DNA of 64,000 nucleotides from Silicimonas sp. Lineage in GTDB: Bacteria; Pseudomonadota; Alphaproteobacteria; Rhodobacterales; Rhodobacteraceae. Of this stretch, positions 1 to 64,000 are shown in pieces. Every line of letters starts with the position of its first letter. The stretch's first letter is position 1. Under the pieces are notes generated by a model. The model saw nothing but the letters and a program-made list of their open reading frames with translations. It made no database searches and had not been told where the DNA came from. Location of the stretch: NCBI GenBank assembly GCA_013002465.1, contig JABDJO010000137.1, positions 1-64,000 of the forward strand, written 5' to 3'. A program made the translations under genes and the position numbers.

Positions 1-119
1 GGACGGCGCTACGACGGCGGGACAGCGCACTTTATCTCTCCAAATCCGAAGCAGATCAGAGCGACGCGCAATCGGCACCAAAGCGCCTGCCCGCGGGGAC
101 GGGCCGGCGCTCGCCCGGC

Positions 120-133
120 GGGGCTGCAGCCCC
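120..133. terminator. GC-rich perfect palindrome downstream of lpdA
   Basis: A perfect 14-base palindrome (GGGGCTGCAGCCCC) lies about 65 bases beyond the lpdA stop, inside a very GC-rich stretch. It could fold as a terminator stem for lpdA, but there is no clean T-tract on either side, so this is only a possible terminator. Nothing else recognisable is in bases 1-197. Confidence 0.25.
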
Positions 134-197
134 TTGATTCCGGGCGGTTGGGCGCGTTTCTCAATCGCTACTTCAGTTCAGAGGAAGCGGACCGCGT

Positions 198-1592
198 TTA
201 AATGTGAAGTGCCCGATCGTATGCCGCCAGCACGCTCTCGTGCATGGCTTCCGAAATCGTCGGATGCGGGAAGACCGTATTCATCAGGTCTTCCTCGGTC
301 GTCTCCAGCTGACGCCCGACCACATATCCCTGTATCATCTCGGTCACTTCCGGCCCGACCATGTGTGCTCCCAAAAGCTCGCCGGTCTTGGCGTCGAAGA
401 TCGTCTTGATCATGCCTTCGGCGTCACCCAAAGCGATGGCCTTGCCGTTGCCGATAAACGGGAAGCGGCCAACCTTGATGTCATAGCCGAGTTCCTTCGC
501 CTTCGCCTCGGTATAGCCGACGCTGGCCACCTGCGGATGGCAATAGGTGCAGCCCGCGATGCTTTCCGGCTTGACCGGATGGGCATGTTTGCCCGCGATC
601 AGCTCGGCCACCATGACACCTTCGTGCGACGCCTTGTGCGCCAGCCAAGGTGCACCCGCGATGTCGCCGATGGCATAGAGCCCGTCGACGCCCGTGCGGC
701 AGAACTCGTCCGTCACGACGTGGGTCCGGTCCACCTTTACGCCCAGCGCCTCCAGCCCCAGCCCTTCGACGTTACCGACGATGCCGACGGCGGAGATTAC
801 CGTGTCGAAGTCCTGCTTTTCGATCTTGCCGCCCGCCTCGATATGCGCGGTCACTTTGCCTGCGGCGCGGTCGAGTTGCTTGACCATGGCTTTTTCCATG
901 ATCTTGATGCCCTGCTTGGTGAAGGACTTCTTAGCGAAGGCCGAAATCTCGGCATCCTCTACCGGCAGCACGCGGTCCATCACCTCGACAACCGTCGTAT
1001 CGGCGCCGAGCGTATTGTAGAAGCTGGCAAATTCGATGCCGATTGCGCCCGATCCGATGACCAGCAGTTTCTTCGGCATGTGCGGCGGTTGCAGCGCGTG
1101 CTTGTAAGTCCAGACCCGGTCGCCGTCAGCCTCCAGCCCGGGCAGTTCTCGGGCACGTGCACCGGTGGCCAGGATGATCGACTTGGCGGCCAGTTCCTCG
1201 GTGCCCTTGTCGGTCTTGACCGAGACCTTGCCCTTTGCGGGGATCGTTGCCTCGCCCATGACGACCTCGACCTTGTTCTTCTTCATCAGATGGCCGACAC
1301 CGCCGTTCAACTGCTTGGCGACCCCGCGCGAGCGTTTGACCACCGCATCCAGATCATAGTCGATGCCGTCAGCCTTCAGGCCGAATTCCTTGGCGCGGTG
1401 CATCAGATGGAAGACCTCGGACGACCGCAAGAGCGCCTTGGTTGGTATGCAGCCCCAATTGAGACAGATGCCTCCCATGTGCTCGCGCTCGACGATGGCG
1501 ACCTTCAGACCAAGCTGGCTGGCCCGGATTGCAGCGACATAGCCACCCGGGCCTGCGCCAATCACCACTACATCGAATGTTTTCGCCGCCAT
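198..1592 (-). CDS. lpdA: dihydrolipoyl dehydrogenase
   Basis: FAD-dependent E3 component of 2-oxoacid dehydrogenase complexes; it reoxidises dihydrolipoamide and passes the electrons to NAD+ in the cytoplasm. The 464-residue protein has the N-terminal FAD-binding GAGPGG motif (about residues 12-17), the redox-active disulfide in CLNWGC (Cys43, Cys48), a second GxGxxG NAD-binding motif near residue 180, and the C-terminal HPTISE motif (about 443-448) with the catalytic His-Glu pair. Length and start match the family. It stands alone here, with no E1 or E2 gene beside it, so which complex it serves cannot be told from this window. Confidence 0.95.
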   Translation of the reverse strand: MAAKTFDVVVIGAGPGGYVAAIRASQLGLKVAIVEREHMGGICLNWGCIPTKALLRSSEVFHLMHRAKEFGLKADGIDYDLDAVVKRSRGVAKQLNGGVGHLMKKNKVEVVMGEATIPAKGKVSVKTDKGTEELAAKSIILATGARARELPGLEADGDRVWTYKHALQPPHMPKKLLVIGSGAIGIEFASFYNTLGADTTVVEVMDRVLPVEDAEISAFAKKSFTKQGIKIMEKAMVKQLDRAAGKVTAHIEAGGKIEKQDFDTVISAVGIVGNVEGLGLEALGVKVDRTHVVTDEFCRTGVDGLYAIGDIAGAPWLAHKASHEGVMVAELIAGKHAHPVKPESIAGCTYCHPQVASVGYTEAKAKELGYDIKVGRFPFIGNGKAIALGDAEGMIKTIFDAKTGELLGAHMVGPEVTEMIQGYVVGRQLETTEEDLMNTVFPHPTISEAMHESVLAAYDRALHI

Positions 1593-1765
1593 ATCATCCT
1601 CCGGCCCAAATTTTGTTTGACGTTAAACTATCTGCCACAGACCGCGACAGAAGTCACCCGCGCGCCGTTGCCGCTGTGGAATACCCGGTATGCGGTCCAA
1701 GCTGACCAATGGCCAAATGGCCGGTCTTGCCAGGGCTATTTTCCGTTCTAAACAATCTTTGGAGC

Positions 1766-1786
1766 GTGAGAGGCGAAACCTCTCAC
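1766..1786. terminator. hairpin downstream of the DUF924 gene
   Basis: An 8-base-pair perfect stem (GTGAGAGG / CCTCTCAC) with a 5-base CGAAA loop lies between lpdA and the DUF924 gene, about 65 bases past the latter's stop. It lacks a clear T-tract on the minus strand, so it may be a terminator or a transcript 3' end. The rest of the 257-base gap 1593-1849 shows nothing I recognise. Confidence 0.35.
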
Positions 1787-1849
1787 ATCAATGCACCGCA
1801 CGCGCGTGTTCAGCGCCAACTCCGACAAAGCCGAACCGAAGCCGTCAGG

Positions 1850-2434
1850 TCAGGCGGCTTCCTTCGCCTTCATCTCGCGCACAATCGAACCATAGCCGCC
1901 CGCATCGAGATAGGCCTGCTCCTCCGCACTGCACTCACGTGACAGGGCCAAGTTGCGCGTTGGGAACCGACCATAGCGCCGGATCACTTCGCGATGCGCC
2001 TTGGCGTGAGGCAGATTGGTCTCGGTACATTCCGGCATCCGCGTCTTGAACAACCGCACTGCACGATCCTGATCCACCAGACACTCTGAATGCATCAGCG
2101 GCATGTAAAAGAACTGGCGCGCCGGTTCGTCGACCCGCATGTCCCAGCCCTTCGATATCGCCGCCTTCGCCGCTGCTCGCGCAAGCTTGTCGCTCGCAAA
2201 AGCCTTCTTCGTGTCTCGGAACATGTTCCGCGAGAATTGATCTGTCAGGATTATGTAGGCCAAGGCGCCGGTCGGATATGTCAACCAAAGCGACAATGAG
2301 CCGTCTATTGCCGCATTGTACACATCTGCAAAACGATCACGTATCGTCTGATCAAGTTCACTACCACCTGCGTACCATCCGGCAGGTCCGGTCTCCTCCA
2401 GCCAAAAGGCCAGAATTTCGTCTGGGTTTGCCAT
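1850..2434 (-). CDS. DUF924 family protein
   Basis: About 194 residues from ATG at 2434, which has a GGTGGTAAGA purine-rich stretch just upstream; a longer in-frame start at 2449 adds five unlikely residues. The sequence begins with the family-typical DEILAFWLEE and contains DQFSRNMFRDT and FFYMPLMHSE, patterns I associate with DUF924, an all-helical TPR-like family of unknown function found in many proteobacteria. No signal peptide or membrane segment is visible, so it should be cytoplasmic. The neighbouring genes are unrelated and give no functional clue. Confidence 0.8.
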   Translation of the reverse strand: MANPDEILAFWLEETGPAGWYAGGSELDQTIRDRFADVYNAAIDGSLSLWLTYPTGALAYIILTDQFSRNMFRDTKKAFASDKLARAAAKAAISKGWDMRVDEPARQFFYMPLMHSECLVDQDRAVRLFKTRMPECTETNLPHAKAHREVIRRYGRFPTRNLALSRECSAEEQAYLDAGGYGSIVREMKAKEAA

Positions 2435-2512
2435 TCTTACCACCATCAAAACACCACCTGCATCCCCCAGGATATTGGAAGCGTTACAACTTATTGGCGG
2501 TCAATCAAGCAT

Positions 2513-3802
2513 TTATCCACCTGACGTTCCGTCTTCTGTGTCACTTTCGGCACTTTCGGCATTATCGACATAGAATTCCTGGGCAAACTCGACCGCAACG
2601 GCCGTCCCTGTTGCCAGAACCGGCGCATAGGCAACGGCGTCATAGTCCTCTTCGCCGGCATAGGCAGAAACACGCTGCGTCATGCGATATCCGACATAAG
2701 CGGCCATAAGAAGCATCATGGTCATCAGGAAGACCCAGAACCCACCGGGTCCGATACCCGACATGGCCCATCCCGTGATGATCGGCCCCAGGATGGCACC
2801 AAGCCCGTTCACGAATATCAACCCGCCCGAGGCCGCCGCCATGTCATCGGTTTCAAGATAGTCGTTGGTATAGGCGATGAGCAGCGCATAAAGCGGGTTC
2901 GATACACCGCCCATCAAGAAGGCGGCAACCAGGCTGACCTCGAACGTGCCGCCGGAAAGCCAGCCGATCAAGCCCGCAATGACCCCTCCGATGGCAGATA
3001 CCAAAATCAGCACCCGGCGATCCATGCGATCAGACAACCAGCCGATGGGGAATTGCAGGACCATGCCGCCAAGAAAAATTGCCGAAACAAACATCGAAAT
3101 CTGGGCCACGCTCAACCCGGCCTCGGTACCATAGATCGAGGCCATGCCGAATTGGGCGGCAAAGATCAGCCCCAGAAGGAACATGCCGACGATCCCGGTC
3201 GGCGATATCCGATAAAGCGACATCAAATCCATGGCCTTGGCGGTTTCGAAGGCAGGCGTCGGGGTTGCCGCCAACAAAATTGGGGCAAATGACAAAGACA
3301 CCAGCACCGAAGGAATGACGAAAAGCACGAATCCGGCCGGGTCGGCCACGTTCAGAAGTGCCTGGCTGGATACGATGCCCAACATCTGAACGATCATGTA
3401 AAGCGACAGGGCCTTGCCACGATTTTCGTTGGATGACGCATTGTTCAACCAACTTTCGGCAGTCACATAGACGCCGGAAAACGAAAACCCGAAAACAACA
3501 CGCAGGAGAATCCACGCCCAGGGTTCTGTAAGCGTTGGATAAAGGATCAAAACCGCCGAAATGAACGAACCAAGGGCGGCGAATACACGCACATGGCCAA
3601 CGCGGCGTATCAGTTCTGGCGCCATGCGTGACCCGAACAGAAACCCGATAAAATAGGCCGAGGTAATAACCGCCAACTGCCCGGTCGAGAAATTCTCGAT
3701 TGCGCCCCGGATCCCAATCAGCGATCCCTGAAGTCCATTGCCGACCATCAGCAACAGCATTCCAAGCATCAGCGCCCAGGCGCTGCCCATGACCTGCAAC
3801 AT
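2513..3802 (-). CDS. MFS transporter, YcaD/YfkF-like
   Basis: A 429-residue integral membrane protein with about twelve hydrophobic segments. The typical MFS loop signature between helices 2 and 3 is present in degenerate form (GSRMAPELIRRVGH), and a second-half counterpart reads GWLSDRMDRR. The VYVTAESWLN stretch in the first half resembles the YcaD/YfkF branch of major facilitators. The last 50 residues are a soluble, Asp/Glu-rich cytoplasmic tail. Substrate unknown. It is separated from queA by about 90 bases and may be transcribed alone or with it. Confidence 0.85.
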   Translation of the reverse strand: MLQVMGSAWALMLGMLLLMVGNGLQGSLIGIRGAIENFSTGQLAVITSAYFIGFLFGSRMAPELIRRVGHVRVFAALGSFISAVLILYPTLTEPWAWILLRVVFGFSFSGVYVTAESWLNNASSNENRGKALSLYMIVQMLGIVSSQALLNVADPAGFVLFVIPSVLVSLSFAPILLAATPTPAFETAKAMDLMSLYRISPTGIVGMFLLGLIFAAQFGMASIYGTEAGLSVAQISMFVSAIFLGGMVLQFPIGWLSDRMDRRVLILVSAIGGVIAGLIGWLSGGTFEVSLVAAFLMGGVSNPLYALLIAYTNDYLETDDMAAASGGLIFVNGLGAILGPIITGWAMSGIGPGGFWVFLMTMMLLMAAYVGYRMTQRVSAYAGEEDYDAVAYAPVLATGTAVAVEFAQEFYVDNAESAESDTEDGTSGG

Positions 3803-3895
3803 CGCAATGCTCCGTTTTGCAAGGCCCCGGTACCGGGTAATAGAATGCCCTACCCGCTTGTCTGCGACTGAACGATGTCGTTTCCAGCCTTGGTA

Positions 3896-4951
3896 TCAGC
3901 TCTCCGGCATCAAGAGAGAGGCATCGCCATAGGAAAAGAAACGATAGTTCTCGGCGATCGCGTGGGCATAGACCTCGCGGATGCGTTCTGCCCCAAGAAA
4001 GGCTGAAACCAGCATCATCAGGGTCGATTTCGGCAGGTGGAAATTCGTCATCAGCGCATTCGCGATCCGAAACCTGTGCCCCGGCGTGATGAAGATGTCG
4101 GTTGACCCTTTCCAGGGCGCAAGATCGCCTGCCGGGTTTGCAGCGGTTTCGATCAGACGAAGCGCAGTTGTACCCACGGGGACGATGCGACCGCCGACGG
4201 CCTTCGTTTGGTTAATTTCCCGAGCAGCACTTGCCGTGATCTCGCCGCGCTCCGCATGCATCTTATGTTGGGAAATATCGTCAGTCTTCACCGGCAGAAA
4301 AGTCCCCGCACCGACATGAAGGGTGACATAACTGCGCTCGATGCCCGCTGCATCCAGGGCTGCGATCAGCGCATCGTCGAAATGGAGCGAGGCGGTCGGT
4401 GCGGCCACGGCCCCGCTTTGCCGCGCCCAAAGGGTCTGGTAATCTTGATTGTCTCGTTCGTCTGCCGGACGCCGACCCTCGATATATGGCGGCAGCGGCA
4501 TTGCTCCGGTCTTGCCCAAAGCTGCGTCGAAATCATCGCCTGCCAGGTTAAAACGCAAAACCCCCGTGCCTGCGTCCCGCCCTTCCACAGTCGCGCTAAG
4601 GTCAGAAGAAAACACAACCGTCTCGCCATCACGCACTTTTTTCAGCGGCTTCAAAAGAGCCGACCACGCGCCGTCGGCACGGGGCTCCAGAAGTGTCACT
4701 TCGATCCGCGCCTGGGTTGATCCTTCCGCCCCTTCGCGCTGACGAAGACCCGAAAGGCGGGCGGGAATGACTTTGGTGTCATTCAAGACCAGACGGTCCC
4801 CCCTATGAAGAAATGAAGGCAAATCAATGGATCGCGCATCCGTCAACGTCCAGGGCGTTGCCACCATTAGCCGCGAGGATGAACGAGGCCGCGCCGGGCG
4901 AGTCGCGATCAAGCTTTCGGGCAGATCAAAGTCGAAATCGGAAAGCTGCAC
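3896..4951 (-). CDS. queA: S-adenosylmethionine:tRNA ribosyltransferase-isomerase
   Basis: Transfers and isomerises the ribosyl moiety of SAM onto 7-aminomethyl-7-deazaguanine in tRNA, giving epoxyqueuosine in the wobble position. At 351 residues it has the normal family length; it begins with the typical [14 protein letters not shown] and carries [28 protein letters not shown] and the [13 protein letters not shown] motif near the C-terminus. The start codon is 6 bases from the stop of the upstream AsmA-like gene, so the two are probably co-transcribed. No other queuosine gene is in the window. Confidence 0.95.
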
Positions 4952-4957
4952 GAGCGG

Positions 4958-7900
4958 TCACTCTCGTCCGGGAGCGGAGCGGCGGAAAATCTGGCGAAAC
5001 GCCCCCGGCGTGAAAATCGACAAGGGGTTCACTCCGACGCGCGGGTCATCCACCGATCCTGTCATCCGATAGTTAAAGCCGAAAAGCCCCTCGCCACGCC
5101 GGGTCAGAACCGAGCCGATGGCGTTCACAAAATAGACCGGGGAAATGACACCACGAAAATCCATGTCCTTGCTCACAAAGTCGTAAATTCCGTCAGCCGA
5201 GATCCCAAGCGAGCCCCCGACGGCGGCTGCCTGCAGCAACTGGATCCGGCGGCGCGTGAGGCGAAAGCTGCCGTCAACAGTGTCAAATCTGATACCCGGG
5301 CCATCCAATTGGTCCAAAAGCCCGACAACGCTGATGGCATCCAGAAGATCCGCCATAACCGGTGCTTTTCTCAGTCGGATGTCCTCGATCAGAAACTGGC
5401 CGTCGTAAGTACCGCCTGGCGCCCCTACCACCGGCGTCAGCACGACATCCAACGTGCCACCACGGGCATTGGGTGTAATCCCCGCGTCCTTGATGACCCC
5501 GGCAGCACTTGCCGATTGCACACGGATCGACGTGCCACCGTTGGCCGGTGCCAGGTTTCCACTGACGGCGGTTCCGCCATTCACGCGGCCCTCGAAATCG
5601 CCGGACAAACCGGCACGCCCCTGCTGGATTTGTCCGATCATGGGTGAAAGGCTGACGCTGTCGGACACGATCAACCGATCAAGCGTCAAATCAATAGCAC
5701 CGGCCCCAGCCCCATCACCGCCTGCATCACTGTTCAGATCCAATTGGCGAAGATCCAGGGTGCCACCTGTCACGGCAATGTTTGCGCCTCTTTCGCCGGG
5801 GGTAAGCCTGACCGAAGCATCCAGCCACTGGCCGACCTCCATTCTTTCAAAATCGGCGCCCGTGAATCCGTCGTCCGAGAAATCCAAAGTGCCTGCCAAT
5901 GAAAACCCGGGAACCGACAATTCAAGCGACCGTACTTGCGGCACTTCGCCCAGGCTGGCATCGACGTTCAGATTGCCCTTGGTGGATGCGGGTTTGCTGA
6001 TCCCAAGTGATGGCAGGGACATTGAAAGGCCGGCAAGGTCCGAACTCAAGGCCAGTTCGGGTGGTGCATCAACCGGCAATGCTAGATCATAATCCGCATC
6101 GGTCTGCCCCGACACAAACCCGTTAGGTAGCGGAAGATCAAACGCCTCGACCGCAGCATTCGACAGGGCGATGGACCCCGTTATGCGGCCACCATTTGCT
6201 GCCGCGTCGCCGAAAGGTTGCCACCAATCCACCGTCAGCGGCACCCCATCGAGGCTGGCCGCACCCTGCAAGCCAACACCGCTTGGGTCTGCCTGCAGAC
6301 TGAGGGCCTTGGAAACGAGACTCCGCCCCTCGACCAAATTGCGTGACTGAATGTTGCGAAGTTCGGCGGTGACCGAATAGCTGACCTCGTCGTTCTTGAT
6401 ACCGTCCTTCAACGGTAGACGAACAACCGCCGTGGCCACGGCGTCGGCGTCCGCGATATCGACAGGCCGTTTGGCCCGCTCCATGATCCTGAGCGGACGG
6501 TTGTTCAGCACTGACAAAGCAGCCGTCAAGGGCCCGCGCGCCTTGACCCTGATCGCCCCCCAGGCTGGCTTTGGCCGCACGTCAGCGACCGAGAACACCG
6601 AACCGCTGGCGTCCAGCCGCTGTCCGCTTGACGCGGTCACGCCACCGGAAAGAACGGCCAGTGTAAAATCGAAATCCTGTAACGCAGCCCGCCCCCTGAC
6701 ATCGGTCAGCTCGGGCATATTCGGCAGGAACCGAGCGACCCCATCTTCAAATTCGAAACTCAAGGAAAGGTCGGGTCTTTCACCGGTCTGAAAACGCAAT
6801 GCCGCGGCGGGATTCAGAACGCGGCCCGCCTTCAGATTTCGACTTAACCAGGTACGGGTGATCGGAGAGACCTTGAGCGGCCAAAGCTCCAGCACCCGCT
6901 TTGATGATATTTCGCGTGTGGTGGCGTCGATAGCCGCATGCCAGCCGCCTGTTCGCGCTTCAATTCGGCCCTTGGCGTGAACCGGCGTGCCTTTGTTGTC
7001 GATGACCAATTGGGCAAGTTCGACCGTAAATGGATCAAGTCGAAGACGCATGTCCGCGCGAAGATCATTGAAACTGACCGGGCCCGAGAACACGTCGCCC
7101 CCGTCGTAGTCCAGCGCCTCGACCTGGAATTGCCCAAGAAACGCCTTCGGCCAAAGTCCGTCGAACTCGCTAAGGTACGAATGACCGGTGGCCATGACGC
7201 GGCCGTCCAGTCCCGCAAACTCGATCTGGCTGAAATCAATGCGTTGAGCGGCGGGATCAAATGTGAAATATGCTTTGGCCGCATCAAATTCCGCAGGGGG
7301 AATGTCTTCGGCCGGGCGCAAGGCCCCACTTGCAATGTCCAGTGTGCCCGCAAAAGACGCCAGCGCTCCATCGGGGTCAATCTCGGTTCGCACCGCGCCC
7401 GAGATTGGTGCGTTCAGGACAGCCAGCCACGACAAAATTGGCGACTGCAATGCGATATCGGCAGCCGCCATATCCGAAATGTTCACGCCCAAGGACACAC
7501 GCCCGGTTTCCCGGCTGCGCGACAACGACAACTGCATCCCGGCGATGCTATCGGTTCCGTTGAACACATCCGAAGTTACGGAAAGCGAAATTGCATCCTC
7601 CGCTTTTCTGACCACCGCCGTTGCATTCGTCGCCTGCCAGATACGGCCACTGCGGGCGTCTTCCAGCGTGATGACCACGCCACCGGCCCTGACTTCTTCC
7701 AGAGTGCGAAACGCCTGCCGATCCAAAATCTGCTCGATCCGCGCCAACAGATCGGGCAGGTTTGCCGATTCACTTTCGGAAAACGTGTTTGAACTCAGGG
7801 TGAAACTACCGTCAGTCTGGCGCCGAATGGTGATCTGAGCGCCGGCGAGAAGAAGGGTCGAGGCCGCGACCTGACCTCGCAATAATCGACTTGCCGAAAT

Positions 7901-8251
7901 TTCAGCGCCGATGCGGTTCAACTGAACAACGGCGCCGCCGTGTACGTCCGAAATCCCAATGTCGGACAATAGGATTTGCGGCACACCATCGCGCCCGACA
8001 GCAAACTCCATTGCACCCAACGACAGCGATGCCCCGGTCATGCGCGAGTTCACTCTCTCTTCCACGTAGTTGCGCACAAACTCGGGCATTGGAACAGACC
8101 GGCCGGTCAAGGCCAATGACAGAACAAGAAATACCAGCCCCGCCACCGTAAGTGACATGACCACGCCAAAACCCATCCTGGCAGGGCGTCTGTCGCCCCG
8201 CCATTTGCGTGTCGGGGCTGTTGGTTCGCTCTTGTCGTCTTCTTGGGACAT
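4958..8251 (-). CDS. large AsmA/YhdP-like membrane-anchored protein
   Basis: A 1097-residue protein with one N-terminal membrane segment (about residues 28-48) after a short basic cytoplasmic stretch, followed by a very long predicted periplasmic part made of repetitive beta-strand-type sequence. Size and layout match the DUF3971 / AsmA-like C-terminal family (YhdP type), which belongs to the bridge-like proteins thought to carry phospholipids across the periplasm to the outer membrane. The conserved C-terminal part (about residues 960-1085) reads as the AsmA C-terminal domain, with DFRGVISPVYFVNAIGS. Placing it upstream of queA is likely only an operon convenience. Confidence 0.8.
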   Translation of the reverse strand: MSQEDDKSEPTAPTRKWRGDRRPARMGFGVVMSLTVAGLVFLVLSLALTGRSVPMPEFVRNYVEERVNSRMTGASLSLGAMEFAVGRDGVPQILLSDIGISDVHGGAVVQLNRIGAEISASRLLRGQVAASTLLLAGAQITIRRQTDGSFTLSSNTFSESESANLPDLLARIEQILDRQAFRTLEEVRAGGVVITLEDARSGRIWQATNATAVVRKAEDAISLSVTSDVFNGTDSIAGMQLSLSRSRETGRVSLGVNISDMAAADIALQSPILSWLAVLNAPISGAVRTEIDPDGALASFAGTLDIASGALRPAEDIPPAEFDAAKAYFTFDPAAQRIDFSQIEFAGLDGRVMATGHSYLSEFDGLWPKAFLGQFQVEALDYDGGDVFSGPVSFNDLRADMRLRLDPFTVELAQLVIDNKGTPVHAKGRIEARTGGWHAAIDATTREISSKRVLELWPLKVSPITRTWLSRNLKAGRVLNPAAALRFQTGERPDLSLSFEFEDGVARFLPNMPELTDVRGRAALQDFDFTLAVLSGGVTASSGQRLDASGSVFSVADVRPKPAWGAIRVKARGPLTAALSVLNNRPLRIMERAKRPVDIADADAVATAVVRLPLKDGIKNDEVSYSVTAELRNIQSRNLVEGRSLVSKALSLQADPSGVGLQGAASLDGVPLTVDWWQPFGDAAANGGRITGSIALSNAAVEAFDLPLPNGFVSGQTDADYDLALPVDAPPELALSSDLAGLSMSLPSLGISKPASTKGNLNVDASLGEVPQVRSLELSVPGFSLAGTLDFSDDGFTGADFERMEVGQWLDASVRLTPGERGANIAVTGGTLDLRQLDLNSDAGGDGAGAGAIDLTLDRLIVSDSVSLSPMIGQIQQGRAGLSGDFEGRVNGGTAVSGNLAPANGGTSIRVQSASAAGVIKDAGITPNARGGTLDVVLTPVVGAPGGTYDGQFLIEDIRLRKAPVMADLLDAISVVGLLDQLDGPGIRFDTVDGSFRLTRRRIQLLQAAAVGGSLGISADGIYDFVSKDMDFRGVISPVYFVNAIGSVLTRRGEGLFGFNYRMTGSVDDPRVGVNPLSIFTPGAFRQIFRRSAPGRE

Positions 8252-8402
8252 GCTGCTCCTCGTCCGGGATGTATTCTCTGACGTTCCGTATTAAAACCCA
8301 ACAGGAAAACTGATGGATCAAGCCATTCGGTTGGACGGACACACCGGACATCTGCGACGGTTCCATTGTCAGATGATTTGAACAAGGAAGCAGGGGGAAA
8401 GC

Positions 8403-9218
8403 ATGTCGATGCCGACATTGACCGACATGGCCATTTCGGTTCTGGAAACGGCGGATGGTCGCGCGAAAACCGCACTCAGCCGAGCCCATGCCGCCACTTG
8501 GTTTGCAGCCGGAAACTCAGATGATGCAATCGCCATCGGAAGTGGCGCACCGCCGCTTCGTCCTGCGCGGCCAGACCAACCCGCACTTTTGAACCCGCGT
8601 GATGTCCCAAAGCGCAAGCCCGGTACGCCCGAGGGTCGGATCGCCTTGCTGCATGCTGTCGCCCATATCGAGCTGAACGCGGTCGATTTGCATTGGGACC
8701 TGATCGCTCGGTTCGGGCACTTGCCTATGCCCGCCGGATTCTATGACGATTGGGTGAAGGCTGCGGACGAAGAATCGAAACATTTCAATCTTGTGTCGGA
8801 CTGTCTTGAAGCAAATGGCAGCCACTATGGCGCTTTGCCGGCTCATGCCGGCATGTGGCGCGCTGCCGAAGATACAGTTGACGATGTGATGGGGCGACTG
8901 GCCGTCGTCCCGATGGTGCTTGAAGCGCGCGGACTGGACGTCACCCCCGGGATGATCGCCGTTTTCAAGAAAGCGGGGGCGGATCAGGCGGTTGCCGCGC
9001 TTGAAACCATCTATGCCGAGGAAGTTGGCCATGTGGCCTATGGATCGAAATGGTTCCATTTTCTTTGCGGTCGCGACAACCTTGATCCCAAACCCACCTT
9101 TCACGCCCTTGTCCGAAAATACTTCCACGGACCACTGAAGCCGCCATTCAACGAAGAAAAGCGCGCCGAAGCCGGACTTCCGCCAGACTTTTACTGGCCA
9201 CTCAGCGAAACAGGCTGA
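8403..9218 (+). CDS. ferritin-like DUF455 family protein
   Basis: A 271-residue soluble protein. Residues about 80-240 contain four helices with acidic/His pairs typical of a ferritin-like di-iron protein: HAVAHIELNAVD, AADEESKHF, LEARGLD and EEVGHVAYG. These match DUF455 (also annotated as a rubrerythrin-like family). A di-iron oxidase, hydroxylase or storage role is inferred from the fold; the substrate is unknown. It is divergent from the AsmA-like gene, with a 151-base shared intergenic region that must hold both promoters. Confidence 0.8.
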   Translation: MSMPTLTDMAISVLETADGRAKTALSRAHAATWFAAGNSDDAIAIGSGAPPLRPARPDQPALLNPRDVPKRKPGTPEGRIALLHAVAHIELNAVDLHWDLIARFGHLPMPAGFYDDWVKAADEESKHFNLVSDCLEANGSHYGALPAHAGMWRAAEDTVDDVMGRLAVVPMVLEARGLDVTPGMIAVFKKAGADQAVAALETIYAEEVGHVAYGSKWFHFLCGRDNLDPKPTFHALVRKYFHGPLKPPFNEEKRAEAGLPPDFYWPLSETG

Positions 9219-9379
9219 TCTATCGGCAAGAAACCGCCTATTTTTCGCGGTCTTAACCACCTTGGGTCAGCATCCTTGCCTGACATTTGCGCAACCATTA
9301 TCACGGATTTGGAGTGCAGGCCGGGACGGGCTTGCGCCGTTGTTTTAGGGGCATGGGACAGGACCTTGTGACGCTATTT

Positions 9380-10687
9380 ATGGCCAGACTTCGTGCGATG
9401 CTTGAGCGCACATTCCCCGAACAGCGGTTGTTCTTGCGATCGGACACCGAAACTCGCTTCATTCGCCTGTCACCCTTGACCCAATTCACGGCCGTCGCGG
9501 GAAGCGCGTTGCTTCTTGGCTGGACGATCGTGTCCTCTGCAATTCTGGTTATGCATTCGCTTGGGGCCGGTGATTTCCGCGAACAAGCCCTGCGCGATCA
9601 GGCGGTCTATGAGGCGCGACTGAATGAACTGTCGCACGAACGGGATGCCCGGGCACGCGAGGCTTCGGATGCTCAGCAAAGATTCGCGGTGGCCTTGGCC
9701 GAGGTGTCCGCGATGCAGTCTCGCCTTCTGGCTTCCGAAGATCGTCGGCGCGAACTGGAAACCGGGATCGACGTGATCGCCGGAACTCTGCGCGACACGA
9801 TGAAAGAGCGTGACGAGGCCCGCGGACGAAGCCAGACCCTGCTGGCGGAACTGGCAGAAAGCGAAGCCGACCAGCCCGAGATCTCGCACCTGGAAGACCT
9901 TGAGAACACGCTGACATTCATGACATTGGCCCTTGGCAATTTGGCCCACGAGCGTGATGAGATGTCGACCTTCATGAGCGAAGCCGAAACGCTTTTGGCA
10001 GATGTCGCATTTGACCAGAAGCTGGAATCAGAACGCAACGAGCGAATCTTCACCCAGATCGAAGAGGCCGTTGCAACGTCGCTGACACCGATTGACGAAA
10101 TGTTCTCGGCCGTTGGCCTTCCGACAGACAGCATCATCGAGCAGGTCCGCCGAAGCTATTCGGGCCAGGGCGGCCCCTTGACCCCGATCACGTTTTCCTC
10201 CAGCGGCGATGCGCCCGAAGACCCCCTGACCCGTCGCGCCAACGATGTTCTGGCCCAGCTTGATCAGGTCAACCTGTATCGCATCGCTGCCGAAAAGCTG
10301 CCTTTCAGCTTTCCCGTCAAGGGACATTATCGGTCAACCAGCGGATTTGGCCCCCGTTGGGGCCGCATGCACGAAGGTCATGATTTCGCCGGTTCTACCG
10401 GCACACCCATCCATACGACAGCCGACGGTGTGGTTGTTCATGCAGGACGTCAGTCGGGCTATGGCAACTTGATAAAGATCCGCCATGAGTTCGGTTTTGA
10501 GACAAGATACGCACATCTTTCAAGAATTCGAGTGAAGGTCGGTCAAAGAGTCTCGCGTGGCGAGAGGATCGGTGATATGGGAAACACCGGACGCTCGACG
10601 GGCACCCATCTTCACTACGAGGTGCGCATCAGCGGTGACCCCGTGAACCCGATGAAATACATCAAGGCAGCGAGAGATGTTTTCTAA
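9380..10687 (+). CDS. M23 family metallopeptidase with coiled coil
   Basis: Probable murein endopeptidase anchored in the inner membrane. From the chosen ATG the 435-residue protein has a transmembrane segment (about residues 35-57), a long charged coiled coil (about 70-190), and a C-terminal LytM/M23 domain with the zinc ligands in HEGHDFAGSTGTP and THLHYEV. Alternative starts are ATG 9353, with AGGGG immediately upstream, and TTG 9287; homologous proteins usually begin close to the LERTFPEQ stretch, which favours 9380. It overlaps the bactofilin gene by 11 bases, a pairing known from other bacteria where bactofilin positions the M23 enzyme. Confidence 0.85.
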   Translation: MARLRAMLERTFPEQRLFLRSDTETRFIRLSPLTQFTAVAGSALLLGWTIVSSAILVMHSLGAGDFREQALRDQAVYEARLNELSHERDARAREASDAQQRFAVALAEVSAMQSRLLASEDRRRELETGIDVIAGTLRDTMKERDEARGRSQTLLAELAESEADQPEISHLEDLENTLTFMTLALGNLAHERDEMSTFMSEAETLLADVAFDQKLESERNERIFTQIEEAVATSLTPIDEMFSAVGLPTDSIIEQVRRSYSGQGGPLTPITFSSSGDAPEDPLTRRANDVLAQLDQVNLYRIAAEKLPFSFPVKGHYRSTSGFGPRWGRMHEGHDFAGSTGTPIHTTADGVVVHAGRQSGYGNLIKIRHEFGFETRYAHLSRIRVKVGQRVSRGERIGDMGNTGRSTGTHLHYEVRISGDPVNPMKYIKAARDVF

Positions 10688-11180
10688 AAGCAAAATAAAC
10701 GAACCTGGACCCGAAAAGGGAACAGAGGCAGACAAAGACGAAAAGGCCACTACCATGAGCGACCCTTCACCGAGCACGCCAAAAGCAAAACCACCCGCGT
10801 CGGTTTTGTCGGCTGATTTGCAGATCACCGGCAACATCAAGACAACCGGTGACGTCAACATCGAAGGCAACGTCGAGGGCGATATCCGTGCCCATCTTCT
10901 GACCGTCGGCGAAGGCGCCACGGTCAAGGGTGAGTGTATTGCGGACGACGTGGTTGTGAACGGCCGCGTGGTCGGAAAGGTGCGCGGTTTGAAAGTGCGC
11001 CTGACATCGACCGCTCGTGTCGAGGGCGACATCATCCACAAGACGATCGCCATTGAATCGGGGGCCCATTTCGAAGGCTCGGTTCAGCGCCAGGAAGACC
11101 CGCTGAACAACAAGGGCGGATCGGTCAAGCCAGCGTCGACACCCCCAACACAACAACCGGCGCCTGCTGCGAAAAGCTGA
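10677..11180 (+). CDS. bactofilin
   Basis: A 167-residue polymer-forming cytoskeletal protein. The core (about residues 45-145) is a run of short beta-helix repeats with regularly spaced Gly and Val (GDVNIEGNVEGDIRA, GRVVGKVRG, ARVEGDI), flanked by disordered Pro/Ala/Lys-rich tails. It starts inside the end of the M23 peptidase gene, so the two are translationally coupled and probably work together in local peptidoglycan remodelling or cell shape. The MFSKSKI start is typical of bactofilins in this group. Likely membrane-associated without a membrane segment. Confidence 0.9.
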   Translation: MFSKSKINEPGPEKGTEADKDEKATTMSDPSPSTPKAKPPASVLSADLQITGNIKTTGDVNIEGNVEGDIRAHLLTVGEGATVKGECIADDVVVNGRVVGKVRGLKVRLTSTARVEGDIIHKTIAIESGAHFEGSVQRQEDPLNNKGGSVKPASTPPTQQPAPAAKS

Positions 11181-11198
11181 ACTTGAACACCAATGGAC

Positions 11199-11230
11199 GA
11201 GAGGGCGTCGCAGTAGCGGCGCCCTTTCTC
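11199..11230 (+). terminator. terminator after the M23-bactofilin operon
   Basis: An imperfect inverted repeat, with GAGAGGGCG.CGC pairing to GCG.CGCCCTTTCTC around an AGTA loop and followed by TTTG, starts 19 bases beyond the bactofilin stop. Position and stem strength fit an intrinsic terminator, though the T-tract is short. Confidence 0.6.
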
Positions 11231-11318
11231 TTTGACCCAGCAAATCAGGCGATTTTCCGGGTTCAAACCTGCGACACCAAGCGACCACATCGCTGGACAA
11301 GCTGCGAAGGCGCGTCGC

Positions 11319-11936
11319 CTATTTCAGATCGACGCCTTTTTCTTCCAATCGTCGGATAATATCCTTGGTTGTGTTTCCGCTTGGATACTCCACGTCGGGA
11401 ACAGGAAGTCCCAACCAATCACAAAGTGGCGCCCAACCGTCTCCCAGCTGGTGGACCAAAAGCCTTTCGGGATCGACCGTCGCGATCACTTCTTCCGTAT
11501 TCCGGTTATAGATCGCAATGGCGTGCTCACGGTCGTCAGGACGCCCGCCAAAAACTTGTTCAGCCACCAGCAAATGCGCCAATCCGTTTGGATCGTCGCC
11601 GGACTGGATGTACTTCAAAATGGTTGCTTCAAAGCTGGTCCACCAGCTTTCAGCGGATCGCATCGTAAGAAGAACCCTTGCCTTGGGAAATTCATCGATC
11701 AAGGAACGCCAGTAATAGGCCGATGGCCAATCCACGCAGGAATTGTAACCAGCGAAAAGCGCATTCCAATCGGGTGCCGCACCTTTGGCAAGGTCCAACC
11801 ACCCTTGTCTCAGCGGGCTACCTTCATCAAGTTCGAACATGTGGTGGGTGGGCCCGACGCCCAGATTATTCAATGCGTTGCGCATTGAATCGGTGCCCGT
11901 TCTGCCAAAGCCGGCGCCTATTACTCTGAGTGACAA
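11319..11936 (-). CDS. sulfotransferase family protein
   Basis: A 205-residue cytoplasmic protein. The N-terminal GAGFGRTGTDSM is the PAPS-binding P-loop-like motif of sulfotransferases, and KARVLLTMRSAESWW around residues 90-104 fits the second, 3'-phosphate-binding motif. The acceptor substrate cannot be predicted. The start is a TTG codon preceded by a strong GGGAGG ribosome binding site 6-7 bases upstream; no ATG lies in a suitable place. It stands alone, converging with the bactofilin operon. Confidence 0.75.
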   Translation of the reverse strand: MSLRVIGAGFGRTGTDSMRNALNNLGVGPTHHMFELDEGSPLRQGWLDLAKGAAPDWNALFAGYNSCVDWPSAYYWRSLIDEFPKARVLLTMRSAESWWTSFEATILKYIQSGDDPNGLAHLLVAEQVFGGRPDDREHAIAIYNRNTEEVIATVDPERLLVHQLGDGWAPLCDWLGLPVPDVEYPSGNTTKDIIRRLEEKGVDLK

Positions 11937-12045
11937 GGGATCCTCCCGATCCTAGGAATGTGTAATCAAAGTCGAGTATTGCCTGGAATGCCGCCCCAAG
12001 AAGCTCAGGACTGACGTCCGAACCATGTTGCGCCAGTTCTCAGCA

Positions 12046-12828
12046 TTACACCACCGGATGATAAAGGGCCCGCCGATAAAGATGCCACGTCGCATGTCCC
12101 AAGACCGGCAGAACGACGAATAATCCCAAAAACATCGGCACCATCGCCGCAAACAACGCGACGGCAATGATCACCGCCCAAAGCCCCATGACTCCCTTGT
12201 TCCTTGCCACTGTCTTCAGACTGATCAGCATCGCTGTCACAAAGTCGATCTCCTTGTCGACCAGCAAAGGCAAAGATACGGCCGTCAGCCCGAACACAAG
12301 GAAAGCCACGCCTGCGCCGACAACTGTCTGGATCGCCAGCATGACCATGCCGTTCGGCGTCAGGAAATAATCCCAAGAATGCGCCAGATTGGTGACCGCC
12401 GACAATCCCATGGCCATGGCGAAGGTCATATGGGCAAAGAAACTCCAGAACAAAAAAGTAATCGCCAGTATCACACCGACCCAGGGCAACTGTCGCCGCC
12501 TTTCGCTCCAGACAACCGCCAGGATGTCACGCCAGACCAGGGGTTCTTCTGCTTCCAACCGCCGGCTGACTTCGTACAGCCCGACCGCCGCAAAAGGCGC
12601 GACCAGCGGGAATCCGAGGGCAAACGCCAAAGTCCACAAAAAGGTTCCCGCACCTATCCAGTATAAAACGAGACCGACCACGACATAAAACGCGCTGAAC
12701 ACCAACCCAAAGGCGGGCGCTGCCTTGAAATCCCAAAATCCCGCTTTCAGTGACGCCAAAACCTCGGGCAAAGTCACGACGGCAATCTCGGGGATCGGAG
12801 AGGCCTCTGGAACAGTCTCGTCAGTCAT
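12046..12828 (-). CDS. DUF2189 family membrane protein
   Basis: About 260 residues from ATG at 12828, which is preceded by AAAAGGG at a good distance; a start at 12846 would add six residues. After a roughly 25-residue soluble N-terminus the protein has six hydrophobic segments and the LYEVSRRLEAEEPLVWRDI stretch that I associate with DUF2189, a family of uncharacterised inner-membrane proteins common in Rhodobacterales. No function is known. Neighbours are unrelated. Confidence 0.75.
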   Translation of the reverse strand: MTDETVPEASPIPEIAVVTLPEVLASLKAGFWDFKAAPAFGLVFSAFYVVVGLVLYWIGAGTFLWTLAFALGFPLVAPFAAVGLYEVSRRLEAEEPLVWRDILAVVWSERRRQLPWVGVILAITFLFWSFFAHMTFAMAMGLSAVTNLAHSWDYFLTPNGMVMLAIQTVVGAGVAFLVFGLTAVSLPLLVDKEIDFVTAMLISLKTVARNKGVMGLWAVIIAVALFAAMVPMFLGLFVVLPVLGHATWHLYRRALYHPVV

Positions 12829-12949
12829 GTGTGGCCCTTTTCCCATTGCCTTCCACGTTGCCTAGACCTTACCACAGAGATCCACACCGCTTGAAGCCAC
12901 CTTCGCCGGTTGCTATCACCCGCCAGCAGAACATTTCCCCGGAGGTCCC

Positions 12950-14086
12950 ATGCGCGCCGAGGCCGAAAACACGGTCGCCGCCATCGAAAAATCGCTTGAG
13001 CTTCTGGCTCAGCGCATGGATTGGGAAACGGCAGAGCATCGCCTTGAGGAATTCAACGCGATGACGGAAGATCCCAACCTTTGGGACAATCCCGACAAGG
13101 CGCAAAAACTTATGCGCGACCGCCAGATGCTGGTGGACGCGATGGAGCGCTATTCTGGCATGAAACAGGAATTGTCGGACAACGTCGAACTGATCGAACT
13201 GGGCGAGATGGAAGACGACGGCGAAGTTGTCTCGGAGGCCGAGGCTGCATTGAAAAAACTGGAGGAACGCGCGGCAGCGGCGGAAATCGAGGCACTTCTG
13301 GACGGCGAGGCGGATGGAAACGACACGTTTCTTGAGATCAATTCAGGCGCGGGTGGGACCGAAAGTTGCGACTGGGCGTCCATGCTGGCACGGATGTACG
13401 TCCGTTGGGCCGAGGCGAAGGGCTACAAGGTTGAACTTCAATCGGAAAGCCCGGGCGAAGAGGCGGGCATAAAGTCGGCTTCCTACAAGATCTCGGGCCC
13501 CAATGCCTATGGCTGGCTAAAGTCGGAATCTGGCGTGCATCGTCTGGTGCGCATCTCGCCATACGATAGCGCTGCCCGCCGCCATACCTCGTTTTCCAGT
13601 GTCTGGGTCTATCCCGTCGTCGACGACAACATCGAAATCGACGTGAACCCCGCCGACATTCGCATTGACACCTATCGGTCATCGGGCGCCGGTGGTCAGC
13701 ACGTCAACACAACGGACTCGGCGGTGCGGATCACCCACATCCCCACGAACATCGTGGTGACCTCGTCCGAGAAATCGCAGCACCAGAACCGCGATATCGC
13801 GATGAAGGCTTTGAAATCCCGGCTGTACCAGATGGAGTTGGAAAAGCGCACCGCGTCGATCCAGGAGGCACACGAAAACAAAGGCGATGCCGGTTGGGGC
13901 AACCAGATCCGGTCCTATGTGCTGCAGCCTTATCAGATGGTGAAAGACCTGCGGACCGGGCACGAAACCAGCGATACTTCTGGTGTTCTGGATGGCGACC
14001 TTGACGGTTTCATGGCGGCAACCCTAGCCATGGGTCTCTCGGGCACCAAGCGCGGCGAAGACCCAAACGAAATGGCAAACGCCTAA
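12950..14086 (+). CDS. prfB: peptide chain release factor 2
   Basis: Class I release factor that recognises UGA and UAA stop codons. The 378-residue protein has the catalytic GGQ loop in [12 protein letters not shown] and the position of the stop-recognition tripeptide reads SPY in [14 protein letters not shown] rather than the E. coli SPF. The gene is one continuous frame from ATG 12950, so there is no programmed +1 frameshift with an internal UGA as in E. coli, which is usual for many alphaproteobacteria. A GC-rich hairpin closes the gene. Monocistronic. Confidence 0.96.
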
Positions 14087-14117
14087 AGCGTCCCTCAATT
14101 GGCTGGCGACAAAAGAA

Positions 14118-14143
14118 AAAGCGCGCCCAGGCAGGCGCGCTTT
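14118..14143. terminator. bidirectional terminator between prfB and rpsI
   Basis: A perfect 10-base-pair stem, AAAGCGCGCC / GGCGCGCTTT, with a CAGGCA loop sits 31 bases past the prfB stop and 27 bases past the rpsI stop. A-tract on the left and T-rich sequence on the right let it serve both convergent units. Confidence 0.85.
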
Positions 14144-14170
14144 GCTGTTTGGTAAGGGTTGGCCGAAAGA

Positions 14171-14692
14171 TCAGCGCTTCGAGAACTGGAAGCTTTTCCG
14201 GGCCTTGGCCTTGCCGTACTTCTTCCGCTCGACGACGCGGCTGTCACGGGTCAGGAAGCCGGCGGCTTTCAGCGCAGGACGCAACGACGGGTCGAATAGC
14301 TGCAAGGCTTTCGAAATGCCGTGCTTCACCGCGCCCGCCTGCCCCGACAGACCGCCGCCCTTGACGGTGGCCATCACGTCAAACTGACCATCGACCCCGG
14401 CAACCTGGAACGGTTGACGCAGGATCATCTGCAGCACGGGGCGTGCGAAATAGGCGTTCAGTTCCTTGCCGTTCACTGTGACCTTGCCTGAACCCGGCTT
14501 AATCCAGACACGGGCAACCGCGTCTTTCCGTTTGCCCGTTGCATAGGACCGGCCCAGTTCGTCGCGAACGGGTTCGCGGGCGACTGCGGTTTCGGTCACG
14601 ACCTCGGGCGCCGCCTCGGCAGCGTCCGATGCAGCCGCAGTGTCGCCAACGACCTCTTTCAGGTCGTCCAGAGTTTTGATGTCTTCTGCCAT
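14171..14692 (-). CDS. rpsI: 30S ribosomal protein S9
   Basis: Small-subunit ribosomal protein whose C-terminal tail reaches the P-site tRNA. The S9 core begins near residue 50 ([15 protein letters not shown]) and ends with the basic KSFQFSKR tail, as is diagnostic. At 173 residues it is longer than the roughly 130 of E. coli because of an acidic, Ala-rich N-terminal extension of about 45 residues, common in alphaproteobacteria. It follows rplM by 5 bases in the conserved rplM-rpsI operon. Confidence 0.97.
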
Positions 14693-14697
14693 GTCGA

Positions 14698-15156
14698 TCA
14701 GCTCCGGGTGTTCTTCTTGTTCATGGATTTCACATCCAGAACGTCAGGGTTTTGCGCCTCGTGCGGGTGCTCGGCCCCGGCATAGACGCGAAGATTGGTC
14801 ATTTGGCGGCGGCTAAGCTTGTTGCCCGGCAGCATCCGCTTGACGGCCTGCATCACGACGCGTTCAGGATGCGCGCCTTCCAGGATTTGACCGGTGGTGC
14901 GGGATTTGATGCCGCCCGGATAGCCGGTGTGCCAGTAGTTTGGCTTGTCACGCTTGTTGCCCGTCAGTTGCACCTTGTCGGCGTTGATGACGATGACATT
15001 GTCGCCCATGTCCATATGGGGCGTGAAACTGGCTTTGTGCTTGCCGCGCAGGCGCATGGCGACGATCGAGGCCAGCCGACCCAGAACTACGCCCTCGGCG
15101 TCGATCAGAATCCAGGACTTCTCGATGTCCGCCGGAGTAGCGGTGAAGGTCTTCAT
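14698..15156 (-). CDS. rplM: 50S ribosomal protein L13
   Basis: Early-assembly large-subunit ribosomal protein of 152 residues, normal length. It shows the family sequences [16 protein letters not shown] near the N-terminus, [15 protein letters not shown] and the [11 protein letters not shown] motif. First gene of the rplM-rpsI operon, with a recognisable promoter 60-90 bases upstream. Confidence 0.97.
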
Positions 15157-15194
15157 TAATCATACCCTTTTAGGGGAGTTCGTCGGATGGGCGG

Positions 15195-15222
15195 GTTTTA
15201 TTCCAATTCTCGCCACAGTCAA
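15195..15222 (-). promoter_or_regulatory. probable sigma-70 promoter of rplM-rpsI
   Basis: On the minus strand, TTGACT (15222-15217) is followed after 16 bases by TAAAAC (15200-15195), near-consensus -35 and -10 boxes, 38 bases upstream of the rplM ATG. The DNA further upstream (15230-15300) is unusually AT-rich for this genome and could act as an UP element. The gap 15157-15418 otherwise shows no gene I can support. Confidence 0.55.
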
Positions 15223-15418
15223 GCATTGTCATTCAGATTTTATTACGTAATTTCAAATGTTTAAAAATATGGTATTATTTTACCCCATGTTTGACGATCT
15301 AGCTACGCAGCAACTCTTTCGAAAAAAATCACCAAAAACTCTAATTGTGACTTCGGAATCGACTGATTCAGCAGTCATGTTGGGGCTGTTCAATGTTAAC
15401 GAGTGATAGGTGTGTATC

Positions 15419-15583
15419 GTGATCGCCAATATTTTTCTTCTGTTCGTGGCCGCAGGCATTCTGATTGCCTCTATGTCTTATGGATTTGGTGGCTTGTTCC
15501 CGATCCTGGGCGCACTCAGCCTTTTCACGGTGTTCGTCAAGATCGTCTTGTCGCGCCGTGCTCCTGAGCCCTTTTCGGGCTGA
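15419..15583 (+). CDS. small membrane protein, 54 residues
   Basis: A short open frame starting with GTG at 15419 (AGG about 8 bases upstream; an in-frame GTG at 15410 is also possible) and ending in TGA at 15581. The product is nearly all hydrophobic with Gly-rich segments (VIANIFLLFVAAGILIASM, then GFGGLFPILGALSLFTVFV) and a basic RR tail, suggesting one or two membrane helices. A perfect terminator hairpin follows 20 bases later, which supports a real transcript. I do not recognise the family. Confidence 0.55.
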   Translation: MIANIFLLFVAAGILIASMSYGFGGLFPILGALSLFTVFVKIVLSRRAPEPFSG

Positions 15584-15603
15584 AACACTGAAAAGACGGC
15601 AAC

Positions 15604-15624
15604 CCGGCGCCCATTGGGCGCCGG
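15604..15624 (+). terminator. intrinsic terminator after the small membrane protein
   Basis: Perfect 9-base-pair stem CCGGCGCCC / GGGCGCCGG with a 3-base ATT loop, followed by TCGCGTTTT. It lies 20 bases downstream of the 54-residue frame. Confidence 0.75.
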
Positions 15625-15693
15625 TCGCGTTTTCCTTGTCGACTTTTTGCTGGTCCAGCGCGATGGTCATCAAATCCAGACTTTGGGCGGATC

Positions 15694-16287
15694 ATGACAC
15701 TTCAGAACCGCGTTCTTGCAACTGGCGACATTGTCGCCCACCCGGCCCGTGGGCTGTTCATGGGCAATCGTGGAATCCTGCATGATGAGCGACAGAACCT
15801 TGGCCGACATCGTTGGCGGCACAAGGCCTGGATCATCTGCACGCTGAAACACAAGAACTGGCACAGGGCGGTCATGAGCCCCAATGCCTATACCGAGTTG
15901 TTTTTCCTGGACGAAGCCGTTGCGATGGCGGCCGGGCATCGCCCCTGTACCTTGTGTCGTCGCCCTGCTTATCAGGCGTACCGCAAGGCCGCGGGCCTGA
16001 CAGGGTCAGCCAAGGCCATGGATGATCAACTGCACGGCGAACGCGCCGTTCCCCGCAAGTTCGATCAACGCCGTCATTCCGCGTCAGCCGCAAGTTTGCC
16101 CGACGGTGCGATCATCTTCGACAAGGTTCCAAAACTCGTGAAGGGGCAATTCGTCTATCCGGTCACGCCGTCGCGCTATGGCCCGGCAGATGCCCGCCCC
16201 AGTGGTATGGTCACCGTCCTGACGCCGCCCACCAGTCTTGCGGCCCTGTCAAGCGGATATCGACCGATCCTGCATGGCTCAGTCTGA
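15694..16287 (+). CDS. conserved hypothetical protein with a Cys-x2-Cys-Arg motif
   Basis: A 197-residue soluble protein that I do not recognise as a named family. Near residues 78-98 it has AAGHRPCTLCRR, which resembles the zinc-binding RPCxxC segment of the Ada N-terminal domain, preceded by a hydrophobic TELFFLDEA strand. The N-terminal 50 residues are rich in aromatic and basic residues (HRWRHKAWIICTLKHKNWHR). The tail is Pro/Ser-rich. It overlaps the end of the convergent ABC-F gene by 9 bases. A nucleic-acid or metal role is only inference. Confidence 0.6.
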   Translation: MTLQNRVLATGDIVAHPARGLFMGNRGILHDERQNLGRHRWRHKAWIICTLKHKNWHRAVMSPNAYTELFFLDEAVAMAAGHRPCTLCRRPAYQAYRKAAGLTGSAKAMDDQLHGERAVPRKFDQRRHSASAASLPDGAIIFDKVPKLVKGQFVYPVTPSRYGPADARPSGMVTVLTPPTSLAALSSGYRPILHGSV

Positions 16288-18084
16288 GGCCTTTTCTTCC
16301 AGCATCAGCCATTCGTCCTCGGCAGCAGCGAGTTTTTCTTGTCGCTCGGCAAGAGCGTCAGTGGCTTTTTGAAACTTGACCGGTTCCCGCGTGAAAAGGC
16401 CAGGATCAGACAGAAGCTCGCCAAGCTTGTCGATTTCGGCCTCCAGGCGTTCAAGAATGGCCGGCAGTTCCTGCAACCTATGCTTTTCAGTGAAGCTCAG
16501 GCCCGGTTTTTCCGACTTCACCTCGGGTTTTTCTTCCACCTTGCGACGCGGAACCCTATCGAGAGTAGCCTCAATGATCCGACGCTTTGGTGCATAATCC
16601 GACCACCCGCCGGCATGAACCGTGATCCTCCCCTGCCCCTCAAAGGCTACTGTCGTCGTCGCGACCCGGTCCAGAAAATCCCTGTCGTGGCTGACCAGCA
16701 GAACCGTGCCGTCATAGTCGCCCAAAATCTCCTGCAATAGATCAAGCGTTTCGATATCCAGATCGTTCGTCGGTTCGTCCAGCACCAGAAGGTTCGACGG
16801 CTTCGCCATGATCCGCGCCAGCAACAGCCGCGCTTTTTCGCCACCCGACAAGGCCCGGACCGGTGCGCGGGCTTGTGTTTCGTCAAACAGGAAGTCCTTC
16901 AGGTATCCGACCACATGGCGCGGCGTACCCCGCACCATCACCTGGTCGGCGCGCCCCGAAACCCGCATGGCTTTGTCGCCCGTCAAGCTTTCCCAAAGCG
17001 TTGCATCCGGGTCGAGCGCCGCGCGGCGTTGATCGAATACCGCGATCTCAAGATTGGTGCCAAGTCGCAGGGTCCCGGCATCAGGTGCGGTCTGGCCGGT
17101 AAGCATCTCGATCATCGTGGTTTTGCCGATGCCATTGGGGCCAACAAAAGCAACCCGATCCCCGCGATTGACCAATAGCGAAAAATCCCGGCAAATCAAC
17201 TTGTCATCAAAGGACTTTGACAAGCCCTTCGCCTCGATCACCTTCTTGCCTGACTTCTGGCCAGACGACATTTCCATCGCTGCCGCACCTTCGCGCCGTA
17301 TTTGCGAGGCGCGCTCGGCCCGCAAGGCCTGCAATGCCCGCACACGGCCCTGGTTACGCTTTCGTCGCGCGCTGATACCTTCGACGGCCCATCTGGCCTC
17401 GGCCTTGATCTTCCGGTCCAGCTTGTGACGGGCAAGGTCCTCTTCTTCCCAGACTTTGTCGCGCCACTCTTCAAAGCCGCCAAATCCCCCGTCCCGGCGG
17501 CGCACGCTGCCGCGGTCGATCCAAAGCGTGGCCTTCGCGACCGCCCGCAAGACAGCCCGGTCGTGGCTGATGATGACAAAGGCCTGACGGGTTTCGCCAA
17601 GCCGCTCTTCCAGCCACGCAATGGCTTCGATGTCCAAGTGGTTCGTCGGCTCGTCCAAGAGCATGAGATCAGGCGCTTCTGCAATCAACTTGGCCAATGC
17701 TGCCCGGCGGCGTTCTCCGCCCGAAGCCTCGCTGACCGGGGTCGCGGGATCGAACTTCAACCCCTCTGCCACGGATTCGATCCGCCACATCTCGGCTGGC
17801 CCCAAATCACGCGTCGCGAAATCACCAAGCGTCGCGCAACCGTCCATATCAGGCTCTTGTTCCATATAACCGACACTGTCGCCAGGCGACAGAACCCGAG
17901 ACCCGCGATCAACTTCAACCAAGCCCGCCATCACCTTGAGAAGCGTGGATTTTCCCGATCCGTTACGGCCCACCAAGGCAAGTCGGTCGCCGGCCTGAAT
18001 TGTCAATGATAGGTTTTCAAACACTGGCGCTCCGCCGAACGTCAGGGCGATGTCGGTCAGTTGCAAAAGCGGGGCGCGGGCCAT
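16279..18084 (-). CDS. uup: ABC-F family ATPase, Uup-like
   Basis: Soluble ABC protein with two fused nucleotide-binding domains and no membrane segment; ABC-F proteins act on the ribosome, and Uup-type members help ribosome assembly or rescue. Walker A motifs are GRNGSGKST (about residue 38) and GPNGIGKTT (about 315); signature motifs are ASGGERRR and LSGGEKAR; Walker B stretches end in LLDEPTNHLD and VLDEPTNDLD. An ABC-F linker lies between the domains. The C-terminal 80 residues form a charged coiled coil, which distinguishes Uup from EttA and fits 601 residues. Confidence 0.88.
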   Translation of the reverse strand: MARAPLLQLTDIALTFGGAPVFENLSLTIQAGDRLALVGRNGSGKSTLLKVMAGLVEVDRGSRVLSPGDSVGYMEQEPDMDGCATLGDFATRDLGPAEMWRIESVAEGLKFDPATPVSEASGGERRRAALAKLIAEAPDLMLLDEPTNHLDIEAIAWLEERLGETRQAFVIISHDRAVLRAVAKATLWIDRGSVRRRDGGFGGFEEWRDKVWEEEDLARHKLDRKIKAEARWAVEGISARRKRNQGRVRALQALRAERASQIRREGAAAMEMSSGQKSGKKVIEAKGLSKSFDDKLICRDFSLLVNRGDRVAFVGPNGIGKTTMIEMLTGQTAPDAGTLRLGTNLEIAVFDQRRAALDPDATLWESLTGDKAMRVSGRADQVMVRGTPRHVVGYLKDFLFDETQARAPVRALSGGEKARLLLARIMAKPSNLLVLDEPTNDLDIETLDLLQEILGDYDGTVLLVSHDRDFLDRVATTTVAFEGQGRITVHAGGWSDYAPKRRIIEATLDRVPRRKVEEKPEVKSEKPGLSFTEKHRLQELPAILERLEAEIDKLGELLSDPGLFTREPVKFQKATDALAERQEKLAAAEDEWLMLEEKASD

Positions 18085-18115
18085 GACGGCGGGCTAGAGC
18101 GAGTTGGTCCAGCCG

Positions 18116-18859
18116 TCAACCCGCGACGGCGCGCAATGCGCGGGCACGTGCAGGCGGGATCGAGCGGATCTCCAACCCTGTAAACACGTGCAAGGTGTTG
18201 AGATCGCGGTCAACCACGGCGTGATCGCTGACCCAACCGCCAAGCGAAAGATAGCTTCGCAGCAAGGGTGGCATGGTACGCAGGGCACGCTTGGGGTCGG
18301 GCTTTCGGCGCAATCTTTGGGCAAATCGAAAGACGTTTGGCGCCTTGATGCGGGGCAGCCAGCGTTTTGGCGCCAGGTGGCGTTCTTTCAACATGGCAAA
18401 GGCATCCGCATAGGCCTGTTCGTCTGTGCCCTGAAACGAGGAGCAACCAAACAACATTTCAACGCCTTTTGCATCGACAACGCCAGCCAAAGCCCCCCAG
18501 GCGGCACGCAGGACATCGGGGTCACGAACATCGCGCTCAACACAAAAACGACCGACTTCGACCATGGGTTTCTTGTACCCCGCGAGGCCCTTCAGTTCGT
18601 AATATTGAGCCGAATAGCTGCGCCCAATCTCGGCACCCGAGCCAAGCGGCAAAAGCCGCAGCGTGGCGACAAGACGTCCCGTCGCCCGGTCTTCGACCAT
18701 GATGTGCTGACAAGCGCTGTCAAAGGCATCCCTGTCCCGGCCATCAGTTGGGGCCAGATCTCGGTCGGATGCTATAAACGCCTGGTGGCGCAGTCGCTGC
18801 GCACCCTCCAAATCGGCCGGTGTTTCGGCCATCCGCGTGCGATACCTGCCATCTGACAT
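18116..18859 (-). CDS. olsB: ornithine-acyl carrier protein N-acyltransferase
   Basis: Catalyses the first step of ornithine lipid synthesis, acylation of the ornithine alpha-amino group with 3-hydroxyacyl-ACP, at the inner membrane face. The 247-residue protein has the GNAT-like OlsB features: RLRHQAFI near the N-terminus, DRDAFDSACQHIMV, the VEVGRFCVERDVRD segment, LFGCSSFQGT, and LLRSYLSLGGWVSDHAVVD near the C-terminus. olsA is not adjacent. Ornithine lipids are common in Rhodobacterales, so the call fits the organism. Confidence 0.88.
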   Translation of the reverse strand: MSDGRYRTRMAETPADLEGAQRLRHQAFIASDRDLAPTDGRDRDAFDSACQHIMVEDRATGRLVATLRLLPLGSGAEIGRSYSAQYYELKGLAGYKKPMVEVGRFCVERDVRDPDVLRAAWGALAGVVDAKGVEMLFGCSSFQGTDEQAYADAFAMLKERHLAPKRWLPRIKAPNVFRFAQRLRRKPDPKRALRTMPPLLRSYLSLGGWVSDHAVVDRDLNTLHVFTGLEIRSIPPARARALRAVAG

Positions 18860-18958
18860 CGTTGTGACATCCTCTGGTTTCTGCCGGTTGTCTGACTAAA
18901 TATTGTCGCTGATCAAAGGCCATGCAACATGGACACCAGCATGACGAAGGGGAATTTC

Positions 18959-19354
18959 ATGGAAAAAGTTGTCAAATCCGATTCCGAGTGGCGGGCACAG
19001 TTGAACGATCTTGAGTACAAGGTCCTGCGCAAACACGGCACCGAGCGGGCATTTACCAACGACGATTTTTCGAAGGATGCCGGGATGTTCACCTGCAAAG
19101 GCTGCGGCGCGCCCCTGTTCGATCAGGCGCACAAGTTCGACAGTGGCACAGGTTGGCCCTCGTTTTATCAGCCAGCAAGCGATGAAATGATCGAAGAACG
19201 GGAAGACCGAAGCCTGTTCATGCGACGCACCGAAGTACATTGCGCGCGGTGCGAAGGGCATCTGGGGCATGTGTTTCCCGACGGACCTCAACCCACTGGG
19301 TTGCGCTATTGCATCAACGGGGCATCGCTGAACTTCGAACCGGAAGACGGCTAG
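18959..19354 (+). CDS. msrB: peptide-methionine (R)-S-oxide reductase
   Basis: Reduces methionine-R-sulfoxide in proteins. The 131-residue form starts at ATG 18959, which has AAGGGGA seven bases upstream; an ATG at 18929 lacks such a site. Zinc ligands are in the CKGC and CARCEGHLGH motifs, GTGWPSFY forms the substrate pocket, and the catalytic Cys is in RYCINGASLNF. The TAG stop overlaps the stop of the convergent bamE gene in a shared CTAG. Confidence 0.95.
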   Translation: MEKVVKSDSEWRAQLNDLEYKVLRKHGTERAFTNDDFSKDAGMFTCKGCGAPLFDQAHKFDSGTGWPSFYQPASDEMIEEREDRSLFMRRTEVHCARCEGHLGHVFPDGPQPTGLRYCINGASLNFEPEDG

Positions 19355-19818
19355 GAGTCGTTTCCAAGAAGTGCTCCGGCATCGAAGTTGCCGATGTTCG
19401 AGAACAACTGACGCAGGAAACCGATGCCGCGGGTGTTCGAATCCGTGACGCGGCGGGTCAAAGCAACGACTTGCCCGTCTTCAAGCCCGAAGCGTTCGAT
19501 ATTCTGGACCTGGCCGGCTTCAGAGAAACTGATGGCCAGAACTTCGCGGTTCACCTCTTTGGGGGCACGCCACAGGAAACGTTCATAGTCCGATTTGACA
19601 TAGTACCATCCGGCATCGTCAACGATACCCTCGGTGCCCGGGCGACCAAGGATGCGGGCCACCGTGTCCTTGGTATCGCGACCGACTTCGATTTCCTGCA
19701 GCAATTCGGCTTCGGGCACATAGCCATGGCTGCTGTCAAGCCGGGCACATCCGGCCAACACCAGCAACCCGGCGATCAGAAATCCTGTTCTGAGAAGGTT
19801 TTTGTGCGCTAGCTTCAT
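19351..19818 (-). CDS. bamE: outer membrane protein assembly factor BamE
   Basis: Small lipoprotein of the BAM complex that inserts beta-barrel proteins into the outer membrane. From ATG 19818 (AGGGTGGG upstream) the 155-residue precursor has a signal peptide ending in the lipobox LAGC at about residues 22-25, then a SmpA/OmlA domain with GYVPEAELLQEIEVGRDTKDTVARILG-type sequence and the VDDAGWYYVKSD strand. It stands divergent from the yceD-rpmF-plsX cluster, a common position in this order, and converges with msrB. Confidence 0.88.
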   Translation of the reverse strand: MKLAHKNLLRTGFLIAGLLVLAGCARLDSSHGYVPEAELLQEIEVGRDTKDTVARILGRPGTEGIVDDAGWYYVKSDYERFLWRAPKEVNREVLAISFSEAGQVQNIERFGLEDGQVVALTRRVTDSNTRGIGFLRQLFSNIGNFDAGALLGNDS

Positions 19819-19922
19819 TGTACCCACCCTTGCCAAACATCGCCCGTCCGCTTAGAGCGTCCCGACTTCGCCCTTCCGAGGGCATAGCCAGAGAATGACG
19901 CAGGTTCAAGGATTTGCTCATA

Positions 19923-20471
19923 ATGGATCAAAGGTCCGACAGTCTGATCAAAGCCGCATCGGTGCGCGCACCGATTGCGTTCGACCTGATGGCCGATGCA
20001 GATGGACGCGCCGCTCTTGCCCGCGATCTGGGTATTCGCGCGATCAAAAAACTAAGTTTCAAGGGCCAGGTCGAACCCGATGGCGCAGATGATTTGCGTC
20101 TTCAGGCCCTGCTTGGCGCGACCGTAGTTCAGGACTGCGTGGTCACGAACGAACCGGTGACCACAAGGATCGACGAAGAGGTTCTGCGCCGGTATCTGGC
20201 AGATATGACTGAACCCGAGGGCGACGAGGTCGAGATGCCCGAGGACGAGACAACAGACTCCTTGCCCGAAACACTGGATCTAAACCAGATCATGGCCGAG
20301 GCACTTTCCCTTGCGCTTCCACCCTGGCCACGTGCCGAAGGGGTCGATCCAGTGGATGTCACCGTCACCGAACCTGGAAAAACGCCGCTGACGGACGAGG
20401 ATCTGCGCCCCTTCGCGGCACTGAAGGCCCTGCGCGACCCCAAGGCGGACACAGACGGAGACAACGGCTGA
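19923..20471 (+). CDS. yceD: DUF177 (YceD) family protein
   Basis: A 182-residue acidic cytoplasmic protein; ATG 19923 is preceded by AAGGA. The middle part has the DUF177 signature: GATVVQDCVVTNEPVTTRI, with the conserved Cys and the CxxT-type turn. YceD is linked to 23S rRNA or ribosome maturation in other organisms and in plastids. Its place directly before rpmF, plsX and fabH is conserved across bacteria, and supports the assignment. The C-terminus is rich in Asp and Glu. Confidence 0.88.
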   Translation: MDQRSDSLIKAASVRAPIAFDLMADADGRAALARDLGIRAIKKLSFKGQVEPDGADDLRLQALLGATVVQDCVVTNEPVTTRIDEEVLRRYLADMTEPEGDEVEMPEDETTDSLPETLDLNQIMAEALSLALPPWPRAEGVDPVDVTVTEPGKTPLTDEDLRPFAALKALRDPKADTDGDNG

Positions 20472-20615
20472 TTTGTTTCTTGCCTTTCAAGGGAATCGCA
20501 GTATGTTCCCGCCCTTGTTTGAACATTGGGTTGGACAAGACGTCTGCGGACGCGTAAGACCGCTTTGACCTGAAACCGGGGCGCGCGCGCCTTTGAACAG
20601 ACCGAGGATTTGGAC

Positions 20616-20822
20616 ATGGCTGTCCCTCAGAACAAGATCACACCGTCGCGCCGCAACATGCGTCGGGCACACGACGCCCTGACGGCTGCAAATCCGGGCG
20701 AATGCCCGAACTGCGGTGAATTGAAGCGTCCCCATCACGTTTGTGGCGCATGCGGTCACTATGATGACCGGGAGGTTGTCGCTCAGGCCGACGAGATCGA
20801 CCTGGACGAAGACGCGGCCTAA
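20616..20822 (+). CDS. rpmF: 50S ribosomal protein L32
   Basis: A 68-residue zinc-binding ribosomal protein. It has the diagnostic [20 protein letters not shown] start and two CxxC pairs, CPNCGE and [13 protein letters not shown] at 20616 is chosen over 20610 because MAVP is the universal start. Followed after 22 bases by plsX. Confidence 0.97.
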
Positions 20823-20844
20823 GCGTCTTCCCGCGGCGCGAGGG

Positions 20845-21957
20845 ATGACGGAACCTACCGATCAGAACCCAGGCGCAGACCAGCGCATTACAATCTCGGT
20901 TGACGCCATGGGCGGCGATCTGGGACCGGCGGCAGTTGTCGCCGGCATTGCCATTTGCGCGCAGCAAAATCCCGATGTGCAGTTCCTGGTCTTCGGGCCA
21001 GAGGCCGAGTTGGACTCCCTTGTTTCGCGGCGAAAACTGACCAGGTGCTGCACAATCCGCAATGTCACCGAAGTCGTGCGCATGGACGACAAGCCAAGCC
21101 ATGTCATGCGTCACGGCAAGGGCACCTCTATGTGGGCCGCTGTCGAAGCCGTGAAATCCGGTGAAGCACAGGCGGTCATTTCCTGCGGCAACACCGGCGC
21201 GTTGATGGCCGTGTCGATGCTGCGGCTTCGCAAACTGCCAGGCGTGGATCGCCCGGCCATCGCCTGTCTTTGGCCGTCGCAAAACCCCGGCGGTTTCAAC
21301 GTGATGCTGGATGTGGGGGCGGACATTCGCGCCGATGCAAAAGATCTTTTGCAGTACGCGTTAATGGGCGGTTCTTATGCCCGCAACGGACTGGGCGTGG
21401 AACGGCCCCGGATCGGTCTGCTGAATGTCGGCACGGAAGAAAACAAAGGTCGACCGGAAATCCGCGAAGCCCATGATTTGATTACCGCTGCTGCCAGTGA
21501 CGCCAGCTTTGACTATGTAGGTTTCGTCGAAGGCGGCGACATTCCCTCGAAACGGGTTGATGTCATCGTCACCGATGGCTTTTCCGGCAATGTGGCGCTG
21601 AAGACCGGCGAAGGCACCGCACTGCTGATCCGCAATTTCCTGCGCCAGGCGTTCAGGGCAACACCGCTTTCACGCATTGCGGCGCTTTTGGCCGTGACGT
21701 CGCTCAGACGACTATCACGGCGCATTGACCCGCGGCGGGTAAACGGAGGCGTTTTTCTGGGCCTGAATGGCACGGTGGTGAAAAGCCATGGCTCGGCTGA
21801 TGCAACCGGGATGTCGTCGGCTTTGCAACTTGCGATCCGTCTGGCCGAGAGCGGCTTCAACGAAAGGCTGGCCGCGCGGGTTGCATCCTTTGACCTGGGC
21901 GGGCAGGATGCCGAAAGTGAGACCGCCGAAGCGGCCGATACAGAGCAGGCACCATGA
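20845..21957 (+). CDS. plsX: phosphate acyltransferase PlsX
   Basis: Converts acyl-ACP to acyl-phosphate, the acyl donor for PlsY in phospholipid synthesis. From ATG 20845 (GCGAGGG upstream) the protein has 370 residues; the open frame extends further upstream through rpmF but that part is not coding. Family motifs are ISVDAMGGDLGP at the N-terminus, GKGTSMWAAVEAVKSGEA, SCGNTGALMA, GNVALKTGEGTA and NGGVFLGLNGTVVKSHG. The last four bases overlap the start of fabH (ATGA), implying translational coupling. Confidence 0.95.
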   Translation: MTEPTDQNPGADQRITISVDAMGGDLGPAAVVAGIAICAQQNPDVQFLVFGPEAELDSLVSRRKLTRCCTIRNVTEVVRMDDKPSHVMRHGKGTSMWAAVEAVKSGEAQAVISCGNTGALMAVSMLRLRKLPGVDRPAIACLWPSQNPGGFNVMLDVGADIRADAKDLLQYALMGGSYARNGLGVERPRIGLLNVGTEENKGRPEIREAHDLITAAASDASFDYVGFVEGGDIPSKRVDVIVTDGFSGNVALKTGEGTALLIRNFLRQAFRATPLSRIAALLAVTSLRRLSRRIDPRRVNGGVFLGLNGTVVKSHGSADATGMSSALQLAIRLAESGFNERLAARVASFDLGGQDAESETAEAADTEQAP

Positions 21958-22925
21958 CTATACGCGCCGTTGTGAAAGGCGTCGGGCACTATCTGCCCGA
22001 GGAAGTCGTCCCAAACTCGTGGTTTGCGGACAAGCTCGAAACGTCGGATGAATGGATCATATCGAGGACCGGCATTGAACGGCGTCATTTCGCCGCCAAC
22101 GGCGAGACCACTTCGGACCTGGCCACCAATGCCGCCGAAAGGGCGCTGGCCGCATCCGGACTGACCGCCAACGACATCGACGCCCTGATAGTGGCCACTT
22201 CGACCCCGGACCTCACCTTCCCCTCCGCCGCGACCATGGTGCAAGCCCGGCTGGGCATGGAGCGAGGTTTCGCATTTGACATTCAGGCGGTTTGTGCGGG
22301 GTTCGTGTTCGCGATGTCCCAAGCCAATGCGCTGATCGTCTCGGGCCAAGCCAAACGCGCCCTTGTAATTGGCGCTGAAACTTTCAGTCGCATCCTTGAC
22401 TTCGATGATCGGGGCACTTGCGTTCTTTTTGGTGACGGGGCCGGTGCCCTGGTGCTTGAAGCGGCAGAAGCCGACGGAACCGCAGCCGACCGCGGCATAC
22501 TCACGGTGGATCTGCATTCGGACGGACGCCACAAGGACATCCTTTATGTGGACGGTGGTGTTTCCACGCAAAGCACCGGACAACTGAGGATGCAGGGCAA
22601 GGAAGTGTTCCGGCATGCGGTCGAGAAACTTGCAAAGACCGCTCATACATCGCTCGACAAACTGGGCCTCTCTGGCGATGACATCGATTGGATCGTGCCA
22701 CACCAGGCGAATCTTCGTATCATCAAGTCGACCGCCCAAAAAATGGGCGTGGGCATGGATCGGGTGGTTGTCACGGTTCAGGACCACGGCAACACCTCGG
22801 CGGCATCGATTCCCCTGGCCTTGTCGGTTGGGGTCGAACGCGGTCAGATCAAACGCGGAGATCTGCTTGTGACCGAGGCAATCGGCGGCGGATTGGCCTG
22901 GGGTTCGGTAATTATCCGCTGGTAA
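21954..22925 (+). CDS. fabH: 3-oxoacyl-ACP synthase III
   Basis: Initiates fatty acid synthesis by condensing acetyl-CoA with malonyl-ACP. The 323-residue enzyme has the catalytic Cys in DIQAVCAGFVFA (about residue 112), the His in IVPHQANLRII and the Asn in DHGNTSAASIPLAL. Overlaps plsX by four bases; together they couple the supply of acyl chains to phospholipid synthesis. Confidence 0.96.
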   Translation: MTIRAVVKGVGHYLPEEVVPNSWFADKLETSDEWIISRTGIERRHFAANGETTSDLATNAAERALAASGLTANDIDALIVATSTPDLTFPSAATMVQARLGMERGFAFDIQAVCAGFVFAMSQANALIVSGQAKRALVIGAETFSRILDFDDRGTCVLFGDGAGALVLEAAEADGTAADRGILTVDLHSDGRHKDILYVDGGVSTQSTGQLRMQGKEVFRHAVEKLAKTAHTSLDKLGLSGDDIDWIVPHQANLRIIKSTAQKMGVGMDRVVVTVQDHGNTSAASIPLALSVGVERGQIKRGDLLVTEAIGGGLAWGSVIIRW

Positions 22926-23020
22926 GCGGCTTCAACGCCCATTTCCAACCACTTGATATTGACTCGGAAAATCATCCCGCCCATTCTAATGGTTAATCAT
23001 TTACAAGACAGGGGACAGGG

Positions 23021-23323
23021 ATGAGCGAGAAGACTTTGACACGGATGGATCTCAGCGATGCGGTATTCCGTGAAGTTGGGCTGAGCCGTAATGAATCCGC
23101 ACAACTGGTCGAAAGCGTCCTTCTTCATATGTCAGACGCCCTGGTAAAAGGCGAACAGGTCAAGATATCGTCCTTCGGCACCTTCTCGATCCGCGACAAG
23201 GCGGCCCGTGTGGGCCGGAATCCAAAGACCGGCGAAGAAGTTCCCATTCATCCCCGCCGCGTCCTGACCTTCCGTCCTTCTCACTTGATGAAAGAGCGTG
23301 TGGCTGCCGGCAACAAGGCCTGA
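23021..23323 (+). CDS. ihfA: integration host factor alpha subunit
   Basis: DNA-bending nucleoid protein, working as a heterodimer with IhfB. At 100 residues it has the normal length, an amphipathic dimerising N-terminal helix pair and the DNA-intercalating beta-arm [34 protein letters not shown] stretch precedes the ATG. The 95-base upstream gap after fabH contains a TTGACT box, so it may have its own promoter. merR follows after 6 bases. Confidence 0.95.
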
Positions 23324-23329
23324 TCCACG

Positions 23330-24043
23330 GTGAAGAAATCTCGCGACGCTTTTCGAACGATCTCGGAAGTGGCCGAATGGCTGGACGTGCCGACGCACGT
23401 TCTTCGCTTTTGGGAATCGCGTTTTAGCCAAATCAAGCCGGTGAAACGGGCGGGTGGGCGCCGGTATTACCGGCCGTCGGACATGCGCGTCATCGGTGGC
23501 GTGAAAACGCTGTTGCACGACCAGGGAATGACCATTCGCGGAGTCCAAAAACTGTTCCGCGAAAACGGTATCAAGCACGTGTCGTCGTTCTCCGCTCCTC
23601 TGTTTGGCGAAGAGGAAGAAGTCGCCGAGGAAACGGCCGTGTTCGAGCACGAAGCCGCACTGGCACCGGCCGCGGCCGCTGCGCGCTCGACGCGCGATGC
23701 TGAGCCCGATCCGGTCATTGATCCACCTGAGGCAGAGGTCCAGGAAACCCCTGTGTTTCTACACCGTTCGCAGCCCAAGCCCGAACCTGCCGAGGAGCCT
23801 GCCGCAGAGACAGCGGACCCCCTGCCTGAGGTCATCGAGGCCACTGCAGAACCGGCGGGCCACATTCCTCCGACACCAGATGTTCCCGACGCAGACCCCG
23901 AAGATGACGACCCGCGCCACGAGGCGCCTCTTGGGATCGCGGCGCGGGCGCATCTGGCGAAGCGTGCCAACCTGGAATCTCACCGAGGCGAACTGGCTGC
24001 GGCAGCCGCCCGGTTGAAAGACCTTCTGGAACGGGCTTCCTGA
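23330..24043 (+). CDS. MerR family transcriptional regulator
   Basis: A 237-residue regulator, starting with GTG 23330, six bases after ihfA. The N-terminal 70 residues are a MerR winged helix: [22 protein letters not shown], then [17 protein letters not shown] and [11 protein letters not shown]. The rest is a low-complexity tail rich in Pro, Ala and Glu, without Cys clusters, so it is not a metal sensor of the MerR/CueR type. This ihfA-merR arrangement is widespread in alphaproteobacteria, but its targets are not known to me. Confidence 0.88.
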
Positions 24044-24108
24044 TCGCATGCTCTCTGTCCAGATCGGCTCTTGCCCCCGGTCTCGTTTTGCGCCAGAAGG
24101 CGCTTCGT

Positions 24109-24186
24109 CGGGCTATGGCGCAGCCTGGTTAGCGCGTCCGTCTGGGGGACGGAAGGTCGCAGGTTCGAATCCTGCTAGCCCGACCA
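24109..24186 (+). tRNA. tRNA-Pro (anticodon GGG)
   Basis: A complete cloverleaf: acceptor stem CGGGCTA (24109-24115) pairs with TAGCCCG (24176-24182), discriminator A and an encoded CCA end (24184-24186). The anticodon stem TCCGT / ACGGA encloses the 7-base loop CTGGGGG, giving anticodon GGG, which reads CCC and CCU. The T-arm has GGTTCGAATCC. The dcd start codon is only 22 bases downstream, so the tRNA may be processed from a shared transcript. Confidence 0.97.
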
Positions 24187-24208
24187 ATCAACCGACCAAG
24201 GTGACACC

Positions 24209-25282
24209 GTGACCGGCGTTCTGCCCGACAGTGCAATCCGTCAGATGATCAAAGACGGTTCGGTGTCAGCCGAGGTCGAAGTGACACCCGGCCAAATTCA
24301 GCCTGCCTCTCTTGATCTGAGACTCGGCAATACTGCCTATCGCGTCCGCGCTTCGTTTCTTGCAGGAAAGGGGCGCCGCGTCGCAGACCGCCTGCACGAC
24401 TTTACCATGCACCAGATTGACCTCCGCCACGGCGCTGTCCTTGAAAAGGACTGCGTATATGTTGTCCCGCTGTTGGAAAGTCTGAGCCTGCCCAATGGGA
24501 TAGCGGGTGCCGCAAGCGCGAAATCCTCGATCGGGCGGCTTGACCTTCTGACCCGGATCATCACCGACTTCGGGACCGAATTTGACCGCATCCCCGATGG
24601 TTACAAGGGACAATTGTACGTCGAAATCTGCCCCCAGAGTTTTTCGGTGATCGCGCAAACCGGGCAGATGTTGAACCAGGTGATCTTCCGCAAGGGTCAG
24701 ACGACGATCTCGGACGAAGACCTGACCGCCCTGCACCAAAGGACTCCGATCGTGTCGGGCGATGCCGAGATTTCCGGGGGCCTGGGATTTTCGGTGGATC
24801 TTAAGCCGACTTCGGGAACCCTGGTCGGTTATCGTGCAAAGCCCCATACCGGGGTCATAGACCTGTCAAAGCTGGCCTATTACGACCCGCGAGAGTTCTG
24901 GGAAGAGGTGCGCACCGAAACTGGTTGGATCATCCTTGACCCCGGCGCGTTTTATATCCTTGTCAGTCGCGAAGCCATCGTGATCCCCCCGACCCATGCC
25001 GCCGAAATGGCACCCTATGTGGCCATGGTGGGCGAGTTTCGCGTGCACTACGCTGGCTTTTTCGACCCCGGCTTTGGTTGGGCCGAGGCCGGAGGAACAG
25101 GGTCCCGAGGTGTGCTGGAAGTGCGCTGCCACGAAGCGCCATTTGTTCTAGAGCATGGTCAGCTGGTAGGACGCTTGGTCTATGAACGGATGGCTTCGGA
25201 ACCCGAGGCGCTCTATGGCCGCGAAATTGCGTCGAATTATCAAGGGCAAGGCCTGAAACTCTCGAAGCATTTCAAAATGTGA
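24209..25282 (+). CDS. dcd: double-length dCTP deaminase (Dcd-like)
   Basis: Deaminates dCTP to dUTP in pyrimidine nucleotide synthesis. At 357 residues it is almost twice the usual 190, and reads as two homologous halves. The first half has the Dcd substrate motif AKSSIGRLDL (about residues 99-108) and PDGYKGQLYVEICP; the second has a diverged version ending in GFFDPGFGWAE and LVGRLVYERM. GTG start with AAGGTG seven bases upstream. The longer fused form is seen in other alphaproteobacteria. Whether both halves are catalytic cannot be judged here; the first half keeps the more canonical motif. Confidence 0.85.
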   Translation: MTGVLPDSAIRQMIKDGSVSAEVEVTPGQIQPASLDLRLGNTAYRVRASFLAGKGRRVADRLHDFTMHQIDLRHGAVLEKDCVYVVPLLESLSLPNGIAGAASAKSSIGRLDLLTRIITDFGTEFDRIPDGYKGQLYVEICPQSFSVIAQTGQMLNQVIFRKGQTTISDEDLTALHQRTPIVSGDAEISGGLGFSVDLKPTSGTLVGYRAKPHTGVIDLSKLAYYDPREFWEEVRTETGWIILDPGAFYILVSREAIVIPPTHAAEMAPYVAMVGEFRVHYAGFFDPGFGWAEAGGTGSRGVLEVRCHEAPFVLEHGQLVGRLVYERMASEPEALYGREIASNYQGQGLKLSKHFKM

Positions 25283-25403
25283 TCGCGGACACCGTCCAAA
25301 ACTCGATGAAATTGTGTTATGGTAATCCTCAGGCGCGCCCAGGGCGATTCCATTCACCCCTGAACGCACAGTCGAACCTAGTGGATGCCCGAGCGCGCCG
25401 TTC

Positions 25404-25915
25404 TCACAAACGTTTTTCCATGAAAACAAGGTATGGCAACAACTCGTCGTCGCTGAAATGATCGCTTTCCGGGTAGGGTGCGCGATAGGCAAACCCCATG
25501 TCTTCGTATAACCCAATGGCCGCCTTCAGGTTCTTCGCGGTATCCAGCCGAAGTGAGCGCGCTCCTGTGGCACGTGCGGCAGTCATAGCGGCCTCGACCA
25601 AGGCGCGCGCCCGGCGCCGGTCCCGCGCCCCTCTGGGACAACGTAAAGGCGCTTGATCTCCATGTCGTGATTGCCCGAGGGTCTGAGGAATACCATACCC
25701 AAAATGTCGTCATCTTCGGTTTCGGCTACAAAGGTCTGGCCCTCTGGCGGTATCACCTTGGACAGGGACCGAACGGTGTTTGCCAAAAGCACGTCTGCAT
25801 CGAACGTCAGGCCCGCAGCCCGTTCAAGGTCGTCACACACGAACCGGATATAATCGCCCAATAACCCGTCAAGCTTTTGCACGTCCTCCAGGGTATCCAG
25901 CGTTTTGATCTTCAT
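25404..25915 (-). pseudogene. GNAT family N-acetyltransferase, frameshifted
   Basis: One GNAT acetyltransferase split in two frames. The upstream part (25915 down to about 25605) ends with the acetyl-CoA-binding RLYVVPEGRGTGAGRA; the downstream part continues in another frame as LVEAAMTAARATGARSLRLDT, through GLYEDMGF and to the stop at 25404. The junction is a GC dinucleotide run at 25603-25610; removing one GC unit restores GAGRALVEA exactly. Either a true null mutation, a phase-variable tract or a sequencing error. It ends the scpA-scpB operon, 12 bases after the small basic gene. Confidence 0.75.
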
Positions 25916-25927
25916 TCGCGCGAAGGG

Positions 25928-26074
25928 CTAGAGCCGACCAATGCGGCGACCGATCTTCATCGCCTGCTTCGCGCGCTTGGTGCTTGGATCCACTTTCTGG
26001 CCTTTCGAAAGCCGCTTACTGCCGTGACGCATAAGCAATTGGATGGCCATTCTGATCAGACGGTTTGCATTCAT
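25928..26074 (-). CDS. small basic protein of 48 residues coupled to scpB
   Basis: A short frame whose ATG (26074) is 4 bases past the scpB stop. The product is strongly basic (about a third Lys and Arg), with an amphipathic MNANRLIRMAIQLLMRHG start and a KRAKQAMKIGRRIGRL end. No Cys and no signal peptide. I do not recognise it. Its place, immediately after the condensin genes, and its charge make nucleic-acid binding possible, but this is inference. Confidence 0.6.
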   Translation of the reverse strand: MNANRLIRMAIQLLMRHGSKRLSKGQKVDPSTKRAKQAMKIGRRIGRL

Positions 26075-26078
26075 CGGG

Positions 26079-26726
26079 TTAATCCTCGTCTTCGAACATA
26101 TCGACCTGGTTTTCCTCGTCTTCATCTTCGCTTGACAATGGCTCACCGGGTGGTGGTCGATTCTCCAGCAATCCGGCCGCGCGCAGTTCCTTCAGCCCAG
26201 GCAAATCGCGGGCACTTTCAAGGCCGAAGTGATCCAGAAATTCCTCGGTAACCATGTAGGTGACGGGCCGACCCGGGGTCATCTTGCGACGGCCAAATTT
26301 CACCCATTCCAGTTCCAAAAGCTGATCGACCGTACCCCGGCTGACACTGACGCCCCGGATCTCTTCGATCTCGGAGCGCGTGACCGGTTGGTGATAGGCA
26401 ATGATCGCCAGCGTTTCGATCGCCGCACGGCTGAGTTTCCGGGTCTCGACCGTTTCCTTCTGCATCAGAAAACTCAAATCCGCAGCCGTGCGCATGGCCC
26501 AGCCGTCACCCACTTTGACGACGCCCACCCCGCGCCCGTCATACCGCTTCTTCAGCAACTGAAGCGCCTCGGCAGCGTCGCACCCATGTGGCATGCGCGC
26601 GTTCAGTTCCGCCACGGTCACGGGCTGTTCGGTTGCGAACAGAATCGCCTCGACCATGCGTTCCTGTTCGGCAATCGGAGGGGCTTCGAAAAGGCTTTCG
26701 ATATCCTGTGCTTCGGGTTCAACCAT
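26079..26726 (-). CDS. scpB: segregation and condensation protein B
   Basis: Winged-helix kleisin partner of ScpA in the SMC-ScpAB condensin that compacts and segregates chromosomes. The 215-residue protein has the family sequences VEAILFATEQPVTVAEL, LSRAAIETLAIIAYHQPVTR and IRGVSVSRGTVDQLLE. The C-terminus is an acidic tail (SSEDEDEENQVDMFEDED). The start overlaps the end of scpA by 8 bases. Confidence 0.93.
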   Translation of the reverse strand: MVEPEAQDIESLFEAPPIAEQERMVEAILFATEQPVTVAELNARMPHGCDAAEALQLLKKRYDGRGVGVVKVGDGWAMRTAADLSFLMQKETVETRKLSRAAIETLAIIAYHQPVTRSEIEEIRGVSVSRGTVDQLLELEWVKFGRRKMTPGRPVTYMVTEEFLDHFGLESARDLPGLKELRAAGLLENRPPPGEPLSSEDEDEENQVDMFEDED

Positions 26727-27501
26727 TCAAAAGCGCCTTGATCTGGATCGGAGAGAAACTCTCGGTCTGGCGGATTTGAATTGTCCCGTTCTTGACCAGT
26801 TCCAGCGATGCTGCAAAATGCGATGCCGTGGCTGATCGGCGGCGTTTTGGATCGGCCTCCCAACCATCGGGCAAATAGGACATCAGATCGGTCCAATCGC
26901 CCGCATAGCCGATCAACCCGCGCATCCGCTCAAGCGCCTGTTCCAGGGTCATGACGTTTTGACGCTCCATGGAATAGGGGCGGAAATCCTCTTTCGTGCG
27001 AAGCCGCGCGTATCCCTGCATCAAGTCAAGAAGCGTCGCCGTATAGCGGACCCGGCGCACGCGTGTAACGTCCTCGGGGATACCGCGCACAAAAAAGTCG
27101 CGCCCCTTCTGGTCCCGCGCCATCAGCTTGGCCGCCGCATCGCGCATCGCCGACAACCGTTCCAACTGAAACGCCAGATGCGCGGCAAGTTCCTCGCCCG
27201 ATGGACCCTCGTCGCTTGGGTCAGGCGGCAACAAAAGCCGTGATTTAAGGAAGGTCAGCCAGGCCGCCATAACCAGATAGTCGGCCGCCAGTTCAATACG
27301 AAGTGTCTTGGCGCGGTTGACAAAGGCGAGGTATTGCTCGGCCAACGCCAGAACGCTGATCCTGCGCAGATCGACCTTTTGGGTGCGCGACAGCGTCAAA
27401 AGCAGGTCCAGAGGCCCTTCGTAACCGTCTACATCCACGATCAGGGCTTCGGCCCCCAAGCGGGCATCGACATCGTCGAATTCGGCGTCGCCGTCCGGCA
27501 T
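26719..27501 (-). CDS. scpA: segregation and condensation protein A
   Basis: Kleisin subunit of bacterial condensin. Of 260 residues, the N-terminal part DGYEGPLDLLLTLSRTQKVDL and VMAAWLTFLKSRLLLP is diagnostic for ScpA. The C-terminal SMC-binding winged helix follows, ending in IQIRQTESFSPIQIKALLNG. It lies about 100 bases after nagZ in the same orientation and overlaps scpB. Confidence 0.93.
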   Translation of the reverse strand: MPDGDAEFDDVDARLGAEALIVDVDGYEGPLDLLLTLSRTQKVDLRRISVLALAEQYLAFVNRAKTLRIELAADYLVMAAWLTFLKSRLLLPPDPSDEGPSGEELAAHLAFQLERLSAMRDAAAKLMARDQKGRDFFVRGIPEDVTRVRRVRYTATLLDLMQGYARLRTKEDFRPYSMERQNVMTLEQALERMRGLIGYAGDWTDLMSYLPDGWEADPKRRRSATASHFAASLELVKNGTIQIRQTESFSPIQIKALLNG

Positions 27502-27604
27502 GTATGCTCCCTCAATCAGTGCGTATCCGCGATACCGTTGTTTTGTTTTGCAAAATTTGCCTTCAAAACCGGTCCAATCCGATCACGTGGCAGCAAATTT
27601 TGAA

Positions 27605-28603
27605 TCAGTTTGACGCAGACTGCATTAGCGCCTCAAACTCGGCCTCAAGGGCGGAAATGTCAATATCTGTTGGGGTTCGTCGCGAGCTGACCGCAAGATG
27701 TGCGCGTTTCGCCGCCGCATCGGTCATCTGGCCCGCCGTTTCGGCGACGGTCTCCATCTCGGCCAGATCGCCGTTGCAGTGCAATACCAGATCACACCCC
27801 GCTCCAAGCGAGCCCCTGGTTTTTTCAGCAAGCGACCCTGCAAGCGCACCCATGGAAATGTCGTCAGACATCAACAAGCCGGACAACCCCAGAGCTTCGC
27901 GCAAAAAGGCAATGCCCGCCGATGACATTGTGAAAGGAAGATCCCCGGTGATTTCAGGCACCACGATATGGGCCGTCATGACCATATTCAGATCCGATAG
28001 CGCCCGGAAAACCTTGAAATCACTCTCTTTCAGTTCCCCAACGGGCACGTCGATGCGTGGCAGACCCTTGTGACTGTCCACCGTCGCCCGCCCATGGCCA
28101 GGCGCGTGCTTAAGAACCGGCAGGCAACCGGCATCCAAAAGTCCCTCGGCACAGGCGCGTGCCATGGTCTCGATGACGTCCGGAGTGCGACCATAGCAGC
28201 GGTTTTTCAGGAATGGATGGGTCTCGGGCCAGGCAATATCGGCCGATGGCGCACAGTTCACATCAATACCGTGGGCCATCAGTTCGGCGCCGATCAATCG
28301 GCCGCGTAGATACATCGCGCGTGGCTCGTCCAAGGCATCCACTTGGTCCAGCGGCGGCATCCACTCGTGCCAATGGGGCGCGCGCATTCGCTGAACACGC
28401 CCGCCTTCCTGGTCGATCAGGACCGGTGCCTCACGCCCGACCGCTGCGCGCAGATCGGCTGTCAGACGGCGAAGCTGATCCGGCGTGCCGCAATTGCGCT
28501 GAAAAACGATGAACCCCCAAGGGTCTGCATCGCGAAAAAACGCCACCTCGTCTGAGGTCAGTTCAAGCCCGGCGGGCGCGAAAATATACGCGCCCTGCCC
28601 CAT
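27605..28603 (-). CDS. nagZ: beta-N-acetylhexosaminidase
   Basis: GH3 family glycosidase that removes N-acetylglucosamine from muropeptides during peptidoglycan recycling in the cytoplasm. The 332-residue enzyme carries PVLIDQEGGRVQRMR, NCAPSADIA, the catalytic KHAPGHGRATVDSH motif and the nucleophile Asp in LLMSDDISMGAL. The start is 2 bases after the SPOR gene stop, so they are in one operon. Confidence 0.93.
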   Translation of the reverse strand: MGQGAYIFAPAGLELTSDEVAFFRDADPWGFIVFQRNCGTPDQLRRLTADLRAAVGREAPVLIDQEGGRVQRMRAPHWHEWMPPLDQVDALDEPRAMYLRGRLIGAELMAHGIDVNCAPSADIAWPETHPFLKNRCYGRTPDVIETMARACAEGLLDAGCLPVLKHAPGHGRATVDSHKGLPRIDVPVGELKESDFKVFRALSDLNMVMTAHIVVPEITGDLPFTMSSAGIAFLREALGLSGLLMSDDISMGALAGSLAEKTRGSLGAGCDLVLHCNGDLAEMETVAETAGQMTDAAAKRAHLAVSSRRTPTDIDISALEAEFEALMQSASN

Positions 28604-28605
28604 GA

Positions 28606-29607
28606 TTATTCGTGAACGACAGGAATACAGTTGGCGCCATCGGCAACAAGAACCGCGCAGAACCGCCTTGCATCGGCCAGATTGTCAAATCCCAAGGCCC
28701 GCAAACGATAGAACGATCGGCCCCCGGTGCTGGCCTCCTGGACGACACGATCCTTGCCAACCATGTAATCCCCGAACCGCGCCTGGGCATTCGCCCATTC
28801 CTGACGGGCATCGTCGGCGCTGCCAAAGGCTCCAAGTTGCACAAGCCTGGTTCCGACTGGAATGCTTTGCACATTCACCTCGCCATTCACCGGATCAACC
28901 GCAGGAAGCGATACACGCTGCAGCCCAGTCGGCCTGATCTCCGGGCGCGGCGTCACGACTGGCACATGGGCAGCCGCCTCGATCTTGGCGAGCGCGGGTT
29001 CGGGTTTCATACCGATGTCACCCAAAGCAGCCCGAACCGCCAGATCAGTGGCCGAAAGCTCTTGTTCAGCCGGCAGAATGGTTTCCTCGGTCGCCGTATC
29101 GGGCAAGACCGGGGCCATCGCTTCGATTTCTTCAATTGCCAAAACGGCAGTATCACTGTCGTTCTCTGCCAATGGGGCCAAAGCATCGCTTGGCAGGTTC
29201 GTGGCCACAACAGCGGATTCTTCGACTTCGGCCTCGGCTTCAACTGCCGGAAGTGCGGCCATTGCCAAGTCTTCGTCTTCGTCCAATGTCGTTGGCTGAG
29301 GCGCCAGTACCACCTGATCGGATGGTGCGACCTCAACGCGCTCCTCGGCAATGCGGTTTACAGTCAGACCCTGATAATTGCTTGCCAATCCCCCCGGATC
29401 CACCGGAGCCACCCGCATCGGCCCTTCCAAGGCCCGCACAACCGGAACGCCGGTCACATCGCGCACCCAAAGCTTCCAACCCCAGGTCGCCAGACCCGCG
29501 ATCAGCAAAATGGAAAGTAAGGCGCCTGCCCAATTGAGCAACGCCGTCAGTGATCCGCCATCCGGATGATCACCATAATCATCGAAATTGATTGCCGCCA
29601 TATCCAT
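28606..29607 (-). CDS. SPOR domain protein, single membrane span
   Basis: A 333-residue inner membrane protein: short cytoplasmic N-terminus, one transmembrane helix (about residues 25-46), a long Ala/Glu/Pro-rich periplasmic linker, and a C-terminal SPOR domain (about 252-330) with TRLVQLGAFGSADDARQEW and GRSFYRLRALGF. SPOR domains bind denuded glycan strands at the division septum. The position between argS and nagZ is typical in alphaproteobacteria. A start at ATG 29601 is equally possible. Confidence 0.88.
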   Translation of the reverse strand: MDMAAINFDDYGDHPDGGSLTALLNWAGALLSILLIAGLATWGWKLWVRDVTGVPVVRALEGPMRVAPVDPGGLASNYQGLTVNRIAEERVEVAPSDQVVLAPQPTTLDEDEDLAMAALPAVEAEAEVEESAVVATNLPSDALAPLAENDSDTAVLAIEEIEAMAPVLPDTATEETILPAEQELSATDLAVRAALGDIGMKPEPALAKIEAAAHVPVVTPRPEIRPTGLQRVSLPAVDPVNGEVNVQSIPVGTRLVQLGAFGSADDARQEWANAQARFGDYMVGKDRVVQEASTGGRSFYRLRALGFDNLADARRFCAVLVADGANCIPVVHE

Positions 29608-29678
29608 GCCTCATGTAAGCCGCCGGTTGATCCGGTGGTCTTGCCTGCTCGTTCAACGCTGGCGGGGCACTTTATAAG

Positions 29679-31403
29679 TCAGCGCATTTCCTCGACCGGC
29701 GTCACGCCTAGGATACTCAATCCGTTGGAAATAACAACGCCTACCGCGCGCGGTAGGGCGATTTTCGCCGCCGTTGCCTTTGGATCGCCGTCCTGAAGGA
29801 ACCGCAGATGTGGTAGATCATTGCCTTTGTTCCACAAGGAATGGAACTCGGACGCCAATTCATAAAGGTAGAATGCCACGCGGTGCGGCTCGTGGGTGCG
29901 GGCTGCAATCTCGACCAGCCGCGGCCATTCGGCGATCTTGCGCGCCACGGCAAATTCAGCAGGATCTTCCAGTTTCGCGTCGTCCGACCAGTCAAGATGC
30001 ATTGCTTCGGCCTTGCGCATCACCGAACGGACCCGGGCATGTGCATACTGGACGTAAAACACCGGATTGTCCTTTGATTGCTCGCTCACCTTGTCAAAGT
30101 CGAAGTCCAGCGGCGCGTCGTTCTTGCGCGTCAGCATGACGAAGCGCGTTACATCGGCACCCACCTGTTCGACCAGGTCGCCAAGGGTCACGAAAGTGCC
30201 CGCCCTTTTCGACATCTTGAAGGGCTGCCCGTCCTTGAACAGCTTCACCAGTTGCGTCAGCTTGATATCCAGCGGCACCCGGCCATCCGACAGGGCACTG
30301 ACCGCGGCATTCATTCGCTTGACATAACCGCCGTGATCGGCGCCGAAGATGTTGATCAATTCGTCAAAGCCGCGTTCGATCTTGTCCCAATGATAGGCGA
30401 TGTCGGGCGCGAAATAGGTCCACGACCCGTCCGATTTCATGATCGGGCGATCCACATCGTCACCATGGGCGGTCGAGCGGAACAGCACCTGTTCGCGCGG
30501 CTCCCAGTCTTCGGGCACCTTGCCTTTCGGCGGCTCCAATGTGCCGGTATAGATCAAGCCCTTCTTTTTCAACTCATCTATCGCCGCTTCGATCCGGCCT
30601 GTGTTGTAAAGAGACTTTTCGCTGAAAAAGGCGTCCATCCTGACACCAATCGCCGACAGGTCCGAACGGATCAGATCCATCATCGCCTCGGTCGCAAACG
30701 CACGCACTTCGGCAAGCCAGACATCTTCATCTTGCTCTAAATATGCATCTCCAACCTTATCCTTCAGTGCTGCCCCAACCGGGATCAGGTAATCACCAGG
30801 ATAGGTCCCATCTTCGAAGGCAACCTCTTTTCCGTGGGCTTCGAGGTAACGCAGATAAACAGAACGGGCCAGCACATCGACCTGCGCACCGCCGTCATTG
30901 ATGTAATACTCGCGCGTGACATCGTATCCGGCGAAATCCAGAAGCGACGCCAAAGCATCTCCAAAGACAGCGCCACGAGTGTGCCCGACATGAAGCGGAC
31001 CGGTAGGATTTGCGGAAACAAACTCGACGTTCACCTTGACGCCCGCGCCCATGCCGGAATGGCCAAAGCTTTTTCCCGCATCGACGGCTTCGGCCACGAT
31101 GTCATGCCATACGACCGGCGCAAGTTTGAGATTCAAGAACCCCGGACCCGCAACTTCGGCAGAGTCGATCCTTGAATCATTTTGCAACCGCTCTGCCAAA
31201 GCCTCGGCAATTGCGCGCGGCAGTTGTCCGGCGGGTTTTGCAAGCACCATGGCCGCATTGGTGGCCATATCGCCATGACCCGGATCGCGCGGCGGTTCGA
31301 CGGTTACATTGCCCCAGGACAAACCCGCAGGCAGCGCGCCATCGGCAACCATGGCGTCCAGCGTTTCAATGACAGACGTGCGAATTTCGGCGAAAATATT
31401 CAT
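29679..31403 (-). CDS. argS: arginyl-tRNA synthetase
   Basis: Class I aminoacyl-tRNA synthetase that charges tRNA-Arg. The 574-residue protein has an N-terminal Add-1 domain, the HIGH motif as HVGH in [15 protein letters not shown] (about residue 133-146), the KMSK motif in [13 protein letters not shown], and a C-terminal anticodon-binding domain ending in [14 protein letters not shown]. Length and ends are normal. Minus-strand operon with dgt and the TPR-like gene upstream. Confidence 0.96.
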
Positions 31404-31434
31404 GTGGCGCGGTTTAGCATTCTGGCACCGCAGG

Positions 31435-32214
31435 TCAACGTGAGGCTTTGGCCTTTAGATAACTTGCAGGGTCCCTGCTCATATCGGACCAATCTGCGCG
31501 ATTTCGAAGATGCGCAAGCTCCGGTGCCCGTTCAACGAAATCGCGCCGTATGTCCGAGCTCCAACCTGTTCGGTCCCGGTTCGCCGTCAGCAGGATCTGG
31601 GCGATCCCGGCCATCGCCGCATCGTCATGTCCAGACAACGCCATCAGGCTCGCACCCTGCAACTCGTGGCTCATGGCGTTGCCGGGGTTGGGCGTAAGCG
31701 CCTTGTAGGCGTTCAAGGCAGCCGGAATGTCTTCGTCTTCGATCAATACGTCGACCAACCCCGCCTCGGCGGCATAGCGAAAGGCGGTCATCTTTGTTTT
31801 TGGCAAACCACGATCGCAGAGATAAACAACACGCCCAAGAAGGTGCCTTGCCAAGTGTAACTTCTTTGTTTCCCGTGCAATTCCTGCCAGATGCAACAGA
31901 AGTGGCGGCTGATCCCACAGTCTTTCAACCCGGTCCCGCAAAAGACCCAGTGCTTCGTCGTATCGTTGCGATTGCACAAGCTGCGCCACATCGCGCCAGG
32001 ACTTATTCCACCAGGTCATGGTCTCTAGCGCCGCCTTGCCTTCGTCGGCATGTTCGTTTTCTTTCCAATCCTTGCGCGTGGGACGCAGATGATATGTGGC
32101 TTCGACGCTGCATCCGGCGCGTGCAAGCGCAAGTCCCAGAAACATGGGCGCACCGGTGCGCAGGTCCGCGATTTCGGAGCTGTCGGTGATCGGAAAATCA
32201 ATGAGTTGGTCCAT
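31435..32214 (-). CDS. uncharacterised TPR-like protein
   Basis: A 259-residue soluble protein without a signal peptide. From about residue 75 it looks helical and repetitive, with TPR-type pairs such as [17 protein letters not shown] and [17 protein letters not shown] followed by AALNAYKAL and [14 protein letters not shown] cannot name the family. The gene sits between dgt and argS with gaps of about 30-40 bases and is probably part of that operon. Confidence 0.65.
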
Positions 32215-32255
32215 AAGACTATCCTACCACAAAAACGATCAAAACGATTTCCGCG

Positions 32256-33413
32256 TCAAACGGCGCTGTCGTCGCTTTCGTCAATAAACCGTGCATGGCA
32301 TTGAAGCGCGAAGCGATCCGTCATGCCAGCGATATAATCCGAAACCAGGCGCGCCAGAGCGGTTTGGCTGCTCGCTTCTTCGACGTCCTTGCGCCATTGC
32401 TTAGGCAAAGTATCCGGGTTCTGAAGAAAAAACGGGAACAACTGCTCGACGACCTCTGTCACTTCCTTGCGTTTTTCCACAACAGATGGCGCCCGGTACA
32501 TCCTGTCGAACAGGAACTGGCGGATCACCTTCAGATCCTGAAACACGGGGTCGGAAAACCGGATGATCTGAAATCCGGCCCGTCGGATATCTTCGGGCGT
32601 ATGCGGTTTGATCCGCGCAAGGCTCTCGTTCGCCACTCCGATCACGTCTTCAACCAGAATGCCAAAGAACCGCCGAAGCGCCTCGTGGCGTCGTCGATAG
32701 TAATTCAGCCCGGGATACAGCGTGTCGACACGTGCGAAACAGTCCTGAAGGATGGGGAGTTCGGCCAGTTCGTCGGTGGAAAACAACTCGGCCCGCAATC
32801 CGTCGTGCAGGTCATGGTGGTTATAGGCCACATCGTCCGAAATCGCCGCCACTTGTGCTTCGGCACTGGCGTATGTGTCCAGTTCCAGGTCATGCAAGGC
32901 TTGGTATTCGCTCAAAGCCCAAGGCAGTTGCCCCGTGACCGGGCCATTGTGTTTTGCAATACCTTCAAGGGTTTCCCAGGTAAGGTTCAACCCGTCGAAC
33001 TTCGCATAATGCCGCTCAAGGTTGGTCACGATCCGCAGGGCCTGGGCGTTGTGATCAAATCCGCCGAATGGCTCCATCAGCAACCCAAGGGCGTCCTCGC
33101 CCGTATGACCGAAGGGCGTGTGGCCCAGGTCATGGGCCAGCGCCACCGCTTCGGTAAGTTCGGCATTGAGGCCAAGCGCCCCTGAAATCGTGCGCGCTAC
33201 CTGTGCCACTTCGATCGAATGGGTCAGCCGGGTACGATAGTAATCGCCTTCGTGTTCGATGAAGACCTGCGTCTTGTGTTTCAGACGTCGGAACGCACTG
33301 GCGTGGATGATGCGGTCGCGATCGCGCTGAAAGCACGACCGGAAGGTGCTTTCGTCTTCCGGATAAAGCCGCCCGCGGCTGGCCGCCGGTTCCGATGCAT
33401 ACTCTGCCCGCAT
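32256..33413 (-). CDS. dgt: deoxyguanosinetriphosphate triphosphohydrolase-like protein
   Basis: HD-domain enzyme that hydrolyses dNTPs to nucleosides and triphosphate. ATG 33413 gives 385 residues, the usual alphaproteobacterial length; the longer frame from 33491 would overlap the divergent iron-sulfur carrier gene and is rejected. Motifs: AFRRLKHKTQVF, RTRLTHSIEVAQVAR, the metal-binding HDLGHTPFGHTGE, and a later DDVAYNHHDLHDG. First gene of the long minus-strand operon. Confidence 0.9.
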   Translation of the reverse strand: MRAEYASEPAASRGRLYPEDESTFRSCFQRDRDRIIHASAFRRLKHKTQVFIEHEGDYYRTRLTHSIEVAQVARTISGALGLNAELTEAVALAHDLGHTPFGHTGEDALGLLMEPFGGFDHNAQALRIVTNLERHYAKFDGLNLTWETLEGIAKHNGPVTGQLPWALSEYQALHDLELDTYASAEAQVAAISDDVAYNHHDLHDGLRAELFSTDELAELPILQDCFARVDTLYPGLNYYRRRHEALRRFFGILVEDVIGVANESLARIKPHTPEDIRRAGFQIIRFSDPVFQDLKVIRQFLFDRMYRAPSVVEKRKEVTEVVEQLFPFFLQNPDTLPKQWRKDVEEASSQTALARLVSDYIAGMTDRFALQCHARFIDESDDSAV

Positions 33414-33489
33414 TGCCGTGCTCTCTTGTTCGCCTGTCCCAGGCCCCATATATTCAAGGGTGCCCTGAATTGAAACGCCGGAGTCCGTC

Positions 33490-33822
33490 ATGGAACTTCA
33501 GATCCCGCCCAAAGTGACCCCGCGTGCCTTCGCTCGGCTGGCCGAGATCAACGATGGCGCGGACGCACCGCAAGCGCTTCGCGTTGCGGTCGAGGGCGGA
33601 GGTTGTTCGGGTTTTCAGTACAACATTGATCTGGATGCCCCCGCCGAAGGCGACCTTGTCCTTGAGGGAGACGGTCAAAAAGTTGTTGTCGACGAGGTGT
33701 CGCTGCCGTTTCTGGCCAATGCCGTCATTGATTTCTCGGATGAACTGATCGGCGCGAGGTTTGTGATTGAAAACCCCAATGCCACGGCCAGTTGCGGGTG
33801 CGGCACGTCCTTTTCGATCTAA
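33490..33822 (+). CDS. A-type iron-sulfur cluster carrier (IscA/ErpA family)
   Basis: Inserts or carries Fe-S clusters. The 110-residue protein has the three conserved Cys in GCSGFQY (one) and SCGCGTSF near the C-terminus (two), plus IDFSDELIGARFVIENPNA. It is not next to other isc or suf genes. GGAG nine bases upstream supports ATG 33490. Distinguishing ErpA from IscA needs phylogeny, so no symbol is given. Confidence 0.92.
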   Translation: MELQIPPKVTPRAFARLAEINDGADAPQALRVAVEGGGCSGFQYNIDLDAPAEGDLVLEGDGQKVVVDEVSLPFLANAVIDFSDELIGARFVIENPNATASCGCGTSFSI

Positions 33823-33915
33823 GGCCATATCGCGAAATCTGCGGTCTTTCCAAAGAAATGTTGAGCAAAGTCCTTTGGGGTTCCCCAGCCGTCACGAGCG
33901 CCATATATCAATGAC

Positions 33916-34356
33916 ATGTTTGGTGAACTCCTTCGCCGTATGACGGCGCCAGAACCCGAAGTCCTGACCGACGACGATGCCCGGCTTGCATTGGCCGCCC
34001 TTCTCGTCCGGGTCGCCCGATCCGATGGGCATTACGCAGAAGACGAAAAGAAACAGATCGACGAGCTGTTGGTGGCCCGTTATGGCCTTGGTCCGTTCGA
34101 GGTGACGAAACTCAGGGCCGATGCCGAAGTTCTTGAAAGCGAGGCTCCCGATACTGTGCGCTTTACGCGCGCCATCAAGGACGCTGTTCCCTATGAAGAA
34201 CGCGAGCATGTGATCGAAGCGCTTTGGGAGATCGCCCTGGCCGACGGCGAACGTGACCACGACGAAGATGCGTTGATCCGCCTGGTGGCCCCGATGCTTG
34301 GGGTGAACGACCGGGATTCGGCCCTGGCGCGGCAGCGGGCCCAGACCCGGGAATGA
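33916..34356 (+). CDS. TerB family protein
   Basis: A 146-residue acidic, all-helical cytoplasmic protein. The sequence DDDARLALAALLVRVARSDGHYAEDEKKQIDE-type segment (shown in part) and the later LADGERDHDEDALIRLVAPMLGV fit the TerB (tellurite resistance) domain, with paired Asp-rich metal-binding turns. Despite the name, single TerB proteins rarely confer tellurite resistance. The last four bases overlap the start of the PhnD-like gene. Confidence 0.82.
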   Translation: MFGELLRRMTAPEPEVLTDDDARLALAALLVRVARSDGHYAEDEKKQIDELLVARYGLGPFEVTKLRADAEVLESEAPDTVRFTRAIKDAVPYEEREHVIEALWEIALADGERDHDEDALIRLVAPMLGVNDRDSALARQRAQTRE

Positions 34357-35099
34357 TTGCGTCCTTGCCGATGTATGACTGGCCCGAAACCCGCGCGGCC
34401 AATGACCGGTTTTGGATCATCATTCGAGACAACCTGCGCCGTGGCGATCACCCCGCGCCTGAATCGCTTTGCCGAATGGGCGATCCCTGGGAACACTGGC
34501 AGGACCCGACGCTGTTTCTGTCCCAAACATGTGGCCTTCCATATCGGGCGCGGTTGCATGGCAAGGTCACTTTGGTTGGAACACCGGTGCATGATCTGCC
34601 ATGTGAGCCTGGCCATTATTTCAGTGTGATCGTGGCGCGCGCCTTGGATGAACGCCGCGAATTTGCGGATTTCGCCGGTGCCCGCCTGGCGGTGAACGAT
34701 GGAATGTCGCAATCGGGCTGGGCCGCGGCCGATGCTATGGCCAGGGCCAGTGAGATCGAATTCTCGAATATCATTCCAAGTGGCGCACATCGTGCGTCTG
34801 CTCTTGCTGTCGCCGGGGGAAAGGCCGACCTTGCGGCGCTGGATGCCGTAACCTGGAAACTGGTGCAAAAATTCGACGACAGCGCAATGTCCCTGCGAGT
34901 GGTCGCGACGACACTTCCGACACCTGCCCTGCCCTACATCACCGCCCTTGACCGGTCGCCCGTCGAGATATTCGCGGCCATTCAAGATGCCATCGAACAT
35001 TTGGACCCCGCCGACCGGGCCCTGCTTTGCCTAAAGGGCGTCACAACCATCCCCGTGAACCGCTACCTAGAGTTGCAAACGCCCGACACACCGTTCTGA
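34353..35099 (+). CDS. PhnD-like substrate-binding fold protein without signal peptide
   Basis: A 248-residue protein in the PhnD/SsuA/transferrin-like periplasmic-binding superfamily, based on GARLAVNDGMSQSGWAA (the usual SxSG phosphate-binding region of PhnD), SGAHRASALAVAGGKADLAALDAVTW and TPALPYIT. No signal peptide or lipobox is visible, so it is likely cytoplasmic, acting as a sensor or enzyme-like binder rather than a transporter subunit. Overlaps TerB by ATGA; the amino-acid ABC ATPase starts 65 bases later. Confidence 0.75.
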   Translation: MIASLPMYDWPETRAANDRFWIIIRDNLRRGDHPAPESLCRMGDPWEHWQDPTLFLSQTCGLPYRARLHGKVTLVGTPVHDLPCEPGHYFSVIVARALDERREFADFAGARLAVNDGMSQSGWAAADAMARASEIEFSNIIPSGAHRASALAVAGGKADLAALDAVTWKLVQKFDDSAMSLRVVATTLPTPALPYITALDRSPVEIFAAIQDAIEHLDPADRALLCLKGVTTIPVNRYLELQTPDTPF

Positions 35100-35164
35100 A
35101 CCTTGCAATCTGCAACAAACCGCGCCTTACTCGACCCCCGGATGACCAACAGCAAAGCCGACAT

Positions 35165-35935
35165 GTGACCGACACCCCCGTCATTGAAATCCGTGATCTT
35201 CACAAGAGCTTCGGAGCCCTTGAAGTCTTGAAGGGCGTCGACATGGTGGCGCCGCGCGGCCATGTCGTTTCGCTTATCGGGTCTTCTGGCTCGGGCAAGT
35301 CGACATTGTTGCGGTGCGCCAACCTTCTGGAAAACAGCCAGGTCGGAGAAATCCTGTTCGAAGGCGAGGCGGTGCAATGGCACGGGACCGGCCACAACCG
35401 GCATCCGGCCGACAAGGCGCAACTGATCCGGATCCGCACCAATCTTTCGATGGTATTTCAGCAGTTCAACCTTTGGTCCCACCTGACAATCCTGCAGAAC
35501 GTGATGGAGGCCCCAGTCACAGTTTTGAAGCGCGACCCTTCCGAAGTAGAAGCGGCTGCCCGCGAATACCTTGCCAAGGTCGGGATTGGCGACAAATGCG
35601 ATGCCTGGCCTGCCGAGCTTTCGGGCGGACAGCAGCAACGGGCCGCCATTGCCCGCGCCTTGTGCATGGAACCCCGTGCATTGCTGTTTGACGAACCGAC
35701 TAGTGCGCTTGATCCGGAGCTTGAACAGGAAGTGATCCGTGTCATCAAGGCGTTGGCGGAAGAGGGCCGCACGATGATCATCGTCACCCACGACATGAAC
35801 CTGGCCCGTGACGTCAGCGACTACGTCGTGTTCCTGCACGAGGGGCGGATCGAGGAAGAAGGCGCGCCCGAACGGTTGTTCGGCACACCCGAAAGTACCC
35901 GGCTGCAGCAATTCCTCTCTGCCGTGTCATCGTAG
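35165..35935 (+). CDS. polar amino acid ABC transporter, ATP-binding protein
   Basis: Cytoplasmic ATPase of a HisP/GlnQ-type importer. From GTG 35165 it has 256 residues; upstream extension of the frame is not convincing. Walker A is GSSGSGKST (about residue 38), followed by the Q-loop MVFQQFNLWSH, the signature LSGGQQQRAAIARAL and Walker B ALLFDEPTSALDPE; IIVTHDM holds the switch His. First of four transporter genes in order ATPase, binding protein, permease, permease. Confidence 0.9.
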   Translation: MTDTPVIEIRDLHKSFGALEVLKGVDMVAPRGHVVSLIGSSGSGKSTLLRCANLLENSQVGEILFEGEAVQWHGTGHNRHPADKAQLIRIRTNLSMVFQQFNLWSHLTILQNVMEAPVTVLKRDPSEVEAAAREYLAKVGIGDKCDAWPAELSGGQQQRAAIARALCMEPRALLFDEPTSALDPELEQEVIRVIKALAEEGRTMIIVTHDMNLARDVSDYVVFLHEGRIEEEGAPERLFGTPESTRLQQFLSAVSS

Positions 35936-36047
35936 CACTTGGAATGCCGTTACGGAAATCCTTGATTCTTAGGGGTTTTTACCGCAAGTTACGGCCACAA
36001 ATCGGGGCCTGCAACGACAACGCCCCTTTCGAAATTGGGAGAATACA

Positions 36048-36764
36048 ATGAAATCAACGCTTTTAACCGCTGTGGCGGCCTTGCTTGTTGCGGGAAGCGC
36101 CATGGCTCAGGACATGGTGCGCATGGGAACCGAAGGTGCCTACCCTCCGTGGAATTTCATCAACGATTCAGGTGATGTCGACGGGTTCGAACGCGAGTTG
36201 GGCGACGAATTGTGCAAGCGCGCCGAACTGAACTGCGAGTGGGTGACGAACGAATGGGATTCGATCATCCCGAACCTCGTTTCCGGCAACTATGATGCCA
36301 TCATCGCCGGCATGTCGATCACCGACGAGCGTGACGAAGTCATCGACTTCACGCAGCCCTATACTCCGCCGGACCCGTCGAACTATCTGGCGGCGTCGGA
36401 CAGCGCTGATCTGATGGGCGGTGTGATCGCAGCCCAGACCGGCACCATCCAGGCGGCCTATGTGGCCGAATCCGGCGCGACTCTGGTCGAGTTTGCGACG
36501 CCCGACGAAACCATCGCAGCGGTACAGAACGGCGAAGCTGACGCCGTTCTTGCCGATGGATCGTTCCTAGCCCCGATCGCCGAGCAGAACGGTGATCTGA
36601 TGATCGTCGGCGATGCCGTTGCCCTTGGTGGCGGTGTCGGCATGGGTATCCGCGAATCCGACGGTGATCTAAAGGGCAAGTTCGATGCCGCCATCCAGTC
36701 CATGAAGGACGATGGCAGCCTGAACGCCCTGATCGAGAAATGGGAAGTCAGCACTCAGTGGTAA
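36048..36764 (+). CDS. polar amino acid ABC transporter, periplasmic binding protein
   Basis: A 238-residue family 3 solute-binding protein with a signal peptide (about residues 1-20, cleavage after AMA). The mature part starts with MVRMGTEGAYPPWNF, the classical family pattern, and contains the ligand-contact region DAIIAGMSITDERDEVIDFT and AAQTGTIQ. A cationic or polar amino acid or opine is likely; the ligand cannot be fixed from sequence. A hairpin follows the gene, probably keeping its mRNA more abundant than that for the permeases. Confidence 0.9.
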   Translation: MKSTLLTAVAALLVAGSAMAQDMVRMGTEGAYPPWNFINDSGDVDGFERELGDELCKRAELNCEWVTNEWDSIIPNLVSGNYDAIIAGMSITDERDEVIDFTQPYTPPDPSNYLAASDSADLMGGVIAAQTGTIQAAYVAESGATLVEFATPDETIAAVQNGEADAVLADGSFLAPIAEQNGDLMIVGDAVALGGGVGMGIRESDGDLKGKFDAAIQSMKDDGSLNALIEKWEVSTQW

Positions 36765-36772
36765 GCTGACCG

Positions 36773-36792
36773 GGTGGGCCTTCGGGCCCACC
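36773..36792 (+). terminator. hairpin after the binding protein gene
   Basis: Perfect 8-base-pair stem GGTGGGCC / GGCCCACC with a TTCG tetraloop, 8 bases past the binding-protein stop, followed by TTTCC. Such structures after binding-protein genes are usually partial terminators or mRNA stabilisers that raise binding-protein expression relative to the permeases. Confidence 0.7.
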
Positions 36793-36886
36793 TTTCCGCC
36801 TTAGAGTGCATACCCGTTAAGGAAGTGACGCGATCCGGCAAAGTAGCCATTGCCGTTTCTCACGGGTTTGATCAAAGTGCCGGTTA

Positions 36887-37768
36887 ATGTTTGGCTATTG
36901 CACCGATCCAAGCGCGTTAGAAGGGCTGGCCTGGCTGGCCTGCTATCTGACCAATGGCAAACACCTGACCGCCTACGCTTCGATCGGAACCGTCCTTCTC
37001 TTGCTGGCGATCACAGCCCCGACAGCACTGACATTCGGCTTTGTCGGCGCATCGGCGGCGCGCAGCCGGATCGCCCCGCTTAGATGGTTGGGCCAGGGCT
37101 ATACGTCGATCGTGCGCGGCGTGCCCGACATCGTCTTTTTTCTGTTCTTCGTCATCGCTTTGGACCAGGCCTTTGAATGGATGCGACATCAGGTTCTTTG
37201 CCCGGACTGGAACCAACCCGTTCGGCAGGGAAATGACTTCGTCGTATGTGCGGCCGCCAAATTGCCGCTGTCCACCTCGCCGCAATGGATACACGAAGTC
37301 TACGGGTTTTTTCTGGCCGTCCTGACCTTCGCCATCGTGTTCGGCGCCTTCGCCGCCAACGTCCTGTTCGGCGCCATGCGCGCTGTGCCGAAAGCTCAGC
37401 TTGAAACGGCCGAGGCCTATGGAATGACCGAACGCCAGACATTCTGGCGCATTCTGGTGCCGCAGATGTGGGTCTTTGCCCTGCCTGGTCTGTCGAACCT
37501 CTGGATGATCCTGGTGAAGGCCACGCCGCTTTTGTTTCTTCTGGGCGTCGAAGACATTGTCTATTGGGCGCGCGAACTGGGTGGCACCAAGGGCAGAATA
37601 TTCGACTATCCGCACCCCGATTGGCGGCTTTGGTATTTTCTGGCGCTATTGGTCTTTTATCTTTCACTGACCCAGGTATCCGAAGTGGTGCTTGCCCGAT
37701 TGACCCGGAAACTAAGCCGGGGACAGGCGACCTTTGCCGGTGAAGCTCAGCGTAAGGCGGCGACGTGA
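36887..37768 (+). CDS. polar amino acid ABC transporter, permease 1
   Basis: A 293-residue inner-membrane subunit with about five or six hydrophobic segments. The ATPase-contacting EAA loop is ETAEAYGMTERQTFWRILVP (about residues 174-193). An inserted soluble stretch after the second helix (about 95-130) makes it longer than HisQ. It overlaps permease 2 by 3-4 bases (GTGATG), so translation is coupled. Confidence 0.88.
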   Translation: MFGYCTDPSALEGLAWLACYLTNGKHLTAYASIGTVLLLLAITAPTALTFGFVGASAARSRIAPLRWLGQGYTSIVRGVPDIVFFLFFVIALDQAFEWMRHQVLCPDWNQPVRQGNDFVVCAAAKLPLSTSPQWIHEVYGFFLAVLTFAIVFGAFAANVLFGAMRAVPKAQLETAEAYGMTERQTFWRILVPQMWVFALPGLSNLWMILVKATPLLFLLGVEDIVYWARELGGTKGRIFDYPHPDWRLWYFLALLVFYLSLTQVSEVVLARLTRKLSRGQATFAGEAQRKAAT

Positions 37769-38592
37769 TGGAATGCCTGGACACCATCGCCGATTATGGC
37801 CTCCGCTCGATCGGGGTCGGACAACGCCTGCTGCCGAAATCCGACTTCACCCTATGCCAACAAATCACTCTGATCGGCTCGGGGCTTTTGTGGAACATCT
37901 ATTTCGGAATCCTGGCCCTCGGTCTTGGCTTTTTCTTTGCAACAGCCCTTGCTGTCGGAAAGGCCGCCCAGTCACCCATGATCCGCAAACCCTGTGAATG
38001 GTTCATCTTCGTGTTCCGCGGATCGCCGCTGTTTATCCAGTTTTTCCTGGCCTACGAGGCTTTTGTCATCCTACCGAAAGAGGGTATCGAAATCTTCGGG
38101 ATCACGGCTGAGACTCGCTGGCTGACCAAGGCTTGGGCGGGCGCGCTGGTCGTCTTGTTCCTGAACACTTCAGCCTATTCCGCCGAGATTTTCTATGGCG
38201 CGCTCAGGTCCGTCCCGAAAGGCGATCTTGAAGCCGCTGACGCCTATGGGCTTTCTGGCTGGCGACGGTTCAGGCGAATTGTCTGGCCGACAATGCTGAG
38301 GCTGGCCTGGCCGTCTTATACGAACGAAGCGATCTTTCTGTTCCACGCAACGACGCTGGTCTTTTTCAGCGGGTTTCCGGCTTGGCAGCAAAAGGGCGAT
38401 GCACTGTATTACGCCAGCTATTTCGCCGACAAGACCTTCAACCCCTTTGTTCCCTACCCCATCGTAGCGATCTATTTCATCCTGCTGACCCTGGTCGTGA
38501 TCGGCATCTTCGCCACGATCAATCGTCGCCTGAACAAGCACCTTCCGGGGCAGGCGCGGCGCATCAAGTATCGCCCCCAGGTGATCCGGTAA
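37765..38592 (+). CDS. polar amino acid ABC transporter, permease 2
   Basis: A 275-residue HisM/GlnP-type membrane subunit. The EAA loop is EAADAYGLSGWRRFRRIVWP, and FVFRGSPLFIQFFLAYE is the typical RGTPLLVQ-like motif of this family. Start may be GTG 37765 or ATG 37768; both overlap the previous gene. Together with permease 1 it forms the heterodimeric channel. Followed after 4 bases by the glutamine-synthetase-like ligase. Confidence 0.88.
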   Translation: MMECLDTIADYGLRSIGVGQRLLPKSDFTLCQQITLIGSGLLWNIYFGILALGLGFFFATALAVGKAAQSPMIRKPCEWFIFVFRGSPLFIQFFLAYEAFVILPKEGIEIFGITAETRWLTKAWAGALVVLFLNTSAYSAEIFYGALRSVPKGDLEAADAYGLSGWRRFRRIVWPTMLRLAWPSYTNEAIFLFHATTLVFFSGFPAWQQKGDALYYASYFADKTFNPFVPYPIVAIYFILLTLVVIGIFATINRRLNKHLPGQARRIKYRPQVIR

Positions 38593-38596
38593 AGCG

Positions 38597-39928
38597 ATGG
38601 AGGATTGGCTGGAAAAACACGACGATGTGCGCATGATCTCGGCTGCTGCCGTGGATCTGAATGGTCAGGCGCGTGGCAAGAGGATGCCGGTAAAATCGGC
38701 CCCAAAGGCGCTTGCTGGCGGGTTAAGAATGCCGCTTTCCGCATTGAACCTCGACATTCTGGGCAATGACATCGAAGACAGCCCCCTGGTGTTTGAAAGC
38801 GGCGATCGCGACGGCATACTGCGACCGACCGAGCGCGGGTTTGTTCCGATGCCCTGGCTGGCCAATCCCGCAGCGCTTTTACCCATGTGGATGTTCAATG
38901 AGGACGGCACGCCTTTTGCCGGTGACCCGCGTCATGCCCTTGATGCCGTCCTGTCGGGGTTCAGGGCAAAGGGACTGGTGGTGGTCGCCGCCACCGAACT
39001 GGAGTTCTTCCTGATCGACGACAGTGGCGACGAACCGCGCCCGGCGATTTCGCCGCGATCCGGCAAACGACGCAAAGGCGGGGATATCCTGGGCTTGCGG
39101 GCTCTCGATGCGTTTGACGCATTTTTCTCGGACCTCTACGCGGCTTGCGAAGCCATGGACATCCCTGCGGACGCCGCCACATCTGAAGCTGGCACAGGCC
39201 AGTTTGAAATCACCCTTGGCCATGGGCCGGCCATGAAGGCCGCCGACGACACCTGGCTGTTCAAGATGTTGGCTAAGGGGTTGGCCCGAAAGCACGAGTT
39301 TGCCGCCAGTTTCATGTCCAAGCCATATCCCGACCTGGCCGGAACCGGCCTGCATCTGCACTTTTCGGTGCTGGACAGCGACGGAAGGAACATCTTCGAC
39401 GATGGCGGCCCCAAGGGCACCGAAGTTTTGCGTCACGCGGTCGCCGGATGCCTTGCTGCCATGCAGGATTCGACGCTTATTCTGGCCCCCCACAGCAATA
39501 GCTATGACCGGTTGGTACCCGGTGCTCATGCCCCGACAAAGGTGGCTTGGGCCTATGAAAATCGTACGGCGGCCCTGCGTATCCCCGGCGGAGCACCGGT
39601 CGCGCGACGGATCGAACATCGGGTGGCGGGTGGCGATATCAACCCCTACCTCGTGCTTTCATCCATCCTTGGAGCAGCACTTGCCGGAATCGACGACAAG
39701 GCAGATCCACCCGCGCCTATCACCGGCGATGCCTATTCGCAGAACCTTGATGCGCTGCCTGGCACATGGTCCGAAGCCACGTCTCTGTTCGAGAACAGCA
39801 CGATCATGTCGCGCATTTTTCCGAGGCTTCTCATTCAGAACCTTCTGCTGACAAAAAGGCAGGAGCAAGCGCTCTGCGCCGATCTGACGCCTGCCGAGCA
39901 AACCGAGATCTATCTGGAAAGCGTCTGA
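38597..39928 (+). CDS. glutamine synthetase family protein (gamma-glutamyl ligase type)
   Basis: A 443-residue cytoplasmic ligase of the glutamine-synthetase fold. The metal and substrate motifs are visible: ATELEFFL (about residues 133-140), EAGTGQFEITLG, GTGLHLHFSVLD and NRTAALRIPGGAP. The pattern is closer to gamma-glutamylputrescine or gamma-glutamylamide synthetases (PuuA/GlnT type) than to GlnA I, and there is no adenylylation-type Tyr region. Directly after the transporter genes, it likely glutamylates the imported amino acid or amine as the first catabolic step. No other puu genes are nearby. Confidence 0.82.
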   Translation: MEDWLEKHDDVRMISAAAVDLNGQARGKRMPVKSAPKALAGGLRMPLSALNLDILGNDIEDSPLVFESGDRDGILRPTERGFVPMPWLANPAALLPMWMFNEDGTPFAGDPRHALDAVLSGFRAKGLVVVAATELEFFLIDDSGDEPRPAISPRSGKRRKGGDILGLRALDAFDAFFSDLYAACEAMDIPADAATSEAGTGQFEITLGHGPAMKAADDTWLFKMLAKGLARKHEFAASFMSKPYPDLAGTGLHLHFSVLDSDGRNIFDDGGPKGTEVLRHAVAGCLAAMQDSTLILAPHSNSYDRLVPGAHAPTKVAWAYENRTAALRIPGGAPVARRIEHRVAGGDINPYLVLSSILGAALAGIDDKADPPAPITGDAYSQNLDALPGTWSEATSLFENSTIMSRIFPRLLIQNLLLTKRQEQALCADLTPAEQTEIYLESV

Positions 39929-39945
39929 CCACGCACCGCTTTGGT

Positions 39946-40419
39946 TTAGTTGGTCACGGTCAGGCTCGCGGCCAGCGGCGCACCGTCGATCGCAAGCGTA
40001 CTGTGGTCATTGGCGTTCAGGGTGACCCGGACATCGACGTCGCCTTCCGGCAGGTTTTCCAGGTGAAACCAGTCGCCATAAACCCGCGCCGCTTTCACGC
40101 CGTTCAGGTAGACGTGAGCGTGCCCTTCGCCCGGTTGATTGGCCTTGCCCGCATTACCGGGCGCAAAGGTAAACTCGGTCGTCGCGATGTGCAGGTTCCA
40201 GCCTGCAACAGGGTCTTTCAGTACTTGGATTTCCAATGTCGGAACAGGAATATCCGCCGCAAGTTCAAGCATCGTGCCATGATCGTGGCTTGCCGGGTTG
40301 CCATGGTCCGCGCCGTGGTCATGGCCATCCAGCGTGACGCCATTGGCCGCCGCCAACAAGAACCCCACCCCGCCGCCGAACACCAGCCCGATGACCAAAA
40401 GTGCCAGGGGCCGGTTCAT
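39946..40419 (-). CDS. His-rich membrane-anchored protein next to CbtAB
   Basis: A 157-residue protein from ATG 40419. One N-terminal hydrophobic segment (about residues 4-26) is followed by a His/Asp-rich stretch, DGHDHGADHGNPASHDHG, and a beta-sandwich-like domain with GEGHAHVYLNGVKAARVYGDWFHL and NANDHSTLAIDG. Probably exported and anchored in the inner membrane. It overlaps the end of cbtA by four bases (ATGA), so it belongs to the riboswitch-controlled cbtBA operon. A cobalt- or other metal-capturing role is inferred from the His-rich region and operon; I do not know a named family. Confidence 0.75.
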   Translation of the reverse strand: MNRPLALLVIGLVFGGGVGFLLAAANGVTLDGHDHGADHGNPASHDHGTMLELAADIPVPTLEIQVLKDPVAGWNLHIATTEFTFAPGNAGKANQPGEGHAHVYLNGVKAARVYGDWFHLENLPEGDVDVRVTLNANDHSTLAIDGAPLAASLTVTN

Positions 40420-41099
40420 GCAGAGGCCTCGGGGTCGCTGGCCCAAAGTGCTCCGGCGAAGAACCCGGTCAAGACCCAGGCCACCAGCCCAAGCCCCAGG
40501 GCCCTGGACGCGAACAGCGCACCCAATTCCGTCGGCACCGGACCAGCGAAACTGTCAGGCGTCGGCGCACCCACAAGGTGCGGCGCAAGCAGCAGAACAA
40601 CGGCGCCCGCCCAAAGAAGCCACGACCGTCCAAACGCAATCAGCCAAAGCGCAAAGGCCGCGGCGATCACTGTCGCAAACCACCAGATCTGACGTGCCGT
40701 GACATCTGCCGAGGCCGCGCCCGGAACTTCCGGTGCCAGCGAAAACGCTGGCGCAAGTTGCACCGCGCAGAACCCGGCGATCCCCCAAAGAAGGCCGCGA
40801 CGCGCATCAATCAGCGCTCCCTGTTCCTCGGCCAAGGACATCATCGCAACAAGGATCAAGGCGTACCCGGAATAGATCAGCATGCTGAACAAGATGCTGA
40901 GACCATCGCGCATCAAATCCAGCGAAAATGGCGGCGGGGACGCGTCAGCGGCGGGACCACCGAAATGGACCAACGTGCCGCTTTCATACAGTTCTGCATG
41001 GAGCAAAACCGGTTGAAGGAAAAACAACTGCAGAATCGCCGCGCACAGCCCGGCGCCCGCCCCGGCGATCAGGGCAGTGGTCAGGATCCTGGTGAACAT
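40416..41099 (-). CDS. cbtA: cobalt transporter subunit CbtA
   Basis: A 227-residue inner-membrane protein with five predicted helices. It matches the CbtA family (MFTRILTTALIAGAGAGL start, QLFFLQPVLLHAELYE, LYSGYALILVA-like helix and GFCAVQLAPAFSLAPEVPG). CbtA and CbtB were predicted as a cobalt uptake system from their linkage to B12 riboswitches. Second gene of that operon here, 108 bases after cbtB. Confidence 0.9.
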   Translation of the reverse strand: MFTRILTTALIAGAGAGLCAAILQLFFLQPVLLHAELYESGTLVHFGGPAADASPPPFSLDLMRDGLSILFSMLIYSGYALILVAMMSLAEEQGALIDARRGLLWGIAGFCAVQLAPAFSLAPEVPGAASADVTARQIWWFATVIAAAFALWLIAFGRSWLLWAGAVVLLLAPHLVGAPTPDSFAGPVPTELGALFASRALGLGLVAWVLTGFFAGALWASDPEASA

Positions 41100-41207
41100 G
41101 TCGCCATCCCCGTTGTGTGAATTGCAAGAACCGGATCCAAAAGCATTCCGGACCCCAAGCCGGTCAATCGCCCCGGCGCCCGGTTAGGCAATCGTCCGAT
41201 AGAATGC

Positions 41208-41378
41208 CTAGTGGCAGGGAAAGCCGGTTGCGTGGCGGGTGTCGTGGGCCGCGTCATGGACGGCACTTGCCTGCACATGCCCGGCGAGGACAACGATCCC
41301 GAGGCCCAAAAGGGCGGCGAAAGCCATCGCAAGGCGTGGCGATGCCGGTTTCGATACTGCGAGGGTCTGCGTGTTCAT
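41208..41378 (-). CDS. cbtB: cobalt transporter subunit CbtB
   Basis: A 56-residue protein with one membrane helix (about residues 16-36) and a C-terminal His-rich motif HDAAHDTRHATGFPCH, the hallmark of CbtB and a likely cobalt site. ATG 41378 is preceded by AAGGAGATTGAT. It is the first gene downstream of a cobalamin riboswitch and is followed by cbtA. Confidence 0.92.
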   Translation of the reverse strand: MNTQTLAVSKPASPRLAMAFAALLGLGIVVLAGHVQASAVHDAAHDTRHATGFPCH

Positions 41379-41415
41379 ATCAATCTCCTTGCCGCCCTAC
41401 CCGACGGCTGGGTTA

Positions 41416-41632
41416 CCGTTTTGCCTGGCAGGTCTCCTGGCTTGCGGGTCAACGCGCGCTCCCCTCCTTCCCCCCGAAGCGGGAGTGGTTCTTGGGCAGG
41501 CGCTCTCCGCATACAGTCGCGGGGGCGGCTGCGGCTTCGGCCCATTCGGGCGTGACCGCATTCCCTCAAGCTTGCCGAATTCCGACAAGACCAAGCCTCT
41601 TCATCTAAACCTTAGGAAGGCCTGTGTGCAAC
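41416..41632 (-). promoter_or_regulatory. cobalamin riboswitch upstream of cbtB
   Basis: On the minus strand the region carries the conserved AdoCbl-riboswitch core in order: GGGAATGCGGTCACGCC, GCAGCCGCCCCCGCGACTGTA, and the B12 box AGCCAGGAGACCTGCC (ending near 41421). It starts about 25 bases past the cobF stop and ends about 37 bases before the cbtB ATG, so it should shut off cobalt uptake when cobalamin is plentiful. Boundaries are estimated. Confidence 0.93.
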
Positions 41633-41655
41633 GCCTTTCCACGCCGGGTGAGTGT

Positions 41656-42399
41656 CTAATCGCGACGTTTCAAAAGATAGGTGTCCATGATCCAGCCATG
41701 GCGCGCGCGGGCATCTTGTCGCGTCCTGACAATCTGGTCGGTCATGCTGGCCAAGGGACCTTTTAGCAAAATCTGGTTTTCCATGCCAAGAAACGCGCCC
41801 CACCATATGTCCAATCCCTTGGGATCAAGGTGCGTAAAGCTGCATTCGCCATCCAGCATGACGGCAACAGTGCTTGCCGCTTCGGGCCACCCGTCGTCCC
41901 TTAGCCTGCGGCCTGTTGTGATAACCACCAGCGCATTGATCGCGTTCAACGGGATGGCATGGGCCGCCGTCAAAGCCTGAAGCGCCGTTATGCCCGGCAC
42001 GACGGCAATCTTGGGCATCGGGCTTAACCGGCCCGCGATCCTGAGCGAGCTGTCATAAAGCGAAGGATCGCCCCAAACCAAAAGAGCCACACGGCTGGCC
42101 GCGCGCGTTTCCAGGGCCTTGCTCCAGGCCAGTGCAATAGCATCGTGCCAGGAATCCACCCCTTGCCGGTAATCGCCCGAGGCGTCGCGCACCGGCAGAT
42201 CGAAGGCAAGGACGCGGTCATCAGCTTCCGGCCCCAAGACCGATGCACAAATGGTGCGCCGAAGATCGGCCAGATCGGACTTTTCCGACCCTTTTCGTGG
42301 GATCAGGATCAATTCGGCTTCGCGAATTGCGGCCTCGCCCGCGCGGGTCAGGTGATCGGGATTGCCTGTCCCTATGCCAATGAGAGTCAGTTCTTTCAC
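41656..42399 (-). CDS. cobF: precorrin-6A synthase (deacetylating)
   Basis: SAM-dependent methyltransferase that methylates C1 of precorrin-5 and removes acetate, a step specific to the aerobic cobalamin pathway. The 247-residue protein begins with ELTLIGIGTGNPDHLT, the tetrapyrrole-methylase glycine motif, and has LLVWGDPSLYDSSLRIAGRL, PGITALQALTAAHAIPLN and MLDGECSFTHLDPKGLDIWWGAFL. Last gene of the large minus-strand cob operon, overlapping cobA by four bases. Confidence 0.93.
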   Translation of the reverse strand: MKELTLIGIGTGNPDHLTRAGEAAIREAELILIPRKGSEKSDLADLRRTICASVLGPEADDRVLAFDLPVRDASGDYRQGVDSWHDAIALAWSKALETRAASRVALLVWGDPSLYDSSLRIAGRLSPMPKIAVVPGITALQALTAAHAIPLNAINALVVITTGRRLRDDGWPEAASTVAVMLDGECSFTHLDPKGLDIWWGAFLGMENQILLKGPLASMTDQIVRTRQDARARHGWIMDTYLLKRRD

Positions 42400-43124
42400 G
42401 ATGCAAGGTCCGACAAGGCACCATAGAGGATCAAAGCCGGGGCCCGACCAGGCGGGTCGTTTTCAAGACGTTTTGCCAGATCGGCCACGGTGGCCCTGCA
42501 AAACGCCTGTTCCGACGTGCTGACACCTTCGGCCATCATCGCAGGAGTTTCAGCCGGCAACCCATTCGCCATCAACAAAGCCGCCATTTCGGCAAATGTC
42601 CGGCGCCCCATGAAAACAACGGTTGTCGCATCGGGATCGGCGAGCGCTGGCAGGTTCAAAACCTCGGGCAGGCGCCCGGTCACATCATGGCCGGTCACGA
42701 ACTGCAGCCGCCGCGCGGTCAGGCGCCGGGTCAGTGGAATACCCGCTTCGGCCGCCGCCGCGCAGGCGGATGGCACGCCGGGAACAATCTCGAATGCGAT
42801 CCCCGCCCCATGAAGCGCAAGTAATTCTTCTTCCAGACGCCCAAAAATGCCGCCATCTCCAGACTTCAGCCGCACAACCCTTCCACCCGTCTTTGCATAG
42901 TCGACCAGCAACCGGCTTACATGGTCCTGAAGCGGAGACTTGCGTCCGGCCCGCTTGCCCACGCTGATCAGATCGGCACCCTGCCGGGCATGTTGCAAAA
43001 TGGGCCCCGAGGACAGATCGTCGTACAAAACCGCATCCGCCCGCGCCAACCGGTCCACCGCCTTCAACGTCAAAAGCTCGGGATCACCGGGGCCCGAGCC
43101 CACAAAGCTCACAAACCCACTCAT
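42396..43124 (-). CDS. cobA: uroporphyrinogen-III C-methyltransferase
   Basis: Adds methyl groups at C2 and C7 of uroporphyrinogen III to make precorrin-2, the entry into corrin synthesis. The 242-residue protein has FVGSGPGDPELLTLKA, DAVLYDDLSS, VRLKSGDGGIFGRLEEE, PGVPSACAAAAEAGIPLTRR and VFMGRRTFAEMA. No CysG-type siroheme synthase domain is fused. It overlaps both neighbours (cobB and cobF) by four bases. Confidence 0.93.
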   Translation of the reverse strand: MSGFVSFVGSGPGDPELLTLKAVDRLARADAVLYDDLSSGPILQHARQGADLISVGKRAGRKSPLQDHVSRLLVDYAKTGGRVVRLKSGDGGIFGRLEEELLALHGAGIAFEIVPGVPSACAAAAEAGIPLTRRLTARRLQFVTGHDVTGRLPEVLNLPALADPDATTVVFMGRRTFAEMAALLMANGLPAETPAMMAEGVSTSEQAFCRATVADLAKRLENDPPGRAPALILYGALSDLAS

Positions 43125-44449
43125 TGGTCATCCTCGGCGATCATGTGAAAAAAGGTGCCTGTCACATGCCCACGGACAGAGCCGGTTTCAGGGACCGGAT
43201 TGCCGTCCGCGTCGAACACCTGGGCCAGAGGCGCGTCCGGTTCGTCAAGGATGGTCGAATAGTGGAACTCGTGCCCTCTGAGCGCCTGACCGGCCCCAAA
43301 CCCCGGCATGTTCGCTGAAAGAACCGCACGGCGATAGCCCAGGTGGAACTTGCGCTTCTCATAACTTGTGATCAACCCAAGCAACCCAGCCATCTGGTGC
43401 CGGGTACCTTCCTTGTCGATCAGGGCGTCGCCAAGAACCATGTACCCCCCGCATTCGCCGTGAACCGGGCGGGTCTGGGCAAAAGCGCGGAGGCCTTCAA
43501 GAAATGACGTGTTGGCGGCAAGTTTTCCGGCGTGCAATTCCGGGTATCCACCTGGCAACCAGACCAAATCCGCAGAAGGATCAGGTGCCTCGTCCGCCAG
43601 GGGTGAAAAAGGCAAGACCTCGGCCCCCGCCCGCCGCCACCCTTCCAGAAGATGCGGATAGGTGAATGAAAATGCGGCATCTCGTGCCAGGGCAATGCGT
43701 TGCGCAGGCGGCGTTGGCAGCGCGCCGCCCTCACCCACCGGAATTGAGGCTGCCGCCTTTCGCAGGGCCGACAGATCGACATGTTCCCGCAAAAAGGTGG
43801 CATAGCCTGCAATCGCGGCATCAAGATTGGGGTGCTCGACGGCCTGTATCAGACCCAGATGGCGTTCCGGCAACGTCAGGTCGCCGCGCCGTGGCAGGAC
43901 ACCCAGTACCGGAATGCCGGCCTTGTCCATACCCAGCCGCGCCAACCTTTCGTGTCGCGGGCTGGCAACTCGGTTCAGGATGACCCCGGCAAACGGCAAT
44001 TCGGGATCATAGCTTTTGAACCCAAGCGCCGTTGCCGCAGCCGATTGCGCCTGCCCGCCAACGTCGATCACCAGAACCACCGGCCAGCCCATGCGCCGGG
44101 CAGTTTCGGCACTAGAGCCAAACCCGGATGCTCCCTTCCCCGCCACACCATCGAACAACCCCATGGAGCCTTCGCCGACCACGATGTCGGCACCCCGTGC
44201 CTGGCCCGCAATGGCGGCAAACAACTCTGGTCCCATGGCCCAACTATCAAGGTTGAACGACCGGCGCCCGGCTGCTGCTTCGTGGAATGCCGGATCGATG
44301 TAATCCGGCCCACTCTTGAATGGCTGAACCTCAAGGCCGTCTTCGGCGAAGGTCCGCAACAGGCCAAGGGTAACGGTCGTTTTCCCGGTACCCGAGGCGG
44401 GGGCCGACACCATAAGCCCCGGGGGATTGGATGTTGTACCCTTACTCAT
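43121..44449 (-). CDS. cobB: hydrogenobyrinate a,c-diamide synthase
   Basis: ATP- and glutamine-dependent amidation of the a and c side chains of hydrogenobyrinic acid. The 442-residue protein has an N-terminal P-loop-like synthetase domain ([18 protein letters not shown]) and [12 protein letters not shown], and a C-terminal triad glutamine amidotransferase domain with the Cys in [11 protein letters not shown]. Works before cobalt insertion by CobN in the aerobic route. Start overlaps cobM by 8 bases. Confidence 0.93.
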
Positions 44450-45230
44450 GTGTCACCGAGGAAAACGGGCTGTCGGCAGATTGCGGGCGATAACGGCGGT
44501 CATAATCGGCTGAATAGAGAGCGCTTCGAACTTCGGCCTTGCCGCGCAAAGCGGGGCCGACAAGGATCAGAGCCGTCCGTGTGATTTCGTCTGGCACAAG
44601 TTTCGCAATGGAGTCCAAGGTGCCTCGGACAATCTGCTCGTCTGGCCAACTGGCGCGAAAGACCACGGCAACCGGGCAATCCTGACCATAATGCGGGGTC
44701 AGTTCAGTCACAACATCGTCCAGACGGTGGATCGACAGGTGAATGGCAAGCGTGGCGCCGGTTGCAGCGAAATTCGACAGCGTTTCACCCTTTGGCATGG
44801 CCGATGCCCGCCCCGAGGTGCGGGTCAGAACCACCGATTGCGCAACACCCGGAAGGGTTAGTTCCGCGCCGAGCGTGGCCGCCGCAGCGGCAAAGGCTGG
44901 CACACCCGGAGTAACCGACACCGGGATGTCCAGCGACGCCAATCGCTCCATTTGTTCACCCATGGCCGACCAGACCGACAAATCGCCGGAATGCAGTCGA
45001 GCCACGTCTTGACCCTGTTCATGGGCTTTGTGGCACTCGTCTATGATCGCATCGAGGTCAAGCGGCGCCGTGTTCACGATCCGCGCCCCATCCGGACAAT
45101 GAGAAAGAATAGCCTCGGGCACCAGCGAGCCGGCGTAAAGGCAAACCGGACATGACGCGATCAGATCACGGGCGCGCAATGTGATGAGGTCGGGCGCACC
45201 TGGTCCCGCACCAATAAAGTGAATGGTCAT
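44442..45230 (-). CDS. cobM: precorrin-4 C11-methyltransferase
   Basis: Methylates C11 of precorrin-4 to give precorrin-5. Of 262 residues; family motifs are [69 protein letters not shown] and [15 protein letters not shown]. Its start overlaps cobE by four bases and its end overlaps cobB by eight. Confidence 0.94.
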
Positions 45231-45595
45231 GGGTCCTCTCTTTCAGCAATCGCGCAGGTGGCCATTCGATCCGCCGAGATCGCGCGCGGTGCCAATAGTC
45301 GCGCACCCGGCCCCGCGGCCAAAAGTGCAGCGGCCTCTGACACACTTCCAGTACGAAAGGCATTTTCACTGGCATCCGAACAGCTTTGAACCGGGGCCAT
45401 CGCCAAATCAGCATCGGGCACCGATACCACCGGCAAGCCAAGATCGCGCGTCATTGCGACAAAGCACGGCGCGCCGGACTTCGAACTGGCTGTCGCGCAA
45501 CTTACAACGCCGTCGCGCCCGCCCGCCAGTTGCAAGGCCGAGACTAGGCTGTCCACCGTCGCATCGTTGCGAAACCCGAAACCGGCCACCCTCAT
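45227..45595 (-). CDS. cobE: cobalamin biosynthesis protein CobE (CbiG C-terminal-like)
   Basis: A 122-residue protein from ATG 45595, which overlaps the cobL stop in ATGA. It has [20 protein letters not shown] at the start and [25 protein letters not shown] near the end, the pattern of CobE/CbiG_C. The family is needed in the aerobic pathway but its exact role is unclear; it may help accept or hydrolyse an intermediate, as CbiG does in the anaerobic route. Confidence 0.87.
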
Positions 45596-46791
45596 CGCGT
45601 TACACTCCACTGAACAACGGGATAGGCGGCCTTCCAGCCCCGAAACTTCCCGAGCGGGGCGGCCTCGGACAGGTCGATCTTGATCAGGCTGCCGCCGAAC
45701 CGCCCCTGTGCTTCGCTCAGCAGAGCGCTGGTTTCCAGCGTGACCGCGTTGGCCACGATGCGCGTGCCGGTTTCAAGATGAGTCCACAACCAATCCAGAA
45801 GGTCCGATGTCAGCCCACCACCGACGAACACCGCTTGCGGTGAGGGCAGCCCGTCCAGCATCACAGGTGCAAACCCTTCAATGATGAAAAGTCTATCCTG
45901 GCCAAGTGTTTGAGCGTTCTTTTTGATGCGCGCCGCGCGATCTGAACGGGCCTCTATGGCGCTGGCCGTGGTGGATGGATGCGACATGAGCCATTCGATC
46001 GCAATCGACCCCGATCCCGATCCGATGTCCCAAAGGTGTTCGCCCCGTCGCGGGGCCAATGTGGATACTGTGACGGCCCGGATCACGCGCTTTGTGATTT
46101 GGCCATCTGTGTCGAATACCTCGTCCGACTGCCCTGTGGCAGATGTCAGCACCGATCCGTCCCCTGCAATCTCCAAACCGACGCAGACGGGATGACGAAC
46201 GCCTTCAATATCATAGCTCGCCGCTGACGCTTCGCTCACACGCTCATGTGGCCCCCCCAACCCTTCCAACACGACCACACGGGTGCCGCCAAACCCGATG
46301 CCCGCCAGATAGGCCGCCAGATCTGCCACCGCTGCGCCATCGCGGAGGGTCACGAGCGCGCGTTGACCCGGCACCAAAGAAGGGCGCAATCGGGAAAACG
46401 GTGCTGCGTGGCAGCCAAGGCAAGAGGTTTTCTCAAGCGCCCAGCCCAATCGCGAAGCCGCGAGCGAAAACACTGAGACACCTGGACAAGAGCGCCATTC
46501 GCCCTGTTCGTATCGGTTTGCCAGAATGCTTCCTGCTCCGAACCAGAAAGGATCACCACTGGCCAGAACCACCGTTTGCCGCCCTCGCAACCCGTCCAAA
46601 AGCGGCAATCCATCGGCAAAGGGCACAGGCCAGACAACCCGTTCCGCGCCGCTATCAGGAACAAGCGCCAAATGGCGTTTCGACCCCATGACCACTTCTG
46701 CTTCACCAAGGGCCTTCTGACTTGCAGCCGACAGCCCCTCCGGTCCATCTTCGCCAAGACCGATGATCGTCAGCCAATGAGCTTCAGCCAT
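45592..46791 (-). CDS. cobL: precorrin-6Y C5,15-methyltransferase (decarboxylating)
   Basis: Fused CbiE-CbiT enzyme that methylates C5 and C15 and decarboxylates the C12 acetate of precorrin-6B. The 399-residue protein has an N-terminal CbiE domain (WLTIIGLGEDGPEGLS, VVLASGDPFWFGAGSIL) and a C-terminal CbiT Rossmann domain (about 210-395) with GEHLWDIGSGSGSIAIEWL and VFVGGGL. ATG 46791 has GGAGGG about nine bases upstream, deciding the start. That ATG lies head to head with the cobK ATG, sharing two bases. Confidence 0.93.
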   Translation of the reverse strand: MAEAHWLTIIGLGEDGPEGLSAASQKALGEAEVVMGSKRHLALVPDSGAERVVWPVPFADGLPLLDGLRGRQTVVLASGDPFWFGAGSILANRYEQGEWRSCPGVSVFSLAASRLGWALEKTSCLGCHAAPFSRLRPSLVPGQRALVTLRDGAAVADLAAYLAGIGFGGTRVVVLEGLGGPHERVSEASAASYDIEGVRHPVCVGLEIAGDGSVLTSATGQSDEVFDTDGQITKRVIRAVTVSTLAPRRGEHLWDIGSGSGSIAIEWLMSHPSTTASAIEARSDRAARIKKNAQTLGQDRLFIIEGFAPVMLDGLPSPQAVFVGGGLTSDLLDWLWTHLETGTRIVANAVTLETSALLSEAQGRFGGSLIKIDLSEAAPLGKFRGWKAAYPVVQWSVTR

Positions 46792-47548
46792 GCGCCCGAC
46801 CCTCCTCATCCTTGGCGGCACGACCGAAGCCAGCCGTCTGGCCCGACGCGTGGCCGATTTGGCAGTTGAGGCTGTGTATTCCTATGCTGGTCGTGTGGCC
46901 ACGCCCGATCGGCAACCAATCGAGACTCGGGTCGGCGGATTTGGCGGTGTTGAGGGGCTGATCGACTATCTTCGCGACCGACGCATCACCCACATTATTG
47001 ACGCAACCCACCCGTTCGCGGCCCAGATCAGCCGCAACGTTTCGGCTGCGGCCACGGCGACGTCCCTGCCCCTGATCGCACTGACCAGACCGCCCTGGAC
47101 CCCCATTGACGGGGATCAATGGACTACGGCAACCGACATGGCCGACGCCGTCAAACATGTTGAAACGAAGGAAAAGAGGCGCATCTTTCTTGCCATCGGG
47201 CGAACCGAAATCAGCGCCTTCCGCCGCGTCCCGCAACACCACTACCTGCTGCGGATGGTTGAGCCGCCCGCAACGCCGCCTAGCATGCCGGATCATACCC
47301 TTGTGATTGCGCGCGGACCATTCGACGAAGCCTCCGACCGGGAACTGATTCAACACCACGAAATCGACCTTGTCGTGTCGAAAAATTCCGGCGGTGCAGG
47401 GGCTTATGCAAAGATCGGCGCGGCCCGCGCCCTTGGGCTTCCGGTCCTTATGATCAACCGGCCTCGGCTTCCCACGCGCCGCGAAGTCTCGGAAGTGGAT
47501 GAGGTGATCGCTTGGCTGCATCACACTGACACCGAACGCGGGGTATAG
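46790..47548 (+). CDS. cobK: precorrin-6A reductase
   Basis: NADPH-dependent reductase converting precorrin-6A to precorrin-6B. The 252-residue protein has LLILGGTTEASRLARRV at the N-terminus, DATHPFAAQISRN, FLAIGRTEISAF, VVSKNSGGAGAYAKIGAARALGLPVLMI and RREVSEVDEV. It is the only gene on the plus strand within the large cob operon: its start codon overlaps that of cobL and its last 28 bases overlap the 3' end of cobJ. No clear ribosome binding site is seen before the ATG. Confidence 0.93.
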   Translation: MRPTLLILGGTTEASRLARRVADLAVEAVYSYAGRVATPDRQPIETRVGGFGGVEGLIDYLRDRRITHIIDATHPFAAQISRNVSAAATATSLPLIALTRPPWTPIDGDQWTTATDMADAVKHVETKEKRRIFLAIGRTEISAFRRVPQHHYLLRMVEPPATPPSMPDHTLVIARGPFDEASDRELIQHHEIDLVVSKNSGGAGAYAKIGAARALGLPVLMINRPRLPTRREVSEVDEVIAWLHHTDTERGV

Positions 47549-48276
47549 ACAATGGGCGCCATACCTTCCCGTTGAACGAGGCGTGTCTGGCTTGACCCCA
47601 AAAGCACGACAGTTTTCATATCCGCCATTTCGGGGCGGGCATCTTGAAGGGGTATCGTCGTGATCGCCTCGTCCGTCGTTGTCACTGCCCGCGCGAAGGT
47701 TATCAACCGCTCCGGTTCGCAGACATCGCGCAATACCTCCAGAACGCGGACAAATCCCGCGGGGCGGGCTTTGGACCTTGGATTATAGAAAGCGCAGGCA
47801 AAATCCGCCTCGATAGCAAGCCGAATCCGTTTTTCTATCAGATCCCAGGGCTTCAAGTTGTCCGACAGATTGATGGCGCAGAAATCATGCCCCAGGGGCG
47901 CGCCGGCCTTCGCCGCCGCCGCCAGCATTGCCGTGATTCCGGGTAGAACTCGGATATCCAGCGTTCGCCAGAACTTGGGGCCAGCCTCCAGGGCCTCGAA
48001 CACGGCCGAGGCCATGGCAAACACCCCAGGATCGCCCGACGAAACGACAACGACCTGCTTGCCATTCGCGGCCATTTGCAGGGCGTGCCGCGACCGGTCG
48101 ATTTCAACCCGATTGTCCGATGCGTGCTTTGTCAGACCATCGCGGTCCGGCACACGCGCGACATAGGGGATATAACCCACGACGTCAGTGGCACTGGCCA
48201 AAGCCGCCTGCACCTCTGGCGTCACAAGTGCCTCGTCAGCGGGTCCCAGTCCGACAATGGTCAAGCTGCCACTCAT
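47521..48276 (-). CDS. cobJ: precorrin-3B C17-methyltransferase
   Basis: Methylates C17 with ring contraction, giving precorrin-4. The 251-residue protein has LTIVGLGPADEALVTPEVQAA, DVVGYIPYVARV, VVSSGDPGVFAMASAVFE, PGITAMLAAAAKAGAPLGHDF and ACAFYNPRSKAR. Its start overlaps the end of cobI by four bases; downstream the transcript must run across cobK in antisense to reach cobL. Confidence 0.94.
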   Translation of the reverse strand: MSGSLTIVGLGPADEALVTPEVQAALASATDVVGYIPYVARVPDRDGLTKHASDNRVEIDRSRHALQMAANGKQVVVVSSGDPGVFAMASAVFEALEAGPKFWRTLDIRVLPGITAMLAAAAKAGAPLGHDFCAINLSDNLKPWDLIEKRIRLAIEADFACAFYNPRSKARPAGFVRVLEVLRDVCEPERLITFARAVTTTDEAITTIPLQDARPEMADMKTVVLLGSSQTRLVQREGMAPIVYTPRSVSV

Positions 48277-49001
48277 GGCCGCCGCCCCTGCCCATGAACG
48301 ACGATGATCGAGAAATAGGGCACGACCTTGTCACTGTCGGCATTGACCAGCCGGGTAACCTGTTGTTCGGGCATCGACGCACGTTCGACCAGCCAGGCGG
48401 CCTCGAACAACCCAGCCGTTTGCAAGGCACGCATCACCTTGGGCATGTGCCGCCCGATCTTCATGATCACCACGGCGTCAGCGCCTTTCATGTGCCGAAG
48501 AAGATCATCTTCGGGCAAGGTCCCCATCACCACGGTCAAGACGTCATCACCCCAGGTAATCGGCTGCCCCGTGGCCGTCCACGCCGCCGACATGCCTGTG
48601 ATCGCGGGCACAACTTCGGTTGGCACGTGATCTGCAAGCCGGCGATAGAGATGCATGAAAGAACCATAAAAAAACGGATCACCTTCGCACAAAACGACTA
48701 CGTCTTCGCCACCCCTGGCAAGTTCTTTCAGCCGCACTGTACACTCGGAATAAAAGCCCGACAGGACTTCGTTGTACCGAGGATCGCTTACCGGAATCTC
48801 GGTGGTGACGGGATATTCCATCGGATACTCGATCGCGTCCTCGGGTACCAAGCCATTCGCCAGCCGCCGGGCCTGCCCAGGCCGCCCCGCCTTGCGGAAA
48901 AATGCGACATGGCGCGCCTCTTTCAGCAACCGATGCGCCTTGACGCTCATCAGGTCCGGGTCACCCGGGCCAAGACCAACACCATAGACACGCCCCGTCA
49001 T
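48273..49001 (-). CDS. cobI: precorrin-2 C20-methyltransferase
   Basis: Methylates C20 of precorrin-2 to give precorrin-3A. From ATG 49001, which overlaps the cobH stop (ATGA), it has 242 residues; the frame extends upstream to 49262 but that part is the complement of cobH. Motifs: GRVYGVGLGPGDPDLMSVKA, VVLCEGDPFFYGSFMHLYRRL, VVPAITGMSAAWTATG and VIMKIGRHMPKV. Confidence 0.94.
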   Translation of the reverse strand: MTGRVYGVGLGPGDPDLMSVKAHRLLKEARHVAFFRKAGRPGQARRLANGLVPEDAIEYPMEYPVTTEIPVSDPRYNEVLSGFYSECTVRLKELARGGEDVVVLCEGDPFFYGSFMHLYRRLADHVPTEVVPAITGMSAAWTATGQPITWGDDVLTVVMGTLPEDDLLRHMKGADAVVIMKIGRHMPKVMRALQTAGLFEAAWLVERASMPEQQVTRLVNADSDKVVPYFSIIVVHGQGRRP

Positions 49002-49627
49002 TCCGCACGACTCGCGATGGCGTTGATGGCTGCAACGGTGATGGCGCTTCCGCCCAGGCGGCCTTCTACGATGCAACATGGAGCGGGTTGTTCTTCCCAC
49101 AATGCTGCCTTGGATTCCGCCGCACCCACAAACCCGACCGGGCAGCCGATAATGGCGGCCGGGCGCGGACAATCGGGGTCCTCCAGCATGTTCAGAAGAT
49201 GAAACAGCGCTGTCGGCGCATTTCCAATTGCCACCAATGCCCCTTCTAGGCGAGGTCGCCATAATTCAAGCGCGGCTGCTGAACGCGTGTTGTTCATGGT
49301 CTTGGCCAATTCGGGCACCGAGTCATCCCAAAGCGTGCAGATCACGTCGTTGTCGCCGGGCAGACGCTTGCGCGTCACCCCCTCGCTCACCATACGCGCG
49401 TCACAAAAGATCGGCGCGCCGTCTTCCAGCGCCACCCGCGCTGCAGCCACAAAACCGGTCGAGAACCTTATATGCGCTTCAAGTCCGACCATCCCGGCCG
49501 CGTGGATCATCCGAACGGCAACGCATTCTTCGTGGGGTTCAAACCTGGACAAATCCGCCTCGGCCCTGATGGTGCGAAAAGACTCCGCATAGATCGCGGC
49601 ACCATTTTTTTCATAGACATGGGGCAT
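48998..49627 (-). CDS. cobH: precorrin-8X methylmutase
   Basis: Moves the C11 methyl to C12 to give hydrogenobyrinic acid. The 209-residue protein has YEKNGAAIYAESFRTIRAEAD at its start (YxxxGxxI-S pattern shown in part), RMIHAAGMVGLE with the catalytic His, VRDARMV-like FCDARMVSEGVTR, and IIGCPVGFVGAAESKAAL near the end. Its start overlaps the cobG stop by one base (TGATG). Confidence 0.94.
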   Translation of the reverse strand: MPHVYEKNGAAIYAESFRTIRAEADLSRFEPHEECVAVRMIHAAGMVGLEAHIRFSTGFVAAARVALEDGAPIFCDARMVSEGVTRKRLPGDNDVICTLWDDSVPELAKTMNNTRSAAALELWRPRLEGALVAIGNAPTALFHLLNMLEDPDCPRPAAIIGCPVGFVGAAESKAALWEEQPAPCCIVEGRLGGSAITVAAINAIASRAE

Positions 49628-50754
49628 CAGGTAATCAGCTCCTCAAGTGCCGTCTCGGACAGGCCGGTTCGGGCCGGGGTGTCGGACGCTTTCCCCTGCC
49701 GCACAAGGTCAAATCGCCCGCCATTCCCGACAATCGTGATCTCGGTCTCGCGCGGACTGGCACACCCCTTGGCGCATCCCGAAACATGGACCTCTGCCAT
49801 TTTCTGCCCCGCCAACCGGCGCGCAAGCTTGCGCGTTTCAACACTGGACTGGGCGCAGGCCGGGGCGCCAGGGCAGGCCACGACCCTTGACAGCGGATCA
49901 TTGGGCGAGGTGATGAAAGCCTCATCTTCAAAAGCCGATCCACCCTCGGCAATCAACATCCGCCATGGGGTGACGCGCAGGTGGCGCAATCCAGTAAGTT
50001 CTACAAGACGACGCAGGTCTGTCGCCGTGGTTTGCCCGAAAGGAACGCCATAGACCCGGCCCATTGCGACGGCGCCCGGACGCATCTTGTCAGCGCCACG
50101 CACCGTGCGCGGCACCTCAAAACCGACCGGCAGGGGTTGGGTGCGAAGATGTCGCGCCATTCGCGCTGCATGCGCTCCGCCGGTTGCCACAAACCAATTT
50201 GCAACATTAACAATGGTATCCATCACGTTAGTTTCGTTGACGATTGCCCCATAATCGGCCCCATCCAGGCACAACATCAAAGGGCTGGCACCGCCGCCTT
50301 CGAACCGGAAATCCGCAGATACATCCCGCAGCATCGGCATCGCGCCCGTGTCGATGGCAAACCCCATCTTGCCGGGCAGTTCGGGCAGATCGCCAAGGCG
50401 GGTTTCAAGCGCGCTCGCCAGTCTGTGAGCCAGATCGCCGTCCTGCCAAAATGGCGTCACGACCAAGTTGCGACGGGCCTCCAGCACGGGATCCGCGTCA
50501 ACCAGGCCTTCCTCCAGCAAGCGTGTCAGCAAGTCCGGGTGATCGTCCTCTGAAACCCCGCGAATTTGCAAATTTGCGCGCGAGGTCACGTCGATCATGC
50601 CATTCCCGAATTCGATGGCCAGATCGCACAACCGCACAGCATCACGCGCCGTCAACCGCCCGAACCGGGGCCTGACGCGCATCAGCCAGCCATCGCCGGA
50701 CGCCATCGGGCGATAGGCACTTGGACACCAGCCTTTCACCAGCGGGTCGGTCAT
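49627..50754 (-). CDS. cobG: precorrin-3B synthase
   Basis: Oxygen-dependent monooxygenase that hydroxylates C20 of precorrin-3A, the defining step of the aerobic pathway. From ATG 50754, overlapping the cobN stop, it has 375 residues. It belongs to the sulfite/nitrite-reductase-like fold: CPGAPACAQSSVETR and VHVSGCAKGCASP hold the four Cys for a 4Fe-4S centre. The sequence GWCPSAYRPMASGDGWLMR at the N-terminus is typical. Because it needs O2, the organism should be an aerobe. Confidence 0.94.
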   Translation of the reverse strand: MTDPLVKGWCPSAYRPMASGDGWLMRVRPRFGRLTARDAVRLCDLAIEFGNGMIDVTSRANLQIRGVSEDDHPDLLTRLLEEGLVDADPVLEARRNLVVTPFWQDGDLAHRLASALETRLGDLPELPGKMGFAIDTGAMPMLRDVSADFRFEGGGASPLMLCLDGADYGAIVNETNVMDTIVNVANWFVATGGAHAARMARHLRTQPLPVGFEVPRTVRGADKMRPGAVAMGRVYGVPFGQTTATDLRRLVELTGLRHLRVTPWRMLIAEGGSAFEDEAFITSPNDPLSRVVACPGAPACAQSSVETRKLARRLAGQKMAEVHVSGCAKGCASPRETEITIVGNGGRFDLVRQGKASDTPARTGLSETALEELIT

Positions 50755-53700
50755 TCGGCGGCCTCCAGCTCGGCACGGATCGAGTTCCGGCGCGTCGTCC
50801 AAAGCCCGGCGCGGTGGAGGGCGGCAAACTGCGCCTTCATGGCCGCCAATGCCGCCGGATTGGCCTTGGCGAGAAATCCCACAACATCGTCATCGCCCAA
50901 AGTCGCATCGTAATAGACATCGAACAGATGCGGTCCGACCACACCGGCCAGATTGGCGAAGGCCGCCATGTGATCGAGTGTGGCGGCGATTTCGGCCGCT
51001 CCGCGAAAGCCATGACGCGTCATGCCGGCAATCCAGCCAGGCTGGGCGGCGCGACCCTGCACCACCCGAGCCACCTCTTCGCTGAGCGCGCGCGCGCGGG
51101 GTTGATCGGGATCCGTATTGTCCAGATGATATAGCGCTGCATTCGCCCCGCCCGTCACCGCCTTTGCGGCTGCAAAGCCAGCCTCGTGCGCGGCATAATC
51201 GGCAGCCAGCAACAGATCGGTTTCGCGCATATCCTGCAAGTGCACGAAGGCCTCGGCCGCGTTCACCCGTGCGGATATCCCATCCGCGTCCTCCTGCGAA
51301 CGCTCTCCGTCCATGGCCCAGGCGCTGGCCGCAAGCCAGGCTTCGCCTGCTTTCTGCCGGGCTTCGTCGGTCAGTTCTTCCGGCAGATGCTCCATCCCCA
51401 GCCCATAGCTACCGGGTTTCGGACCATAGACCCGCTGACCCGGATCACTGGCAAACGGGTTCCAGTCGGGCGCCTCGTCGCGCGCCGCCAGGGCACGCAC
51501 GGCTTGCGCGAACAATGCCGTCAGGGTGGGGAACACATCACGAAACAGCCCGGATACCCGAAGTGTCACATCCAACCTTGGCCGCTCAAGCTCGGCAATC
51601 GGGATGATCTCGGTTCCCGTCACACGCTCGGACCGCTTGTCCCAAACCGGACGCACGCCCAATAGATGCAGCGCCATGGCAAATTCCTCGCCCGCCGTCC
51701 GCATGGTGGCCGAGCCCCAAAGATCGACGATCAAGCCCCTGGGATAGTCGCCGCTGTCCTGCAGGTGGCGCCGCACCAGTTCTTCGGCCAGTTTCACGCC
51801 CTGAGCATAGGCTGCCCGGGTCGGCACGGCGCGGGGATCGGTCGCATAAAGATTGCGCCCGGTCGGCAGCACATCCCGCCGCCCGCGATAGGGCGACCCG
51901 GAAGGGCCAGCGTTGACACGCTTGCCGGACAGCGCCGCTAGCAAGGCGGATTTCTCTGCCTCGGTCGAGCGTTTGAAATCCTCGGTCGTCACGCGACGCT
52001 CCGACAAATTTGCGTCGTCCACCGTGGGCATACGGCCCCAGATGTGCAAACCGTCGCCAAACTGGCTTTCTTTCACGTCACACACAAATCGGTCGATCCG
52101 GGTGATGGCTTCGGCCACACTGGCCGCCGCATCAAGACCCAGGTCGCTTTCGACACCCAGGGCCCGAGCCTCGGCCCTGATGTCCGATTGCAACCGGTCG
52201 CGGCGGCGTGGGTCAAGGCCATCGGCATTGGAAAACTCATCCAGAAGCGCTTCGAGCGTCGCAAATCTGTCGGGGGTTTGACTGTCTGCAAGGGGCGGAG
52301 GCACATGGCCCAAGGTAACCGCGCCAATCCGTCGCTTGGCTTGTGCAGCTTCGCCGGGGTCATTGACGATAAAGGGATAAATGACCGGTGTCGCCCCGAT
52401 CAATGCCTCGGGCCAACAGGCACCTGAAAGTGCCACCGATTTCCCCGGTAGCCACTCAAGTGTCCCATGGGCTCCGACATGAACCAGGGCATCGACCTTT
52501 TGCGCCTGACGCAGCCACAGATAGAACGCAACGTAGCCATGGCACGGGGTGCGGGCCATGTCGTGATAGTCATCAACCCGCGTCATGCGCGCGCCACGCT
52601 CCGGCTGAAGGGCAATCAGGACATTTCCGCGCTTGGTTGCCGGAAAACGAAAGGCACCGTCCCGCACCAGCGCATCGGTCTCGGGTGCGCCCCAGACCTT
52701 GCTGAGTTCGGCCCGAAGGCATTCCGGCAAGGAATCTAATGCGTTCCTGTAGTCTGCGACCGACCATTCGATCGTCTGATCGGAAAGTGCGCATTCCAGC
52801 GCAGGGCCAATTGCGATGCGATACCCCGCCCCTTTCAGGTCCTCCAGAATCGCCTCGCTCGACGCCAGTGCATCCAGCCCGACAGCATGAGCCATCTGCC
52901 AGTCCTTGCCGGGATACGTTGACAGGACCAAAGCAAGTTTGCGCGCACAGGCAGAGTGATTGGCCAAACCGACAAGACCTGCCGCACGCTCCGCGATGGC
53001 CTCAATGCGTTTGGGTTCGGGAGTGTGCCGCGCCAGGCGGATCTCCAGCTCCGGATCGTGGGCACCGGATTCCTTGAAAGACGCAACCCCGGCAAAAATG
53101 CGTCCGTCCACCTCGGGCAACACCACATGCATCGCCAGATCGGTCGGCGAAAGACCTCGCTCGGATTTGGCCCAGGCCTCATGCGATGATGTGGCAAGCG
53201 CAACCTGCAGCACTGGCACGCCGCCTGCGTCCAGGGCCGAACGTCCGGTTTCTCGCTTGCCCGAAAAGGCCGTCGCATTCACGACGATCGACGGCCCCAT
53301 CTCGGCAATTCGGGTTTCCAGCCATTCTGCGGCCCCGGCCATTTTCAACGACGGCGCAAATAGTCCCTGAACCTTGAACCCTTTTGATTCAAGGGCAGTA
53401 AACAACGCTTCGATTGGTCCCATGTCGGCGGCGGCAAGGTAGGCCCTGTAAAAAACGACCAAGGCCAATGGCTGCTGGTCCGGCTGCGCCAAGGCACACC
53501 GGCCCCCCGCGCAGGCGCCGCAGCTTGCATGGGAAATCGCGCCGGCGTCCGGTGACCAGCAGCCGAACTCGGGCACGGACTTGGCCCCCGCGACCGGCCC
53601 TGGGTAAAACCCAGCCGCCAAGGCAAGTTGTGCAAGAGCCGCCTGCCCCGCAACCGCGCCGCCTTCGATTGCAAGGCTGTTCAAACGCCGCAACGTCGCC

Positions 53701-54104
53701 GCCGGAACAGTCGACATTGCCTCAAGCTGAAGGTCGTCGCGCCCGTCGCCCGGCAGAATGGCAAGAACGGTGCCATTGGATTGTGCCAATGCGCGAAGTT
53801 GCGCCAGCCCGTAGTCCCAATAGGACGCTCCGCCGATCAGGCGAACCAGAACGGCCTTCGCCTGCGACAGGGTCTGTTCGACATATGTATCGACCGAAAC
53901 GGGGTGTTTCAGCGCCGAAAGGTTCGCAAGTCGCAAGGACGGCAGGTCATTCCCTTGATCCCGCGCCCGATGCCAGCCAGCCGCAAATGCCGAAAGATCG
54001 CTATCGGAAAATGACAGGACCACAAGATCCGCGGGCGATTGCCCCAGATCCGTCGGTGTCTCGGTTTCCTCCAACCCCTGGCTTTCGCGAAAAACGACGT
54101 GCAT
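50751..54104 (-). CDS. cobN: cobaltochelatase subunit CobN
   Basis: Large, ATP-driven chelatase subunit inserting cobalt into hydrogenobyrinate a,c-diamide. From ATG 54104 it has 1117 residues, at the short end for CobN. The core (about 430-1110) has family sequences such as HGYVAFYLWLRQ, LVHVGAHGTLEWLPGKSVALS, YPFIVNDPGEAAQAKRRIGA and RVTGTEIIPIAELERPRLDV. The Cys-rich CGACAGGRC element near residue 200 is an extra possible metal site. The partners CobS and CobT are not in the window. Confidence 0.92.
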   Translation of the reverse strand: MHVVFRESQGLEETETPTDLGQSPADLVVLSFSDSDLSAFAAGWHRARDQGNDLPSLRLANLSALKHPVSVDTYVEQTLSQAKAVLVRLIGGASYWDYGLAQLRALAQSNGTVLAILPGDGRDDLQLEAMSTVPAATLRRLNSLAIEGGAVAGQAALAQLALAAGFYPGPVAGAKSVPEFGCWSPDAGAISHASCGACAGGRCALAQPDQQPLALVVFYRAYLAAADMGPIEALFTALESKGFKVQGLFAPSLKMAGAAEWLETRIAEMGPSIVVNATAFSGKRETGRSALDAGGVPVLQVALATSSHEAWAKSERGLSPTDLAMHVVLPEVDGRIFAGVASFKESGAHDPELEIRLARHTPEPKRIEAIAERAAGLVGLANHSACARKLALVLSTYPGKDWQMAHAVGLDALASSEAILEDLKGAGYRIAIGPALECALSDQTIEWSVADYRNALDSLPECLRAELSKVWGAPETDALVRDGAFRFPATKRGNVLIALQPERGARMTRVDDYHDMARTPCHGYVAFYLWLRQAQKVDALVHVGAHGTLEWLPGKSVALSGACWPEALIGATPVIYPFIVNDPGEAAQAKRRIGAVTLGHVPPPLADSQTPDRFATLEALLDEFSNADGLDPRRRDRLQSDIRAEARALGVESDLGLDAAASVAEAITRIDRFVCDVKESQFGDGLHIWGRMPTVDDANLSERRVTTEDFKRSTEAEKSALLAALSGKRVNAGPSGSPYRGRRDVLPTGRNLYATDPRAVPTRAAYAQGVKLAEELVRRHLQDSGDYPRGLIVDLWGSATMRTAGEEFAMALHLLGVRPVWDKRSERVTGTEIIPIAELERPRLDVTLRVSGLFRDVFPTLTALFAQAVRALAARDEAPDWNPFASDPGQRVYGPKPGSYGLGMEHLPEELTDEARQKAGEAWLAASAWAMDGERSQEDADGISARVNAAEAFVHLQDMRETDLLLAADYAAHEAGFAAAKAVTGGANAALYHLDNTDPDQPRARALSEEVARVVQGRAAQPGWIAGMTRHGFRGAAEIAATLDHMAAFANLAGVVGPHLFDVYYDATLGDDDVVGFLAKANPAALAAMKAQFAALHRAGLWTTRRNSIRAELEAAE

Positions 54105-54159
54105 GGATAAGACCCAGCCTTTCAGGCAGCCGCGCAGACAGAGATGCGCAAATGACCCA

Positions 54160-55212
54160 CTAGCCCGCCACCTTTTCCGGCTCCAGCACGGCGCGGATGG
54201 CATCTAGGTTTATGTCATCATGCTCGCCGATCACCACAAGCTTGCCTTGTCGATCCTCACTGGGCGCCCAGGGGCGATCGAACTGGTGGCGCACCCTTGT
54301 CCCGACCCCTTGAACCAGCAGGCGCATCGGCTTGCCCCTGACAGCCGCATACCCCTTGACACGCAGAATGTTCTGTCGCTTTGCAAGCTCCTCGATCCGC
54401 TTCACCAGATCCTCGGCGCTTGTCACTTCGGGGATGTCGACCACAACCGTGTCAAAGTCGTCATGATCGTGATCGTGAGGCGTGTCGTGATGGGAGGGCC
54501 GCGCGGCCATGTCATCCTCGGCCGCTGCGCCCACGCCAAGGATCACACGCGCATCGACGGCGCCCTCTGCCACCTCGATCACCGGCAGATTGCGCGGAGC
54601 CTCCGCTGCCACGATAGCTTTCGCCTTGGCGATACCATCCGGCCCTGCCAGATCGGGCTTGGTCAACAGGACGATGTCGGCACAGGCGATCTGGTCTTCA
54701 AACACCTCTGACAAAGGCGTTTCGTGGTCCAGACTGTCGTCGGCCAGACGCTGTTGATCCACCGCCGCCACATTGGGGGCAAATCGCCCGGCCGCCACGG
54801 CCTCGGCATCGGCCAGGGCGATCACACCGTCCACCGTCACCCGGCTTCGGATCGCTGGCCAGTCAAACGCCTTCAGTAACGGCTTTGGCAGCGCCAGCCC
54901 GGAGGTTTCTATCAGGATGTGATCGGGTTGCGGGTCCAAGGCCATCAGCGCTTCGATCGTTGGAATGAAGTCATCGGCCACCGTGCAGCAAATGCAGCCA
55001 TTGGCCAGCTCAACGATGTTTTCTGCCGGGCAATCGGGGATCGCACAGCTTTTCAGGATCTCTCCATCGACACCCACGTCGCCGAATTCATTGACGATAA
55101 CCGCCAGACGCCTCCCCTCGGTGGTTTCGATCAGATGGCGAATAAGCGTGGTCTTTCCCGACCCAAGAAAGCCGGTGACGACGGTGACGGGAATTTTGGC
55201 GAGGTCAGTCAT
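54160..55212 (-). CDS. cobW: cobalamin biosynthesis protein CobW
   Basis: G3E-family P-loop GTPase, a probable cobalt chaperone delivering metal to CobN. From ATG 55212 it has 350 residues. Motifs: GFLGSGKTTLIRHL (Walker A), the metal-binding GCICCTV, ETSGLALPKPLLKAF, and LTKPDLAGP as the guanine-specificity NKxD-like motif. A His/Asp-rich segment HDTPHDHDHDDFD (about residues 244-256) can bind metal. The start lies within the last 8 bases of the DUF1636 gene. Confidence 0.93.
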   Translation of the reverse strand: MTDLAKIPVTVVTGFLGSGKTTLIRHLIETTEGRRLAVIVNEFGDVGVDGEILKSCAIPDCPAENIVELANGCICCTVADDFIPTIEALMALDPQPDHILIETSGLALPKPLLKAFDWPAIRSRVTVDGVIALADAEAVAAGRFAPNVAAVDQQRLADDSLDHETPLSEVFEDQIACADIVLLTKPDLAGPDGIAKAKAIVAAEAPRNLPVIEVAEGAVDARVILGVGAAAEDDMAARPSHHDTPHDHDHDDFDTVVVDIPEVTSAEDLVKRIEELAKRQNILRVKGYAAVRGKPMRLLVQGVGTRVRHQFDRPWAPSEDRQGKLVVIGEHDDINLDAIRAVLEPEKVAG

Positions 55213-55591
55213 GGTGTGGCTCCAATGGCGGGATACGGGCAATGCAATTCTTGCGGAAGTGTTCCGGACGCTCACGCCATGGCACAAGCCCGTCGGACGT
55301 GGCGCAGTAACGCGCGACGCCCTCAAGAACAATCGCGACCTTTTCGGGATCAAGACGTCCGTAAACATAGCTCCAGCGCTCGGACCCGCCCCGAATGGTG
55401 ATCGAACAGCCGTGATCGCAGTTCGAAAAACACTCGACGCCGCGCAGAGAAACACCGTCTGGCAGCGCCTCGGCGTTCAGCGCCTCGAAAAGCTGAGCAC
55501 CCAGACAGGCTTCCCCTTCCAGCACGGGTTGCCCCATCTTGCAGGCGGTACACACCAGCAATTCGACAGGTGGCAGGTCGCTCACGCACAT
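55205..55591 (-). CDS. DUF1636 family Cys-rich protein
   Basis: First structural gene after the riboswitch. A 128-residue soluble protein with two Cys groups: LLVCTACK near residue 13-17 (CxxC) and VECFSNCDHGC around 53-63, followed by SWSYVYGRL-like sequence. The arrangement resembles thioredoxin-like 2Fe-2S ferredoxins (C-x-n-C, then C-x3-C), which suggests a small electron carrier or metal-binding protein. DUF1636 is often found beside cobW; a role in cobalt handling or corrinoid reduction is inferred only. Overlaps cobW by 8 bases. Confidence 0.8.
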   Translation of the reverse strand: MCVSDLPPVELLVCTACKMGQPVLEGEACLGAQLFEALNAEALPDGVSLRGVECFSNCDHGCSITIRGGSERWSYVYGRLDPEKVAIVLEGVARYCATSDGLVPWRERPEHFRKNCIARIPPLEPHHD

Positions 55592-55683
55592 CGTCCTTCA
55601 GCTTGGTCGAGGGCGGGAACGAGGCCGCGAGGCGAAAGCCCGACAGACCCGTCACCAGAAACCCCCCGTCCGGTTACGTCTTG

Positions 55684-55862
55684 GCGGCTGGCAGGTCTCC
55701 CGGCTTGCGGATGATTGCGGTGATCCGGCCTTCCCAACCCGCCAAACGGGCCAGTGGCCAATGGATCCCCTCTCCGGTCACGGTCGCGGGGGCGGCTGCT
55801 TTTAGGGGTCAATGACCCTTTCGCATTCCCTTTTCACCTGCTCTATGTGAGCAAGCACCAGC
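55684..55862 (-). promoter_or_regulatory. cobalamin riboswitch heading the large cob operon
   Basis: On the minus strand: AGCAGGTGAAAAGGGAATGCG, then GCAGCCGCCCCCGCGACCGTGA, and the B12 box GCCGGGAGACCTGCCAGC near 55687-55706. The first gene (DUF1636) starts about 92 bases downstream. It should repress the whole DUF1636-to-cobF run when adenosylcobalamin is abundant. The divergent cobO gene on the other side is not covered. Boundaries are estimated. Confidence 0.93.
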
Positions 55863-55916
55863 ACCGGGCGACACTCTGCCAAAGAGGTGCCCGAGTCAAG
55901 TTACCAAGAGGATCCA

Positions 55917-56525
55917 ATGAGCGACGAAAACACCCGCCACCGCGAGAAGATGCAAAAGATCAAGGCCGCCCGCGACCGGATGATGGAAGGCAAGACCGAT
56001 GAAAAGGGATTGATCATCGTTCACACCGGCCCCGGCAAGGGCAAGTCGTCCAGTGGCTTTGGCATGTTATGCCGTGCCATCGCCCATGATATGCCTGCCG
56101 CCGTGGTTCAGTTCATCAAGGGCGCATGGGGCACCGGCGAGCGCGATTTTTTCACCACTCATTTCGCCGATCAGGTGACCTGGGTCACCTCGGGCGAAGG
56201 CTTCACCTGGGAAACCCAGGACAAGGAACGCGACATCGCCGCCGCCCAAGCCGGTTGGACAAAGGCCAGGGAGTTGATCCGCGATCCCGCCAATCGGTTC
56301 GTCCTCCTTGATGAAATCAACATCGCGCTGCGCTACGATTATCTGGACATTGACGAGGTGGTCGACTTCCTGTTGACCGAAAAGCCCGACATGACCCACG
56401 TGGTCCTGACGGGCCGCAATGCCAAGGAAGAACTGATCGAAGCTGCGGACCTAGTCACCACGATGGAAGCGACGAAGCACCCGTTCCGCGACGGCATCAA
56501 GGCGCAAAAAGGAGTCGAGTTCTGA
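55917..56525 (+). CDS. cobO: cob(I)yrinic acid a,c-diamide adenosyltransferase
   Basis: Attaches the 5'-deoxyadenosyl ligand to the cobalt of reduced corrinoids. From ATG 55917 (AGAGGATCCA upstream) it has 202 residues, a CobA/CobO type with Walker [41 protein letters not shown] and [14 protein letters not shown]. The start is about 55 bases from the riboswitch in the divergent direction. An ATG directly overlaps its stop (a short, probably degraded frame), then cobQ follows. Confidence 0.94.
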
Positions 56526-56704
56526 TGATCGTCGGGCATCTCCCGGCTGGCTATCTTCTGGCCCGTGGTGTCATAAGACGGTTCCGCTCGCCACTCCTTA
56601 CCCGTCTACTTCATCGCCATCGACCCCGAAATACGACGAGGGGATCTGCGGGATCAGAACCTCCCCGGACGAGCGACTCCAAAGGCGGCGAACCAAAACC
56701 ATGA
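56525..56704 (+). pseudogene. short relic frame between cobO and cobQ
   Basis: A 59-codon frame starting at ATG 56525 and ending in a TGA that overlaps the cobQ ATG. Its first 15 residues ([15 protein letters not shown]) look like the N-terminus of a membrane-bound metal-dependent hydrolase seen in related genomes, but after about residue 20 the sequence turns Arg/Pro-rich and looks out of frame, with no hydrophobic core. Most likely the remnant of a deleted gene; it may still serve to couple cobO and cobQ translation. Confidence 0.35.
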
Positions 56705-58146
56705 CGCGTGCGCTGATGGTCCAGGGAACCGGCTCGAACGTCGGGAAATCGGTTCTTGTCGCGGGCCTTTGCCGCGCCGCACGCGCACGCGGCCTCTCGG
56801 TTGCGCCCTTCAAGCCGCAAAACATGTCCAACAACGCCGCGGTCACCGGCGATGGCGGCGAGATCGGCCGCGCCCAGGCACTTCAGGCCCTGGCGGCGGG
56901 TCTTACGCCCCACACCGATATGAACCCCATCCTTTTAAAACCCGAAACCGACACTGGCGCCCAGGTCGTCGTGCATGGCAAGCGGCTGACAACTGTCCGG
57001 GCCCGCGACTATGCCCAACTGAAACTCGATCTGATGGCCCCAGTGCTGGAAAGCTTTGAAAGATTGAAGTCCGCTCATGACCTTGTGCTTGTCGAAGGTG
57101 CGGGGAGCCCGGCCGAGGTCAACCTTCGTGCGGGTGATATCGCCAACATGGGTTTTGCCGTTGCTGCCAAAGTACCTGTCCTTCTGTGCGGAGACATCGA
57201 CCGCGGCGGCGTCATCGCCCAGATTGTGGGCACAAGGGCGGTTCTGTCGCCTGAAGACGCGAGCCAGATCAAGGGTTTCATGATCAACAAATTCCGAGGT
57301 GATCCGACACTTTTCGATGACGGATATCGCCTGATCGAAGAAAAAACCGGCTGGCCTGGCCTTGGAGTCCTGCCCTGGTTCGCCGACACCTGGAAACTGC
57401 CCGCCGAGGACGCGCTTGACATAAAAGGCACGACCACGGGCAAAACTCACATCGTTTGCCTGCAATTCGCACGGATCGCCAATTTCGACGACCTTGACCC
57501 CTTGGCGCAGGAACCCGACGTTCGCCTTACCATGCTGAAACCAGGCGAAACCCTGCCAACGGACGCCGACCTCGTAATTCTGCCCGGCAGCAAATCCACC
57601 CGCGGCGATCTTGCCTTTCTGCGCGCCCAGGGCTGGGATATCGACCTTGCCGCCCACGTCAGGCGTGGCGGCCGGGTGCTGGGTATCTGCGGTGGCTACC
57701 AGATGCTTGGCAAATGGATACACGATCCCGACGGTATTGAAGGTGCGCCGGGGGCAACCGAGGGCCTTGGGTTGCTCGACATCGAAACCCGGATGACACC
57801 CGACAAGCGTCTGACCGAAACCCGCGCTGTGGATGCCGCCTCGAGACGGCCGTTTACCGGATATGAAATTCACATCGGTCAAACCACCGGCCCCGATTGC
57901 GTCCGACCCTTTGCCCATGTGGCGGATCGTCCCGAAGGCGCCCAAAACGCTGACGGCAATGTCAGGGGCAGCTATCTGCACGGCATGTTTCGCGATGACG
58001 CTTTTCGGGCCGCCTTTCTTGGAAGTTTGGGCGCCAGGACTTCGGGCGCCTCCTATTCACAGACGGTCGAAGCAACCCTCGATGCCCTTGCCGAGCATAT
58101 GGAAAGCCATCTGGACCTTGATGGAGTGTTCGATCTGGCATCCTGA
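56701..58146 (+). CDS. cobQ: adenosylcobyric acid synthase
   Basis: Amidates the b, d, e and g side chains of adenosylcobyrinic acid a,c-diamide using glutamine and ATP. The 481-residue protein has [19 protein letters not shown] (Walker-like) and [11 protein letters not shown] at the N-terminus, [30 protein letters not shown], and a C-terminal triad amidotransferase domain with the Cys in [11 protein letters not shown] and His in [10 protein letters not shown]. Confidence 0.95.
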
Positions 58147-58169
58147 AAGCACGCCACGGGACTGCGGCT

Positions 58170-59099
58170 TTAAAGTGCGGCCAGTCCCAAAAGCACCACG
58201 GCCACCACAAGGACTGCGCGGCGAAACAGGCGAAGGGCCAGGAACAAATCCTCGGGGCGCGGATCGCCCGCCACCGGATTGAGCCAGGGATCTTCCGTTG
58301 CCCGGTCGCCATAGACACGCGGCCCAGACAGTCGCACGCCAAGCGCGCCGGCCATGGCAGCCTCGGGCCAACCGGCGTTCGGCGACCTGTGCTGTCCAGC
58401 ATCCCGCAGCATGCTGCGCCAGGCGGTCCCGCGCGCCTTTGACACCACGGCAATCGCCACTCCGGTTAATCGGGCAGGAATATAGTTTGCCACATCGTCC
58501 AGCCGGGCCGCCGCCCAGCCAAAGTTTTCATACCGTGGGGTCCGGTGCCCGATCATCGAGTCCATCGTGTTGATGGCCTTATAGGCAACGGTCCCCGGCA
58601 ACCCCAGAAGTACGCCCCAAAACAGGGGCGCGACGACGCCATCCGAAGCGTTCTCGGCCAGACTTTCCAACGCCGCACGCCCCATGGCCGCTTCGTCCAA
58701 AGTGTCCGGGTTGCGCCCGACGATCATCGACACAGCCTTGCGGGCACCGTCAGGATCGCCATCGGCCAAGGGAACCGCAACGGCCAGAACATGGTCGTGC
58801 AGCGACTTCGCGGCGACGAACGGCCAGGCCAGAATGCCGGTCAGGACCACAGCCAGCCACCCGCCCGAGGGCAACACCCAGGCAACGGCCCACGCAACCC
58901 CTGCGGCGACCCCCACCACAAGAATTACCGTGGCTACGCCTGCCATCCGGGAAGATTTCTTGCCATTCCAGTTCCGGTCAGCCCAGGAAATGATCCGCCC
59001 GATCCAACTGACGGGGTGCCCGATCCGCCGGAACACCCAATCCGGCCAACCAACCAACGCATCAATGGCAAGAGCAATGAACATGGCGGCAGCCGTCAT
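58170..59099 (-). CDS. cobD: adenosylcobinamide-phosphate synthase (CbiB/CobD)
   Basis: Membrane enzyme that attaches aminopropanol or its phosphate to adenosylcobyric acid. The 309-residue protein from ATG 59099 has several hydrophobic helices and the conserved WPDWVFRRIGHPVSWIGR, IVGRNPDTLDEAAMGRAALESLAENASDGV and YKAINTMDSMIGHRTPRYENFGWAAARLDDVANYIPAR regions (shown in part). The ATG overlaps the stop of the preceding phosphatase gene in ATGA. Here the symbol cobD follows the Pseudomonas nomenclature. Confidence 0.92.
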   Translation of the reverse strand: MTAAAMFIALAIDALVGWPDWVFRRIGHPVSWIGRIISWADRNWNGKKSSRMAGVATVILVVGVAAGVAWAVAWVLPSGGWLAVVLTGILAWPFVAAKSLHDHVLAVAVPLADGDPDGARKAVSMIVGRNPDTLDEAAMGRAALESLAENASDGVVAPLFWGVLLGLPGTVAYKAINTMDSMIGHRTPRYENFGWAAARLDDVANYIPARLTGVAIAVVSKARGTAWRSMLRDAGQHRSPNAGWPEAAMAGALGVRLSGPRVYGDRATEDPWLNPVAGDPRPEDLFLALRLFRRAVLVVAVVLLGLAAL

Positions 59100-59680
59100 C
59101 CGCCCGGCCTCCAGTTCACACAGCTTACCGCGAAAGTGCCTTTGGGATGGCAAGTCAGGCGGGTCAGCGACAAGGGGTCGACGACAAATCCCAAACCTGC
59201 CGAAAGATCGCCCAGTGCCAGCGATATCCCGGCCCGCACGATCCCGGCATGGGCCACCACGATTACAGGTTCATCGACGGTTTCGGCTGCGAGTTTCATC
59301 AAGGCCGGGTGAACGCGGGCGCAGAGATCGGCAAAACTCTCGCCTTTCGGGGCCGCGAACCGGGCCAATTCAGCACGTGTAAGGTCCCCGACATCAGGCA
59401 AGTCATTGTAGGGAAGACCGTCCCACGCGCCGAAATCCTGCTCCCACAACAACGGGTCTTCAACCAATGCGGCCGTGGGCCAAAGACGCTCTGCCGTTTG
59501 CTTACACCGTTTGGCGGGCGAAACGACGACACGCTCGACACCAGGAAGAAGCCCAGCCAAGTTTGCCAACGCGGGCATCGCCGCATCCGCCAGATCGACA
59601 TCCGTTCGTCCACACAACCGCCCTTCGGACGCACTTTCCCCGTGACGGATCAGGATCAATTCAGAAGGGCGAAATTCCAC
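59096..59680 (-). CDS. cobC: histidine phosphatase, probable alpha-ribazole phosphatase
   Basis: A 194-residue phosphoglycerate-mutase-fold phosphatase; LILIRHGESASEGRLCGRTD carries the catalytic RHG, LLWEQDFGAWDG the second motif, and IVVAHAGIVRAG the last His. Its overlap with cobD and position in the cob island support dephosphorylation of alpha-ribazole-5'-phosphate or the cobalamin phosphate in the nucleotide-loop branch. The symbol is the Salmonella one; it is not the Pseudomonas CobC (threonine-phosphate decarboxylase), which is absent here. Confidence 0.82.
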   Translation of the reverse strand: MEFRPSELILIRHGESASEGRLCGRTDVDLADAAMPALANLAGLLPGVERVVVSPAKRCKQTAERLWPTAALVEDPLLWEQDFGAWDGLPYNDLPDVGDLTRAELARFAAPKGESFADLCARVHPALMKLAAETVDEPVIVVAHAGIVRAGISLALGDLSAGLGFVVDPLSLTRLTCHPKGTFAVSCVNWRPGG

Positions 59681-59729
59681 GAGGCTGCCTGCTTTTCTTC
59701 GGGCCGGTTATCTGATTTGTCATGGCGGA

Positions 59730-60251
59730 ATGGGAAAGTCGATACTGATAACCGGCGGCGCCCGGTCGGGTAAAAGCCGCATTGCTGAAACCTGGGTGCA
59801 AAAGCTGGGCCAAGCGCCAATCTATATCGCCACGGCCACTTATACCGATTCCGAAATGGCTGACAGGATCGCGCGCCACCAGGCACGTCGTGGTCCTGAA
59901 TGGCACACGATTGCCGAGCCTATGGATATCGTGGGGGCATTGCAGGACAGCGACGGCGCAGGGCCGCGCCTTGTCGATTGCCTGACGCTCTGGCTCTCGA
60001 ACCTCATGCAGGACGAACTTGACTGGCGAACCGAAGGCGACCGGCTGGCCCGATCCCTTGCCGCACAACGCTCTCCGGTGGTGCTTGTGACCAACGAAGT
60101 GGGTGGTGGCATCGTTCCCGAAAACGCTATTGCACGCGCGTTTCGCGATGCGGCCGGAACGCTTAATCAGACCATTGCCGAGGCAGTCGACGAAGTGTAT
60201 TTGGCCGTTTCCGGGTACCCGCTGAAGGTCAAACCGAATGACTGCCTTTAA
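59730..60251 (+). CDS. cobP: adenosylcobinamide kinase / guanylyltransferase
   Basis: Bifunctional enzyme that phosphorylates adenosylcobinamide and converts it to the GDP form. The 173-residue protein has the P-loop ILITGGARSGKSRIAE, APIYIATATYTDSEMADRIARH with the GMP-accepting His, and VLVTNEVGGGIVPENAIARAFRD. Also called CobU in Salmonella. It overlaps the next gene by 14 bases; it is divergent from the phosphatase gene, with a 49-base gap between them. Confidence 0.93.
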   Translation: MGKSILITGGARSGKSRIAETWVQKLGQAPIYIATATYTDSEMADRIARHQARRGPEWHTIAEPMDIVGALQDSDGAGPRLVDCLTLWLSNLMQDELDWRTEGDRLARSLAAQRSPVVLVTNEVGGGIVPENAIARAFRDAAGTLNQTIAEAVDEVYLAVSGYPLKVKPNDCL

Positions 60252-61251
60252 GATCGCTTCGCTGGATCAGGTGTCCTCCCTGGCAGCCGTCCTGCCACAA
60301 AGCCACACCCCAAGTGAAGACGCGGCCAGGGCGCGCCAAATGCAGTTAACCAAGCCACCGGGATCGCTGGGAGCATTGGAGGACCTTGCGATCTTTATGG
60401 CCGGTTGGGCACGAACCGATCGCCCAGAGATCAACACCGCCCAGGCCCTGGTCTTTGCCGGGAATCACGGCGTCTGCGCCCAGGGCGTCAACCCCTTCCC
60501 GCAGGAAGTCACCGCCCAGATGGTGGCCAATTTCGAACACGGCGGCGCGGCGATAAACCAGCTTTGCCGGGTCAACGGCGCAAGGCTTTCCGTCGTGCCA
60601 CTGGACCTCGACCGCCCGACGGAAGACTTCACCAAAGCCCCGGCAATGACCGCAGACGATTGCCTTGCGGCTTTGAACACCGGCGCAGCCGCAGTCGATC
60701 CCCAAGCCGATATCCTTTTGCTGGGCGAAATGGGGATCGGCAATTCAACCGTCGCCGCGGCCCTTTGTGCCGCAGTATTCAAAGGGGCCGCCGAGGATTG
60801 GGTCGGCGCCGGAACGGGCTCGGACGCCGAAGGCATCGCACTGAAGGCGCGCGTGGTGGCGAAAGGGGTCGTAGAACACGGCGATGGCGCGCCGATGGAG
60901 GTGCTCGCCGCCTTGGGTGGCCGCGAACAGGCGGCAATCTGCGGTGCCACGCTCGCTGCCCGTGCCGCGAACATACCGGTTCTGCTTGACGGTTACATTT
61001 GCACGGCAGCCGTAGCACCCTTATTCGCCGCCGATCCGGCCCTTCTGGATCATTGCCTGGTGGGCCATGTCAGTGCCGAACCCGGGCACCGCAAGCTGTT
61101 GGACGCCATGGGAAAAACCCCAGTGCTGAACTTTTCAATGCGGCTTGGCGAGGGCACTGGCGCAGGGCTTGCGCTTGGCATTCTGAGAAGTGCCTTGGCC
61201 TGCCACAACGGCATGGCCACCTTTGCCGAAGCCGGAGTATCCGGCGGGTGA
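60238..61251 (+). CDS. cobT: nicotinate-nucleotide--dimethylbenzimidazole phosphoribosyltransferase
   Basis: Makes alpha-ribazole-5'-phosphate from dimethylbenzimidazole and nicotinate mononucleotide for the lower ligand. The 337-residue protein has LTKPPGSLGALEDLAIFMAG, VFAGNHGVCAQGVNPFPQEVT, LLGEMGIGNSTVAAAL and the EPGHRKLLDAMGKTPVLNFSMRLGEGTGA C-terminal region (shown in part). Called CobU in Pseudomonas; it is not the CobT chelatase subunit. Overlaps cobP and cobS. Confidence 0.94.
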   Translation: MTAFKIASLDQVSSLAAVLPQSHTPSEDAARARQMQLTKPPGSLGALEDLAIFMAGWARTDRPEINTAQALVFAGNHGVCAQGVNPFPQEVTAQMVANFEHGGAAINQLCRVNGARLSVVPLDLDRPTEDFTKAPAMTADDCLAALNTGAAAVDPQADILLLGEMGIGNSTVAAALCAAVFKGAAEDWVGAGTGSDAEGIALKARVVAKGVVEHGDGAPMEVLAALGGREQAAICGATLAARAANIPVLLDGYICTAAVAPLFAADPALLDHCLVGHVSAEPGHRKLLDAMGKTPVLNFSMRLGEGTGAGLALGILRSALACHNGMATFAEAGVSGG

Positions 61252-61991
61252 GCGGCATTGGCCAAAGACTTTCCGAAGCGCAGGTTGCGCTTGCGCTGCT
61301 GACCAGACTTCCTTCTGGTGCCCTGCCAACCCCGGCACCCAGCCACGCCGATGCAGCCTGGGCCTTTCCCCTTGTCGGCATGATCGTCGGCGCCATAAGC
61401 GGCGCCGTGTTTCTGTTGGCTGGCGCGATCCTTCCGGGATTGCCAGCCGCCCTTCTGGCGATATCAACTGCCGTGGTCGTTACTGGCGCCCTCCACGAAG
61501 ACGGTTTGGCGGACGTCGCCGATGGATTCGGCGGCGGTCAGGAACCGGCCCGCAAGCTTGAGATCATGGCTGACAGCCGCATCGGCAGCTATGGCGTCGT
61601 GGCGCTTGTCCTGACGCTTGGCCTGATTGCCTCGGCCCAATCCGCGCTTCCCGCCACGACAGGTACAGTGGTGCTTTTTGCTGCAATCGGAGCCCTCAGC
61701 CGATCCGCCATGCTGGCGCCGATGGTGTTTCTGAAACCAGCGCGCGACAGCGGCCTTGGGGCGTCGGCCAGGTTGGCGAAGGGATGGCGGGTCTGGATCG
61801 GGCTTGGAATTGGCGCCCTCCTGGCTCTGTTCACCTTGCCCGCGTTACTGATCGCAGCCTTGGTTGGCGCGATAGTCATGATGTGGCTCGCCAAGGCACA
61901 GATCGGGGGCCAGACCGGCGATGTTCTGGGGGCGACCCAAAAGCTGACCGAAACACTGGGCTGGATGGCCGCTGCAGCCTTGGTGACCTGA
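61248..61991 (+). CDS. cobS: adenosylcobinamide-GDP ribazoletransferase
   Basis: Membrane-bound last step of the nucleotide-loop pathway, joining alpha-ribazole to adenosylcobinamide-GDP. The start is GTG 61248, overlapping the cobT stop (GTGA), giving 247 residues; the longer upstream frame is not coding. It has six or so hydrophobic segments and the family motifs LLTRLPSG near the N-terminus and ALHEDGLADVADGFGGGQEPARKLEIMADSRIGSYG (central part, shown to mark the DGLADxxDG metal site). Called CobV in Pseudomonas. Confidence 0.92.
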   Translation: MSGIGQRLSEAQVALALLTRLPSGALPTPAPSHADAAWAFPLVGMIVGAISGAVFLLAGAILPGLPAALLAISTAVVVTGALHEDGLADVADGFGGGQEPARKLEIMADSRIGSYGVVALVLTLGLIASAQSALPATTGTVVLFAAIGALSRSAMLAPMVFLKPARDSGLGASARLAKGWRVWIGLGIGALLALFTLPALLIAALVGAIVMMWLAKAQIGGQTGDVLGATQKLTETLGWMAAAALVT

Positions 61992-62012
61992 CAGGGGGCA
62001 AACCCGAACTGA

Positions 62013-62753
62013 TCAGCGCAGGGCGACCCAGAGAAGTTGTAGCGCGATCACTGCCAGAAGGATCAGGATCAGCCTGTCAAATACCACTTTCGGAAACCGT
62101 CGCCCCAGCATCGCCCCAAAAGGCATCGCACCGAACAGGGGAACCGACCCGGCCAGGCTCCATCCCATCAGTTCGGGCGTCATGATTCCCAAGGCAATCA
62201 GAGCGGGGATCTGAACGACCGCCATCGCCCCGAAAAAGATGGATACCGTGACGATGAACTCCTCGCGTTCAAGGCGCATTGCGTTCACATAGGTCAGGGA
62301 CACCGGGGCCGAAATGCCGCCAGCCCCTTGCATCACACCGCCCGCAACGCCAACCGGCACCGCGAATTTTTCGGCCAAAGTACGCTCTAAAATCCAATTG
62401 GGCCTCAGAAACCTCAACCCAATATAGACGAACACCACCCCTCCAAGCCCGGCCATCAACGTTTCGGCGTCAAGCGCCGACAAAAGATACGACCCCACCA
62501 CAACGCCCAGCATGCCGGCGCCCGAAAACTTCCAGACAAGGCGCGGCGAGTGCAGATGGGCCTTGTAATGCCAACTTTGCCAAAGATTGGAAAAGAGGTT
62601 TGGCAAGGTGAACACAGCAACGGCGATCGGAACGTTGTACACCAAGGCAATGATCGGCACTGCGATCACCGGCGCCCCTGCCCCGACTGCGCCTTTCAGC
62701 ACGCCACCAAGGGCAAGTCCCAGTGCGGCCAGTATGATACCCCAGTATTCCAC
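62013..62753 (-). CDS. TSUP family permease (TauE/SafE type)
   Basis: A 246-residue inner-membrane protein from GTG 62753; the frame runs much further upstream but overlaps the divergent thiamine-diphosphate gene and is not real there. Eight or so hydrophobic segments, with two internal repeats containing GVLKGAVGAGAPVIAVP and GGVMQGAGGISAPVSL, the GxxxGxxG pattern of the TauE/SafE family. Such proteins export sulfite, sulfoacetate or similar organic acids; the substrate is unknown. The thiamine-diphosphate gene next door is divergent. Confidence 0.83.
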   Translation of the reverse strand: MEYWGIILAALGLALGGVLKGAVGAGAPVIAVPIIALVYNVPIAVAVFTLPNLFSNLWQSWHYKAHLHSPRLVWKFSGAGMLGVVVGSYLLSALDAETLMAGLGGVVFVYIGLRFLRPNWILERTLAEKFAVPVGVAGGVMQGAGGISAPVSLTYVNAMRLEREEFIVTVSIFFGAMAVVQIPALIALGIMTPELMGWSLAGSVPLFGAMPFGAMLGRRFPKVVFDRLILILLAVIALQLLWVALR

Positions 62754-62882
62754 CCGTTCGCTTATCCGCCCCGAGCCGGGCGAGGTCGAGCGGAATATTG
62801 ATTCTGCTCGGAAACCCCAATTTGTCCACTTGTGAACCCGAACCATACGGCGTGAGATGGAGCGCAGATTCGGGGGACCATC

Positions 62883-64000
62883 ATGCCAGACGATCAGCGA
62901 AACGCATTCACCGGGGCCGAAGCCATGGTACGCATGCTCGAAGCCCACGGCGTCAAGCATATCTTCGGGCTTTGCGGAGACACCACGCTTCCCTTTTATG
63001 ACGCTCTCTATCAGCTTGATCACGGCATGACCCACATCCTGACCCGCGACGAACGTTCGGCGGCCTATATGGCGGACGGATATGCAAGGGTCACCGGCAA
63101 GGTCGGCGTCTGTGAAGGACCCTCGGGAGGTGGCGCGACCTATATTCTGCCGGGGCTTGTCGAAGCTTCGGAAAGCTCGGTGCCGATCCTGTCGATCACC
63201 TCCGACGTCGGCACGCGGGCCAAGGGGCATTATCCCCTGACCGAGTTGGATCAGGAAGGTCTGATGCGGCCCCTGACCAAGTTCAATGGGGTCATCCAAC
63301 ACGCCGACCAGGTCCCCGACACCGTGCGCACCGCCTTTCGCACAATGACAACGGGACGTCCCGGTGCAGCCCACCTGGGGTTTCCCATCGACGTGCAACG
63401 GGGCGAAGCAAACGAGGCCGACATCTGGGCCGACCCGGCGCATGCGACGTATCCCGCCCATCCCTTCGGCCCCGACCCGGCGGCTATCGACGCCGCCCTT
63501 GATGCCCTGCTCTCGGCCAAGTTCCCCTTGGTTATATGCGGCGGCGGGCTGGTGCTGGCGCGTGGCGAAGAAGACTTTAAAACCTTCGTCGAAGCACTTG
63601 ATATCGCAGTCGCAACGACGATCTCGGGCCAGGGAACGATCGCTGAAACCCACCCCAACTGCCTTGGTGTCGTCGGCTCGAACGGTGGTGTGCCTGAAAC
63701 ACGCGAAGTGGTGAAACAGGCCGATCTTGTGATGTTCATTGGCTGCCGTGCGGGGTCGGTCACCACCGAACTTTGGCGCCATCCCGCCAAGGGCACCCGG
63801 ATCATCCACATCGACAGCGACCCCGAGGTAATCGGCGCTTCGTACAAAACCGAGGTCGCGGTTGTCTCGGACGCCCGCCTTGCCGTGCAGGCGATGAATA
63901 CAGCCCTCGCCCATCGCCCACATGACGGTTTTGGCGGGGCAAGCGCGCTCGTCTCGGCCAAGGCCCGAAAGTGGGAGAATTTCCACACTCTTGCAGATAG
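62883..64000 (+). CDS. thiamine-diphosphate-dependent enzyme, acetolactate-synthase-like (partial)
   Basis: The frame is open from ATG 62883 to the window edge, so only about 372 N-terminal residues are seen of a protein normally 550-600 long. The PYR domain comes first: GAEAMVRMLEAHGVKHIFGL, the catalytic Glu in LTRDERSAAYMADGYAR, and GPSGGGATYILPGLVEA. The central domain follows, with PLVICGGGLVLAR and RIIHIDSDPEVIG. The TPP-binding C-terminal domain would lie beyond the end. Substrate cannot be told; could be a sulfopyruvate, benzoylformate or acetolactate type. Confidence 0.85.
   Translation, partial: MPDDQRNAFTGAEAMVRMLEAHGVKHIFGLCGDTTLPFYDALYQLDHGMTHILTRDERSAAYMADGYARVTGKVGVCEGPSGGGATYILPGLVEASESSVPILSITSDVGTRAKGHYPLTELDQEGLMRPLTKFNGVIQHADQVPDTVRTAFRTMTTGRPGAAHLGFPIDVQRGEANEADIWADPAHATYPAHPFGPDPAAIDAALDALLSAKFPLVICGGGLVLARGEEDFKTFVEALDIAVATTISGQGTIAETHPNCLGVVGSNGGVPETREVVKQADLVMFIGCRAGSVTTELWRHPAKGTRIIHIDSDPEVIGASYKTEVAVVSDARLAVQAMNTALAHRPHDGFGGASALVSAKARKWENFHTLAD

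Follow-up and report, generated by a model that had tools for sequence, protein, structure and literature searches.

A conserved open reading frame antisense to cobK as a candidate translated bridge across a reversed gene in the cob operon

Organisation of the cob operon

The window (the whole stretch of DNA analysed, 64,000 nucleotides from Silicimonas sp.) carries a minus-strand cob operon in the order cobW-cobN-cobG-cobH-cobI-cobJ, followed beyond a reversed cobK by cobL-cobE-cobM-cobB-cobA-cobF. An initial annotation had described cobK as the lone plus-strand gene of this operon and had placed the operon under a B12 riboswitch, and both statements hold. The features of the locus are as follows.

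55673-55877, minus strand: cobalamin riboswitch upstream of cobW, at the operon head (RF00174, 97 bits)
48273-54203, minus strand: upstream operon genes cobN (50751-54203), cobG (49627-50802), cobH (48998-49627) and cobI (48273-49001), from family matches
47521-48276, minus strand: cobJ, precorrin-3B C17-methyltransferase, from a family match
47521-47548, both strands: 28 bp tail-to-tail overlap of cobK and cobJ, from the coordinates
46790-47548, plus strand: cobK, precorrin-6A reductase (NF005968, TIGR00715, PF02571; predicted-structure pLDDT 91)
46784-47521, minus strand: asORF, the candidate bridge ORF antisense to cobK, 245 codons from the ATG at 47521-47519, with an alternative GTG at 47524-47522 and its TGA stop at 46786-46784; open in the window, with openness and start and stop positions conserved in relatives
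45592-46791, minus strand: cobL, precorrin-6Y C5,15-methyltransferase (CbiE+CbiT), from a family match
41656-45610, minus strand: downstream operon genes cobE (45227-45610), cobM (44442-45230), cobB (43121-44449), cobA (42396-43124) and cobF (41656-42399), from family matches

The identity of CobK is secure, its NF005968 match of 325.8 bits lying above the curated cut-off of 231. A noncontiguous operon is characterised by an opposite-strand gene lodged among operon genes that share one direction, and cobK is embedded in this way between cobJ and cobL, an arrangement kept in relatives. With the ORFs as listed, the sole long gap on the coding strand of the operon is the stretch opposite cobK. 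When asORF is placed in that gap the operon has 12 junctions, whose types depend on the start codons that we chose: eight are of the ATGA, GTGA or TGATG kind (cobG/H, H/I, I/J, J/asORF, L/E, E/M, B/A and A/F), two are 8-nt start-stop overlaps (asORF/cobL and cobM/cobB), and the other two are cobW/N and cobN/G. The cobE ORF as listed starts at a GTG (45610) within cobL; the ATG at 45595 is a likelier start and gives a plain ATGA overlap with the cobL stop. A second cobalamin riboswitch (41410-41610, minus strand, 107.6 bits) follows cobF and precedes the gene of a CbtA cobalt transporter (40416-41099, minus strand).

Overlapping start codons of cobK and cobL

46789-46792, both strands: CATG common to the start codons of cobK (plus) and cobL (minus), seen in the sequence and in 205 of 306 cobK loci

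The ATG codons of cobK and cobL had been noted to overlap by two bases in one CATG, and this is confirmed at 46789-46792, where the cobK ATG (46790-46792, plus) and the cobL ATG (46791-46789, minus) have bases 46790-46791 in common. The cobK start is close to forced, because an in-frame TGA (46778-46780) stands 12 nt before it and the family match covers the protein from residue 4 onwards. Alternative in-frame starts exist upstream for cobL (GTG at 46821, ATG at 46809); the start at 46791 is favoured, with GGAGGG at 46805-46800 and a spacer of 8 nt. Among three plasmid records, the two-base overlap is annotated in two, the third having a gap, and the overlap of the cobJ and cobK tails is likewise annotated in two.

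To follow this junction through related genomes, as the initial annotation had proposed, cobK loci were drawn from relatives, from a family sample (NF005968 present in 306 of 394 genomes, 130 loci taken), from a class sample (present in 96 of 289 genomes, 70 loci taken or met before) and from contigs of named genomes (the best 80 of 547). These are best-scoring matches, a non-random sample in which some genomes occur twice. An in-frame common CATG was found in 205 of 306 loci, the window and duplicate loci being counted. In 240 of the 306, cobL is the adjacent, divergent gene, and the CATG is present in 205 of these 240. At a mean CobK identity of 58%, this is above chance. The remaining loci comprise 35 with cobL adjacent and divergent and no common CATG, two with cobL far away, one with cobL on the same strand and 63 with no cobL within the flank. 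Holders of the CATG include Rhodobacterales, Sphingomonas, Novosphingobium, Bradyrhizobium, Mesorhizobium, Acetobacter, Halomonas (with a long cobL N-terminus), Delftia and Tepidicella. The overlap is thus real and widely conserved. In four loci (L011, L043, L077 and L137) CATG has become CATC or CATA, so that the cobL start is retained and the cobK ATG is gone; in the first three of these an in-frame ATG for cobK lies 27 nt upstream, within cobL. For the analyses below, the 205 CATG loci were reduced to 192 that are non-redundant at 90% identity over 500 bp.

Start signals within the overlapping genes

46800-46805, minus strand: GGAGGG ribosome-binding site of cobL, in cobK codons 4-6 (duplex energy -12.0 in the window)
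46721-46726, plus strand: CTTGCA, putative -35-like element for cobK in cobL codons 22-24, from synonymous constraint
46746-46751, plus strand: CATCTT, putative -10-like element for cobK within cobL, a weak consensus match

It had been proposed that the start signals of each gene lie inside the other, and that GGAGGG is a good ribosome-binding site for cobL within the early codons of cobK. Both proposals agree with the comparison. Across the 192 loci, anti-Shine-Dalgarno pairing upstream of the cobL ATG averages -6.75 kcal/mol against -4.49 for synonymous recodings of cobK (-12.0 in the window at 46805-46800), so that this site in cobK codons exceeds synonymous chance. The corresponding pairing for cobK inside cobL is weaker, at -5.17 against -4.42 (-1.9 in the window).

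The strongest interior synonymous constraint in cobL falls at codons 23-24, GCA AGC (GCTTGC on the cobK strand), with 2.91 and 1.61 bits. CTTGC is found no more than 110 bp from the cobK start in 157 of the 192 loci, compared with 24 of 192 for a control segment of cobL; the distance is 66 or 69 bp in 118 of the 157, and ATCTT accompanies it at a suitable spacing in 107 of 192. CTTGCA and CATCTT may therefore be the -35 and -10 elements of a cobK promoter, an assignment to be read with caution: codon inertia may account for the persistence of AGC, the encoded residues are themselves conserved, and the -10 fits its consensus poorly. A scan for consensus promoters found no promoter-like site upstream of the cobK or cobL start. 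A promoter of cobL's own inside cobK was considered and rejected, since no sigma-70-like minus-strand site was found in 45200-48400 and synonymous constraint stays at or below 0.45 bits throughout cobK codons 12-30, where such a promoter would lie. Over 45200-48400 there are two terminator-like sites against 2.8 expected, and thus no excess; one, a weak one on the minus strand, lies opposite cobK.

An open frame antisense to cobK

On the minus strand of the window, asORF, which the initial annotation had overlooked, begins on the cobJ stop and extends as far as the start of cobL (47521/47524 to 46784) without an inner stop. Its codons are in register with those of cobK, and it is therefore open only if cobK lacks TTA, CTA and TCA. 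An open antisense frame in the window alone would be unremarkable for one GC-rich gene, and it is the comparison between loci that carries the case. When codon use in cobK is set against that in cobL and cobJ over the 192 loci, these three rank as the most depleted among 59 codons (log2 -2.4 to -3.1); the next most depleted is TCG, at log2 -0.85, and the rare codons GTA, ATA, AGA and CGA are not depleted. For leucine, TTA and CTA together account for 21 of 5073 codons in cobK, 320 of 9719 in cobL and 104 of 4290 in cobJ; for serine, the share of TCA is 15 of 1498, 241 of 3944 and 177 of 2412, respectively. In-register antisense stops number 0.07 per 100 codons in cobK, 0.74 in cobL and 0.59 in cobJ, and of the five alternative frames only the in-register antisense frame shows a strong effect.

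In the body of cobK (eight codons trimmed at each end, with expectations from cobL and cobJ of the same loci) there are 24 stop-making codons where 229.1 are expected, and 190 of the 192 loci have none, against 92.4 expected. All 24 fall in two AT-rich loci, L168 and L276; in the other 11 stop-bearing loci the stops lie near the ends, at codons 2-8 or from 243 on. A set with one locus per genus (47 named loci from 46 genera, Acetobacter being present twice; 42 with and five without the common CATG) gave the same picture, with zero stops in 47 of 47 loci against 21.0 expected, and 0 codons against 54.1; it leaves out metagenome-assembled genomes that have no genus name, including the AT-rich L168 and L177. 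The body of asORF is also open in the 35 adjacent loci without a common CATG, except in the AT-rich L177 and L262. The four AT-rich loci L168, L276, L177 and L262 retain the cobJ-cobK-cobL order with an antisense frame full of stops, and the bridge is therefore not required everywhere.

The depletion depends on the neighbourhood of the gene. Where cobK has no cobL nearby, 150 stop-making codons were counted against 145.1 expected from the neighbouring gene (cobJ, or else the longest upstream ORF), and thus no depletion. This control covers 50 of the 63 loci; L246, L249, L250, L027 and L029 were omitted, eight more were too short or had no usable neighbour, and the three loci with cobL far away or co-directional were also left out of the scoring. 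At a GC3 of 0.7-0.8, embedded cobK carries a mean of 0.03 stop-making codons (64 loci), compared with 2.53 where the flank of cobK lacks cobL (19 loci); cobL itself has 1.79 per 250 codons. In L246, L249 and L250, which belong to one genus and in which cobJ converges on cobK and cobL is absent, there are zero stops, with only 1.16, 0.84 and 0.00 predicted from the neighbours; in the one of these that was examined, the gene beyond encodes a META-domain protein and is co-directional with cobK. Elsewhere in the same genome, 44 loosely embedded genes in 660 kb contain 91 stop-making codons against 96.5 expected, which is no depletion. No tightly embedded gene was found among 611 gene calls in that 660 kb, made with a crude gene finder that missed cobK itself because it shortened cobL.

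The ends of the antisense frame

47519-47524, minus strand: GTGATG, in which the cobJ stop (TGA, 47523-47521) overlaps in-register asORF starts; ATGA in 141 and GTGA in 29 of 191 loci
46784-46791, minus strand: ATGGCTGA, in which the cobL start overlaps the asORF stop; a stop there in 176 of 192 loci against 17.1 expected

Both ends of asORF are joined to the flanking genes by overlapping stop and start codons, a feature of translationally coupled gene pairs. At the cobL end, the in-register antisense frame meets its first stop at codon -2, upstream of the cobK ATG, in 176 of 192 loci, the 17.1 expected coming from synonymous resampling of cobL codons. This position arises because codon 2 of cobL is TCT (79 loci) or GCT (75 loci), both of which are minor codons elsewhere in cobL. 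At the cobJ end, 172 of 191 loci have an in-register start at offset -1, where it overlaps the stop codon of cobJ, and the last codon of cobJ ends in A in 142 of 191, compared with 8.5% elsewhere in cobJ. Judged from these frequencies, both junctions are under selection. The asORF start overlaps the C-terminus of cobK and the tail of cobJ, and conservation of the frame there may therefore be partly locked in. In gapped loci asORF may stop before reaching cobL, leaving about 50 nt uncovered in L001 and up to about 366 nt in L061, and coupling at the cobL end is therefore not universal.

The product of the antisense frame

The long conserved ORF, with its conserved start and stop, could suggest that asORF encodes a functional protein and is a true antisense overlapping gene. 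In such a gene the amino-acid sequence would be under selection, and no sign of this was found. At four-fold sites of cobK, where a change alters the asORF residue, the difference over 181 loci is 0.550, near the 0.559 and 0.570 of the neighbours, and there is no extra constraint. Antisense identity above a codon-resampling null is 0.035 for cobK, compared with 0.037 for cobL and 0.042 for cobJ, so that asORF shows no excess. The product has no NCBIfam or Pfam match, and its models (18 sequences) have a pLDDT of 36 and a pTM of 0.11, against 91 and 0.85 for CobK (18 sequences), with no predicted fold. On the four-fold sites, the resampled identity and the absent fold, asORF was rejected as a protein gene, and we regard this reading as very improbable. 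asORF is annotated in none of the three plasmid records, for which the gene table is incomplete. The antisense reading shows no avoidance of rare codons (Spearman -0.03), and heavy translation of asORF is therefore not indicated. The conserved serine at cobK codon 81 (47030-47032) is written AGC in 157 of the aligned loci, which number at most 181; such a synonymous bias is unusual within cobK and may be codon inertia.

Because stops are depleted, the product lacks extra conservation and no fold is predicted, it is the openness of asORF, as far as this comparison can tell, and not its product that is selected.

Proposed function of asORF and alternative explanations

We consider it likely that the operon is read through cobK and that ribosomes cross asORF, thereby avoiding polarity and feeding cobL. 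The minus-strand operon would be transcribed straight through the reversed cobK, leaving some 740 nt of operon mRNA opposite it, between cobJ and cobL, which asORF would keep translatable. Ribosomes ending cobJ would restart at the overlapping GTGA/TGATG, traverse asORF, stop at ATGGCTGA and restart on cobL, aided by its strong ribosome site. What is selected would then be the act of translation and not the peptide. This translation would most probably shield the transcript from Rho-dependent termination, allowing expression of cobL, cobE, cobM, cobB, cobA and cobF, and would also deliver ribosomes to cobL; the gene for Rho is present in this genome. cobK would be transcribed from its own promoter inside cobL. 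The transcription and translation of asORF, the cobK promoter and Rho polarity as the underlying reason are all inferred here from sequence comparison. More generally, we lean towards regarding asORF as an example of a new coding element, a long antisense bridge ORF of alpha-, beta- and gammaproteobacteria that is conserved only for openness and for overlap at both ends, and that would carry ribosomes across a backward gene whatever its peptide.

Plain compaction would require no function for asORF: the start codons would be locked in the CATG and asORF would be open by chance in a GC-rich gene. In-register antisense frames are indeed often open at high GC3, and the CATG overlap is itself a trap, since any change in it harms a start codon. 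The depletion is, however, confined to the three codons that create stops, to a single frame and to cobK in its embedded position, and both end junctions are far more frequent than their null predicts. Compaction is thus contradicted for asORF, and as a full explanation we find it scarcely credible, although it may still explain the persistence of the CATG. The initial annotation had suggested that operon transcription reading through from cobJ into cobL produces RNA antisense to the whole of cobK, and that cobK could in this way be regulated inversely to the riboswitch-controlled genes, which would mean its repression by the antisense RNA. The read-through itself is suggested by evolutionary evidence, namely a stop-free frame kept from the cobJ stop to the cobL start, and noncontiguous operons of S. 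aureus are described as reciprocally regulated (PMC7154746). Against this, the antisense strand appears to be selected for translatability, and so looks less suited to work as naked antisense RNA.

CobK is needed in the same pathway as the rest of the cob operon, so that repression of cobK while the operon is on would be self-defeating. Inverse regulation is thus unsupported, and we judge it quite improbable. A reading closer to the proposed bridge is that translation of asORF serves chiefly to cover the operon mRNA, preventing pairing with cobK mRNA and cutting by RNase III, with Rho polarity secondary. The two transcripts would be complementary over cobK, and the same sequence evidence fits this reading as fits the bridge; sequence alone does not separate it from polarity. 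By itself it leaves the coupling at both ends unexplained, and we think it unlikely as the main cause.

If ribosomes do bridge cobK in this way, translation of the gap would account for the tolerance of a reversed gene within an operon of Rho-using bacteria, and would be a case of selection on a reading frame independent of its product. It would also be a warning that cobL and later genes of vitamin B12 producers may fall silent if cobK is recoded, deleted or moved. Depletion of TTA, CTA and TCA would offer a simple genome test for translated antisense strands elsewhere.

Comparison with known systems

Several described systems share parts of this arrangement, and are compared here as far as the available portions of the sources describe them. 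An ORF antisense to cobK does not appear in the titles and abstract openings of the literature matches listed. Overlaps between the same genes are known from Ensifer and Pseudomonas denitrificans SC510, where the start and stop codons of each adjacent pair in cobH-cobI-cobJ-cobK-cobL overlap, including cobJ-cobK and cobK-cobL as here, although the available part of that account mentions no antisense ORF or function for one (PMC4070679). A long ORF fully antisense to a known gene is exemplified by pop opposite ompA in E. coli; genes of that type are proposed as protein genes, unlike asORF, whose openness is conserved across classes and whose product sequence is not (PMC7103648). The junctions resemble ATGA/TGATG translational coupling (PMC6728339), with cobJ/asORF joined by GTGA, ATGA or TGATG and asORF/cobL by an 8-nt start-stop overlap, as at other operon junctions; the difference is that asORF, the middle ORF here, is antisense to another gene and has no conserved product.

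The noncontiguous operon menE-menC-MW1733-ytkD-MW1731 of S. aureus (Saenz-Lahoya 2019, via PMC7154746) likewise has an opposite-strand gene embedded in an operon, and as there the cobK mRNA would pair over its full length with the operon mRNA. In S. aureus, according to the portion of PMC7154746 available, the stretch opposite the embedded gene is an internal untranslated region, whereas here the corresponding stretch of the presumed co-transcript is a stop-free ORF that has stayed open and overlaps the genes on either side, and is probably not left untranslated. On this comparison with the available accounts, the closest known system is the noncontiguous operon, its internal untranslated stretch apparently replaced in the cob operon by an ORF joined to its neighbours at both ends.
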